Of a stretch of 49,006 nucleotides of DNA, positions 1 to 49,006 are shown piece by piece. The DNA comes from Laspinema palackyanum D2a (lineage in GTDB: Bacteria > Cyanobacteriota > Cyanobacteriia > Cyanobacteriales > Laspinemataceae). How positions within the stretch are numbered: the first letter of the stretch is position 1; each line of letters opens with the position of its first letter. The stretch is from the NCBI GenBank assembly GCA_025370845.1, contig JAMXFF010000019.1, positions 83,141 to 132,146 of the forward strand, read 5' to 3'. A program made the translations under genes and the position numbers. The notes below the pieces were generated by a model that searched no databases, was not told the origin of the DNA, and worked only from the letters and a program-made list of their open reading frames with translations.

Positions 1-1539
1 TTTACTCCCACAACTCCCTTAACCGATGGCAGTTATGCCTTCACGGCTACCGCTACTGACGCGGCGGGGAATACCTCGGCGATTTCTGCTGCCAGCAGCT
101 TAACCATTGATGCTACCGCACCGAATGCACCCACGATTACCAGCAGTGGGACAACTGATGATACCACCCCAGAAATTACTGGAACGGCAGAAGCCGGAAG
201 TACAGTAAAAATCTTCTCGGGGACAACGGAATTGGGAACGGTCACGGCTGGTGCAGACGGCACTTGGACATTTACCCCCGCTACGGCACTAGCAGATGGT
301 GATTATGCCTTAACCGCTACGGCTACCGATGCCGCCGGGAATGTGTCTGTGGCTTCTACCCCAGTTACCTTAACCATAGATACCAGCAGCCAGGAGGAAC
401 CCCCGGCAGAGGAACCCCCGGCAGAGGAACCCCCGGCAGAGGAACCCCCGGCAGAGGAACCCCCGACAGAGGAACCCCCGGCAGAGGAACCCCCGGCAGA
501 GGAACCCCCGGTTTCTGATGGTGAACCCAGTCGATTAATTATCCAAATCTTCGGACCCACCGGACCGGCTTATTTTAGTCAGTTCCAAGCCAATAATCCC
601 GTCAGCACTCCCCAAGTCGATGTGGCATCGATTTTGGCTGATGTTCCAGACATTTGTAACCTGTTGGTGACCATGCCAACACTCCCAACCTTGGGGAACA
701 CGATTTCTGGCACTCCTGGAATGGATATCCTGCTCGGCACTCAGGAAGCGGAGTCTCTAATGGGAACAAACGAGGCGATTTTTATCCAAGGATTAGCCGG
801 AAATGACCAAATCTTTGGGGGGATTGGCAATGATACCATTCACGCCAATCAAGGGGAAGATTTCATTGATGCCGGTCCCGGAAATGACTTAGTGCATGGG
901 GGACAGGGAAGTGATTTTATTGTTGCTAATCAGGGCAATAATGAGATGTACGGCGATTTAGGGAATGATACCCTAGTTGGTGGACCGGGCAATGATTTTC
1001 TGAATGGGAATCAAGGCAATGATGTCCTGTTTGCCGTAGCTGGAAACAATACCCTACATGGAGGACAAGGAGATGATAGCCTTGTCGGTGGCACTGGAGA
1101 TGATGTGCTATTTGGAGACAAAGGAAATGATATCATCTGTGCGGGATCCGGCAACAATTTCATCAATGGCAATCAAGGAAATGATACCTTGACGGGTGGA
1201 GATGGAGATGATGTTCTGCATGGTGGAAAAGATGATGATTTGCTCATCGGTGGTGCGGGAAATGACTGGCTATTTGGCGATTTAGGGAATGATATCCTCA
1301 TCGGTGGGGCGGGACAAGACCGCTTTGTGATTCAGCGAGGTGCCGGAGTCGATATGATTGTAGACTTCACTGATGGCGAGGATTTAATTGGGTTAGCTAA
1401 AGGGTTAACCTATAATGACCTCACTCTCACACAAGGCAGCAACGGCACGTTCATTTCTGCTGGCAATGAACTACTGGCTATCCTGAATGGCGTGAATATA
1501 GCTGTTCTGGACCAGAAAGATTTCTTTGAAGTAGTTTAG
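1..1539 (+). CDS. Ig-like repeat / RTX calcium-binding protein, 3' part
   Basis: The frame is open from the first base of the window, so the 5' end lies outside; about 512 codons are visible. The first ~130 codons hold bacterial Ig-like repeats (recurring TATDAAGN and TIDxxxP signatures). An eight-fold EEPPA linker follows. Then come many glycine/aspartate nonapeptides of the RTX type (GGxGNDxL, for example GNDTLVGG and GNDILIGG), which bind calcium as a beta-roll. The C-terminal ~60 residues (DRFVIQRGAGVDMIVDF onward) match the capping segment common at the end of RTX proteins, which usually leave the cell by type I secretion. An internal TTG at 232 is only the first start codon in view, not the real start. 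A surface or secreted, possibly adhesive, role is inferred from the architecture. No export genes are visible nearby. Confidence 0.85.
   Translation, partial: FTPTTPLTDGSYAFTATATDAAGNTSAISAASSLTIDATAPNAPTITSSGTTDDTTPEITGTAEAGSTVKIFSGTTELGTVTAGADGTWTFTPATALADGDYALTATATDAAGNVSVASTPVTLTIDTSSQEEPPAEEPPAEEPPAEEPPAEEPPTEEPPAEEPPAEEPPVSDGEPSRLIIQIFGPTGPAYFSQFQANNPVSTPQVDVASILADVPDICNLLVTMPTLPTLGNTISGTPGMDILLGTQEAESLMGTNEAIFIQGLAGNDQIFGGIGNDTIHANQGEDFIDAGPGNDLVHGGQGSDFIVANQGNNEMYGDLGNDTLVGGPGNDFLNGNQGNDVLFAVAGNNTLHGGQGDDSLVGGTGDDVLFGDKGNDIICAGSGNNFINGNQGNDTLTGGDGDDVLHGGKDDDLLIGGAGNDWLFGDLGNDILIGGAGQDRFVIQRGAGVDMIVDFTDGEDLIGLAKGLTYNDLTLTQGSNGTFISAGNELLAILNGVNIAVLDQKDFFEVV
394..513 (+). repeat. 15-bp in-frame minisatellite coding EEPPA linker
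   Basis: Eight consecutive copies of a 15-bp unit (GAGGAACCCCCGGCA, with one ACA and one GTT variant at the last codon) encode EEPPA repeats between the Ig-like and RTX parts. The unit is a multiple of three, so copy-number change would alter linker length without shifting the frame. Confidence 0.95.
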
Positions 1540-1592
1540 GTTGGTTAGGGGTCCTGGGTAGTTCCTCCCCTAACCCATAACCCATCACCTAA

Positions 1593-1634
1593 ATGATAGA
1601 AACCCGGGTTCTTTAAGAACTCGGGTTTCTATCA
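1593..1634 (+). terminator. Long inverted repeat after the RTX gene
   Basis: A near-perfect inverted repeat (ATGATAGAAACCCG paired with CGGGTTTCTATCAT, plus an inner GTTCTT/AAGAAC stem) lies 53 bp after the RTX stop. It has no T-tract, so it may be a dispersed palindrome acting as an RNA 3' end rather than a classic intrinsic terminator. The related palindrome AGAAACCCGGTTTCT recurs near 7174. The rest of 1540-1868 shows no convincing gene. Confidence 0.45.
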
Positions 1635-1868
1635 TCTAGGCGGGGCCAAAAAAGATAGGTGAGGGGTATTGCAATTCTTGACTTGGTGTCATATTATATT
1701 CATAATCGGATGTTGACTCTAATAATATTTTGGCAAAGCCTCCCATTATAAATATAAATTTATCAGAGTCAACCCCCCTTGTCAACAGATTTCCCCCCTT
1801 TTTTAGCAATAAATCTCTGTCCTCGTGAAAATCAGTGAAATCAGTGGTTATCCCCCATCCCAAAACCT

Positions 1869-1909
1869 CAAAAAAAAGATGCCTCCCACAAGCAGGAGAC
1901 ATCTTTTTT
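1869..1909. terminator. Bidirectional intrinsic terminator
   Basis: An A-run, a stem (GATGCCTCC paired with GGAGACATC, one mismatch) and a T-run make a symmetrical hairpin between the convergent RTX gene and the sigma factor gene. On the minus strand it lies 25 bp after the sigma factor stop, so it most likely ends that transcript and can serve both directions. Confidence 0.75.
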
Positions 1910-1933
1910 CAACTCAACCCAACCGAAACCCGA

Positions 1934-2890
1934 TTAGCTGGCAACATATTCATTCATATCCGCTTTGCGCTTGCGGAGTTTAGTGAGAGCTTCTCGTTCA
2001 ATTTGGCGGACACGCTCACGGCTAATATTGAGCCGATCGCCAATTTTAGAAAGAGTCATCGCCTGTCCATCTTCCAACCCAAACCGTAAAGCAATCACCT
2101 CACGCTGCTGAGTGGTTAACTCCGCCATCAATTTTTCTAAATCTGCTCGCATCGCCGAATGAGTGGCAAAATCTTCCGGAGAGGGTCCGGTATCTTCCAA
2201 CAACTCACTCAGCTCTGTATCATGATTATCCCCCACCCGCAAATCTAAAGAGAGGGGATGTCTAGCGCGTTCCATATACTCGCGAATTTGCTTCGGAGTG
2301 AGTTCTAATTCTGCCGCTAATTCGCCAATGGTGGCAGTGCGTCCCAGTTGCTGAGATAATTCCCGAGATGCTTTCTTGATTTTGTTAAGTTTTTCAGTAA
2401 TGTGAATGGGGAGGCGAATCGTGCGGCCCTTTTCCGCGATCGCCCGAGTAATCGCTTGACGGATCCACCAATAGGCGTAAGTCGAAAAGCGATACCCTTT
2501 CGTGGGGTCAAATTTCTCTACCCCGCGCTGCATTCCGATGGTTCCTTCCTGGATTAAGTCGAGTAAATCGACATTGCGTTTAATATATTTTTTGGCAACA
2601 GACACCACCAGGCGCAAATTAGCTTCCACCATCTTGCGCTTGGCAGTTTCACCTTGCTCGATCGCCTGTTGCAACTCAACTAAGGACAACCCTGCCGCTT
2701 GAGACCATTCTACATCCGTCGGTTCATGACCGAACTGTTCGGTGAGGGTCTCTTTCATCTCATGCAACAGGCTCAATTGCTGAACCTGCTTACCCAATAT
2801 AATCTCCTGCTCGTGGGTCAGCAGGGGAACTCGGCCAATTTCTCGCAGGTAAGTGCGAACTAAGTCTGTAGAAGTTTGAGCAGTCTTCAT
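1934..2890 (-). CDS. Group 2 sigma-70 family RNA polymerase sigma factor
   Basis: 318 residues. Region 1.2 spans about residues 8-40 ([18 protein letters not shown], the typical opening of cyanobacterial sigma factors). Region 2 spans about 87-157, with the core-binding and -10 recognition segment [18 protein letters not shown]. Region 3 spans about 165-245, and the region 4.2 helix-turn-helix is near 277-305 ([18 protein letters not shown]). The long acidic N-terminal region 1.1 of the primary sigma factor is absent and the length suits a group 2, non-essential stress or nutrient sigma factor (SigB/SigC/SigD/SigE class). I do not assign a letter because that needs a phylogeny. It is a single gene with an ATG start and its own terminator downstream. 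Confidence 0.92.
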
Positions 2891-3510
2891 GGCGCTTCTT
2901 CACTCAATGGGTAACGTTCGTTGTCGTGGCTTGTATCCTTGGCTCTCCATCTTAAGAGGTCCCGTTCCCGTAGCCTGCCGGAGGCGTCTCGCACCGGGGT
3001 AACCTCCGGGTGATCTGGATCGGGATAGCCACATCTGATGCAATCAGGGATGATTGGGGAATGCCGGTTTACCCCTGAATTGCTATTTGCTTACTTCTGA
3101 CGGCTTGGAACCCGAACCGGAACCCGTTCTAGCTGGTATTGGCAAGACAAGGCGATCGCTGTTCTGTATGAATACAGGATTCCCAAAATCATGGCTGCAA
3201 GTACGAATGTCGGGGTTGTCATAAAATTTCTTAAATTTCTAAGGTCGTATGTGAATAATTGTAACATTTCTTAACGAAATGTCTAGTCCTGACGCGCAGA
3301 TTCTGACATTTGGTCCCAGAAGGTCCATCCAGCCCTCAGTTATATAGAGATTACCCAGGAAATAATTTTCAGAATGCATCCTGGAAAACAAAATGAAGAA
3401 AATCTGGAGAAAAATCCTGATTTTTATACCCGGGTTTTCCGATAGGGTGTAGCTCAAGGGGTATCAGGTCCCTTCCCAGCCTCAATCCCCTACCCGGATC
3501 TAGCCTCTAC
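2891..3510. other. Long intergenic region, no gene seen
   Basis: This lies between the sigma factor start and the end of carB, both on the minus strand, so it should contain the sigma factor promoter. A GC-rich stretch near 2966-3000 (CCTGCCGGAGGCGTCTCGC) resembles small dispersed repeats of filamentous cyanobacteria. A 72-codon minus-strand frame at 3239-3457 has no recognisable features, and I do not call it. Confidence 0.5.
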
Positions 3511-3533
3511 AAAAAAAAGGGGGCGATCGCTCC
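3511..3533 (-). terminator. Possible carB terminator
   Basis: Read on the minus strand, a short GC hairpin centred on a HIP1 octamer (GGAGCGATCGCCCCC) is followed by eight Ts, about 90 bp after the carB stop. The stem is short and has a mismatch, so the call is tentative. Confidence 0.35.
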
Positions 3534-3624
3534 ATCATTACCGAGCATCCACCCCCATGAAACCATCCCGGAGACTGCACCGGAGATGACTCATCAACCC
3601 CAATGCAATCGCCGGTTGAATCCA

Positions 3625-6600
3625 TTAATTGAGATAATCCTGAATCGCCTTGACCCCCAGGGGTTCACCCTTGAGGGCACGAATGGCCGCCACCGTTGCC
3701 CTTGCACCGGCGATCGTGGTAATAATCGGCAGTTGATAATCCAACGCCATGCGGCGAATCATCCGGGCATCAGTTTGGGACTCTTCTCCCGTCGGCGTGT
3801 TGATAATAAACTGGATTTGGTCATTCTTAATCCAGTCAATGACATGGGGACGACCTTCATGGACCTTGAACACCAGTTCCACATTCTCCAGACCCTGATC
3901 CTGGAGGACCTTGCGGGTGCCATCGGTGGCAATAATTTTAAAGCCCAAATCCATGAACTCCTGAATCACCGGCACCACCAGAGGTTTATCGCGATCGTTC
4001 ATCGAGACAAACACCGTTCCCTGAAGGGCCAACCGGACCCCGGCCCCTAATTCAGCTTTGGCAAAAGCCTTGCCAAAATCGGTGTCAATCCCCATGACTT
4101 CCCCAGTCGATCGCATTTCGGGACCTAACAGGGTATCGCTACCGGGGAACTTGTTGAACGGCAGAACCACCTCTTTCACCGCAATATGTTCGGGAATCTT
4201 CTCTTCGGTATAGTTGAGAGATTCTAAGGTTTTGCCGGACATAATCAAGGAAGCCATCTTCGCCAAGGGAATCCCGATCGCCTTGGAAACAAAGGGAACC
4301 GTCCGCGAGGCGCGAGGATTGGCTTCTAAGATATAAACCTGTTCCCCTTGCACCGCATACTGAATATTCATCAACCCGATGACTTTCAGTTTTTGGGCCA
4401 ATTTAACGGTCCATTCCCGAATGGTGGCTAAAGCTTCCGGTTTCAAGGAGATATAAGGAATGGAACAGGCGGAGTCACCGGAGTGAATCCCGGCTTGTTC
4501 GATATGTTCCATGATGCCGCCGATTACGACTTGTCCGGTGGCATCGGCGAGAGCATCTACGTCCACTTCGACGGCATTCTCTAGGAATTTATCAATCAAA
4601 ATGGGGCGATCGGGTTCGACTTCCACGGCAAACTTCATATACCGTTCTAAGTCGGCATCGGAATAGACGATTTCCATCGCCCGTCCCCCGAGCACGTAGG
4701 AAGGACGCACCACCACGGGATACCCAACTTTTTGGGCGATCGCCAAGGCATCTTCATAACTGCGCGCAATCCCATTCGCCGGTTGTTTGATATCCAATTC
4801 CCAGAGAATCTTCTCAAACCGTTCCCGATCTTCCGCAATGTCGATGGAGTCGGGGGAGGTTCCCCAAATTTTGGTGGTTACTTCTGAGGAGATGATGCGA
4901 CTGGGCCCTTGCGCCATGAGGGCTTCATACAAGGGGATTGCCAATTTCAGCGGCGTTTGTCCGCCAAACTGGATAATCACCCCTTCAGGATTTTCCACCT
5001 CGATGATGTTGAGAACATCTTCTTTGGTGAGGGGTTCAAAATAGAGGCGATCGCTGGTGTCGTAATCGGTGGAAACGGTTTCCGGGTTGGAGTTGACCAT
5101 AATGGTCTCGCATCCTTCTTCCCGCAATGCATAAGAGGCATGACAGCAGCAATAGTCAAATTCAATCCCCTGTCCAATCCGGTTCGGTCCACCCCCTAAA
5201 ATCATCACCTTCCGTTTATTGGAAACGGTCTGTTCTGATTCTTCTTCGTAGGTGGAATAGTAATAAGGGGTGAGGGCTTCAAATTCTGCGGCACAAGTAT
5301 CCACCAATTTGTAAACCGGCTTGACCCCTAAGCCGACGCGGTAGGACCGTACTTGGTCTTCGTCGGTTTTGGTCGCAAAGGCAATTTGCCGATCGCTGAA
5401 TCCTTGACGCTTGACCGCATACATATCCTCTTTTGTCAAGTCTTCCAGCCGCGATCGCTTGAGGAATTTTTCCGTTTCCAGGAGTTCTTGGAATTTATCG
5501 AGGAACCAAACGTCAATGCAGGTGAGTTCGTAGATTTCCTCCACCGTCATCCCCATCAACATCGCATGACGAACGGTAAAAATGCGATCGGGATTGGGGG
5601 TGCGTAATCCGGCGCGAATTTGTTCTAAACTCGGGAGCATTTCTTGGCGATCGCATCCCCAACCGGAACGCCCGGTTTCCATAGAGCGCATGGCTTTTTG
5701 GAACGATTCGTTAAAGGTCCGCCCGATCGCCATTGCTTCACCCACGGACTTCATCTGAGTCGTCAGAGTCGGTTCCGATCCAGAGAATTTCTCAAAGGCA
5801 AAGCGAGGAATCTTCGTTACCACATAGTCAATGGTGGGTTCAAAACTCGCCGGAGTTTTGCGGGTGATATCATTGGGAATTTCATCCAGGGTATAACCCA
5901 CGGCCAATTTAGCCGCAAACTTGGCGATCGCAAATCCGGTGGCTTTCGAGGCTAAGGCGGAGGATCGAGACACCCGAGGGTTCATCTCAATCACAATCAA
6001 GTCCCCATTCACCGGATTGATGGCAAACTGAATATTGGAGCCGCCGGTTTCTACCCCAATCTCGCGGATAATGGCGATCGAGGCATCCCGCAGACGTTGA
6101 TATTCTTTATCTGTCAGGGTTTGTGCCGGTGCAACGGTAATCGAGTCCCCGGTGTGAATCCCCATCGGGTCAATATTTTCAATGGAGCAGATAATCACCA
6201 CGTTATCTGCTAAATCTCGCATGACTTCTAGCTCATACTCTTTCCAACCGAGCAGAGACTGCTCAATCAGAATCTGAGAGACAGGGGAGGCATCAATCCC
6301 GCCTGCCGCCATGATTTCAAATTCTTTTTGGTTGTAGGCGATGCCACCACCCGTTCCCCCGAGGGTATAGGCGGGTCGAATAATTAAGGGATAGCTGCCA
6401 ATTTGCTGTCCCACAGATTTGGCTTCGTCCAGGGTTGTAGCAATTCCCGAGGGACAGGTGGCGACCCCAATCCGGGCCATTGCTTCTTTAAATAGCAAGC
6501 GATCTTCGGCTTTTTCGATCGCCTCTAGTTTTGCACCGATTAACTCGACGCCATACTTGTCTAAAACACCACTTTTCGCTAAGGTAACAGCTAAGTTCAG

Positions 6601-6885
6601 AGCGGTTTGGCCGCCCATTGTGGGTAACAATGCATCCGGTCGCTCTTTCGCGATCACCTTTTCCAACACTTCCGGAATCAGTGGCTCGATATAGGTGCGA
6701 TCGGCGGTTTCGGGGTCGGTCATGATTGTGGCGGGGTTCGAGTTCACCAGCACCACTTCATATCCTTCTTCTCGGAGCGCTTTACAAGCTTGCGTCCCTG
6801 AATAGTCAAATTCGCAAGCTTGCCCGATCACAATAGGACCAGAGCCGATGATCAGGATTTTCTGGATGTCGTTGCGACGGGGCAT
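3625..6885 (-). CDS. carB: Carbamoyl-phosphate synthase large subunit
   Basis: 1086 residues, the normal full length. CarB uses ammonia passed from CarA, bicarbonate and two ATP to make carbamoyl phosphate for arginine and pyrimidine synthesis. The N-terminal half begins with [20 protein letters not shown]. It holds the first ATP-grasp unit ([10 protein letters not shown], then [20 protein letters not shown]). The second ATP-grasp half repeats this from about residue 565 ([37 protein letters not shown]). The C-terminal ~140 residues form the MGS-like allosteric domain. The ATG at 6885 precedes the canonical N-terminus. No carA is visible, and the small subunit is usually unlinked in cyanobacteria. 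Nothing appears damaged. Confidence 0.98.
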
Positions 6886-7252
6886 AGGCTTAAACTTTCG
6901 ACTTGTGGGTTCTGTGTTGTCATTGTCAAGGGTCTGTTGTCAATTGCCAGCTTTCAGTTACAACTGACCACTGACCTTTGACGACTGACCCCGGATCGCA
7001 TTTTTGCTAAATCCAGTTTATTTTACGAGGTTTCACTCGATCCGTATCACTCGGTTTTGCTAATAACAAGATTTGATGACTTGCTCTACGGATCCTTCCC
7101 TGTGGTGACGCCCGCTTGAACCGAAAAACTCCCCGGGTCATTTTTTCAGGGGAACTTGGGTACAGTAAGGGTTAGAAACCCGGTTTCTTCACAACATTTT
7201 TGCTAATTAGCAACAAATTAGGCTCAGAAACCCGGTTTTTTGTCCTATCGGT
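6886..7252. other. Intergenic region with palindromic repeats
   Basis: This region must hold the carB promoter. Near 6917-6990 there is a tract built from TGACCACTGACC-like words, a low-complexity repeat type common in filamentous cyanobacteria. Two palindromes containing AGAAACCCGG (7173-7188 and about 7225-7240) flank a GCTAATTAGC palindrome, and they lie just after the end of the Fur-family gene on the minus strand, where they could form RNA 3' ends. No gene is seen. Confidence 0.5.
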
Positions 7253-7798
7253 CTAATCCTGTACTGCTCCAGTACCGCTCTGCTGGAGCGATTCTGATAG
7301 ATTCACCGCCATCCCCGATTTCGGACAAATCCAATCTTCTGAGAGTAAATAGGGCCATCCCTGCTCAAATGCTTCTAGGCAAACTGCATGAAGGGTCAGT
7401 TGCGCGTCTAACATTTGAAATTGAGCCGAATCTGCTTGCTTGCTACAAATTTTCGCAATTGAATCACTGGTAAATTCAATCGTCTGATGACACTGAACGC
7501 AAACCAGATGATGATGCGGTTGTGAGGGTTTGTTCAGTTCGTAGTGTTTATGCCCTTCGGCTAACTCTAGTTCCCGCAGAATTCCGATCCGCGCCATCAA
7601 ATTTAGGGTTCGATACACTGTGGATAGGCTAATTTTCTCCCCCTGCCGCTGTAACAAACTGTAGAGTTCTTCCGCACTTAAATGGTTACCTTGGGGGATG
7701 GTTTGAAAGACGCCAAGGATGGCTTCCCGTTGGGGAGTCAGGCGACAGCCTAATTGTCGCAGTTCGCTTTTGAGTTGAGCCTGGGTATAAAATGGCAT
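7253..7798 (-). CDS. Fur-family metal- or redox-responsive repressor
   Basis: 181 residues. The N-terminal winged helix (LGCRLTPQREAILGVF, ISLSTVYRTLNLMARIG) and the ELELAEGHKHYEL segment closely resemble cyanobacterial FurA. The metal-site histidine run HHH at 95-97 and the first zinc-type pair C100-x2-C103 (CVQC) are present. The usual second CxxC near the end of the dimerisation domain is altered: C140 is followed by LEA instead of PKC. The protein also has about 30 extra C-terminal residues, with a lone CPK at 158. It therefore looks like a FurA-related paralogue with a changed structural zinc or redox site. Fur proteins bind AT-rich operators to control iron uptake. Dps, porin and Fut genes lie within 11 kb, which fits but does not prove regulation of those genes. 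Confidence 0.88.
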   Translation of the reverse strand: MPFYTQAQLKSELRQLGCRLTPQREAILGVFQTIPQGNHLSAEELYSLLQRQGEKISLSTVYRTLNLMARIGILRELELAEGHKHYELNKPSQPHHHLVCVQCHQTIEFTSDSIAKICSKQADSAQFQMLDAQLTLHAVCLEAFEQGWPYLLSEDWICPKSGMAVNLSESLQQSGTGAVQD

Positions 7799-8168
7799 GA
7801 CGACTTACCCAAATTTATGATCAATGGTGGGTCAGAATTCGGCCCTTTGTCCGGTAGGGTCGCTATGGTGGGCGCGATCGCCTTTGTTAGCTTGGATACT
7901 CCTGGCATCCGGCGTCAGGCATCCAGGCGCAAGATTCCCCAACTCATCAAACCTGAGCGGTAAATCCCGTCACTGTTTCTCCCTGGCTACAGCTCCCTTC
8001 CATAACTTGACCGCCAACGGTCTTGACAAAATTATATTTGTCCGGTATTTTATCCCTTTTATTGAAATTAATCCGCAATAAGGGAATAAATCTAGTAAGA
8101 CAGAATTTGGACTTTATTGCAAGTTTTTTCCAAGAAAATTTAACCCCCCATTCTCGTTAACTCCGTCT
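7799..8168. other. Intergenic, upstream of the Fur-family gene
   Basis: The 370 bp between the Fur-family start and the palindromic element at 8169 should carry that gene's promoter. HIP1 sites and AT-rich tracts are present (for example 8030-8160). Two short plus-strand frames read through here but show no family features. Confidence 0.4.
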
Positions 8169-8359
8169 CCGGTCCCCTCCCCTTGGCAAGGGGAGGGTTA
8201 GGGTGGGGTCCACGCGCAAGTGCGATCGCGCGTCACCAAGAAAGCGGTTTCCCCCGCCTCCATAACCGGCGCGATCGCCTCCAAGAGTCTGTGACGTGGC
8301 CTGCGCCACGTCAAGATGACCCCACCCTAACCCTCCCCTTGCCAAGGGGAGGGGACCGG
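8169..8359. mobile_element. MITE-like palindromic element, copy 1
   Basis: Perfect 42-bp inverted repeats (8169-8210 and 8318-8359, beginning CCGGTCCCCTCCCC) enclose about 107 bp. The inside contains HIP1 octamers and a 9-bp hairpin (TGACGTGGC/GCCACGTCA, 8292-8313). Each terminal arm is itself palindromic (CCCCTTGGCAAGGGG). There is no coding capacity. A second copy with identical 42-bp arms sits at 34631-34871, so this is a dispersed, presumably trans-mobilised, element. A tract of GACCAA-type words follows at about 8373-8408. Confidence 0.85.
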
Positions 8360-8415
8360 AAGTGCTCTTATTGACCAAGGACAAATGACCCATGACCAAC
8401 GACCAACAACCCTCC

Positions 8416-8450
8416 AAAAAAAGATGCAGAGAGGGAAAACCCCCCTCTGC
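8416..8450 (-). terminator. Intrinsic terminator of dps
   Basis: Read on the minus strand, a GCAGAGGGGG/CCCTCTCTGC hairpin is followed by ATCTTTTTTT, about 105 bp after the dps stop. It has the classic stem and T-tract arrangement. Confidence 0.7.
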
Positions 8451-8553
8451 CTTAAGCGTTCTCTTCTGTTTAGAATCGATAGGCCGAGCAGCCAGCTTGG
8501 AAAGCTGAACTTCCTTCTACCGTAACGCAGTTTTGAGAAAATCTCTCTGTTAT

Positions 8554-9090
8554 TTAGCGGGAACCCACTAAACTATCGTGGGCGAGGAAATGCGCCAGAT
8601 GATAAGCGCGTTCTTCTGTTGCCAGCAGGATTTTCTCGTACAGATAGCGGGTGGCGCGATCGCCCAAACTTTCCGCCTGAGCCGCCTGCCGTCGCAACAA
8701 TTGAATCATCCCTTGTTCCCCTACCAAGTCATGCTCTACCATCTGACGGCAGCTATAGACCCCATCGGGTTCCGGGGTCCAGCAGCACAATTCCGCTAAT
8801 TTACTAAAACTCGCAGCGGGAATTCCCCCCAACCCATTCAACCGTTCCCCTAAATCGTGAATATGTTCTTCTACCGCTTCGTAACTTTCTTGAAAAAACT
8901 CATGCAGGGAGTAAAATTCAGCCCCCTCGACCACAAAATGATGTTTTTGATATTGCAAATAAAGCGCTTGAAAGCTTGCTAGTGCTACATTTAAGCCTTC
9001 GCAAACCGGCCCTGTTACTGAAGTTTCTAACCCAATCGGATTGTCCGCAATATGCCCAAAGGATCGAACCGCATTCTGCATTTCAGCCAT
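8554..9090 (-). CDS. dps: Dps-family mini-ferritin with His-type ferroxidase site
   Basis: 178 residues. The Dps core is clear: residues 50-89 ([17 protein letters not shown], then [12 protein letters not shown]) align without gaps to E. coli Dps 50-89. Dps dodecamers oxidise Fe(II) with peroxide, store the iron and protect DNA. At the inter-subunit site, His51, His63 and Glu82 are kept, but the positions of Asp67 and Asp78 are Gln67 and His78, and Trp52 is Phe52. This resembles the histidine-type ferroxidase centres reported for some cyanobacterial Dps proteins, so metal preference may differ from classical Dps. The ATG is preceded by AGGAG at good spacing. The gene is monocistronic, with its own terminator. 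Confidence 0.93.
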
Positions 9091-9633
9091 AGTTAGTGTT
9101 CTCCTGTTTTTATTGGCAACTTTGATTGCTCAATAGAGGGATTTTAACACAGGCAAATCTAGGAGGTGAGTACATAGAATACACCCTAAATATTTTTAAA
9201 TCGCCATAAATTATCAATTAGCGCTGTCTTTAAAATATTGCAGATTACCAATTTTTATCATGGGGGTTGCGGATTATTCTGAACAAAGATTTAGGACCCT
9301 CCATTAGACGCCGTTGACGGGCTCTCCCAATACTTTAGCCGGTTAATACTATGGCTAGTGTGATATCTGGACTTGACACTAAATATAGGGTTTAATTCGG
9401 CTAAATTGAGAAAATCTCTCAGTTTTCAGGGAAAAATCTTGATAAATTGTAAAGTTTTGTTAAAGTCTGTCGGAAAGTAGATGAGAATATTTGTCAGTTG
9501 GAGTAATCTAAGGGAAGAGAAAGGCGATCGCCGGGTTCAAAACCCGATCGCGCTTGCTCAGAGCGAGGGGAAAAATCAAGGGGTCCCTCTACCCAGCTTA
9601 CTGATAATATTTAGCAAGTATTAGGACAATCGC
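9091..9633. other. Divergent promoter region between dps and the 9634 gene
   Basis: A 543-bp AT-rich region separates two divergently transcribed genes. It holds a small GAGAAAATCTCTC palindrome near 9408-9420 and a hairpin CGGGTTCAAAACCCG near 9532-9546 flanked by HIP1-like sequence. No open frame with recognisable features is present. Confidence 0.5.
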
Positions 9634-9879
9634 ATGGAATCATCGGAGTATAAGACCGATCTAGCACAGTTAGTAGAAGTGAATGGGACCGAACGATGGT
9701 CTGTATTTCAGCGGTTGCGCGAACTAGAGATTCCCTGTTGGTGTGAACCTAATCAGCCATTGCGGGTGTACCTGAGCGATACCCATGCCACGGTGCAGTT
9801 TTGGAGTGTATCCCGACAACTCAATGCCTCTCGTCAGGAGTTAGTGCTGTGGTTAGAACAGTGCTGGCAGATTCATTAA
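9634..9879 (+). CDS. Asr1405/Asl0597-type small conserved cyanobacterial protein
   Basis: 81 residues, rich in Trp and Cys. It shows the pattern of a small cyanobacteria-specific family: RWSVFQRLRELEIPCWC, then a short beta-rich middle, then SRQELVLWLEQCW near the C-terminus. The family has no known function, and I recognise it from memory of these conserved blocks. AGGA lies 7 nt before the ATG. It precedes the ferredoxin-like gene on the same strand with a gap of about 120 bp, so co-transcription is possible. Confidence 0.72.
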   Translation: MESSEYKTDLAQLVEVNGTERWSVFQRLRELEIPCWCEPNQPLRVYLSDTHATVQFWSVSRQLNASRQELVLWLEQCWQIH

Positions 9880-9999
9880 TTCAGGCGATCGCCGGTGAGG
9901 GGAGTCCCGGATCCTTGTTCTCACCCAAGGGATGGAAAACTGCGATCGCCAGAGTTTAAGCAAACTTTTGTACAAAAAACAACCACCAAAAACAAGACA

Positions 10000-10650
10000 A
10001 TGGGTAAATCATATAAACAAACCTCAGAACTCAATCTCGAAGGTCGTTTCTTAGGGTTTGGCATCCCCGGGGGAACCAATCTCAAATACTTTCGATTGGC
10101 GACTGGGGAAGGCGAACGGTTCATTAAGCTAGATATGCCGAAAAAGCAGCGTGCTATTTTAGAAACGCAGTTGAGACCCGGAGACTGGGTGAGGGCGATC
10201 GGTGAGAAACAACTGAACCTGAAAACCGGATTGTGGAAGCTCAAAGCCTATCATATTCTCCCGGCGCTCAACTCGGTCTCTGCCGAACCTGCGCCGATCG
10301 CGACTCCAGTATCTGGTTGTGATCATTTTCGAGACTGTGCGATCGCCGAAACTTGCGCGAGTTCTCCACCCCCCATTCCCACCCTCGAAGCCATCGTTCC
10401 TGAAAAAAAGAAAGCAACCATTCTGATTTGTCAAAAGTCCGACTGCCGCAAGAAAGGGGGAGCAGCCGTCTGTAAAGCATTAGAAGAACAGTTACGTCAA
10501 AAAGGGTTAGAAGATAACGTCACCATCAAGGGAACCGGCTGTATGAGTCGCTGCAAAGCTGGCCCTAATGTAGTCGTCATGCCGGATAAAGCGCGTTATA
10601 CCAAAATACAGCCTGAAGAAATTCCCGAATTGATTGCCAATCATTTTTAG
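10000..10650 (+). CDS. Thioredoxin-like [2Fe-2S] ferredoxin domain protein
   Basis: 216 residues from the ATG at 10000. The frame is open upstream to 9895, but those 35 codons look non-native and the conserved sequence starts at MGKSYKQTSELNLEGRF. The N-terminal ~90 residues form a small beta-rich domain of unknown role. A Pro/Ala-rich linker follows, with its own cysteines (C107, C113, C119). The C-terminal ~80 residues are a thioredoxin-fold [2Fe-2S] domain with ligands C144, C149, C181 and C185 (ICQKSDC and GCMSRCKAGPNV), as in NuoE- and HoxE-like ferredoxins. An electron-transfer or iron-sulfur sensing role is plausible but not shown. A strong hairpin terminator follows. Confidence 0.85.
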   Translation: MGKSYKQTSELNLEGRFLGFGIPGGTNLKYFRLATGEGERFIKLDMPKKQRAILETQLRPGDWVRAIGEKQLNLKTGLWKLKAYHILPALNSVSAEPAPIATPVSGCDHFRDCAIAETCASSPPPIPTLEAIVPEKKKATILICQKSDCRKKGGAAVCKALEEQLRQKGLEDNVTIKGTGCMSRCKAGPNVVVMPDKARYTKIQPEEIPELIANHF

Positions 10651-10685
10651 GACAATCCAAACATTAAAAACTTCCTATTAATAAA

Positions 10686-10719
10686 AAGAATCGGTAAATT
10701 GTAGAATTTACCGATTCTT
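10686..10719. terminator. Bidirectional intrinsic terminator
   Basis: A perfect 15-bp stem (AAGAATCGGTAAATT paired with AATTTACCGATTCTT) with a 4-nt loop sits between the convergent ferredoxin-like gene and porin gene. A-rich sequence before the stem supplies a T-tract on the minus strand. Confidence 0.85.
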
Positions 10720-10749
10720 CCGATGTTCAGCAGAACCAATAGAGTGAAT

Positions 10750-12429
10750 TTAGAAATTAAACTGAGTTCGCACGGTACCAACCCAGATGGTATTGTTGTC
10801 CGAATTATGATCGGGATTGGTAATCACGAAAAATCCCGGAGCAATGTTGATTCTATCGGTGATGGGATACTGGAATAAAGCCTCAAAATGCAAGGAAGTA
10901 TCCGGGTCTTCCCGTCCGGAGACGTCATTGCTGATCACTTTCGGCTGTTGTCCGACAATAAAACCGAGTAGGCTGCCTTCTTTGACTAAATCGGGAACCC
11001 CGACATTCAGCGCCCAGTTAAATAAAGTGGCAGTGTCGCCGCTGCTGACATCCCCATCACTGCCTTGGGCTTCGGCTAAGGACCAACCGGCCCAACCGGA
11101 AACCGTTACGGGAGCGAAGGAGAAGCTGGCTTGTACCCCCAGGTTATTGGAAGAGGTGGCAACATCATTGGTGAAGGGTCGCCTTGCATTGCCCGAACCC
11201 GTACTCCCGGAAACGTTGACCTCACCCCCTGGAAAATAGGAGTTAGAGTAAGCCAAGCTGACCTCTAAATTTTCAATGGGAGTGGCAGTGAGCTGGGCAG
11301 TTGCGCTATAGGTGCCGTCAAATAACCCATTTTTAGAGGTTGGGGTGCCGGCATTTCCCGCCATATAGGCAGCATAGAGTCTAGCCACATTGCCAAATTT
11401 GTACTCAAAGCCTGCACCGGCACCGCTGGGTTGGCGATAAACCGCAGGGTTGCGACGGCCAAATCGCGATAGCGCACCGTCACCACTCCCTTCAAACAGG
11501 GGATTGGTGACGGTGAAAATGTGATCATAGTCCCATCCAGTAGCTCCCAGCCATACTCTCATGTTATCGGTGACGGGGAACCGATATTCTAGGCGTTCTA
11601 GGAGGACCTCGTTATCGCTTTCTCCGTCGAATCCCAACCGAGACATGACGGTACCCGTGGTGTTATCTAAACGTGCCACGTTGACGGCTTGTAGTCGGGC
11701 TCGGAGGCGATCTGAGCCGGTCAAGCTAGAGTCAAAGACCATACGCAGTCGATAACCGAAAGAGAGTTCGGTGTCTTCCCCGCCTGCGGTAGTGTCGCCG
11801 CGATCGCCAAAGGCATGAATCGGAGCCATGAGAACTTCACCACCCAATTTGGTGGTGGGGGAGAACTGATTGGCTTCTAATTCTGCCGCGCGAACTTCTA
11901 AGGCATCCACTCGACCTCGTAGGGTTGCGAGTTCTGCCGCAAATTCTTCTTGTAAGCGGCGGATTGCGTTCAGTTCGTCTGCGGATAAGACGTTGAAACC
12001 TTCGTCGAGGCGCTGTTGAATCTGAATTAAACAGGCGTTTAAGCTTGCCGCGAATTCGTAGCGCGTCATGGCGCGGTTACCGCGATAGGTCCCGTCGCCA
12101 TAGCCGAGGAGACATTGATGGCGATCGGCCAGGGCACTCACGGCTTGAAATGCCCAGTCTGTGGGGCTAACATCGCTGAGTTCCCGGACTGAGTTGACCT
12201 GTTCTAAGGGCCCTGTTTCTAGGTCGGCCTGGGAGTAGAGATTGATTTGTTCGAGAATATCCAGGGGTTCTGGAGTTGCTGTATCTTGAGCGATCGCCGC
12301 CACTTCCGGTACGGGATCCTGCTGATCAATTTCCGATAGAGGCATCGCACTAATTCCGAGCGGAATCAGGGCCTCGATCGCCAAAATAGCTGGCGATGCC
12401 AGCATGAGCTTCATCCAATTGTGACGCAT
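10750..12429 (-). CDS. SLH-domain OprB-type outer-membrane porin (iron-uptake porin class)
   Basis: 559 residues from the ATG at 12429, which has GGAAGG just upstream. An upstream in-frame ATG at 12510 would add 27 charged residues before the signal peptide and is unlikely. The N-terminus is a signal peptide (KLMLASPAILAIEALIPLG). Next is a single S-layer-homology motif (LSDVSPTDWAFQAVSALADR, GYGDGTYRGNRAMTRYEFAA), then a coiled coil near residues 150-185, then an OprB-like beta-barrel ending in aromatic TQFNF. Cyanobacterial members of this family carry inorganic ions across the outer membrane and several are iron-related. The divergent neighbour is a ferric iron ABC operon, which supports the iron role. 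Confidence 0.9.
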   Translation of the reverse strand: MRHNWMKLMLASPAILAIEALIPLGISAMPLSEIDQQDPVPEVAAIAQDTATPEPLDILEQINLYSQADLETGPLEQVNSVRELSDVSPTDWAFQAVSALADRHQCLLGYGDGTYRGNRAMTRYEFAASLNACLIQIQQRLDEGFNVLSADELNAIRRLQEEFAAELATLRGRVDALEVRAAELEANQFSPTTKLGGEVLMAPIHAFGDRGDTTAGGEDTELSFGYRLRMVFDSSLTGSDRLRARLQAVNVARLDNTTGTVMSRLGFDGESDNEVLLERLEYRFPVTDNMRVWLGATGWDYDHIFTVTNPLFEGSGDGALSRFGRRNPAVYRQPSGAGAGFEYKFGNVARLYAAYMAGNAGTPTSKNGLFDGTYSATAQLTATPIENLEVSLAYSNSYFPGGEVNVSGSTGSGNARRPFTNDVATSSNNLGVQASFSFAPVTVSGWAGWSLAEAQGSDGDVSSGDTATLFNWALNVGVPDLVKEGSLLGFIVGQQPKVISNDVSGREDPDTSLHFEALFQYPITDRINIAPGFFVITNPDHNSDNNTIWVGTVRTQFNF

Positions 12430-13710
12430 TCCCTTCCTTCCGTTTTTCTCACACCTAAAAAGCACTTCTCCAGCGTTTTTAATGCCAACTTTCTCGAACC
12501 GGGTGTTCAACTCCGGGACTTATTAATAATCTGTACTAATAAGCACTCTACAGAAATCACGCCCTTCCTGAGCTGGGGTTTTCAGCCTGTCTCACCTGTT
12601 GACCATCACAAAGGAGAGGACTAGGGTTGTTGACGAGGGCGTTTTTTCCCAAAGAGAGCTAAGTCGTCATCCTTAAGCTTTCACGATGCCAGCAGAGGGT
12701 CTGTGATCATCCATAACAGTCTTGACTTAAAAATCGCTGAAAATGCATATCAATTTAAGAAATACTTGATTTTTTTGTCCCTGTCAAGTAAACAGGGACA
12801 CATCGGATAGGCAAAAATATTTAGGTGGTGAAGTGGCTAAACTCCTTTTCCGCAGGGATTCCAGAATTTTCTCCCTCCAGTTTTCTCAAATTGCTGATGA
12901 TTATTATTGATTTTATTGATTGGAGTGGGATGAGATCTCGAACTCAGGAGAGGGTCCCAGGAAAAGCCTGTGTAAATTTCGGTGCGAATGGATCCTTAGT
13001 CCGGGTCCTTTTCCCGAATCTATTCTCTTCCTTGACCCTTAATCGGACTCATCCCCAGAATGCTCCCAAAGTATTTAACATTTAATTTTTTGGAGCCGGT
13101 CCGGTGCTTTTTGCCTGAAATCATAACCTATCGGTAGATAAAAATAGGAAATGCCCGTTCTGGGTAACCCCATCATGCAGATTAGTTGTAAAATCCGGGT
13201 TTTGAGTCTCGGCTGATCGGCTCCTTACCCTAATTAATTGCCAGTAATTAGCAACTAATGAGAGGAGAATGCCTGAATAGAGAACGGGCCCTAGTCAGGA
13301 TCCGAGGCATTTAAGACTGGGGCCAGCCCCGGATTAATTGTAAAGTTTTTTAAGAAACTGTAACAACTTTACGGAAAATCGGCGGATTTTTTCTCAGATT
13401 TTCTAGGAAAACGGGCCATTAGCCGCAATTAATCTGAATTTTGTTTACAGTTGGTAATGGTTTGGAAAGGGCCAATAGAGGTTACAAGGGTTATGCTTTT
13501 TGGCTTTAAGGCCGTTTTGCCTAGGGGTGGGTCCTGGACAAATCAAAAACGACAATTTATTTCATTAAGCTTGACGGAACTCACCCAATACCGTAAATTC
13601 AGATCTTGGATTAAAAACACAGCTTCGGCTAGATTGCATTTCTAAATTAATTGAGAGTTTTTCTTGATTGAGTGGAAACAATCCTGGAGGTACATTGGGA
13701 GGTGCAAGGA
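12430..13710. other. 1.3-kb intergenic region between porin and Fut operon
   Basis: The region separates two divergent iron-related units and should hold both promoters. A 9-bp perfect inverted repeat (TGTCCCTGT/ACAGGGACA, 7-nt loop, 12776-12800) is a candidate operator. AT-rich words such as ATGATTATTATTGATTTTATTGATT near 12896-12920 could be Fur-box-like, but I cannot score them. Several short frames here (for example 12825-13085 and 13451-13645) show no family features and I do not call them. Confidence 0.5.
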
Positions 13711-14772
13711 GTGAAACGCAGAAAGATATTAAGCTTATTAGGGTTGGCCTTGGCAAGTGGGGGACTCGCAATTGCCTGTTCTAACGGAACGACACCCACG
13801 GCAACAACCCCACCGGAACCGGCAGCAACAACAGCCACGACTCCAGCCACGGGAGAACAACTGGTTGTTTATTCCGGTCGCAACGAGAACCTAGTGGGTT
13901 CCTTGATGGAACAATTCAAGAGTGAAACCGGCATTGATATCCAAGTGCGCTACGGAGATACAGCAGAACTCGCCGCAGCCATTCTCGAAGAAGGCCAAAA
14001 TACACCGGCAGATGTCTTTTTTGCCCAGGATGCCGGGGCTCTGGGTGCGCTGCAAAAAGCCGATCGCACCGCAAAACTGCCCCAAGAGATTTTAAATCAA
14101 GTTGAGTCTCGGTATCGATCGCCCGAAGGTGAGTGGGTGGGGATTACAGGTCGAGTTCGCACTGTAGACTACAATACAAACCTAGTCTCACCGGAGGAAG
14201 TACCCCAGTCGATCATGGACTTGGCCGATCCGAAGTGGGAAGGAAAAATTGGCTGGGCACCGAGCAATGGGTCATTCCAAGCCTTTGTTACGGCCTTGCG
14301 ACTCTCTCTTGGAGAGGAACAAACCAAACAATGGTTAGAAGCAGTGCAAGCGAACAATCCGAAAGTATATCCCAAGAATACGGCGATCGTGGAAGCACTT
14401 TCTCGGGGTGAAATTGCCGTCGGACTGGTCAATCACTACTATTTAGAAAAATTCAAAGCGGAAAATCCAGAAGCGCCAGTTGCTCACAGTTTCCCTAACG
14501 ATGTGGGATCATTAGTGAATGTAGCGGGTGTGAGTATTTTGGAGAATACAGACAATCTGCCTGCATCGCAACAGTTTGTTAACTTTATGTTAAGTCCCAA
14601 AGCTCAGGAATACTTTACTCAAGAGACATTCGAGTATCCCTTGGTAACAGGTGTAGTGGCAACTAAAACTCTAACACCCTTATCGGATATTAAGTATCCC
14701 GAAATCGATTTGAGTAACCTCAATGATTTAGAGGGAACGCTTAAGCTACTCCAGGAAACCGGCATTTTATAG
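13711..14772 (+). CDS. futA: Fe(III) ABC transporter substrate-binding lipoprotein
   Basis: 353 residues from a GTG at 13711, which follows GGAGGTGCAAGGA. The frame is open to 13672, but the signal sequence begins here (VKRRKILSLLGLALASGG). A lipobox-like LAIAC precedes a Thr/Pro-rich linker. The mature protein starts LVVYSGRNENLVGSL and contains the FutA/FbpA motifs GDTAELAAAILEE, FFAQDAGALGAL, GWAPSNGSFQAFVTALR and NHYYLEKF, the last with the twin tyrosines that coordinate ferric iron. It is the first gene of a same-strand set: two binding proteins, permease, ATPase. It is paralogous to the next gene along its whole length. Confidence 0.93.
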   Translation: MKRRKILSLLGLALASGGLAIACSNGTTPTATTPPEPAATTATTPATGEQLVVYSGRNENLVGSLMEQFKSETGIDIQVRYGDTAELAAAILEEGQNTPADVFFAQDAGALGALQKADRTAKLPQEILNQVESRYRSPEGEWVGITGRVRTVDYNTNLVSPEEVPQSIMDLADPKWEGKIGWAPSNGSFQAFVTALRLSLGEEQTKQWLEAVQANNPKVYPKNTAIVEALSRGEIAVGLVNHYYLEKFKAENPEAPVAHSFPNDVGSLVNVAGVSILENTDNLPASQQFVNFMLSPKAQEYFTQETFEYPLVTGVVATKTLTPLSDIKYPEIDLSNLNDLEGTLKLLQETGIL

Positions 14773-14909
14773 GGGTTGCCCTAAAAACTGGCAGGAAAAT
14801 CAATGGCGATCGCCCGTTTAGATGCCCTTTTAGATGCCCTAGGGTATCACATCCACTGTTGCGATAACTTCTGAGCAACATCAACCGAAACATCAAGAGA
14901 TTGCAGACC

Positions 14910-15914
14910 ATGAACTATCGGAAAAAACTGGCGATCGCGGCGATCGCCATCCTGTTAAGCCTGGGCGGAATTCGTGTGGTTACGGCCCAAGGAAAAACCC
15001 TGATTATCTATTCCGGGCGGAATGAAAACCTGATCGGTCCCGTTATTGATAAAGCCCGTCAAGAACTCGGACTGGATATAGAAGTTAGATATGGCGATAC
15101 CGCCGAATTGGCGATCGCCCTGCTCGAAGAAGGCCGAAATAGCCGTGCTGACTTGTTTTTCGCCCAGGATGCCGGAGCATTAGGGGCAATGGCCCAAGCT
15201 CGCCGCACCATGCCAATTCCCCAACCCGTACTCACCCAAGTAGACCCTCGCTTTCGGTCTCGCAACGGCCAATGGATGGGCATTAGCGGTCGTGCTCGCG
15301 TCCTGGATTACAATACCCGCTTGGTACAGCGCAACCAACTCCCCAAGAATGTCTGGGAATTGACCGACCCCAAGTGGCGGGGTAAAATCGGCTGGGCACC
15401 CACCAATGGATCATTTCAGTCCTTTGTCACCGCCATGCGGTCCACTGCCGGAGATGACCGGACTTTAGAATGGCTGCGCGCCATGAAAGACAATGGAACC
15501 ATCGTGTATCCGAACAATAGCAGCATTCTGGAAGCGTTAGGTCGAGGAGAAGTCCATCTCGGGTTAACGAATAATTACTATCTCTCGCGGTTTACCAGTG
15601 AAAATGCGAATTTTCCCGTCGCCCATCATTATATGTCTGGAGATATCGGGTCCATGATTAATGTGGCCGGGGTTGCCATTATGGATACTACGGACCAAAA
15701 AGGGGATGCGGAAAAATTCATTGAGTATCTACTCACTCCCGAATCCCAACAGTATTTTGCTCAACAAACAAGCGAGTATCCCTTAATCTCTGGGGTAGAA
15801 CCCCCAGCGAAACAAATTCCCATCTCTCAAATCAATCCGCCCAATATTGACTTGAGCAACTTAGCTGATTTAGCGGGAACAATGTCTTTACTAGAGGAAG
15901 CGGGAGTTTTATAA
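14910..15914 (+). CDS. futA: Second Fe(III) ABC transporter substrate-binding protein
   Basis: 334 residues from the ATG at 14910. The N-terminus (NYRKKLAIAAIAILLSLGG, then VTAQG) is a cleavable Sec signal peptide without a lipobox, so this copy is probably a free periplasmic protein. The upstream paralogue appears to be membrane-anchored. Conserved motifs are LIIYSGRNENLIGPV, GDTAELAIALLEE, FFAQDAGALGAM, GWAPTNGSFQSFVTAMR and the iron-ligand tyrosines in NNYYLSRF. Two FutA proteins with partly different locations are known in Synechocystis, where they are unlinked. Here they are tandem, which suggests local duplication or retained clustering. Confidence 0.93.
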   Translation: MNYRKKLAIAAIAILLSLGGIRVVTAQGKTLIIYSGRNENLIGPVIDKARQELGLDIEVRYGDTAELAIALLEEGRNSRADLFFAQDAGALGAMAQARRTMPIPQPVLTQVDPRFRSRNGQWMGISGRARVLDYNTRLVQRNQLPKNVWELTDPKWRGKIGWAPTNGSFQSFVTAMRSTAGDDRTLEWLRAMKDNGTIVYPNNSSILEALGRGEVHLGLTNNYYLSRFTSENANFPVAHHYMSGDIGSMINVAGVAIMDTTDQKGDAEKFIEYLLTPESQQYFAQQTSEYPLISGVEPPAKQIPISQINPPNIDLSNLADLAGTMSLLEEAGVL

Positions 15915-15989
15915 AAAAGTTGAGCGACTTGAGTCAAGATAGAAAATAGGTCATAAGCAATCTAGGGTGGGAAAGGTGTCGAGTTAAGG

Positions 15990-17642
15990 ATGAAATCAAC
16001 AAAACAGGGAAAGGCGATCGCCCAGATTGGCAAGCGGTTAGAGCAGTGGGTTGGGGGCTATAAGCCATCGGGACAAGGTTCTCGCCCTCCAGGGTTTTTA
16101 GTGGCAGCAGGAAGTATTACCGCTGTGGCGATCGCCCTGCCTTTAATCTATCTGCTCATCCGGGCGGCAGGTGCGGGATTTGAGGAAGTCTGGACCTTAC
16201 TTTCCCGTCCACGCACCCTAGAAGTCTTAGTTCACAGTGCCGGGTTAGCGGCAGTGGTTACCCTAGTTTCCGCCTTGATTTGCTTACCCCTAGCCTTTTT
16301 GACCGAACGGACTGATTTGCCCGGACGACGGTTTTGGGCCGTCGCTACCACCCTGCCGTTAGCGGTTCCTAGCTATGTGGGAAGCTTTGCCTTAATTGCC
16401 GCCTTTGGACCCCGAGGCAGTTGGCTACAACTGTTGCTAGAACCGTTTGGAGTGGACGCCTTGCCTTCCATCTATGGCTGGTTCGGGGCAATTCTGGCCC
16501 TAACCCTGTTTACCTATCCCTATCTGCTGATTGCCCTGCGATCGGGCTTGCAAGGCATTGATCCGGCGATCGAAGAAGCTTCGCGCACCCTGGGAAACAA
16601 TGCCTGGTCTACCTTCTGGCAAGTCACCCTCCCCCAGCTACGCCCCTCCTTAGTAGCCGGGGGCTTATTAGTTGCTCTCTATTCCTTGCGCGACTTTGGG
16701 ACACCCAGCTTGATGCGGTTTGACTCCTTTACTCGGGTGATTTTCATTCAGTACCGGAGTAGCTTTAACCGCAACTCAGCGGCAGTGTTGTCCTTAGTTT
16801 TAGTCGCCTTGTTGTTGGTGATTTTGGCGATCGAATATCGAGTGAGAACAGGTGCAGCCTATTACAGCACCAGTTCTAGTGGGAGTCGCACCCCCACGCG
16901 CATCCCGTTGGGGGGGTGGAAATGGCCGGCGATCGCCTTTTGTAGCATTATCACCACCTTGGGATTAGTCCTCCCCCTCGCCGTCACCCTCTTCTGGTTA
17001 TGGCGCGGACTCAATGCCGGAAAAATCCCCCCAGATGTCCTCACCACCAGCTTTAATTCCATCCTCGCCTCGGGTCTTTCCGCAATCATTGCCACCCTGT
17101 TCGCCCTCCCCGTCGCCATCCTTTCCGTGCGCTTTCCCGGACGAATTACCACCATCATTGAGCGCTTAACTTACATTGGCTTTGGTCTGCCCGGAATCGT
17201 AGTCGCCCTGTCTTTAGTCTTTATTGGTGCTAACTATCTCCCGGCTATCTATCAAACCCTGCCCATGTTAGTGTTTGCCTATTTAGTGTTATTTTTACCC
17301 CAATCCGTTGGCACCATTCGCAGTTCCCTCCTGCAAGTCAATCCCCAATTAGAAGAATCCGCGCGTACCTTGGGCCGCACCCCCTGGCAAACCCTGGGGG
17401 AAATTACTTTACCTTTAGTCAGTCCGGGAGTATTAGGGGGTGCAGTTCTGGTGTTTTTGACGGCGATTAAAGAACTGCCAGCTACGATGTTACTCGCACC
17501 GATTGGATTTAAAACTTTAGCAACCCAGATTTGGCAAGCCACAGAGGATGTGCAGTTTACCGATGCAGCAGCAGCTTCCCTCACCCTGTTGTTAGTGTCT
17601 GCCGGTTCTACGTTAGTTTTATTAGGGCGGAAATCCCGTTAA
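15990..17642 (+). CDS. futB: Fe(III) ABC transporter permease
   Basis: 550 residues with about 12 hydrophobic segments, a fused double permease typical of the FbpB/FutB family. Both halves carry an EAA coupling loop to the ATPase: EEASRTLGNNAWSTFWQVTL in the first half and EESARTLGRTPWQTLGEITL in the second. It lies 75 bp after the second binding protein and 120 bp before the ATPase, all on the plus strand. It forms the inner-membrane channel for ferric iron delivered by the FutA proteins. Confidence 0.93.
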   Translation: MKSTKQGKAIAQIGKRLEQWVGGYKPSGQGSRPPGFLVAAGSITAVAIALPLIYLLIRAAGAGFEEVWTLLSRPRTLEVLVHSAGLAAVVTLVSALICLPLAFLTERTDLPGRRFWAVATTLPLAVPSYVGSFALIAAFGPRGSWLQLLLEPFGVDALPSIYGWFGAILALTLFTYPYLLIALRSGLQGIDPAIEEASRTLGNNAWSTFWQVTLPQLRPSLVAGGLLVALYSLRDFGTPSLMRFDSFTRVIFIQYRSSFNRNSAAVLSLVLVALLLVILAIEYRVRTGAAYYSTSSSGSRTPTRIPLGGWKWPAIAFCSIITTLGLVLPLAVTLFWLWRGLNAGKIPPDVLTTSFNSILASGLSAIIATLFALPVAILSVRFPGRITTIIERLTYIGFGLPGIVVALSLVFIGANYLPAIYQTLPMLVFAYLVLFLPQSVGTIRSSLLQVNPQLEESARTLGRTPWQTLGEITLPLVSPGVLGGAVLVFLTAIKELPATMLLAPIGFKTLATQIWQATEDVQFTDAAAASLTLLLVSAGSTLVLLGRKSR

Positions 17643-17763
17643 AAAATTAATTTGAAGCGATGAGGAATTAAAAGAAAACCTTTCCCAACTTGAGTGAACA
17701 AAATTTTTATAAAGAATTAAGAAAATAAATTCATTGTATCAACCCCAAGAGAAATCAACTCCC

Positions 17764-18855
17764 ATGTCAACGCTCATGAATGAACCAGAAATTTTAAGAT
17801 TAGAAGCCGTTACCAAAACATTCGATGCCACCGGAACACCCGCTGTTAATCGAGTCTCGGTGAATTTGCAGAAAGGGGAAATTCTCAGCCTGTTGGGTCC
17901 TTCGGGTTGTGGGAAAACGACCCTGTTGCGGTTATTAGCGGGATTTGAAAAACCCGATGCGGGGGAAATTGAAATTGCCGGAAGACAGGTTGCTGGGGGT
18001 GGAGTCTGGATTCCGCCAGAACATCGGCAATTAGGGATGGTGTTTCAAGAATATGCCTTGTTTCCTCATTTGACGGTGGCGGAGAATGTGGCATTTGGGT
18101 TGAAAAAGCAACGGAAGCAGCAGATCCAGCATCAGGTGACCGAGGCGATCGCCTTGGTGGGGTTAGAGGGATTGGAAAAACGCTATCCCCATCAACTGTC
18201 GGGGGGTCAAAGGCAGCGAGTGGCATTAGCGCGGGCGATCGCACCGGCACCAGCGATCGTTTTACTGGATGAACCCTTGAGCAATTTAGATGTCCAAGTG
18301 CGACTGTATTTAAGGGAAGAAATCCGCAAGATTCTCAAGAGTACGAATACCACGGCGATTTTTGTCACCCATGATCAGGAGGAGGCACTGGCGATTAGCG
18401 ATCGCATTGCGGTGATGAAAAAAGGACGCATCGAACAATTTGGGACCCCGGAAGAGATTTATGAGGAACCTGCCTCGCGGTTTGTAGCGGGATTTGTCAC
18501 CCAGGCAAATTTTCTGCCTGCGCGCCGCATTGGCAAACTCTGGGAAACGGAGTGCGGATCTTTTGCGGTGGAAGTGCCTGAAGCGGTGATACCAGAACCC
18601 AGCGATAGTTCTAATGAAGGGGAGTTAATGATCCGAGAGGAGGATTTAATTCTGAAACCCGATGAAACGGGACAGGTGGTAATTCGCGATCGGCAGTTTT
18701 TAGGACGAGAGCACCGCTATTGTTTGATCACCCCATCGGGACGAGAATTTCATGCGCGCAGTAGTGGGGGGTCTCTGTTGGCGATCGGGACCCGAGTGCA
18801 AGTAGCGGCGATCGAGGAACGGTTGCGAGTTTTTGCCCTCAAGGGAGTGGGGTGA
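17764..18855 (+). CDS. futC: Fe(III) ABC transporter ATP-binding protein
   Basis: 363 residues from the ATG at 17764; an in-frame TTG at 17734 is less likely. The ABC domain is complete: Walker A GPSGCGKTT (from residue 45), Q-loop FQEYALFPHLTV, signature LSGGQRQRVALARA, Walker B IVLLDEPLSNLD and switch histidine in FVTHDQEEALA. The C-terminal ~110 residues form a TOBE-like regulatory domain, as in FbpC/PotA-type ATPases. It is the last gene of the fut set and powers import. Confidence 0.93.
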   Translation: MSTLMNEPEILRLEAVTKTFDATGTPAVNRVSVNLQKGEILSLLGPSGCGKTTLLRLLAGFEKPDAGEIEIAGRQVAGGGVWIPPEHRQLGMVFQEYALFPHLTVAENVAFGLKKQRKQQIQHQVTEAIALVGLEGLEKRYPHQLSGGQRQRVALARAIAPAPAIVLLDEPLSNLDVQVRLYLREEIRKILKSTNTTAIFVTHDQEEALAISDRIAVMKKGRIEQFGTPEEIYEEPASRFVAGFVTQANFLPARRIGKLWETECGSFAVEVPEAVIPEPSDSSNEGELMIREEDLILKPDETGQVVIRDRQFLGREHRYCLITPSGREFHARSSGGSLLAIGTRVQVAAIEERLRVFALKGVG

Positions 18856-19230
18856 GGATTGGGGGAGAGACGGGAGATGGGGAAGTTTGTAGTAACGACT
18901 TCAGTCGTTCCCCGTGACGAAAGCGATCGCGAGTCATACCAAATCCGGTTGGTAAAAGTCGGTTTTCGCTTTTAGCCCGCGCAGGGCTCTGGTGAGCAAA
19001 GCCTGCCCTGAGCTAGTCGAAGGGTCGAACCACGGGCTTTGTCCGTGGAGCCAGACCCTTGAGGGTGTGGGTTTTTATAGACTTTAACAACCGAATTCCG
19101 TATTAGAAATTGTGCAGAATTATTCAAGCCGATTGGCGTTCTTAAGGGGGGTTGGGGGGATCTCTGATAGAAGATTTTATTTTTTGCAATCCCCTTAATC
19201 CCCCTTAAAAACAAATCAACCCCCACATTT
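18856..19230. other. Intergenic repeats between Fut operon and defence cassette
   Basis: 375 bp. Visible structures are a palindrome AACGACTTCAGTCGTT (18894-18909) and a CCACGGGCTTTGTCCGTGG hairpin near 19031-19049. There is also a CCTGCCCTGAGC...TCGAAGGG motif near 19001-19023, a type of dispersed repeat, and a GGGGGTTGGGGGGATC tract with a matching C-rich tract near 19146-19205. The palindromes could end fut transcripts. The junction to the cassette is thus repeat-rich. Confidence 0.5.
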
Positions 19231-22158
19231 ATGAGAAAAAAACTGATTGAAGTTGCCCTCCCCCTGGAAGCGATTAATGCTGAATCGGCCCGAGAAAAAT
19301 CGATTCGGCATGGGCATCCTTCAACCCTGCATTTGTGGTGGGCGCGGCGACCTTTAGCCGCTTGTCGAGCAGTTTTGTGGTCTTCTTTGGTGGATGACCC
19401 CTCCAGTTGGCCGGATAAATTCCCCACAGAAGAAGACCAAAAGCGAGAACGGGAGCGCTTATTTGATATTTTGGGGCGAATCACCATTGAGACGGATAAA
19501 AAAGGCAATCACAAACAAGTTGTCCGGGGTTTAGTGTCTTGGGATGACATCAAAAACCCGGCAATCATTGATGAAGCGCAAAAAGAAATTGCCCGATGTT
19601 TAGCTTGGGACCGGGGAGAGGAACCGCCCACTCAACCGGATGCGGTGCGGGATTATATTGCTAAATATGCACCTCCAGCTTATGACCCGTTTGCCGGGGG
19701 TGGGTCGATTCCTTTAGAGGCACAACGGTTAGGATTAGAAGCTCATGCCAGTGATTTGAATCCCGTTGCGGTATTAATTAATAAAGCCTTAATTGAAATT
19801 CCCCCGAAGTTTAAAGATTTGCCTCCGATTAATCCTGAGAATCGGCAGAAAAAGGGGATGAATTTCTGGAAAGCGGCTCAAGGATTAGCGGCAGATGTGC
19901 GCTATTACGGGCAGTGGATGCGCGATCGCGCGTTCCAACGGATGGGGCATTTATATCCCAAGGTGGCATTACCAAAAGAATATGGGGATGATGCTGAAGC
20001 GACGGTGATTGCTTGGTTATGGGCGCGAACAGTGAAATGTCCCAACCCGGCTTGTGGTTGTCAGATGCCGTTGGTGAAAAGTTTTCAGCTTTCCACGAAG
20101 AAGGGGAAAGAGGCTTGGGTTCAGCCAAAGGTGCAGCAGGGTCAGGGGGAAAGTGAGCCTAATGGGGAGATGATGGCAGAGACTGCCGTCCCTCGGATTC
20201 GCTTTCAGGTGCAGTCAGGAACGGGAGAAGTGCCAGATGGGACGGTGGGTCGCAAGGGGGCGGTTTGTCTGGCTTGTGGAGCCCCTGTGGGGTTAGACTA
20301 TGTGAGGTCTGAAGGTTGTGGGGGGCGCATGGGGGCACAGTTGATGGCGATCGTCGCCGAAGGAAACAAGGGCCGGATTTATTTATCGCCGACCCATGAA
20401 CAGGAACAGATTGCTAATTCTGCTCAACCCAAATGGCAGCCCGAGAGTGAGTTGATTTGTAAATCGGGGGTCATTAATGCGCCTTTATATGGCATGACAA
20501 AACACGCTGATTTATTCACATCTCGTCAATTAGTTGCCCTAACTACTTTTAGTGACTTGGTGAGTGAAGCGAAAAAAAAGGCGTTTCAAGATGCAGTTTG
20601 TGCCCGGTTATCCGATGATGATGTGCCTTTGAATGAGGGGGGTACGGGGGCGAGGGCTTATGGGGAGGCGATCGCCACTTACTTAGCTTTTGCTGTGGAT
20701 AAAAGCTCGGATTATTGGAGCAATCTATGTACATGGGGCATTAGTGGAGAAACCATGAGTCATGTATTTACAAGACAAGCTATTCCAATGACTTGGGATT
20801 TTTGCGAAGCCAATCCCCTCAGTGATTCCACCGGAAATTTTAATGGGGCGATTAATTGGGTTGTACAAGTTCTTGAAAATCATGAAAATGGCAATTGTAA
20901 ATCTGAGGTATTCCAACATGATGCAACTTTGATTCATGAAAATGACTCCCGACCCAAAATAGTATCAACCGACCCGCCCTATTATGATGCTGTACCTTAC
21001 GCAGATTTATCGGATTTTTTCTATACATGGCTGCGTCCCAGTGTGAGTTCAATTTATCCAGACATTTGTAGTACCCTGTTAGCGCCTAAACATCAAGAAA
21101 TGGTAGCGGATACCTTTCGCCACGGTAGCAAGCAAAAAGCAAAAGATTTTTTTGAATCCAGCCTCATTAAATTATTTAATCGTATCAATAATCTCAACCA
21201 TCGTGATTATCCGGTAACGGTTTATTACGCACTTAAGCAGTCGGAAACCGATGATAACAATAACGTTGCTTCGACAGGTTGGGAAACAATTTTAGAAGGC
21301 TTAATGCAGGCTAATTTTAGCATTAGTGGAACCTGGCCATTAAGAACAGAAAGAAGTGCCCGAATGAGAAACCTTGACTCAAACGCCCTCGCTTCCTCTA
21401 TCGTTCTTATCTGCCGCCCTCGTCCAGAAACTGCCCCCAAAATCACGCGCCGCCAATTCCTCAGTGAACTCAAAAAAGAACTCCCCAAAGCCCTAAAAAC
21501 CCTCCAACAAGGCAATATCGCCCCGGTAGACTTGGCCCAAGCCAGTATCGGACCCGGGATGGCAGTCTACTCCCAATATACTGCGGTCCTCGAAAATGAT
21601 GGTTCCCCCATGCGAGTTCGCACCGCTTTACAACTGATTAATCAACTCCTAGATGAATACCTCACCGAACAAGAAGGAGAATTTGATAGCGATACCCGTT
21701 GGGCGTTGACCTGGTTTGAACAACATCAGTTCAATGAAGGACAATATGGCGATGCAGAAACCCTTTCCAAAGCCAGAAATACCAGCATTCAAGGCTTAGA
21801 ACAAGCGGGAATTTTAACCGCCAAAGCCGGAAAAGTCCGCCTACTGAAACGGTCAGAACTGCAACCGAATTGGAATCCAGAACAGGATAATCGCGTCCCT
21901 CATTGGGAAATCACCCAACACCTGATTCGCGCCCTCGACCAAACCGGAGAAATCGGTGCAGCCGAACTCCTCGCCAAACTCGGAGATGGCGGAGAAATTG
22001 CCCGAGATTTAGCCTATCGACTCTATAACCTCTGTGATAGAAAAGGTTGGTCAGCCGAAGGAATTGGCTATAACAGCCTAGTGATTTCTTGGCCTGAAAT
22101 CAGCCGATTAGCCAGGGAATCTAAGAAGTCTGAACCCATCCAAGGCAGCCTGTTTTAA
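19231..22158 (+). CDS. DUF1156 (COG1743) adenine-specific DNA methyltransferase, copy A
   Basis: 975 residues. The N-terminal DUF1156 block (RKKLIEVALPLEAINAES, then HPSTLHLWWARRPLAACRA) leads to an AdoMet-binding motif DPFAGGGS at residue 152. A zinc ribbon follows (C270, C275, C277 and C346-x2-C349), and the catalytic motif DPPYYD begins at 581. DPPY-type motifs indicate N6-adenine or N4-cytosine methylation. The C-terminal ~260 residues are specific to this family. Such proteins are associated with phage defence, where they would mark host DNA. The downstream helicase, second methyltransferase and DUF499 gene support this. Against copy B, the ends are almost identical in DNA, while residues ~297-430 and ~490-715 diverge. 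Confidence 0.93.
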   Translation: MRKKLIEVALPLEAINAESAREKSIRHGHPSTLHLWWARRPLAACRAVLWSSLVDDPSSWPDKFPTEEDQKRERERLFDILGRITIETDKKGNHKQVVRGLVSWDDIKNPAIIDEAQKEIARCLAWDRGEEPPTQPDAVRDYIAKYAPPAYDPFAGGGSIPLEAQRLGLEAHASDLNPVAVLINKALIEIPPKFKDLPPINPENRQKKGMNFWKAAQGLAADVRYYGQWMRDRAFQRMGHLYPKVALPKEYGDDAEATVIAWLWARTVKCPNPACGCQMPLVKSFQLSTKKGKEAWVQPKVQQGQGESEPNGEMMAETAVPRIRFQVQSGTGEVPDGTVGRKGAVCLACGAPVGLDYVRSEGCGGRMGAQLMAIVAEGNKGRIYLSPTHEQEQIANSAQPKWQPESELICKSGVINAPLYGMTKHADLFTSRQLVALTTFSDLVSEAKKKAFQDAVCARLSDDDVPLNEGGTGARAYGEAIATYLAFAVDKSSDYWSNLCTWGISGETMSHVFTRQAIPMTWDFCEANPLSDSTGNFNGAINWVVQVLENHENGNCKSEVFQHDATLIHENDSRPKIVSTDPPYYDAVPYADLSDFFYTWLRPSVSSIYPDICSTLLAPKHQEMVADTFRHGSKQKAKDFFESSLIKLFNRINNLNHRDYPVTVYYALKQSETDDNNNVASTGWETILEGLMQANFSISGTWPLRTERSARMRNLDSNALASSIVLICRPRPETAPKITRRQFLSELKKELPKALKTLQQGNIAPVDLAQASIGPGMAVYSQYTAVLENDGSPMRVRTALQLINQLLDEYLTEQEGEFDSDTRWALTWFEQHQFNEGQYGDAETLSKARNTSIQGLEQAGILTAKAGKVRLLKRSELQPNWNPEQDNRVPHWEITQHLIRALDQTGEIGAAELLAKLGDGGEIARDLAYRLYNLCDRKGWSAEGIGYNSLVISWPEISRLARESKKSEPIQGSLF

Positions 22159-22183
22159 CCGATATCTTGCACCTGTTGCAACA

Positions 22184-22308
22184 GCGGGGGATAAATCAAG
22201 CGCCTAACAGCTCAAGTCGTCTAAAGACGACTGAAAACACCACGGGATATAGACTTGCAGTCGGTTAAAAACCGACTTTAGCTATTAGGCGCTTGATTTA
22301 TCCCCCGC
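22184..22308. repeat. Palindromic repeat element with 24-bp inverted ends
   Basis: Perfect 24-bp inverted arms (22184-22207 and 22285-22308, starting GCGGGGGATAAATCAAGCGC) enclose two smaller hairpins, AGTCGTC/GACGACT (22215-22232) and AGTCGGTT/AACCGACT. The element fills most of the gap between methyltransferase A and the helicase and has no coding capacity. It could be a MITE or an RNA-structured spacer. The rest of 22159-22486 shows nothing further. Confidence 0.8.
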
Positions 22309-22486
22309 CGGGTGTTGCTGGGCTGGGCTTCAGCCAAGTCACCAAGAAATGACAATTGCTATAGCTTCTCTAAAAACCCTGGATTTATTTTGAGCCAAGG
22401 AGTACCCTGGAATAAGCGCAATTCTGTTGCACATCCAAGCCCCTTGACCGAACTCCAGTCCGTTTCATCCTCAAACTGCATAGCTT

Positions 22487-25400
22487 ATGGTACAACTGGA
22501 AGACCTGACTCGTGGGACAACCATTAAAGGTATTATCCCCCATCAAAACATCACCGTCATTGATACCCAGTGGCATGGCAGTGATGCAGTTGAGATCATT
22601 TATAAGGATGCAAACGGACAACTTCATAACCAAATTCTGTACAGACATGATGAATGCACCCTGGAAATTGTCACAGAAGGGCAACCCTGGAGTTTTAATG
22701 GGAATGGTGCCCTGCTGCGCCTGGTTTCTGAAGCCCATCGGATTCGCTTGGCGCATTTATTCGACCCCCTGCTGGCTGTCCATACCTCCCTGGTAGAACC
22801 GCTTCCTCACCAAATTTCCGCAGTTTATGAGGTCATGTTAACTCGACAGCCTCTGCGATTTTTGTTGGCCGATGACCCGGGGGCTGGGAAAACTATTATG
22901 GCGGGGTTATTGATTCGAGAATTGCTGATTAGAGGGGATTTGCAACGCTGCTTGATTGTTTGTCCCGGGAGTTTGGCAGTGCAATGGCAAGATGAGTTGT
23001 TTCAAAAATTTCATCTGCGGTTCGAGATTTTGACCAATGACCGCATTGAATCTGCTCACACTGGGAATGCTTTTACAGAAATGCCCCTGCTGATTTGCCG
23101 ATTAGATAAACTTAGTCGCAATGATGATTTGCAAGCCAAACTGAGTCAAACCGATTGGGATTTAGTGGTGGTGGATGAGGCCCATAAAATGTCTGCCTCA
23201 TTTTTTGGGGGAGAAGTTCGCGAAACCAAGCGCTACAAACTCGGTAAGCTGCTTTCTACCCTAACTCGTCATTTCCTGCTGATGACGGCGACGCCTCACA
23301 ATGGGAAGGAAGAGGATTTTCAGCTATTTTTGGCGCTTTTAGATGGCGATCGCTTTGAAGGACGATTCCGCGATGGAGTCCATGTCTGCGATACCTCCGA
23401 CTTAATCCGCCGGTTAGTCAAAGAAGACCTGCTCAAATTTGATAGTACACCCCTCTTCCCCGAACGTCGCGCCCATACCGTCGAATATGCCCTCTCGGAC
23501 TTAGAGGCAGTCCTCTACAAACAGGTCACTGACTATGTAAAGGATGAATTTAACCGCGCTGAAGCCCTGATGAATGATGGACGCCGGGGGACCGTGGGAT
23601 TTGCTTTGACCATTTTGCAACGTCGCCTTGCCTCCTCTCCTGAAGCAATTTATCAATCCCTACAAAGACGAAGAACTCGCCTCCAAAAACGCCTGCGAGA
23701 AGAAGAGATTTTACAACGAGGACTCACTGCTGAACTTGAAAACAATTTCATCATTAATCCAGAGGATTTGGATGATGATTTTGAAGAGTCAAACAGTGAT
23801 GAACGGGAAGCAACGGAAGCAGAAGTGGTGGATTTAGCCACTGCGGCGCGGACGATCGCCGAGTTGCAAGTGGAAATCCATTGTTTGGAAGAACTGGAAA
23901 AACTCGCCCTGAAAGTCAGACGCAGTGGCAAGGACCGCAAATGGGAAGAACTCTCCAAAATCCTGCAAAACCGCGATGAAATGTTTGATGCTGGGGGTCA
24001 TCGGCGCAAACTGGTGATTTTTACCGAACATCGGGATACTTTAAACTACCTCACCGAACGAATCCGGACCCTTCTCGGACGTTCAGAAGCGGTGGTGACC
24101 ATTCATGGCGGGATGGGACGGGAGGAGAGAAAGAAAGCCGAAGAAGCGTTTAAACAGGATGTTAACGTAGAGGTTTTGATTGCTACTGATGCCGCAGGGG
24201 AAGGGATTAATTTGCAGCGATCGCATTTGATGGTAAATTATGACCTCCCTTGGAACCCGAATCGGTTAGAACAGCGGTTTGGACGGATTCACCGCATCGG
24301 GCAAACTGAGGTTTGTCATCTCTGGAATTTGTTAGCGGGGGAAACCCGGGAAGGGGATGTTTATTTGTCCCTGCTGCGGAAACTGGAGATTGAGCAAAAA
24401 GCCCTGGGGGGTAAAGTTTTTGATGTATTGGGGAAAGCGATCGCCGGGAAAGAACTGCGAGAATTGCTGATTGAAGCCATTCGCTATGGCGATCGCCCGG
24501 ATATCAAAGCCAAACTGAACCAATTCGTAGCCGATCGCCTAGATCGAGTCCGCTTAGAAGAATTACTAGAAGAACGTGCCCTAGCCCGAGATATCATGGA
24601 TGCGACCCGAGTCCAACAGATTCGCGAAGATATGGAACGGGCCCAGGCGCGGAAAATCCAACCCCATTTTATCGCCTCTTTCTTCTTAGAAGCCTTCCAA
24701 CGCTTAGGGGGAAGCATTCGACAGCGCGAACCCCAGCGCTATGAGATTACCAACGTTCCGGCAACCCTTCGCAATCGCGATCGCCTGATTGGGATGGGAG
24801 AACCCATTCTGCGCCGCTATGAGCGAATTTGCTTTGAGAAAGACCTAATTAGCGTTCCCGGAAAACCCTTAGCTGATTTTGTTTGTCCAGGACATCCCCT
24901 CCTGGATGCCACCCTAGACTTAACTTTAGAACGGCATCGAGACTTGCTGCGACAGGGGGCGATTCTCGTTGATGAAACAGATTTTGGGGAAGAAGTGCGG
25001 GCATTAATTTACCTCGAACATTCCATTCAGGACGCCCGTACAGATAAAGATGGACGGCGGCGGGTGGTTTCTCGCCGGATGCAGTATGTGGAGATTGGAT
25101 TGGGGGTTCCTGCTGGGCTTCCCCCTCATCCCCTCACCCCTTCTCCCACCAGGGGAGAAGGGGGACCGGAGGTGCGAGGGACATCTGGGACTAACCCACA
25201 TCCCCCTCTTACTCTTCCTCCCCTCTCCCCGGGTGGGAGAGGGGCCGGGGGTGAGGGGGACTATCTTGCGCCACTTCCCCCTCATCCCCTAACCCCTTCT
25301 CCCACCAGGGGAGAAGGGGGACCGGAGGTGCAGGGAACCTCTGGGACTAACCCTCATCCCCCTCTTACTCCCCTCTCCCCTGGTGGGAGAGGGGCCGGGG

Positions 25401-26998
25401 GTGAGGGGGACAACTGGCAACAACGCACCCCCAATTCTCCACTTTCTCCCACCCCGAGAAAAGGAGAACAAGATCGGTGGGAGATTTCTCCCGCCTTAAG
25501 AAAAAGGATGACCGAAATTGCTCGTCAGCTAAGGAAACAACAAACCCCCAGTGAAAAAATTCTTTGGCAAGCGATTCGCGGGAAAAAATTAGACGATCGC
25601 AAGTTTCGTCGCCAGCAACCGATTGGTGCTTTTGTGGTGGATTTCTTTTGTGCAGCAGAGCGTTTAATTGTAGAGGTAGATGGTGCTGTACATAACGACC
25701 CAGAACAAAAAGCACTTGATACCGAGCGCCAGTTTTTATTAGAATCGTTGGGACTCCGATTTGTTCGATTAAGTGCTACTGAGGTTGAAACCGATCTTTC
25801 CACTTGTCTTGAGCAGATTCGACAGGCTTTTTCCCCTCTTACTCTTCCTCCCCTCTCCCCGGGTGGGAGAGGGGCCGGGGGTGAGGGGGACTATGTTCAA
25901 GGAAATCCCCCTCATCCCCTAACCCCTTCTCCCACCAGGGGAGAAGGGGGACCGGAGGTGCAACCAACTCCAGCAACTAACCCTCAACCCCCTCTTACTC
26001 TTCCTCCCCTCTCCCCGGGTGGGAGAGGGGCCGGGGGTGAGGGGGAACTCCCCAAAGGAGCAACCCGCAACGCAGGCTATGCCCCTTATTTAGATTATCG
26101 ACCCTTAACCGAATCCGAAACATCCCTAGTAGAAAGCCCGATCGCCGGTTTGGGACTGCGCCATGACATTGAAAATCAGGCCACCAGTTATGCGATCGCC
26201 CACCTTGTCCCCCAACATCTCCAGGAAATCCGCACTCGCCAAAAAGACCTCATCGATAAAACCGTCCGCGCCGTCAAAGACCGACTGCTTAAAGAAATTA
26301 ACTACTGGGACCACCGCGCCACCGACCTCCGGGTACAGGAACAGGCAGGCAAACCCAACGCCAAACTCAACTCCGCCAAAGCCCAACAGCGCGCCGATGA
26401 CCTCGCCGCCCGACTCCAGAAACGCCTGACTGAACTGGAACAGGAATGCAAACTCTCTCCCTTGCCTCCCGTAGTCGTGGGTGGGGCCCTGGTCATTCCC
26501 ATTGGTTTATTGCAACGCCTGCAAGGAATTAAAGCCTCCACCGCCACCCCCTTTGCCCGAGAAACCAAGCGGGTAGAACTGAGGGCAATGGCAACCGTAA
26601 TGGCCGCAGAACAGGCATTAGGCTATCAACCCCGGGATGTCAGCGCTTCTAAGTGCGGCTATGACATCGAATCCCGCAACCCTGAAACCGGACATTTGCG
26701 CTTTGTCGAAGTCAAGGGCAGGATAGAAACAGCAGATACCGTCACCGTCACCAAAAATGAAGTCATCACCGCCCTCAATCAGCCGGATCACTATGTTCTG
26801 GCCCTGGTTCAGGTTCCCCTAGACCCCAATGAACCCGAGGGGACAGCCAGCAATCCGGTGACCCCCAAAGACTGTATCCTGCGCTATGTCCACCAGCCTT
26901 TTCAACGGGAACCGGATTTTGGCGTTTGCAGTGTCAATTACGAGTGGAAAGAACTATGGAATCGAGGACAAGATATAGCAGTCCTAAATGATTTTTAA
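22487..26998 (+). CDS. SNF2-type defence helicase with DUF3883 domain and an inserted DUF559 segment
   Basis: 1503 residues. The helicase core has Walker A GAGKT (132-136), DEAH at 230-233, LLMTATPHNGKEEDF, then the C-terminal lobe (LVIFTEHRDTLNYL, ATDAAGEGINLQ, LEQRFGRIHRIGQ). After a long helical region, residues ~879-1187 are an insertion of palindrome-encoded PLTPSPTRGEG and LSPGGRGAGGEG peptides around a complete DUF559 nuclease domain (~998-1115; D1052, E1063, D1065 and nearby His). Native sequence resumes at NAGYAPYLDYRPL. The C-terminus is a DUF3883, PD-(D/E)XK-like domain (GYDIESRNP, FVEVKGR, about 1391-1440). The helicase resembles DrmD-type proteins. It presumably translocates on DNA and works with the flanking methyltransferases and DUF499 protein. 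Whether the insertion is tolerated is unknown. Confidence 0.9.
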   Translation: MVQLEDLTRGTTIKGIIPHQNITVIDTQWHGSDAVEIIYKDANGQLHNQILYRHDECTLEIVTEGQPWSFNGNGALLRLVSEAHRIRLAHLFDPLLAVHTSLVEPLPHQISAVYEVMLTRQPLRFLLADDPGAGKTIMAGLLIRELLIRGDLQRCLIVCPGSLAVQWQDELFQKFHLRFEILTNDRIESAHTGNAFTEMPLLICRLDKLSRNDDLQAKLSQTDWDLVVVDEAHKMSASFFGGEVRETKRYKLGKLLSTLTRHFLLMTATPHNGKEEDFQLFLALLDGDRFEGRFRDGVHVCDTSDLIRRLVKEDLLKFDSTPLFPERRAHTVEYALSDLEAVLYKQVTDYVKDEFNRAEALMNDGRRGTVGFALTILQRRLASSPEAIYQSLQRRRTRLQKRLREEEILQRGLTAELENNFIINPEDLDDDFEESNSDEREATEAEVVDLATAARTIAELQVEIHCLEELEKLALKVRRSGKDRKWEELSKILQNRDEMFDAGGHRRKLVIFTEHRDTLNYLTERIRTLLGRSEAVVTIHGGMGREERKKAEEAFKQDVNVEVLIATDAAGEGINLQRSHLMVNYDLPWNPNRLEQRFGRIHRIGQTEVCHLWNLLAGETREGDVYLSLLRKLEIEQKALGGKVFDVLGKAIAGKELRELLIEAIRYGDRPDIKAKLNQFVADRLDRVRLEELLEERALARDIMDATRVQQIREDMERAQARKIQPHFIASFFLEAFQRLGGSIRQREPQRYEITNVPATLRNRDRLIGMGEPILRRYERICFEKDLISVPGKPLADFVCPGHPLLDATLDLTLERHRDLLRQGAILVDETDFGEEVRALIYLEHSIQDARTDKDGRRRVVSRRMQYVEIGLGVPAGLPPHPLTPSPTRGEGGPEVRGTSGTNPHPPLTLPPLSPGGRGAGGEGDYLAPLPPHPLTPSPTRGEGGPEVQGTSGTNPHPPLTPLSPGGRGAGGEGDNWQQRTPNSPLSPTPRKGEQDRWEISPALRKRMTEIARQLRKQQTPSEKILWQAIRGKKLDDRKFRRQQPIGAFVVDFFCAAERLIVEVDGAVHNDPEQKALDTERQFLLESLGLRFVRLSATEVETDLSTCLEQIRQAFSPLTLPPLSPGGRGAGGEGDYVQGNPPHPLTPSPTRGEGGPEVQPTPATNPQPPLTLPPLSPGGRGAGGEGELPKGATRNAGYAPYLDYRPLTESETSLVESPIAGLGLRHDIENQATSYAIAHLVPQHLQEIRTRQKDLIDKTVRAVKDRLLKEINYWDHRATDLRVQEQAGKPNAKLNSAKAQQRADDLAARLQKRLTELEQECKLSPLPPVVVGGALVIPIGLLQRLQGIKASTATPFARETKRVELRAMATVMAAEQALGYQPRDVSASKCGYDIESRNPETGHLRFVEVKGRIETADTVTVTKNEVITALNQPDHYVLALVQVPLDPNEPEGTASNPVTPKDCILRYVHQPFQREPDFGVCSVNYEWKELWNRGQDIAVLNDF
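25121..26046 (+). mobile_element. DUF559 endonuclease segment bracketed by GC-rich palindromic repeats, inserted in the helicase
   Basis: Order: full repeat unit (25121-25260), full unit (25277-25410), DUF559 coding segment (25411-25832), half unit (25833-25890), full unit (25907-26046). Each full unit joins two hairpins, one around CTTCTCCCACCAGGGGAGAAG and one around CCCCTCTCCCCGGGTGGGAGAGGGG. Everything stays in the helicase frame, with no stop. The DUF559 part has an internal ATG at 25508 preceded by AAAAGG and keeps its catalytic residues, but has no stop of its own. A related palindrome recurs at 30050-30080 and 30643-30677. I infer a repeat-associated mobile passenger; no transposase is visible. 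Confidence 0.8.
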
Positions 26999-27129
26999 CA
27001 TCTTCTTCTCCCCTCTCCCGTTCTGGGCCGCCAACGGTTGGGGGCCGCCATCGTCTTCCACAACTGATATAGGACTGCTATAGAACTTCCACCGGAATCC
27101 GACAAAAAAATTAAAACCCACACACACTG

Positions 27130-30036
27130 ATGAGAAAAAAACTGATTGAAGTTGCCCTCCCCCTGGAAGCGATTAATGCTGAATCTGCCCGAGAAAAATC
27201 GATTCGGCATGGGCATCCTTCAACCCTGCATTTGTGGTGGGCGCGGCGACCTTTAGCCGCTTGTCGAGCAGTTTTGTGGTCTTCTTTGGTAGATGACCCC
27301 TCCAGTTGGCCGGATAAATTCCCCACTGAAGAAGACCAAAAACGAGAACGGGAGCGCTTATTTGATATTTTGGGGCGAATCACCATTGAGACCGATAAAA
27401 AAGGGAATCATAAACAAGTTGTCCGGGGTTTAGTATCTTGGGATGACATCAAAAACCCGGCAATTATTGATGAAGCCCAAAAAGAAATTGCCCGATGTTT
27501 AGCTTGGGACCGGGGAGAGGAACCGCCCACTCAACCGGATGCGGTGCGGGATTATATTGCTCAATATGCACCGCCAGCTTATGACCCCTTTGCCGGGGGT
27601 GGGTCAATTCCTTTAGAGGCACAACGGTTAGGATTAGAAGCTCATGCCAGTGATTTGAATCCGGTGGCGGTATTAATTAATAAAGCGTTAATTGAAATTC
27701 CCCCGAAGTTTAAAGATTTGCCTCCCATTAATCCAGAGAATCGGCAGAAAAAGGGGATGAATTTCTGGAAAGGTGCTCAAGGATTAGCGGCAGATGTGGG
27801 ATTTTATGGGCAGTGGATGCGGGACGAAGCGTTTCAACGGATTGGGCATTTATATCCCAAGGTGGCATTACCGAAAGAGTATGGGGAGGACGCTGAAGCG
27901 ACGGTGATTGCTTGGTTATGGGCGCGGACAGTGAAATGTCCTAACCCAGCTTGTGGTTGTCAAATGCCTTTGGTGAAAAGTTTTGAGCTTTCCACGAAGA
28001 AGGGGAAAGAGGCTTGGGTTCAGCCGCAAATTGACCGGGAACAGACTCCGCCACGGATACAGTTTGATGTAAAAACTGGGAAGGGGGAAGCACCGGACCC
28101 GCCAAAAACAGGACGGGGTGCTAGTTTCAAGTGTTTAGCTTGTGAGCAACCTGTAGGGGAAAAATATATTAAGGCTGAAGCTATGGCTGGGAAAATGGAT
28201 GCTCAGTTAATGGCTATTGTAGCAGACGGGAAAAATGGCAGAGTATATTTATCTCCAAATTCTGATCATGAGGTAATTGCTAAAAGTGAAGTTCCCGCGT
28301 GGCAACCTCAACAACACCTAGCTAATGATCCTCGCAATATTTGGTGTGTTTCTTATGGATTAGATACATTTGATAAGCTGTTCACCTCTCGTCAATTAGT
28401 AGCCCTAACAACATTCAGTGATTTGGTGAGTGAAGCCAAAGAGAAGGCGTTTCAAGATGCAGTGGCTGCGGGGTTATCGGATGATGATGTGCTATTGAAT
28501 GATGGCGGCACGGGGGCGAGGGCTTATAGTGAGGCGATCTCAACTTATTTAGCTTTTGCTGTTGATAAAGCTAGTGATTATTGGTCGGCTCTTTGTAGCT
28601 GGCATTCTTCGGGTGAAAAAATGAGAAATACCTTTGGCCGTCAAGCAATACCGATGGTTTGGGATTATGCAGAATGTTGTATTTTTAGTCAATCATCAGG
28701 CAATTGGATGGCTTGCATTGACTGGGTGTGGAAGGTAATAGAAAAATCCACCATTTTCCTAGAGGGGAAGGTCTTACAACATGATGCAACTGTGATTCAC
28801 GAAAATGATTCACCCCCCAAAATCGTATCAACAGATCCGCCATATTACGACAATATTGGTTACGCTGACTTATCTGATTTTTTTTATGTCTGGCTACGTC
28901 GTTCTCTTCTAGCTATTTATCCAGACATTTGCAGCACTCTCTTAGTTCCTAAAATTCAAGAACTGATTGCCTCTCCCTATCGTTTTGATGGTAGCAAAAA
29001 AAAGGCTCAAGCATTTTTTGAAGAAGGACTGGGCCAAGCATTTAAACGAATGCATGATATTTCCCATGCCAGCTATCCCCTCACAATTTACTATGCCTTT
29101 AAGCAAGCTGAAACCGAAAAAAAAGGGAAAGGCGAAGAATCTGTTTCCTCTACGGGTTGGGAAACCATGTTAGAAGGTTTGATTCAATCGGGTTTCAGTA
29201 TTAATGGCACTTGGCCCATGCGTAGCGAACTGAGTAACCGCATGATTGCCAGTGACTCAAACGCCCTTGCTTCCTCCATCGTTCTTGTCTGCCGCCCTCG
29301 TCCAGAAACCGCCCCCAAAATCACCCGACGCCAATTCCTCAGCGAACTCAAAAAAGAACTCCCCAAAGCCCTAAAAACCCTCCAACAAGGCAATATCGCC
29401 CCGGTAGACTTGGCCCAAGCCAGTATCGGACCCGGGATGGCAGTCTACTCCCAATACGCTGCCGTCCTCGAAAATGATGGTTCCCCCATGCGAGTTCGCA
29501 CCGCTTTACAACTGATTAATCAACTCCTAGATGAATACCTCACCGAACAAGAAGGAGAATTTGATAGCGATACCCGTTGGGCGTTGACCTGGTTTGAACA
29601 ACATCAGTTCAATGAAGGACAATATGGCGATGCGGAAACCCTTTCCAAAGCCAGAAATACCAGCATTCAAGGCTTAGAACAAGCGGGAATTTTAACCGCC
29701 AAAGCCGGAAAAGTCCGCCTACTGAAACGGTCAGAACTGCAACCGAATTGGAATCCAGAACAGGATAATCGCGTCCCTCATTGGGAAATCACCCAACACC
29801 TGATTCGCGCCCTCGACCAAACCGGAGAAATCGGTGCAGCCGAACTCCTCGCCAAACTCGGAAATGGCGGAGAAATTGCCCGAGATTTAGCCTATCGACT
29901 CTATAACCTCTGTGATAGAAAAGGTTGGTCAGCCGAAGGAATTGGCTATAACAGCCTAGTCATTTCTTGGCCGGAAATCAGCCGATTAGCCAGGGAATCT
30001 AAGAAGTCTGAACCCATCCAAGGCAGTCTGTTTTAA
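27130..30036 (+). CDS. DUF1156 (COG1743) adenine-specific DNA methyltransferase, copy B
   Basis: 968 residues, paralogue of copy A 7.9 kb upstream in direct orientation. The N-terminal ~215 residues and the last ~260 are almost identical to copy A, including at silent positions. The middle differs: residues ~297-420, with a shorter, different linker before the second zinc pair (FKCLACEQPVG), and ~485-710 around the catalytic DPPYYD at 569. The motif I DPFAGGGS is intact. Both copies should be active by motif content. The divergent parts are good candidates for target recognition. It starts about 130 bp after the helicase stop. A 12-bp inverted repeat containing TAGCAGTCCTA spans the helicase end and this gap (26975-26986, 27070-27081). 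Confidence 0.93.
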   Translation: MRKKLIEVALPLEAINAESAREKSIRHGHPSTLHLWWARRPLAACRAVLWSSLVDDPSSWPDKFPTEEDQKRERERLFDILGRITIETDKKGNHKQVVRGLVSWDDIKNPAIIDEAQKEIARCLAWDRGEEPPTQPDAVRDYIAQYAPPAYDPFAGGGSIPLEAQRLGLEAHASDLNPVAVLINKALIEIPPKFKDLPPINPENRQKKGMNFWKGAQGLAADVGFYGQWMRDEAFQRIGHLYPKVALPKEYGEDAEATVIAWLWARTVKCPNPACGCQMPLVKSFELSTKKGKEAWVQPQIDREQTPPRIQFDVKTGKGEAPDPPKTGRGASFKCLACEQPVGEKYIKAEAMAGKMDAQLMAIVADGKNGRVYLSPNSDHEVIAKSEVPAWQPQQHLANDPRNIWCVSYGLDTFDKLFTSRQLVALTTFSDLVSEAKEKAFQDAVAAGLSDDDVLLNDGGTGARAYSEAISTYLAFAVDKASDYWSALCSWHSSGEKMRNTFGRQAIPMVWDYAECCIFSQSSGNWMACIDWVWKVIEKSTIFLEGKVLQHDATVIHENDSPPKIVSTDPPYYDNIGYADLSDFFYVWLRRSLLAIYPDICSTLLVPKIQELIASPYRFDGSKKKAQAFFEEGLGQAFKRMHDISHASYPLTIYYAFKQAETEKKGKGEESVSSTGWETMLEGLIQSGFSINGTWPMRSELSNRMIASDSNALASSIVLVCRPRPETAPKITRRQFLSELKKELPKALKTLQQGNIAPVDLAQASIGPGMAVYSQYAAVLENDGSPMRVRTALQLINQLLDEYLTEQEGEFDSDTRWALTWFEQHQFNEGQYGDAETLSKARNTSIQGLEQAGILTAKAGKVRLLKRSELQPNWNPEQDNRVPHWEITQHLIRALDQTGEIGAAELLAKLGNGGEIARDLAYRLYNLCDRKGWSAEGIGYNSLVISWPEISRLARESKKSEPIQGSLF

Positions 30037-30120
30037 ACCAACTGTCTTTCCGGTCCCCCTTCTCCCCCGGTGGGAGAAGGGAGTAAGAGGCCCTTACAAG
30101 GCTAGGTTTTTTTACGTCTA

Positions 30121-30437
30121 GCAGGGATTGACCGCAATTCCGGTCCCCCCCCTTACCAAGGGGGGGCTAGGGGGGGTCCTCCGTTATGTGGCCCTCGCCA
30201 CATAACCCACGATGATCCGCTTAAACGCCTGTAGAGAGGCGCGTCCCACCTGTTTTTTCCCCCTGGGGAGGGCCCCTTAGCAGGGATTGACCGCAATTCC
30301 GGTCCCCCCCCTTAGCAAGGGGGGGCTAGGGGGGGTCCTCCGTTATGTGGCCCTCGCCACATAACCCAAGATGATCCGCTTAAACGCCTGTAGAGAGGCG
30401 GGTCCTACCTGTTTTTTCCCCGTGGGGAGGGCCCCTG
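30121..30437. repeat. Two tandem 159-bp copies of a structured palindromic element
   Basis: The units starting at 30121 and 30280 differ at about six positions. Each holds CCGGTCCCCCCCCTTA, a G-rich arm, a perfect 10-bp hairpin GTTATGTGGC/GCCACATAAC (30183-30206; second copy from 30342), then CGCTTAAACGCCTGTAGAG and a CCCC-GGGGAGGGCCCC tail. An inverted right arm lies at about 30490-30531. The design matches the elements at 8169 and 34631 but with different sequence in the stem. Confidence 0.85.
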
Positions 30438-30525
30438 GAGGAGAACTCTTTATCCACTCATTCCGGCTTGAGGCGCACTCGCGCCTCAAGGAGACCCCCC
30501 CTAACCCCCCCTTGCTAAGGGGGGG

Positions 30526-30650
30526 GACCGGAATTGCGGTCAATCCCTTGGTAAGGGGGGGACCGGAATTGCGGTCAATCCCTTGGTAAGAGGGGGGACT
30601 GGAATTCCGGTCAATCCCTTGCTAAGGGGGGGGACTGGAATTCCGGTCCC
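30526..30650. repeat. 35-36-bp GC-rich minisatellite
   Basis: Units begin at 30526, 30561, 30597 and 30633 (GACCGGAATTGCGGTCAATC, then CCTTGGTAAGGGGG). Each has a palindromic core that is ACCGGAATTGCGGT in early copies and ACTGGAATTCCGGT in later ones. The array sits between the tandem 159-bp repeats and the copy of the helicase-type palindrome (30643-30677). The whole 30037-30720 gap is repeat and contains no gene. Confidence 0.8.
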
Positions 30651-30720
30651 CCTTCTCCCCCGGTGGGAGAAGGGGTTAGGGGATGAGGGGGACTCACTCA
30701 CTGAATAACAACCCAAAATT

Positions 30721-31197
30721 ATGATCGCCTTACAACTGCAACAACTCGACATCCCCTGGGTCAGCGCTTGTTAATTCATCACTTAAATTGGGAACAATTT
30801 GAAGAAATCATCACGGAACTAGGAGAAAACCGCACCGCGAGAATTGCCTATCATCAAGAAACCTTAGAAATCCGACAGCCCACCCCAGAACATGAAATTG
30901 ACAAAGAAATTATTAGCGATATTGTCAAAATTTTACTAGAAGAACTAGAAATAGACTGCGATGGATGCTTACCTCAGCCTGGGAGTTCCGGAACTCTGGA
31001 TTTATGCCCAGGGGGAACTCAAAATTTCTACCCTAAACTCCGGAGAATATCAACAAGTTTCCACCAGTCCGACCTTCCCTGGTTTCCCCCTATTAGACTG
31101 GGTAACAGCAGTTCTGACTCAAACCGTGACCCAGGGCAGAAGTCCCGCATTAAGAGCCTTCCGCCAGCAAATTCGTACCCGAAAACCTACCCTATAA
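30721..31197 (+). pseudogene. Uma2-family endonuclease remnant
   Basis: Pieces of a Uma2 protein lie in different frames. QRLLIHHLNWEQFEEIITEL and the following residues, to about 30960, match the N-terminal part. The C-terminal part resumes in another frame with AYLSLGVPELWIYAQGELKI and continues to 31197. The central catalytic segment expected between them (the PD...ExK core) is missing, so there is an internal deletion plus a frameshift. A short ATG frame at 30721 stops after 17 codons. It sits directly before the DUF499 gene and could separate it from the upstream cassette transcript. Confidence 0.75.
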
Positions 31198-31204
31198 ACT
31201 GATT

Positions 31205-34200
31205 ATGGCTATTAGCAATCACGAACGAATCGGCAGAGCTTTAAACCTACTCCGAGATGGCCTTTATCCCTTTATTGAACGGGAGATGAAAGCCATTCAT
31301 GGAGACCGTTGGATAGTCGCCGCTTCCGCTTGTTTACCGGATAGTTATGTTCGCAACAAACACCCCCAAGATGTTCTCCAAGAAGATGTTTCAGCCTTGC
31401 TGATTGTGATGTGGGAGCAATGGAATAATATCTTTCGCAATATTCTGGGACGGTCTGAACGCAGCTTGGTCAGCGAATTGCGGGATATTCGTAACGAATG
31501 GGCACATAAAACCACGGTTTCCACCGATGATACTTACCGGGCCTTAGATAGTATGACCCGCTTATTATCGGCGATTTCTGCCCCAGAAGCGGCTACAGTG
31601 GAAAAGCAGAAACAAGAACTGTTACGCCTGCGGTTTGAAGACCAGGCCCGACGGGAAACGCGCCGGGTGGCGATCGCCCCCACAGAAGGACAACCCCTCT
31701 CCGGATTAAAACCCTGGCGCGAAATTACCACCCCTCATCCCGATGTCGCCTCCGGTCGCTACCAACAAGCGGAATTTGCCGCAGACCTCTGGCAAGTTTT
31801 TCTCGATGAAGGTTCCGATGAATACCGCCTCCCCACAGAATTCTTCCAACGCACCTATCTCACCGAAGGACTCAAACAACTCCTCACCGGGGCGTTACTA
31901 CGCTTAAGCGGAACCGGAGGAGATCCGGTCATCGAACTCCAAACTAACTTCGGTGGGGGAAAAACCCATGCCATGTTAGCCCTCTATCACCTGTTTTTTG
32001 GCGTTTCCGCGAAAGACTTACCCGGACTAGAACCTGTCTTCCAAGAGGCTGAAATCAACGAACCCCCTGCTAATGTGAATACCGTAGTCCTCGTGGGCAC
32101 CCAAATCTCCCCGGGACAAATTCATCACAAACCCGACGGGACTCAAGTGCGGACCTTGTGGGGTGAAATTGCGTGGCAACTGGGAAAGAAAGAGGGATAT
32201 GAGAGAATCCGAGAAGCGGATGAAACCTCTACCAATCCCGGTAATGCCCTCAAAGACTTATTTAATCATTATGCGCCGGTACTCATTTTGATTGATGAGT
32301 GGGTCGCCTATGGTCGGCAACTGCATGATAAAAGTGACCTCCCTGCGGGAGATTTTGATACTCACTTCACCTTTGCCCAAACCCTGAGTGAGGCGGCGAA
32401 AAACGCTAAAAAAACCCTGTTGGTGGTGAGTATTCCCTCTTCAGAGATTGAAATTGGCGGGGACCGGGGGAAAGAGGCCCTAGACCGTCTCAAGAATGCG
32501 ATCGGGCGGGTAGAGTGTCCCTGGCGACCCGCAAGCGCTGACGAAAGTTTTGAAATTGTCCGGCGTCGTTTATTTCAGACCAACTCAGACCCCAGTCTGT
32601 TTGTCCAACGCGATGCAGTGGTTCGCGCCTTTGCAGAACTCTACCGCACTCAGAGTCAGGAATTTCCGGCGGAATGTAAAGAAGGGGACTATGAACGCCG
32701 GATGAAAGAAGCTTATCCGATTCATCCAGAACTGTTTGCACGCCTCTACTCCGATTGGTCCAGTCTGGATAAATTCCAGCGCACTCGCGGGGTTCTGCGT
32801 TTGATGGCTAAAATCATTCACTCTCTGTGGGAACGCAATGACCAAAGTCTCCTGATTATGCCAGCTCATGTCCCAATGGACGATTCCCAAGTTCAGACGG
32901 AACTGAGTCACTACCTAGAAGATAACTGGATTCCCGTGATTGAAAAAGATGTGGACGGGCCGAATTCCTTGCCCTTGGCCCTGGACCGCCAGAATCCGAA
33001 TTTAGGCCGCTACTCCGCCTGTCGTCGCGTCACTCGCACCATTTACATGGGTTCCGCCCCCACCCTGCGGGCGGCCAATCGGGGTTTAGAAGACCGTCGC
33101 ATCAAACTCGGTTGTGTCCAACCCGGGGAAAGTGTGGCAACCTTCGGGGATGCCTTGCGGCGATTATCGGACCAAGGAACTTATTTGTATCTGGATGGGA
33201 ATCGGTACTGGATTTCCACTCAACCCAACGTGAATCGGACCGCACAAGAACGGGGGAGTCAGTTCTTAGACGATCGCTATTTGGTGTGGCAAGAGATTAT
33301 TAAACGGTTGAAAGGCGATCGCCAGCGCGGAGAATTCAGTGCCATCCATATCGCCCCGGAATCCACTTCGGACATTCCCGACGACCCCAATTTAGGAGTC
33401 CGCCTCGTCGTTCTCTCTCCCATATATCCCCATACTCGTCTAAGTAAAGACAGTCCCGCTCGAAAATATGTAGAAGATGCCCTCAACCACAAAGGGAGTG
33501 GTTCTCGCTATTACCGAAACACCCTGCTATTCCTCGCACCGGACCAACCTAAAATCGAAAATTTAGAGAAAAATGTTGCTCAATATTTAGCCTGGGAATC
33601 GATTCTCGCCGATGATAAAAAAAAGACCCTTAATTTAGATAATTTCCAACGCACTCAGGCGGAAACCAAGCGGGATGCGACAAACAAAGATGTGGATAAT
33701 ATCCTGTGGGATACCTATCAATGGCTGCTGATTCCCACCCAACCGGACCCAAAAGGGGAGATAGAATGGAAAGAAACGCGATTGACCGGGCCCGACTCTG
33801 CGATCGCCCGTGCCAGCACAAAAGCCCTCCATGAATCGGATTTGCAGGCCATTTACGCCCCCAATACCCTCCGACTTGAAGCCCTAGACCCCCTGCTGTG
33901 GCGGGAAACAAACCACATTGACCTCAAACGCCTTTGGGAATATCACACCCAATATCCCTATCTGCCGCGATTAAAAAATCAGACGGTGCTGTTGGCAGCG
34001 ATTAGTGATGGGGTAACCTCCACAGTTTGGGCGGATAATTTTGCTTATGCAGAAGGATTTGATGAAGAAACCGGGAAATATCTGGGATTGCAGGCAGGGA
34101 CCGGGATTAATCCTACTATCAGTCCTCAAAGTTTGCTGGTCAAACCCGAAATTGCTCAACAGCAGTTTGATTTAGAGGCAAGAGTGAACCGCGTGGATGC

Positions 34201-34570
34201 GGCAAAAACACAGGGTCTCCAGTCGCAATCTTCTACTCTCCAGTCTCCTGGAGCAGAATATAGGTCATCTTCGATGAATGCTGGGGATGGCAATCCGGGT
34301 GAAGAGTTCGGGTCGCAACAGACTACCGCCCCTGTTCTGCGGCGATTTTATGGCAATGTAGAGATTGATCCGATGCGGGTGAATCGGGATGTCCCGGCGA
34401 TCGTCCAGGAGGTCATCCAGCATCTAACTTCCCTAAATAAGGCCAAAGTCAAAATCACCTTGGAAATCGAAGCAGAAATTCCGGAAGGCGTCCCCGATGA
34501 TATCGCGCGCACTGTCCTAGAAAACTGCCGGACCCTGAAATTTAACAGTCAATCCTTTGAGTCGGAATAA
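31205..34570 (+). CDS. DUF499 (COG1483) defence ATPase with N-terminal Swt1-like HEPN domain
   Basis: 1121 residues. Residues ~1-125 resemble a Swt1-type HEPN domain (IGRALNLLRDGLYPFIEREM) with an intact ribonuclease-type motif R96-NEWA-H101 in RDIRNEWAHK. The DUF499 ATPase region follows, with a P-loop-like TNFGGGKTH (G250-H255) and a probable Walker B with acidic residues in PVLILIDEWVAYGR. The C-terminal ~200 residues include a low-complexity linker rich in Ser/Gln near 1000-1040 and a compact terminal domain. DUF499 and DUF1156 proteins co-occur in defence islands. The HEPN part suggests an RNA-cleaving effector or a sensor controlled by the ATPase; that is inference. The ATG is 8 bp after the Uma2 remnant. 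Confidence 0.9.
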   Translation: MAISNHERIGRALNLLRDGLYPFIEREMKAIHGDRWIVAASACLPDSYVRNKHPQDVLQEDVSALLIVMWEQWNNIFRNILGRSERSLVSELRDIRNEWAHKTTVSTDDTYRALDSMTRLLSAISAPEAATVEKQKQELLRLRFEDQARRETRRVAIAPTEGQPLSGLKPWREITTPHPDVASGRYQQAEFAADLWQVFLDEGSDEYRLPTEFFQRTYLTEGLKQLLTGALLRLSGTGGDPVIELQTNFGGGKTHAMLALYHLFFGVSAKDLPGLEPVFQEAEINEPPANVNTVVLVGTQISPGQIHHKPDGTQVRTLWGEIAWQLGKKEGYERIREADETSTNPGNALKDLFNHYAPVLILIDEWVAYGRQLHDKSDLPAGDFDTHFTFAQTLSEAAKNAKKTLLVVSIPSSEIEIGGDRGKEALDRLKNAIGRVECPWRPASADESFEIVRRRLFQTNSDPSLFVQRDAVVRAFAELYRTQSQEFPAECKEGDYERRMKEAYPIHPELFARLYSDWSSLDKFQRTRGVLRLMAKIIHSLWERNDQSLLIMPAHVPMDDSQVQTELSHYLEDNWIPVIEKDVDGPNSLPLALDRQNPNLGRYSACRRVTRTIYMGSAPTLRAANRGLEDRRIKLGCVQPGESVATFGDALRRLSDQGTYLYLDGNRYWISTQPNVNRTAQERGSQFLDDRYLVWQEIIKRLKGDRQRGEFSAIHIAPESTSDIPDDPNLGVRLVVLSPIYPHTRLSKDSPARKYVEDALNHKGSGSRYYRNTLLFLAPDQPKIENLEKNVAQYLAWESILADDKKKTLNLDNFQRTQAETKRDATNKDVDNILWDTYQWLLIPTQPDPKGEIEWKETRLTGPDSAIARASTKALHESDLQAIYAPNTLRLEALDPLLWRETNHIDLKRLWEYHTQYPYLPRLKNQTVLLAAISDGVTSTVWADNFAYAEGFDEETGKYLGLQAGTGINPTISPQSLLVKPEIAQQQFDLEARVNRVDAAKTQGLQSQSSTLQSPGAEYRSSSMNAGDGNPGEEFGSQQTTAPVLRRFYGNVEIDPMRVNRDVPAIVQEVIQHLTSLNKAKVKITLEIEAEIPEGVPDDIARTVLENCRTLKFNSQSFESE

Positions 34571-34630
34571 GCGCGCAATAGGGAGATGGGGGAGACTTAC
34601 AAGAGTAGGTTTTTACCCTTAACTGCATCT

Positions 34631-34871
34631 CCGGTCCCCTCCCCTTGGCAAGGGGAGGGTTAGGGTGGGGTCCTCCTGACGTGGCAAAGCCACGTCAGGA
34701 AGAAATAGTGCGTTGAGGGTGTCGGCGGTGACGTGGCGATCGCCGGTCACGAAGAAGAAGTTTCCCCAGTCTGCTACAGGTGCGATCGCCTCATGGGAGT
34801 GCGTGAGGGGGCGATCGCCACATCAAGAGGACCCCACCCTAACCCTCCCCTTGCCAAGGGGAGGGGACCGG
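34631..34871. mobile_element. MITE-like palindromic element, copy 2
   Basis: The 42-bp inverted arms (34631-34672 and 34830-34871) are identical to those of the element at 8169-8359. The inner region is 157 bp, with a perfect 11-bp hairpin CCTGACGTGGC/GCCACGTCAGG (34675-34699) and several HIP1 octamers. It shares internal order with copy 1 (AAGAA, GTTTCCCC, GGTGCGATCGCCTC). It marks the right edge of the defence cassette. The remaining ~170 bp to atpI (34872-35040) is AT-rich and probably carries the atp promoter. Confidence 0.85.
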
Positions 34872-35040
34872 ATGTGTAGTTAAATTTGAGGCAAACCCCC
34901 CATCCTCCCAACCTGGATCCAGAAAAATTCCCGGTACAGATAAATTTATTATTTTTTAAGTTATGTTACCGGCGCGTGATATTATTCATTTTGGCCTGTT
35001 AGCGTCCAGGTGTAACGATCTGGGCTTAAGTTAACTAAGA

Positions 35041-35496
35041 GTGAACTTGTCAGACCCTTCTGAAGAACCCACTTCCCAAGAGCGAGAACTCGAACCCAAC
35101 GAGACTCGTGAACCACAGGAGAATTCCTCAAGGGATTCCTCTATGGATGAGTACCATCAGCTTAAACAAAAGCTGTTGGTCTCGACCCTTGTGATTACAA
35201 TCGTCGTGTTTGTCTCGGTTTGGTTCTATTATTCGCTCAATATTGCCCTGAATTATTTGATCGGGGCGTGCACGGGTGTGGTTTACTTGAGAATGTTGGC
35301 AAGGGATGTTGAGCGTCTCGGCAATCAAAAGCAGAGTCTGAGTAAAGGCAGGCTCGCGATGTTCATTGGGTTGATTATAGTAGCAACTCAATGGGATCAG
35401 CTACAGGTAATGCCCATATTTCTGGGTTTCCTGACATATAAAGCCGCGCTCCTCGTCTACGTCCTTCAAACGACCCTTTTGCCGGACTCCAAATAG
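35041..35496 (+). CDS. atpI: ATP synthase protein I (assembly factor)
   Basis: 151 residues from a GTG. An in-frame ATG at 35143 ([12 protein letters not shown]) is an alternative start that would remove a charged, probably disordered N-terminus. Four hydrophobic segments follow ([63 protein letters not shown]). AtpI is a small membrane protein that heads bacterial atp operons and helps assemble the c-ring. The position directly before the subunit a gene fits exactly. Confidence 0.88.
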
Positions 35497-35542
35497 GATA
35501 AGGCATTTTGCAAACCATCCAGTCCCTCTGGAACCCCGCTTA

Positions 35543-36298
35543 ATGGATATGCTAGAGGTTTTAAACGCCTTTAATTCGCTCCCGATCGCCGAATTGGAAG
35601 TAGGCAAGCACTTCTATTGGCAAGTTGGCAGTCTCAAGCTTCACGGTCAGGTGGTCATGACCTCCTGGTTTGTGATGGGATTGCTGGTTGTCACCTCCTT
35701 GGCAGCTACCCGGAACATCCAACGGATCCCCGGTGGCCTTCAAAATTTTATGGAATATGCCCTGGAGTTTATTAGAGACTTAGCCAAAGGCCAAATCGGA
35801 GAGAAAGAATATCGGCCTTGGGTGCCCTTTGTTGGCACATTATTTCTGTTCATCTTTGTGAGCAACTGGTCTGGAGCGTTGGTGCCTTGGAAGCTGATTC
35901 ACATTCCGGGCGGCGAATTAGCTGCACCGACCAGTGATATCAACACCACTGTAGCACTGGCCTTGCTGACATCTTTGGCTTATTTCTACGCCGGATTACG
36001 CAAGCGCGGTTTGGGGTATTTTGCTAAATACATCCAGCCCACGCCAATCCTGTTGCCCATCAACATTCTGGAAGATTTTACCAAGCCTCTGTCCCTGAGT
36101 TTCCGTCTATTTGGAAACATCTTGGCAGATGAGTTAGTGGTGGGGGTTTTCGTATTGTTGGTGCCCTTATTTATCCCGCTTCCGGTGATGATTTTGGGAC
36201 TATTCACCAGTGCGATTCAAGCCCTGATTTTCGCCACCTTAGCGGCGGTTTACATCGGTGAAGCGATGGAAGGCCACGGCGAAGAACATCACGACTAA
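35543..36298 (+). CDS. atpB: ATP synthase F0 subunit a
   Basis: 251 residues. This is the stator membrane subunit that forms the two proton half-channels beside the c-ring. The essential arginine lies in the segment [20 protein letters not shown], and [15 protein letters not shown] is also conserved. The C-terminus has the usual His/Glu-rich tail. It lies 46 bp after atpI. It is called atpI in older cyanobacterial and plastid nomenclature. Confidence 0.97.
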
Positions 36299-36386
36299 AA
36301 TTAGGATTTGATAGTTAGATTTTGAGCGCGATCGAACCGCCAAAATCTGAGTTCGTTCATTCTTTTCATCGTTCATTTTGTACTAA

Positions 36387-36647
<261 letters not shown>

Positions 36648-36669
36648 GAAGATTAAAGCGGTGCCAGGG

Positions 36670-36710
36670 GTAGAGGGGTGAGTTAATAAATTATTAAATC
36701 ACCTCTCTAC
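36670..36710 (+). promoter_or_regulatory. Intercistronic hairpin after the c-subunit gene
   Basis: An 18-bp stem with one mismatch and one G-U pair runs GTAGAGGGGTGA...TCACCTCTCTAC, with an inner TTAATAA/TTATTAA part and a very small loop. It starts 22 bp after the atpE stop and has no T-tract. It is suited to act as an mRNA stabiliser, processing site or partial terminator that raises c-subunit message above the downstream genes. Confidence 0.75.
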
Positions 36711-36776
36711 AACCGGGCGCTGTTGTTTCAATTTCCATTCCGTTCAACCCCCCAAAGCAATAGCGGCTGATTTACT

Positions 36777-37265
36777 ATGATTCAATGGACGATCTTACTA
36801 GCCGCTGAAACAGCGGCAAAGGAAGGTGGGCTATTTGATTTTGACGCCACCTTACCGATCATGGCGCTGCAATTCATAATTTTGGCGGTAGTTTTAAACG
36901 CGATCTTTTATAAGCCTCTCGGCAAGGCGATCGACGATCGCAACGAATATGTTCGGACCAGCGAACTAAGCGCTAAAGAACGCCTGTCGAAAGCAGAAAC
37001 CTTGGCACGGCAATACGAACAAGAACTAGCCCAAAGTCGGAAAAAAGCGCAAGAGATTATTGCTCAAGCGCAAGCAGAAGCCCAGAAAACCGCAGCGGAC
37101 CAAATCGCCGAAGCCCAGCGAGAAAGTCAAGCTCAACGAGAGCAAGCTCAACGAGAAATCGAGCAGCAAAAGCAAGAAGCGATGAGCTCCTTAGAACAGC
37201 AAGTCGATGCCTTAAGTCGCCAGATTCTCGAAAAACTCGTCGGCACCAACTTAGTCAATAGTTAG
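36777..37265 (+). CDS. atpF2: ATP synthase F0 subunit b'
   Basis: 162 residues with one N-terminal membrane helix ([20 protein letters not shown]) and a long Glu/Gln/Ala-rich coiled coil. Photosynthetic bacteria and plastids use a b/b' heterodimer as the peripheral stalk, and this divergent copy precedes the b gene as expected. It is also called atpG in cyanobacteria, which should not be confused with gamma. Confidence 0.95.
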
Positions 37266-37372
37266 AGTAATATTAGAGGCAAAGCATTATATCAAACTTT
37301 TCCTCTAAACAGTAAAAACATTCTAACGAATCTAACGCACGACGGCATTAAGTAAAGGAAGTTATCCATCTT

Positions 37373-37918
37373 ATGATTCTGGGAACTTTTTGGTTGCTCG
37401 CTTCTCATGCAGAAGGAGCAGCAGAAGGAGGTTTCGGTCTTAACTTAGACTTTTTTGAAACCAACGTTGTTAACTTGGCGATCGTCATTGGCGTGCTGTT
37501 CTACTTCGGTCGGAAAGTTTTAGGAAACATTCTAACCGAACGCCGCGCCAAAATCGAATCGGCCATTAAAGAAGCTGAAAAACGTCAGAAAGATGCAGCG
37601 GCAAAACTGTCGGACCAACAGCAAAAACTAGCCCAAGCTCAAGCTGAAGCTGAAAACATCAAAGCCCAAGCCCAAGAACGCGCCACCGTTGAAAGACAAC
37701 AAATTGCCGCCCAAGCTCAAAAAGATTTAGAACGCTTGAGAGCAGAAGCCGGACAAGACCTCAACGCCGCTAAAGAACGGGCAATGGCTGAATTACGCCA
37801 ACGAGTGGCAACAATGGCATTAGAACGAGTTGAAAGTCAACTCAAAAGCCAACTCGATGAAGGCAAACAGCAGCAACTCATTGATAACAGTATTGCGATG
37901 CTCGGAGGCAATCGATGA
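37373..37918 (+). CDS. atpF: ATP synthase F0 subunit b
   Basis: 181 residues. A single membrane helix (NVVNLAIVIGVLFYFGRKVL) is followed by a coiled-coil stalk (RRAKIESAIKEAEKRQKDAAA). It pairs with b' to tie F1 to subunit a. The stop overlaps the delta start by 4 bp (ATGA), implying translational coupling. A weak TTAGAGG/CCTCTAA hairpin lies in the gap before it (37273-37308). Confidence 0.96.
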   Translation: MILGTFWLLASHAEGAAEGGFGLNLDFFETNVVNLAIVIGVLFYFGRKVLGNILTERRAKIESAIKEAEKRQKDAAAKLSDQQQKLAQAQAEAENIKAQAQERATVERQQIAAQAQKDLERLRAEAGQDLNAAKERAMAELRQRVATMALERVESQLKSQLDEGKQQQLIDNSIAMLGGNR

Positions 37919-38466
37919 GTATCATCCAGTCAGAAGTTTTTGAACCTTACGCTCAAGCCTTGATGTCCTTGGCGCAAGAGCATAACCTCACCGAACAAAT
38001 TGGCGAGGATATGCGAGGCATTTTGAACTTGATGAAAGAATCTCCCGATTTGGCTCAATTTATTGGCAGTCCGATTATCAAAGAATCGGACAAGAAAAAT
38101 GCCCTCGGCCAAATTTTAGGCGATTCCGTTCAACCCTACACCCGCAACTTTTTAATGTTGCTGATTGACCGCAGACGCATTCCCTTCATCGAAGGAATTG
38201 CCAACTATTATCTAATGCTCCTGCGGAAGCTCAATCAAACCGTACTCGCTGAGGTGACCTCCGCAGTACCGTTGAATGAAGCACAACAGGAAGGCGTTCG
38301 GAATAAGGTCAAAGAAATTACCTCCGCCCAACAAGTCGAACTCGAAACGAAAATCGATGCTGACTTAATAGGTGGGGTCGTGATTAAAGTCGGTTCGCAA
38401 GTCCTCGATGCCAGCTTACGCGGACAACTGCGGCGGATTGGTGTGCGGTTAGGCAGCAACAGCTAA
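37915..38466 (+). CDS. atpH: ATP synthase F1 subunit delta
   Basis: 183 residues. It joins the b/b' stalk to the top of the alpha/beta ring. The family pattern is visible: EPYAQALMSLAQEHN at the start and the C-terminal motif TKIDADLIGGVVIKVGSQVLDASLRGQL without its first residues altered. The ATG overlaps the atpF stop. It is called atpD in older cyanobacterial naming. Confidence 0.96.
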   Translation: MSIIQSEVFEPYAQALMSLAQEHNLTEQIGEDMRGILNLMKESPDLAQFIGSPIIKESDKKNALGQILGDSVQPYTRNFLMLLIDRRRIPFIEGIANYYLMLLRKLNQTVLAEVTSAVPLNEAQQEGVRNKVKEITSAQQVELETKIDADLIGGVVIKVGSQVLDASLRGQLRRIGVRLGSNS

Positions 38467-40065
<1,599 letters not shown>

Positions 40066-40079
40066 AACCGGCAATTGAG

Positions 40080-40133
40080 AAGAATTGAGAATGAAGAATG
40101 CAAGATTTCTTAGATTCTTCATTCTCAATTCTT
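40080..40133 (+). promoter_or_regulatory. Intercistronic 20-bp hairpin between alpha and gamma genes
   Basis: Perfect 20-bp arms (40080-40099 and 40114-40133, AAGAATTGAGAATGAAGAAT and its complement) with a 14-nt loop start 15 bp after the atpA stop. The AT-rich stem has no T-tract. It may damp read-through or protect the upstream mRNA, matching the 3 alpha to 1 gamma need. It could also be an inserted palindrome. Confidence 0.8.
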
Positions 40134-40179
40134 CATGCATTAGGTTTAATTTTAAATTCTTGATTCTTGATTTGGGATT

Positions 40180-41136
40180 ATGGCAAATCTAAAGGCGATT
40201 CGCGATCGCATCCAGTCAGTAAAAAACACGAAAAAAATCACCGAAGCCATGCGCCTCGTGGCAGCAGCTAAGGTGCGACGCGCACAAGCACAAGTTCTCG
40301 GAACTCGCCCCTTTGCCGATCGCTTGGCCCAGGTCCTGTTCGGATTGCAGACTCGTTTGCGGTTTGAAGATGTGGACTTGCCCTTGTTGAAACAGCGCCA
40401 AGTGAGTACCGTAGGATTGCTCGTTGTCACGGGCGATCGGGGTTTGTGTGGCGGCTACAATAACAACATCATCAAACGTGCCGAAGCTCGGATTAAAGAA
40501 ATCCAAGCCGAAGGGTTCGATTATAAATTGGTGATTGTCGGACGAAAAGCCAATCAATACTTCAGCCGACGCAACTGCCCCATTGACGCCTCCTACATCG
40601 GCTTAGAACAGATTCCGACCGCAACTGAAGCCTCAGAAATTGCAGACGAAGTTCTCTCGTTGTTCCTCTCGGAAAGCGTCGATCGCGTGGAATTGATTTA
40701 CACGAAATTCGTGTCTTTAATCAGTTCCAAACCCGTGGTCCAAACCCTGTTACCCCTCGATCGCCAAGGCTTAGAAGTGCCAGACGATGAAGTCTTTCGC
40801 CTCACCAGTAAAGGCGGTTCCTTCGACGTCCAACGCGAAAAAGTCGCTACGACTGCTGCGCCGGAAGCCTTCCCTCGGGACATGATTTTCGAGCAAGACC
40901 CGGCTCAAATCCTGGAAGCGTTGCTGCCGCTATATCTGAATAACCAGTTATTGCGCGCCTTGCAAGAAGCAGCCGCCAGCGAACTAGCCGCCAGAATGAC
41001 TGCCATGAACAACGCCAGCGAAAACGCCAGCGAACTCATGGAGACATTAACGCTAACTTACAACAAAGCACGTCAAGCCGCCATCACCCAGGAAATCCTG
41101 GAAGTGGTCGGTGGTGCAGCCGGAATGCAACGTTAA
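40180..41136 (+). CDS. atpG: ATP synthase F1 subunit gamma
   Basis: 318 residues. This is the rotating central shaft, with N- and C-terminal coiled-coil helices: [20 protein letters not shown] at the start and [20 protein letters not shown] at the end. The length includes the ~35-residue insertion typical of cyanobacterial and plastid gamma (about 195-235), which blocks ATP hydrolysis in the dark. The regulatory cysteine pair of plant gamma is absent, as usual for cyanobacteria. It is called atpC in cyanobacterial naming and is the last gene of the operon. Confidence 0.97.
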
Positions 41137-41164
41137 ATTCCGCTTGACAATTCATCCCTTTTAT

Positions 41165-41189
41165 GCGTCTGAGTTCGCTCAGGCGTTTT
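41165..41189 (+). terminator. Intrinsic terminator of the atp operon
   Basis: The stem CGTCTGAG/CTCAGGCG (one G-U pair) with a TTCG loop is followed by eight Ts, about 30 bp after the gamma stop. It separates the housekeeping operon from the accessory genes downstream. Confidence 0.9.
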
Positions 41190-41336
41190 TTTTGTGGGGG
41201 TGGGGGTCGGTGGGAGGCGCGATCGGCTGGTAAAGTAGTGAGTTATAGTATTATAGTAAGTAAAAGAGTAAAACAACTTTTTTACGTTCAGATTAATGCG
41301 AATAATCATCATTATCCCTTTAAAACAAATCTAATT

Positions 41337-42737
41337 ATGAAAATTACCGTAAAAAATCTCGGAGTTTTAAAACAAGCAGAATTTACCCTTGGTGATTTGA
41401 CAATCGTTTGTGGCTGTAATAATACGGGTAAGACCTACGCCACTTATGCCCTCTTTGGCTTTTTATTGACTTGGCGGCAGATTTTGGAAATAAAAATATC
41501 CCGGGATAAGATAGAACAACTACTTACCGAAGGAGTGATGCGGATTGAACTTCAAGAATACGTTAATAATTCCAAGCGAATTATTGCTCAGTCCTGCCTA
41601 GCATATACTCAGCAATTACCCAAGATTTTTGCATCCCACGCTGACCGATTTAAAGATACAAAATTTCAGGTCAGCCTGGATATTTCCACTGAGTTTTGCC
41701 GCACTCAGTTTAAGCGAATAACCGGCTCTGCAAATATCGAACTATTTTCTTTAATAAAAAATAAAGAAAGTACAGAATTAGTAGTAACTTTGTTAGTTGA
41801 AAAAGACCAGATTAAAATTCCTGGTGATATGCTAAAGTATGTTATTGCAGATTCTATAAAAGACATTATTTTTTCTCCATTTTTACCTCGACCTTTCATT
41901 GCAAGTGCAGAGCGAACAGGTGCAGCTATTTTTCGCAAAGAGTTAAATTTTGCCCGAAATCGTTTGTTAGAAGAGCTGGGTCAAGGTGCTAACGAGATCG
42001 ATCCTCTCAGATTGTTGCTCAAAGATTATCAGGACTATCCCCTGCCGATTAAAAGGAATGTAGAATTTACTCGGCAACTAGAAAGTCTTGTTACAAAAAA
42101 CAGTTTTATTGCTGAACATCACCCGGCTATATTGGCAGATTTTGCCGACATCATAGGAGGCGAGTACACTGTAACCGGCAAAGATGAACTTTATTATTTA
42201 CCCAAAGGTAAAAGTAAACAATTCAGACTTTCTATGGTAGAAAGTTCTAGTGCAGTTCGGTCTTTGTTAGACCTGGGTTTTTATCTGAGACATGAAGCGC
42301 AAATGGGCGATTTACTCATGGTGGACGAACCGGAATTAAACCTACATCCAGAAAATCAACGTCGAGTTGCCCGATTATTAGCCCGATTGGTGAATCTGGG
42401 AATTAAAATTTTTATCACCACTCATAGCGATTACATTATTAAAGAACTGAATACTTTAATTATGTTAAACCATGATAAACCGTATCTCAGACAAATTGCT
42501 CAGGAAGAAGGGTATCGTCAAGAAGAACTGATTTCGGCTCAACAAATTAAAGTTTATATTGCGGAAGAAGCATCGAGAACAATAGAGGGAAAAACAGGAA
42601 AAAGCAGAAAAACAAAATGCCACACTCTCACTCCAGCAGATATTGATCCAGAAATGGGGATTGAAGCTCGGAGTTTTGATACCACCATTGAAACCATGAA
42701 CCGGATTCAGGAAGCGATCGTCTGGGGTGGGGAGTAA
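41337..42737 (+). CDS. OLD/RecF-like AAA ATPase of a two-gene module
   Basis: 466 residues from the ATG at 41337 (MKITVKNLGVLKQAEF). The longer open frame back to 41163 runs through the atp terminator and is not credible. Walker A is GCNNTGKT (26-33). A long middle region separates it from Walker B in LLMVDEPELNLHPENQRR (D330, E331). FITTHSDYIIKELN follows as the switch region. This is the ABC-like ATPase class found in many defence systems (OLD, Septu, retron and PARIS partners). It lacks a Toprim domain, so any nuclease must be separate. It shares one base with the next gene (TAATG). Confidence 0.85.
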   Translation: MKITVKNLGVLKQAEFTLGDLTIVCGCNNTGKTYATYALFGFLLTWRQILEIKISRDKIEQLLTEGVMRIELQEYVNNSKRIIAQSCLAYTQQLPKIFASHADRFKDTKFQVSLDISTEFCRTQFKRITGSANIELFSLIKNKESTELVVTLLVEKDQIKIPGDMLKYVIADSIKDIIFSPFLPRPFIASAERTGAAIFRKELNFARNRLLEELGQGANEIDPLRLLLKDYQDYPLPIKRNVEFTRQLESLVTKNSFIAEHHPAILADFADIIGGEYTVTGKDELYYLPKGKSKQFRLSMVESSSAVRSLLDLGFYLRHEAQMGDLLMVDEPELNLHPENQRRVARLLARLVNLGIKIFITTHSDYIIKELNTLIMLNHDKPYLRQIAQEEGYRQEELISAQQIKVYIAEEASRTIEGKTGKSRKTKCHTLTPADIDPEMGIEARSFDTTIETMNRIQEAIVWGGE

Positions 42738-43327
42738 TGGGTGATATTGCTATCCTCAAAGAGATGTTCCAGGATACTGCTATAGTATCCTTGGAGGAGT
42801 GCAAGCACAAAAAGCAAGTCACCCTAGAAGAACCTGGACCCCCCAAGTACGAGGTAACCCTTTATGAAATGCCGAATGAGAATGAAGTTATTATCATTAA
42901 AGCAGATGCTTTTAAATCACCTAATACCGTTTTTAAAGGAAAACATGGAGAATGTAGACGATCTGATTTTGTCATAATTGCGGACTGGAAAAATTTTAAA
43001 GTAATTGTATTTATTGAAATGAAACGCCGTCAGGCAGAAAATAGTTATATTATCACACAGATTAAAGGATCTGAGTGCTTCGTAGCATACTGCCGAGAAA
43101 TTGGTCGAAAATTTTGGAATAAACCCGATTTTCTGAGCAATTACGAGTATCGCTTCGTCAGTACCCGGGACATAAGTATTTCTAAAAGTTCCACTCGTGA
43201 CAAGACAAAGCAACAAGAGATTAACAACACTCCAGAAAAGATGCGAAAGCTTTCTTCGCGAGACTATCTACAGTTCTATAAATTGGTTTACCCTGATATT
43301 TATGAATATAAAAATAACCGCTTTTAA
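42737..43327 (+). CDS. Putative PD-(D/E)XK-fold partner of the AAA ATPase
   Basis: 196 residues, family not recognised. A nuclease-like core can be read: D77 in RRSDFVIIADW, then E94-x-K96 in VIVFIEMKRRQ, then Q109 in QIKGSECFVAYC. That spacing and the beta-strand pattern fit PD-(D/E)XK enzymes. The C-terminal part is basic. Coupling to the ATPase gene by a one-base stop/start overlap implies the two proteins work together, perhaps as ATPase sensor and nuclease effector. The fold is inferred by eye. It could instead be a specificity or immunity subunit. Confidence 0.7.
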   Translation: MGDIAILKEMFQDTAIVSLEECKHKKQVTLEEPGPPKYEVTLYEMPNENEVIIIKADAFKSPNTVFKGKHGECRRSDFVIIADWKNFKVIVFIEMKRRQAENSYIITQIKGSECFVAYCREIGRKFWNKPDFLSNYEYRFVSTRDISISKSSTRDKTKQQEINNTPEKMRKLSSRDYLQFYKLVYPDIYEYKNNRF

Positions 43328-43370
43328 AAATCATCATAAATAAAATTGACTGAAAGAATTAAGAATAGCG

Positions 43371-43970
43371 ATGATAGCAAATCAGCAGTTTTCACGAATG
43401 ACTCCCCAAGAGTATTTGGACTGGGAAGAACAACAGCCGATTAAATACGAATACGTCAACGGCGAAGTGTTTGCTATGACGGGGGGAACTCTTCCTCACA
43501 ACTCGATCGCCCTTAACTTAGCCTCTGCCTTGAAAAATCACCTCCGGGGTAAAGGCTGTAAAGTTTTCATGGCAGATGCGAAACTGGGGGTTTCTACAAA
43601 CGGTCCCTTTCACTATCCTGATGTGATGGTAACTTGCGATTTCCAGGACCTAAATGCTCGAAAAATTGTTTACTCTCCTTGCCTATTAGTAGAAGTTCTT
43701 TCTCCAGGTACAGAAGCCTTTGACAGAGGGGATAAATTTAAACATTATCGCCGCATCCCCACCTTAAAAGAATATGTCCTGATTAGTGCTGAAAAAATCA
43801 GCGTTGATTATTACTGTCTCAATGAACGGGGAAAATGGGAACTTACGTCTTACTCATTGGACGAACTGAATACTGAACCATCGGAAATACAAATTAACCT
43901 GACCGCTGTTGACTTTTATTTTCCGATTTCTATGCTTTATGAAGATGTAGAATTTCCCGATATTATTTAG
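43371..43970 (+). CDS. Uma2-family PD-(D/E)XK protein
   Basis: 199 residues, full length for the family. It opens with RMTPQEYLDWEEQQPIKYEY and YVNGEVFAMTGGTLPHN. The nuclease core is D84 in HYPDVMV, E108 in LLVEVLSPGT and K122 in RGDKFKHYRRI. Uma2 genes are present in dozens of copies in filamentous cyanobacteria. Their function is unsettled; endonuclease activity is predicted from the fold. All core residues are present. Confidence 0.9.
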   Translation: MIANQQFSRMTPQEYLDWEEQQPIKYEYVNGEVFAMTGGTLPHNSIALNLASALKNHLRGKGCKVFMADAKLGVSTNGPFHYPDVMVTCDFQDLNARKIVYSPCLLVEVLSPGTEAFDRGDKFKHYRRIPTLKEYVLISAEKISVDYYCLNERGKWELTSYSLDELNTEPSEIQINLTAVDFYFPISMLYEDVEFPDII

Positions 43971-44061
43971 CAATTCAGGGATGAATGATTAGGATTGATT
44001 GCCCAATTTGGATGGGAAGATATAGCCGATCGCCTCCAGCCCAACTTCTCCCCGATTAGGA

Positions 44062-44253
44062 CTACTCATAATCTATTTCTTCCTCGTCTAATGTTAAAAA
44101 TAGTTTTTCTGCATTCAGGACTAAATCCTCATCTGTCATGGGGGGAACGTCAAAATTGATAACGCGCTTGAGTATTTCTGCTGCAATTACCCGTTGTTCT
44201 GTAGTCGGCAAATCATCAAAGTTTTTGAGAATTTCTTGAGCTAGGGTATTCAT
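44062..44253 (-). CDS. Small antitoxin-like protein
   Basis: 63 residues: MNTLAQEILKNFDDLP, then AAEILKRVINFDVPPMTDED and an acidic C-terminus. Such proteins commonly precede PemK/MazF- or PIN-type toxin genes in cyanobacteria. No toxin follows here, only about 90 bp before the end of the Uma2 gene, so it is an orphan antitoxin or remnant. A partly duplicated relative lies at 45203-45430. Confidence 0.6.
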   Translation of the reverse strand: MNTLAQEILKNFDDLPTTEQRVIAAEILKRVINFDVPPMTDEDLVLNAEKLFLTLDEEEIDYE

Positions 44254-44471
44254 AACAGTTGAGTCCGCTTCGCTACCCCAAATCAGGTTTTAAGGTCAAT
44301 TCCAATTGTATCCCAAGTTTCAGGGAGAACCCCATGTACACTATCCCCTAACCAGGTTTCAATGGCGGATAACAGATTGGGTTAATTGGAGGAAACCCTT
44401 TTAAGGGCGCTTCTAGGGGGTCGTCCGTGAGGAAGGTAATTTTCGCTTAGATTTGAGTTCAGTTGATTTTT

Positions 44472-44702
44472 TCAGGTTTTAACTAGGTTTTGTTGGCCGA
44501 GTTCCAGGGAGATGCCACTAATGCGATCGTCTCCAGGGCGATAGGATAAGACTTCGATGCCAATGGGTTCATTGGTATCTCCATCTTTGAAAAGGATAAT
44601 ATCGTTCCCAAGTTCTTTAGCAATTTGGTTAGGGCGGGGAGATTGCCAAAAAATAGTTAAGAGTTCGGTTTCGGGTTCGTAAAATACTTTTATTTGGGCC
44701 AT
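44472..44702 (-). CDS. DUF2283-family small protein
   Basis: 76 residues. It begins AQIKVFYEPETELLTIFW, with PIGIEVLSYRPGD in the middle, typical of DUF2283 proteins of unknown function. Its start overlaps the end of an upstream, broken PBECR-like frame (stop at 44690), an arrangement expected of a toxin-antitoxin-like pair. A truncated second copy is at 45649-45822. Confidence 0.8.
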   Translation of the reverse strand: MAQIKVFYEPETELLTIFWQSPRPNQIAKELGNDIILFKDGDTNEPIGIEVLSYRPGDDRISGISLELGQQNLVKT

Positions 44703-44923
44703 AATTTGGCTCTTGTTTTAATTGCATCAGTTTGGTAATCTGTAATCAAGTAACCCTCTCCATTTAAACGCTGAGCAATGGCAAAGAGCCATCTTTTGGC
44801 TTTGAGGGTGCGATAAAATAGCAAGACATCAATATCGCGCTGACTTTGGTAAATGGCATCGGGTTGATTAAGGGTTTGCTAAATTTCAGTTTCATTTACA
44901 ATCAATAAATATGGTTTGATTAA
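44690..44923 (-). pseudogene. PBECR/DUF4258-like nuclease remnant with nonsense codon
   Basis: Reading the minus strand, QTLNQPDAIYQSQRDIDVLL, a following FYRTLKAKRWLF block and GYLITDYQTDAIKTRAKLW form the C-terminal half of a small nuclease-fold protein. It is preceded in frame by LIKPYLLIVNETEI and then a TAG (44879-44881), where CAG would join the two parts. The N-terminal part is lost. The stop overlaps the DUF2283 start. The family call is from the pattern only. Confidence 0.55.
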
Positions 44924-45103
44924 TCATGATTGTCTTTCGTGAATTTCTTCTCGTGATGGTTTGACCCAATCTTGAACACTAATAGGTTTTTCTGCTAATT
45001 GATCCATTAATCTGGGTTTGTCTTTTTCTTCTGAAACAATAATCACTTTAACGTCCCTTCTTTCTTGAATATTTTGTTGATATTCTGGCGGAATTTCTAT
45101 CAT
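44924..45103 (-). CDS. 59-residue antitoxin-like protein
   Basis: The product starts MIEIPPEYQQNIQERRDVKV and ends REEIHERQS. Conserved-looking residues (FFEFKAKIRQG) continue upstream in frame but without a start codon, so the native N-terminus may be lost and the gene decaying. Relatives in cyanobacteria are small proteins paired with PIN-type toxins. Here an ATG overlapping the stop opens an 11-codon frame, MINQTIFIDCK, which looks like the first residues of such a toxin before a break. Confidence 0.5.
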   Translation of the reverse strand: MIEIPPEYQQNIQERRDVKVIIVSEEKDKPRLMDQLAEKPISVQDWVKPSREEIHERQS

Positions 45104-45202
45104 ACCTTGTCTGATTTTTGCTTTAAATTCAAAGAAATTAACTATATTTACCTTCTTTGGTCTATAAACCTATCGATATTTTAACCTAAAAAACGGTAAT
45201 TT

Positions 45203-45430
45203 TCAAATCTCCCCTAACCAGGTTTCAATGGCGGATATCAGGTTCGCTTGATTGGGGGGAAAACCTTTTAACGGCGCTTCAAGGGCTTCCTCTGCGAGAG
45301 AGGCTATATTGATAACGCGCTTGAGTATTTCTACTGCGATCGCGAAGCGTCTCCGTAGGAGAATCGCCTGTTGTTCTGTCTTCGGCAAATCATCAAAGTT
45401 TTTGAGAATTTCTTGAGCTAGGGTATTCAT
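45203..45430 (-). CDS. Antitoxin-like paralogue with a repeat insertion
   Basis: 75 residues. The first 20 residues nearly match the protein at 44062-44253. Then eight extra residues (LLRRRFAI region) appear because 24 bp containing GCGAAGCGTCTCCGTAGGAG have inserted in frame. The C-terminal half (APLKGFPPNQANL, SAIETWLGEI) is unrelated to that of the paralogue. The gene is probably a recombined remnant, though its frame is open. Confidence 0.5.
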   Translation of the reverse strand: MNTLAQEILKNFDDLPKTEQQAILLRRRFAIAVEILKRVINIASLAEEALEAPLKGFPPNQANLISAIETWLGEI

Positions 45431-45817
45431 AACAGTTGAGTCCGCTTCGCTACCTAAGATCAGGTTTTAAGGTCAATTCCAATTTTATCTCAAGTTTCAG
45501 GGAAAACCCCATGTACACTATCCCCTAACCAGGTTTCAATGGCGGATAACAGATTGGGTTAATTGGGGGAAAACCTTTTAATGGCGCTTCTGGGGGGTAC
45601 TCGGTAAGGAAGGTAATTTTCGCTTAGATTTGAGTGCAGTGGATTTTTTTAGGTTTTAACTAGGTTTTGTTGGCCGAGTTCCAGGGAGATGCCACTAATG
45701 CGATCGTCTCCAGGGCGATAGGATAAGATTTCAATGCCAATGGGTTCATTGGTATCTCCATCTTTAAAAAAGATAATATCGTTCCCCAGTTGCGTAGCAA
45801 TTTTGTTAGGGCGGGGC
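45309..45817. repeat. Second copy of a ~0.5-kb duplicated block (first copy 44156-44641)
   Basis: The two blocks match closely over the antitoxin-like gene 5' half, the ~200-bp gap and most of the DUF2283 gene, in direct orientation. The second block carries the 24-bp insertion near 45339-45362 and breaks off within DUF2283. A further fragment of the gap sequence, coding AIETWLG, recurs at 45208-45290. This indicates repeated local duplication. Confidence 0.85.
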
Positions 45818-45822
45818 GACCG
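45649..45822 (-). pseudogene. Truncated DUF2283 copy
   Basis: From RPNKIATQLGNDIIFFKDGD to the TAA at 45649 the frame matches the DUF2283 gene at 44472. The N-terminal ~20 residues are missing, replaced by unrelated AT-rich sequence from about 45822. No start codon is apparent. Confidence 0.75.
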
Positions 45823-45950
45823 CACTTTAATATATAAATTAAAGTTATTTTATTAAAAATTTTTATTTGTTTTTTTTATATTTACTCTATGAGTCATGCC
45901 AAACTTAATTAACTCATGCTAAGATTATGTTGTACGTTAAAAAAACAATA

Positions 45951-46313
45951 ATGTCATTCAATCTTAAAGATTCGATTGAATCAATTAAAAATGCTTTATT
46001 TCAGGCATTACAGTCAATTGATGAATTCTTTAACCTAGATCCGACAGATAAAGGTAAAGTTGTAGATGCCAACTTCAAATCTATGCTCAAAGATTTGATG
46101 GATCAGTTTGGAATGACCCCTGGTGAGGATTATGAAGACAATTTGCGCTCCAATGAGCCGGGCGCCGATTTTGTCATTTACAGCAAAGAAGCTAATGATT
46201 TAGTCAAAGATTTATTATCAGGTAATATAACAGTAGTCAAAAAGCATACAAGGGTTTACAAGTGTGGAAAAACAGTTCTTATTGATGCTCATTATAGAAG
46301 GCTGCGGCGTTAA
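45951..46313 (+). CDS. Hypothetical protein in AT-rich segment
   Basis: About 120 residues from the ATG at 45951 (MSFNLKDSIESIKNALF); an in-frame ATG at 45927 would add eight residues. I do not recognise the family. The N-terminal half is helical and acidic. The C-terminus is basic (VKKHTRVYKCGKTVLIDAHY), which recalls small toxin or nucleic-acid-binding tails. The surrounding DNA is clearly more AT-rich than the housekeeping genes, consistent with recent transfer. Confidence 0.55.
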   Translation: MSFNLKDSIESIKNALFQALQSIDEFFNLDPTDKGKVVDANFKSMLKDLMDQFGMTPGEDYEDNLRSNEPGADFVIYSKEANDLVKDLLSGNITVVKKHTRVYKCGKTVLIDAHYRRLRR

Positions 46314-46405
46314 CCAAAGTTTTGTAGGGCTGATTTACAAAGTCAATGAAATATTTGTGTGATGGAACTTCTTCGCAAACCGTTAGTTGGAGTCCGAGAT
46401 AGCTA

Positions 46406-46473
46406 AAAACTATAGTTGGCAACGGATTTGAGTTTCTTAAGGTCTGACTTGCCAACTATCCCTCAGTAGTTTT
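46406..46473. repeat. Imperfect inverted repeat upstream of orphan gene pair
   Basis: Two nested stems, AAAACTA/TAGTTTT and GTTGGCAA/TTGCCAAC, enclose about 26 nt. They lie between the orphan gene ending at 46313 and the pair starting at 46581. The structure may be an RNA 3' end, an operator or a small element end. Nothing else is visible in 46314-46580. Confidence 0.5.
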
Positions 46474-46580
46474 AATCTGTCATTAGAACTAATAAAACGA
46501 TAACAACTTCGTTTTATATCTGTTTACTATTTCAGAAATAGAAAAAATGTCATACTAGGTAGAGTGGTGATCTTGTATTT

Positions 46581-46934
46581 ATGAAATCTAGGGTTTTCAA
46601 AAATGGTAGTTATATTTGGGAGTGTAAGTCCTCTTACACAGATCCGGGAGGTGGAGGTGCAATTAATGTAGCTTATCTGAAAGGGGAGATTGAAGATATT
46701 GAGAACAGATGGTTAATTGACGGAAAACCAAGTGGTTATTACTATGTTTTCCCAGTCAACTTAGTGAGCAATGATGCCAGACGGGAACTGGATAGATTTA
46801 TAAGTTCCTATAGAGGAGAAGTTGACATAAATTATTATGATCGTGATGACATTCAAAAAATAATTAAAAAACTCGAAAAACTTAGTGATATGCAATCACT
46901 TGTAGACTATATAAAGTCAATTTGGATGGGCTAA
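46581..46934 (+). CDS. Hypothetical protein with ExK-like motif, first of a coupled pair
   Basis: 117 residues, family not recognised. The segment NGSYIWECKSSYTDPGG has an E14-x-K16 motif. The following alternation (INVAYLKGEIEDIE, GYYYVFPVNLVS, VDINYYDRDDIQKIIKKL) resembles the second half of an Mrr-like restriction-endonuclease fold. The acidic residue expected before the ExK would fall upstream, where a stop codon lies, so it may be an N-terminally truncated nuclease domain. The stop shares one base with the next ATG (TAATG). Confidence 0.6.
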   Translation: MKSRVFKNGSYIWECKSSYTDPGGGGAINVAYLKGEIEDIENRWLIDGKPSGYYYVFPVNLVSNDARRELDRFISSYRGEVDINYYDRDDIQKIIKKLEKLSDMQSLVDYIKSIWMG

Positions 46935-47386
46935 TGACTCAGAAGCTACAATTCAGAAAAAGTAAAATATTTGAAGAATCTGTCTCAGAAAATTTTCCTC
47001 ATGAGAGTATTCATCCCTCTCTCCAAGAACTACTGAAAGGAACTGAATTAAAATCAGAAGAATACATTGAACAGTATTTTGAAAAAGTTGAAACAAAAGG
47101 ATACTTACAAATCACAAATTCAAGCCTTGAAAAAGTCTTGGGAGAAAAATATAGAGATAGCCTGAAATATAAGCTTTTTGATCCTAAACAAACGACATTT
47201 TTTATGATAGATCATCAGGTCTGGGACGGTATTGAAAAGATTCTCACTTTAAAAATTAAAGAGATGAGTGGCAACAGCGAAAACGACCAAACCGCTTGTT
47301 TAGAAAAAATGAGTGGAATTATGGGAGACTACGCTATTCTCTCAGACCTTTTTAAGAAGAAGATGTTGTTTGCAAACATTTTTTAG
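46934..47386 (+). CDS. Hypothetical protein, second of a coupled pair
   Basis: 150 residues from the ATG at 46934, which overlaps the previous stop; an earlier in-frame ATG at 46922 is less likely. Lys- and Glu-rich and mostly helical, with no membrane segment and no motif I know. The coupling suggests it partners the upstream ExK-motif protein, for example as an immunity or regulatory subunit. Confidence 0.6.
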   Translation: MTQKLQFRKSKIFEESVSENFPHESIHPSLQELLKGTELKSEEYIEQYFEKVETKGYLQITNSSLEKVLGEKYRDSLKYKLFDPKQTTFFMIDHQVWDGIEKILTLKIKEMSGNSENDQTACLEKMSGIMGDYAILSDLFKKKMLFANIF

Positions 47387-47708
47387 AGCCATCTATTACT
47401 CATCAAATATCTAACGGCTATAGGGTCACGTTGGGAATATTGATGCGTCAGGCAATTGAACCCAAACGCCGAGCACCCGGTGTCGAGTGTTCCGGTGATG
47501 TCGGCTTGTTTGGGCTGTGCGTTAGGATGGTTGCTGCTGACAGGGGTTTATTGTCTGTGGATGCGCCGACGGGGAGGAAGTCTTAAGGGGATTGCAAAAT
47601 ATAAATCATCCAAACGTTCGTAGTGACTCCTTCACCGAGTCATCTTTAAAGAAACCCCTGAAGGAGTTACTACGAACTTTTTGCGGGTTTTATTTTAGGG
47701 AGTTCCCT
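47387..47708. other. Gene-free region with an 18-bp hairpin
   Basis: A hairpin at 47617-47676 (TTCGTAGTGACTCCTTCA paired with TGAAGGAGTTACTACGAA, one mismatch) belongs to the same style of dispersed palindrome as 18894-18909. Between 47460 and 47580 a GC-richer stretch (CCGAGCACCCGGTGTCGAG and beyond) interrupts the AT-rich surroundings and may be a gene fragment that I cannot identify. Confidence 0.5.
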
Positions 47709-47784
47709 AACTGATAAAGGCTTGATGTTCTGGGGATGCCAATCTCGCTTGTCGGGTTTCCCAAACGGCGGCGAGATTATTTTG
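47709..47784 (-). pseudogene. Fragment of Uma2 3' end
   Basis: 76 bp match 48505-48580, the last codons of the Uma2 gene at 48503-48931, with about three mismatches. It lies just beyond the hepT stop, so the hepT-mntA module is bracketed by direct copies of this segment. Confidence 0.85.
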
Positions 47785-47798
47785 CTATGACCTTCCTG

Positions 47799-48143
47799 TT
47801 ATTCAGGGTGTTCTAAGAATTGCATAATATTTTCTAGGCTTTGCTTGAGGGATGGAAGTTCTTGCTCTACGACAACCCAAACTATATCAAAGTCGATTTC
47901 AAAATAGTTGTGGGCTAATATATTTCGCATTCCGATGATGTTTGTCCAGGGTATTTCTGGATGTTGGTTTCTGATTTCTGAAGTCAGCGCGCGGGCAGCT
48001 TCTCCGATGATTTGGAGGTTTTGTGTAAACCAAGTCTGGATGAGTTCATTTTCTTCAAATGCCGATCGCCCCTGAATGGCATATCGCTCAATGCGTTCTA
48101 TTGCTTCCAACATATCCAGTAACTTTTCGCGGTCACTTCTCAT
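47799..48143 (-). CDS. hepT: HepT-like HEPN toxin (DUF86)
   Basis: 114 residues, all helical. The HEPN active-site motif R73-x4-H78-x-Y80 is complete in [10 protein letters not shown]. HepT toxins are ribonucleases (HEPN fold) silenced by their MNT partner, which modifies the tyrosine with AMP. The start overlaps the mntA stop by 4 bp. The pair is on the minus strand, after a Uma2 gene. Confidence 0.93.
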
Positions 48144-48430
48144 AATGGTATCGCTTCCCCTAGGACTTGTTGGCGAATTCTACGACGTAGCCCCTTCTCC
48201 GTCATAATATCAACGCGGCAGCCTAGTAACTCTTGGAGTTCCATCAGCAGTCCACCCATATCCAGCAAGCTCCGTCCGGGCTGCATTTCCACCAAAAAAT
48301 CCACATCACTATCCGCATCTGCTTCCCCCCTTGCCACCGAGCCAAAAACACGGATATTGCTGGCTCCATACTTCGCGGCTAATGCCAAAATTTCCGCCCT
48401 TTTCTCTTGCAGTCGCTCTTGCAAATTCAT
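48140..48430 (-). CDS. mntA: MntA-like nucleotidyltransferase antitoxin
   Basis: 96 residues from the ATG at 48430, which has AAGGAG at good spacing; the preceding GTG is less likely. The nucleotidyltransferase signature GSVARG (30-35) with S41-D42-V43-D44 is complete. MNT proteins neutralise HepT by adding AMP to its active-site tyrosine. All catalytic residues are visible, so the module looks functional. Confidence 0.92.
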
Positions 48431-48502
48431 CACTTTCTCCTTGCTCTGTTTGTTTGGGGTGACTCCATTCTAATCGCAGTAAAAGCAGACAGTGAAGAGG
48501 TC

Positions 48503-48931
48503 TTAACTGATAAAGGCTTGATGTTCTGGGGATGCCAATCCCGCTTGTAGGGTTTCCAAAACGGCGGCGAGATTATTTTGTAACAATTGTGTTCCGTTTA
48601 ACCATAAACCGGGAAACACTCGACTGCACAAAATCCCCTGTTCATTGGGAGAAAGAGACTGATAAACGCCCTCTTCCAGATAAAACCAATCTAGTCTCTG
48701 GTCGAAGATTTGCCAAACTAGATATTCTTGCACCCCATTGCGCCGATAGACCCGTTTTTTATCCCCTAAATCAATAGCTGCACTACTGGCTGCAATTTCC
48801 ACCACTAATTCCGGTGCGCCTTGGATGTAGCCTTCTGAGGTGAGTTGAGAACTGCCCCCTGGAATCAATAACACTCCATCGGGTTGAAATTCGTTGTCCG
48901 AGTCGAGGCGAAGGGTGGGTTCAATACCCAT
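48503..48931 (-). CDS. Uma2-family protein, N-terminally shortened
   Basis: 142 residues against about 190-210 for the family. It contains the core from GIEPTLRLDSDNEFQPDGVL, with the catalytic acid in QPD and ELVVEIAASSAA, DLGDKKRVYRRNGVQEYLVW and the usual C-terminus. The N-terminal ~60-80 residues are missing. Upstream in frame there are about 17 codons, then a TGA near 48979, and that sequence does not resemble the family. It is probably a 5'-truncated copy, although the ATG at 48931 could still be used. 48932-49006 shows no other gene. Confidence 0.75.
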   Translation of the reverse strand: MGIEPTLRLDSDNEFQPDGVLLIPGGSSQLTSEGYIQGAPELVVEIAASSAAIDLGDKKRVYRRNGVQEYLVWQIFDQRLDWFYLEEGVYQSLSPNEQGILCSRVFPGLWLNGTQLLQNNLAAVLETLQAGLASPEHQAFIS

Positions 48932-49006
48932 TAGACTCGTCCGAAAATTATAAATCCTTATGGAAAGGGAGTTTCAGCCTTTTGACCCGGCGTAATCTTC
49001 AAGAGG

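Follow-up and report, generated by a model that had tools for sequence, protein, structure and literature searches.

REP sequences and their REPINs are short GC-rich palindromes, often set as inverted doublets, and the RAYT gene that goes with them, a Y1/HUH single-strand transposase, is flanked by its own palindrome class, enzyme clade being paired with palindrome class and close paralogues being rare in one genome (PMC3116915); REPs are described as extragenic. Homing endonucleases of the EDxHD or Vsr-like type, such as I-Bth0305I, have occupied and empty alleles, and one published report places a Thermosynechococcus DUF559 gene in the EDxHD homing family (PMC9403480). Rickettsia palindromic elements (RPEs) are palindromes that have entered protein-coding genes without breaking the frame (PMC3733652). 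VsrA of Caulobacter, which shares the DUF559 domain family, is a stand-alone gene for a predicted mismatch-repair endonuclease, linked to DNA damage in cells that have no cytosine methylase; the word palindrome is absent from the main text of that report (PMC12907096).

The locus described here carries what is quite probably a selfish, homing-like mobile element, consisting of REP-like palindromes and a cognate DUF559 endonuclease and persisting in open reading frames as a translated linker plus nuclease. The palindrome-DUF559 element would work in the manner of both REP/RAYT and homing endonucleases, yet it belongs to neither group. Its enzyme is a DUF559 protein, a predicted PD-(D/E)XK nuclease, with no Y1/HUH single-strand transposase among Pfam and Foldseek matches, and several DUF559 clades, unlike REPs, lie in frame inside ORFs. 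It differs from homing endonucleases and inteins in that no intron or intein was found around the domain, which is bracketed by repeated palindromes and apparently stays in the protein, although one DUF559 clade (four loci) does reside within inteins. To our knowledge, RPEs have no nuclease gene and no coding capacity of their own, whereas this element carries DUF559, and its sequences and hosts are different.

The stretch of DNA analysed, termed the window, comprises 49,006 nucleotides of the 7.4 Mb genome of Laspinema palackyanum D2a. All three components of the Hma anti-phage system are matched in it by PADLOC, with hmaB on either side of hmaA and hmaC downstream (Table 1). The hmaA frame encodes 1503 aa and has no stop across the inserted segment; helicase domains are followed by DUF559 at aa 1007-1114 (Pfam, E 5.9e-30) and then by NOV_C. 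An earlier note on this DNA had placed a DUF559 domain and repeats in frame in a defence helicase, and the open frame, the Pfam match and the PADLOC assignment to HmaA bear this out. The catalytic motif is intact, D1052, E1063 and D1065 all being present as claimed, and the ATG at 25508 indeed has no stop codon of its own.

Table 1. Positions in the window of the interrupted hmaA gene, the parts of its insert and two solo palindromes nearby
Feature	Position	Strand	Remarks
hmaA (SNF2-type helicase, Hma anti-phage system), with in-frame interruption	22487..26998	+	ORF, Pfam, PADLOC
Insert relative to same-genus empty sites	25098..26068	+	at the position of the 7-codon linker of the sisters (G526, G482)
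Hairpin P1, copy 1	25137..25163	+	
Hairpin P2, copy 1	25220..25244	+	inverted counterpart of P1
Hairpin P1, copy 2	25293..25319	+	
Hairpin P2, copy 2	25370..25394	+	
DUF559 endonuclease domain with N-terminal extension	25475..25831	+	extension WEIS..M-like, common to clade B; possible internal ATG 25508
Hairpin P2, copy 3	25850..25874	+	half unit
Hairpin P1, copy 3	25923..25949	+	
Hairpin P2, copy 4	26006..26030	+	
Solo P1-class palindrome	30049..30081	-	downstream of second hmaB; 97% to element
Solo P1-class palindrome	30642..30692	-	upstream of hmaC; 98% to element

Alignment with uninterrupted homologues from two same-genus sisters (L054 and L055) sets the ends of the insert: native sequence ends after GTGGAGATTG at 25097 and picks up at AACGCAGGC (26069), and the sisters have the linker ESNGQPQ or ESSGPPQ in between. 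The segment is in frame, as had been proposed, but at about 970 bp is slightly longer than the 926 bp (25121-26046) first given. By eye, no target duplication is seen against the two sisters, the insert ends differ from the sisters' linker, and no fixed target sequence for the elements was noticed. Seven GC-rich hairpins (arms 10-11, loop 5) form three P1+P2 pairs and one lone P2, in agreement with the three full repeat units and one half unit reported before. P1 has the form CCCTCATCCCCTAACCCCTTCTCCC..GGGAGAAGGGG; P1 and P2 are one asymmetric hairpin in opposite orientations, and the P1-spacer-P2 arrangement thus resembles a REPIN. A 168-nt direct-repeat family has three members, which match the reference at 100, 90 and 67% and are spaced 156 and 630 nt apart, so the repeats are not a product of chance. 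The palindromes had also been called stop-free; this holds for one forward frame of each of the two 156-nt units tested, but the other two forward frames and all reverse frames are closed.

Two further observations concern the surroundings. The gap between hmaB and hmaC (30040-30692) is a dense palindrome array, which includes the two solo P1-class copies, hairpins of the form CCCCCCCTT..AAGGGGGGG and a family of GTTATGTGGCCCTCGCCACATAAC hairpins. The hmaB copies on the two sides of hmaA (19231-22158 and 27130-30036) have 81.8% amino acid identity overall, yet 592 of their final 600 nt are identical, which suggests recent gene conversion of the pair.

Could the insert be a cryptic intein or a self-splicing intron, removed from the protein or the RNA? 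A DUF559 clade inside inteins of N4/N6 methylases (L166, L170, L171, L200) gives the idea some footing. The window insert is, however, open in the host frame throughout, no intein domain is found among the Pfam matches of the window HmaA, and between 24700 and 26400 no Rfam family exceeds its gathering score, only look-alikes below every gathering score being shown. Splicing is thus very improbable, and an intron or intein at the window locus was rejected after the Pfam and Rfam searches. An ordinary insertion sequence was likewise rejected, as Pfam finds no transposase domain in the hmaA ORF.

How do relatives look at the same position? HmaA was found in two of seven other genomes of the genus searched (98% and 96% identical over a 379-aa query), and both sites are empty, with the 7-codon linker, so that the insert either arrived recently or has disappeared from the sisters. 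Among the best 30 of 58 listed HmaA matches, 27 linkers could be read (L062, L080 and L082 are unread), and the window alone has palindromes together with DUF559: none of the other 26 readable linkers carries DUF559, with repeats or without. A GC-rich palindrome-like insert stands alone in four (L066 and L079 detected by script, L067 and L074 by eye only), a CACAGAGACACAGAGG-type repeat in six, other repeats in three (L060, L069, L072), the 7-codon linker in 10 and other sequence in three. By script, hairpins with arms of at least 7 are found at the linker in only 3 of 26 loci. The HmaA linker is a tolerant landing site. Six loci (L056, L058, L059, L061, L064, L065) have in this linker an in-frame repeat of CACAGAGACACAGAGGACACGG type, different from the palindromes.

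DUF559 is matched in 240 of 386 genomes drawn from the window's phylum in a family search. A sample from the window's order and class consisted of the best 120 of 150 DUF559 matches listed for 80 of the 240 genomes; these 120 best-scoring loci come from 73 genomes chosen for having a match, a sample in which weak, decayed copies are under-represented. Left and right flanks share a repeat, at a score of at least 20, in 82 of the 119 scored DUF559 loci (L118 is unscored) compared with 5 of 239 control ORFs from the same loci, so that the search of cyanobacterial genomes suggested earlier gives a clear answer: palindromes bracket most of the DUF559 genes tested. The proportion is 66/96 for short ORFs (<400 aa) and 16/23 for long ones, and 57 of 85 representatives still have the repeat when 118 loci are collapsed at 85% identity. 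GC-rich hairpins on both sides are found at 41/96 short-ORF and 15/23 long-ORF loci and at 1/239 control ORFs. Family f31, of the same phylum and with genomes of 1.5-2.5 Mb, passes at 15 of 30 loci, a figure obtained without control genes. Below the threshold are 30/96 short-ORF, 7/23 long-ORF and 15/30 f31 loci. Where left and right repeats match directly, their spacing is a multiple of three in 11 of 12 in-frame loci (L157 is the exception) but in 11 of 44 free ones, a count that excludes 7 in-frame and 32 free loci that align better as inverted repeats. Outside the DUF559 elements most hairpins fall in non-coding DNA: ORFs totalling 622 kb have 14, and the remaining 325 kb has 34. The catalytic motif is recognized by a regular-expression script in 134 of 143 DUF559 loci and missed in nine; L090 and L097 have a changed catalytic residue as judged by eye.

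In the available parts of the open-access literature no link between DUF559 and palindromes was found, and the papers there with 'DUF559', 'palindromic' and 'repeat' only listed a prophage protein or dealt with a different domain, DUF5593. Phage records gave two weak matches. In one free-standing DUF559 clade (L114, L119, L120, L125, L127, L132) the N-terminus looks palindrome-encoded (NSCPPSSLAGRGLGGGVSWQ-like) by eye.

Palindrome class also goes with the clade of the enzyme. After exclusion of L135 and L143, which have internal stops, from tree, clusters and pairing, 123 of 141 DUF559 loci had a hairpin segment for the pairing test, the 18 without hairpins being left out. Between families, the share of pairs with similar palindromes rises with DUF559 identity, from 3% at 0.4-0.5 to 22% at 0.5-0.6, 50% at 0.6-0.7 and 66% at 0.7-0.85. 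Once 20 orthologous-looking pairs with alignable distal flanks are removed, palindromes are shared by 304 of 584 non-orthologous cross-family pairs at an identity of at least 0.6; for pairs of these loci with an identity under 0.5 the figure is 114 of 3918. In the within-genome test, a DUF559 was scored as a win if its palindromes were closer to those of its nearest other-family relative than were the palindromes of the other DUF559s in that genome, and 55 cases gave 49 wins, 4 losses and 2 ties. DUF559 clade thus matches palindrome class across families. Close DUF559 paralogues are rare within a genome, as with RAYTs (2 of 55 same-genome pairs reach 70% identity). Copy number shows a similar tendency: for three palindrome classes in eight genomes of the window's genus, 44 of 47 comparisons are concordant with the presence of the cognate DUF559 (stratified permutation p 0.00014). 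The link is not absolute, since 124 copies of one class are present in G449, where the cognate DUF559 is absent, and G427 has the cognate of another class with a single copy.

The abundance of one class where its cognate is absent, and the lack of a shared flank repeat at about a third of DUF559 loci, are what one would look for if DUF559 were itself the passenger: the palindromes would owe their spread to recombination or to some other enzyme, and DUF559 genes would collect them by sharing their intergenic hot spots. The clade-by-clade pairing across families, which extends to different DUF559s in one genome, and a frequency of shared flank repeats far above that of control genes render this improbable. 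The repeat-plus-nuclease passenger proposed in the earlier note is well supported by the bracketing, by the match of clade to palindrome and by three clades that lie in frame in many unrelated genes.

In the order and class sample, 24 of the 120 DUF559 domains are in ORFs of at least 280 aa. Inteins of N4/N6 methylases hold four of these (L166, L170, L200, and L171 via its similarity to L170); in them DUF559 is likely the endonuclease domain of the intein, at the GSGTT motif. The other 20 hosts are all DNA-modification genes (type ISP, MmeI-type, Eco57I-type and DUF1156; L150 and L162 were assigned through similarity to L116 and L156). Sixteen of these host ORFs have at least 975 aa and four look incomplete (L107, L121, L146, L150), that of L146 being broken into two overlapping frames. 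At L100 (698-4390) the part of the ORF upstream of the element matches the L101 gene (88%) and the part downstream the MmeI-type gene of L184 (89%), a chimaera across the element that may reflect recombination or MAG misassembly.

In-frame copies constitute separate DUF559 clades. The tree of 141 domains is built on few columns, leaves many forks unresolved and includes one pair flagged for long branches (L131/L105). It contains clade A, with 12 of 12 members in frame (support 98/87), clade B, with 12 rows including the window, eight of them in frame (100/99), clade C, with four members (100/99), and the intein domains as a fourth clade (98/95). The window element thus belongs to a clade found mostly inside ORFs. 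Unrelated hosts occur within one clade, among them, at L105, a TIR-nSTAND1-FGE protein from a Chloroflexi MAG, which indicates that the element has moved between genes. Clade B is in or beside the Hma operon three times: in HmaA (the window), in HmaB (L165) and in an hmaB-hmaC gap (L217). A RefSeq BREX PglX protein (WP_281009668.1, plasmid pPg_02 of Pseudanabaena galeata CCNP1313) has unit-DUF559-unit in frame directly before DPACGSGHF, with a DUF559 56.8% identical to that of the window. Chance or an assembly artefact was rejected with this plasmid protein and with in-frame cases in one-contig (G346, G382, G177) and two-contig (G103, G064) genomes. Clades A and B have an N-terminal extension, GARR.IP.. 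or WEIS..M. No ATG is found within the 48 codons that precede the domain in 16 of their 20 in-frame cases, and five of the 20, including the window, have no upstream ATG, GTG or TTG; GTG or TTG codons are present upstream of most clade A domains.

Are these nucleases maintained? DUF559 dN/dS is 0.04-0.13 in six of the seven pairs with an estimate (12 were tried, and one of the six is an intein pair); L108/L115, with very few changes, gives 0.49. The nuclease is under purifying selection. Its predicted structure (pLDDT 88) has as top match 3hrl, a Neisseria endonuclease-like protein also found by sequence profile; in the Foldseek comparison of this model the homing endonuclease I-Bth0305I (3r3p) comes next (E 1.6e-4, prob 1.0) and Vsr is at rank 9, and the sequence profile against I-Bth0305I gives E 0.013. 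The predicted fold is that of EDxHD/Vsr-type, PD-(D/E)XK enzymes.

Divergence also sets the insert apart from its host in the closest pairs, as seen from dS estimates that are short and partly saturated: 0.055 in the insert versus 0.83 and 0.40 in the host for L108/L115, 0.33 versus 0.93 and 0.75 for L156/L162, 0.10 versus 0.82 and 0.30 for the intein pair L170/L171, and 0.09 versus 0.26 and 0.97 for the closest ispE pair, L258/L259. In more diverged pairs (L142/L146, L100/L184, L149/L162, L258/L261, L259/L261) insert dS is not below that of the host. In L156/L162 identity is raised across the insert and for some 300 bp to its left and right, the pattern that co-conversion would give.

Housekeeping genes are hosts in family f31. 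Palindrome-like linkers and an in-frame DUF559 lie directly before the Walker A motif GVTASGKT of priA (L028, L031, L034, L037) and within ispE (L027, L041, L045, L051), and five of these eight internal inserts pass the flank-repeat threshold (L027, L028 and L045 fail). Terminal DUF559 fusions are seen in hydE (L033), an mpaA-like gene (L038) and ispE (L044). The L027 ispE frame, of 577 aa, contains two DUF559 domains. Since the 182 of 191 genomes with an ispE match have one match each, an occupied ispE is the only copy found in those genomes.

Sites are found empty, with palindromes alone, or with palindromes and DUF559. For ispE, 28 of 30 linkers are readable (8 with DUF559, 19 empty and one partial) and for the MmeI-type site 26 of 30 (18 empty, 4 with palindromes only, 1 with another repeat and 3 with palindromes and DUF559), the loci of both sets being those most similar to an occupied-gene query, so that occupied fractions are not rates. 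The partial ispE (L262) retains the right-hand end of the element and is apparently an in-frame excision scar. G131 has palindrome-only and DUF559 versions of the MmeI-type site in separate gene copies (L239, L255, L149). HmaB is empty in the window copies, has two palindromes at L217 and DUF559 at L165; in L217 the hmaB-hmaC interval also holds an unfused clade-B DUF559 that has palindrome pairs on both sides.

Was the domain acquired for its function? DUF559 might have been recruited as the nuclease of a helicase or methylase, to form a one-chain restriction or defence enzyme in which the palindromes are arrival scars. The DNA-methylase or restriction-modification hosts of all 20 non-intein in-frame cases in the order and class sample, the three associations with the Hma operon, the purifying selection and a catalytic motif that is widely kept and intact in the window are in keeping with this. 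But the two same-genus HmaA orthologues have no DUF559, that of L217 is palindrome-bracketed yet unfused, palindromes by themselves occupy the same linkers, and the same architecture is present in priA and ispE, where a nuclease has no obvious role; a use in defence cannot explain ispE. Domain acquisition is therefore unlikely, if less so than the passenger role for DUF559 considered above. The suggestion that the insertion adds a nuclease to the defence protein fails as a general reason, as the same kind of element is in priA and ispE; at the HmaA locus itself it may apply. The bias to DNA-modification hosts in the order and class sample is not explained by selfish insertion alone. Linker tolerance, the mobility of the genes and a benefit to the host may each have a part in the difference between methylase and defence hosts in one sample and priA and ispE in f31.

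For the selfish element, a route can be proposed in which a cut by DUF559, followed by repair, mobilizes both the palindromes and the DUF559 gene. The enzyme would cut at or beside its own palindrome or the empty allele, and repair off an occupied copy, by homing or gene conversion, would install the palindromes at a new site, in some cases together with the gene. An insertion that preserves the reading frame of a tolerant linker would persist, since the translated palindromes form Pro/Gly-rich linkers and DUF559 is able to fold by itself. Recombination between the flanking palindromes could later delete the gene, so that only a lone palindrome or a scar is left, and the nuclease domain of the window HmaA would be an accident of insertion. 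The term homing-like, used in the earlier note, is borne out only indirectly, by the I-Bth0305I-like fold, by the intein clade, by occupied, empty and palindrome-only alleles at the same sites, and by the lower divergence of the insert in the closest, but not the more distant, pairs.

A broader proposal makes DUF559 enzymes the drivers of a distinct class of mobile DNA, in which each palindrome family would be mobilized by its own PD-(D/E)XK nuclease. Specialized clades would live in proteins, unspliced, with no stop of their own, a conserved N-terminal extension usually without a preceding ATG, and linker-like palindromes; they would colonize linkers of DNA-modification, defence and single-copy housekeeping genes and be lost by palindrome recombination. 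The case for this is evenly poised, slightly weakened by the GTG and TTG codons that precede most clade A domains.

The DUF559 domain is common but has no assigned function; with a palindrome partner it gains a role that can be put to the test. It would be the second type of enzyme, after RAYT, behind the short palindromes scattered in bacterial genomes. A protein annotated as DUF559 fused to a methylase or helicase may be host to a parasite and not be a restriction enzyme. In-frame, apparently unspliced elements in the single-copy ispE would show a selfish gene living within another protein, and elements of this kind would provide a route to new linkers and domains.
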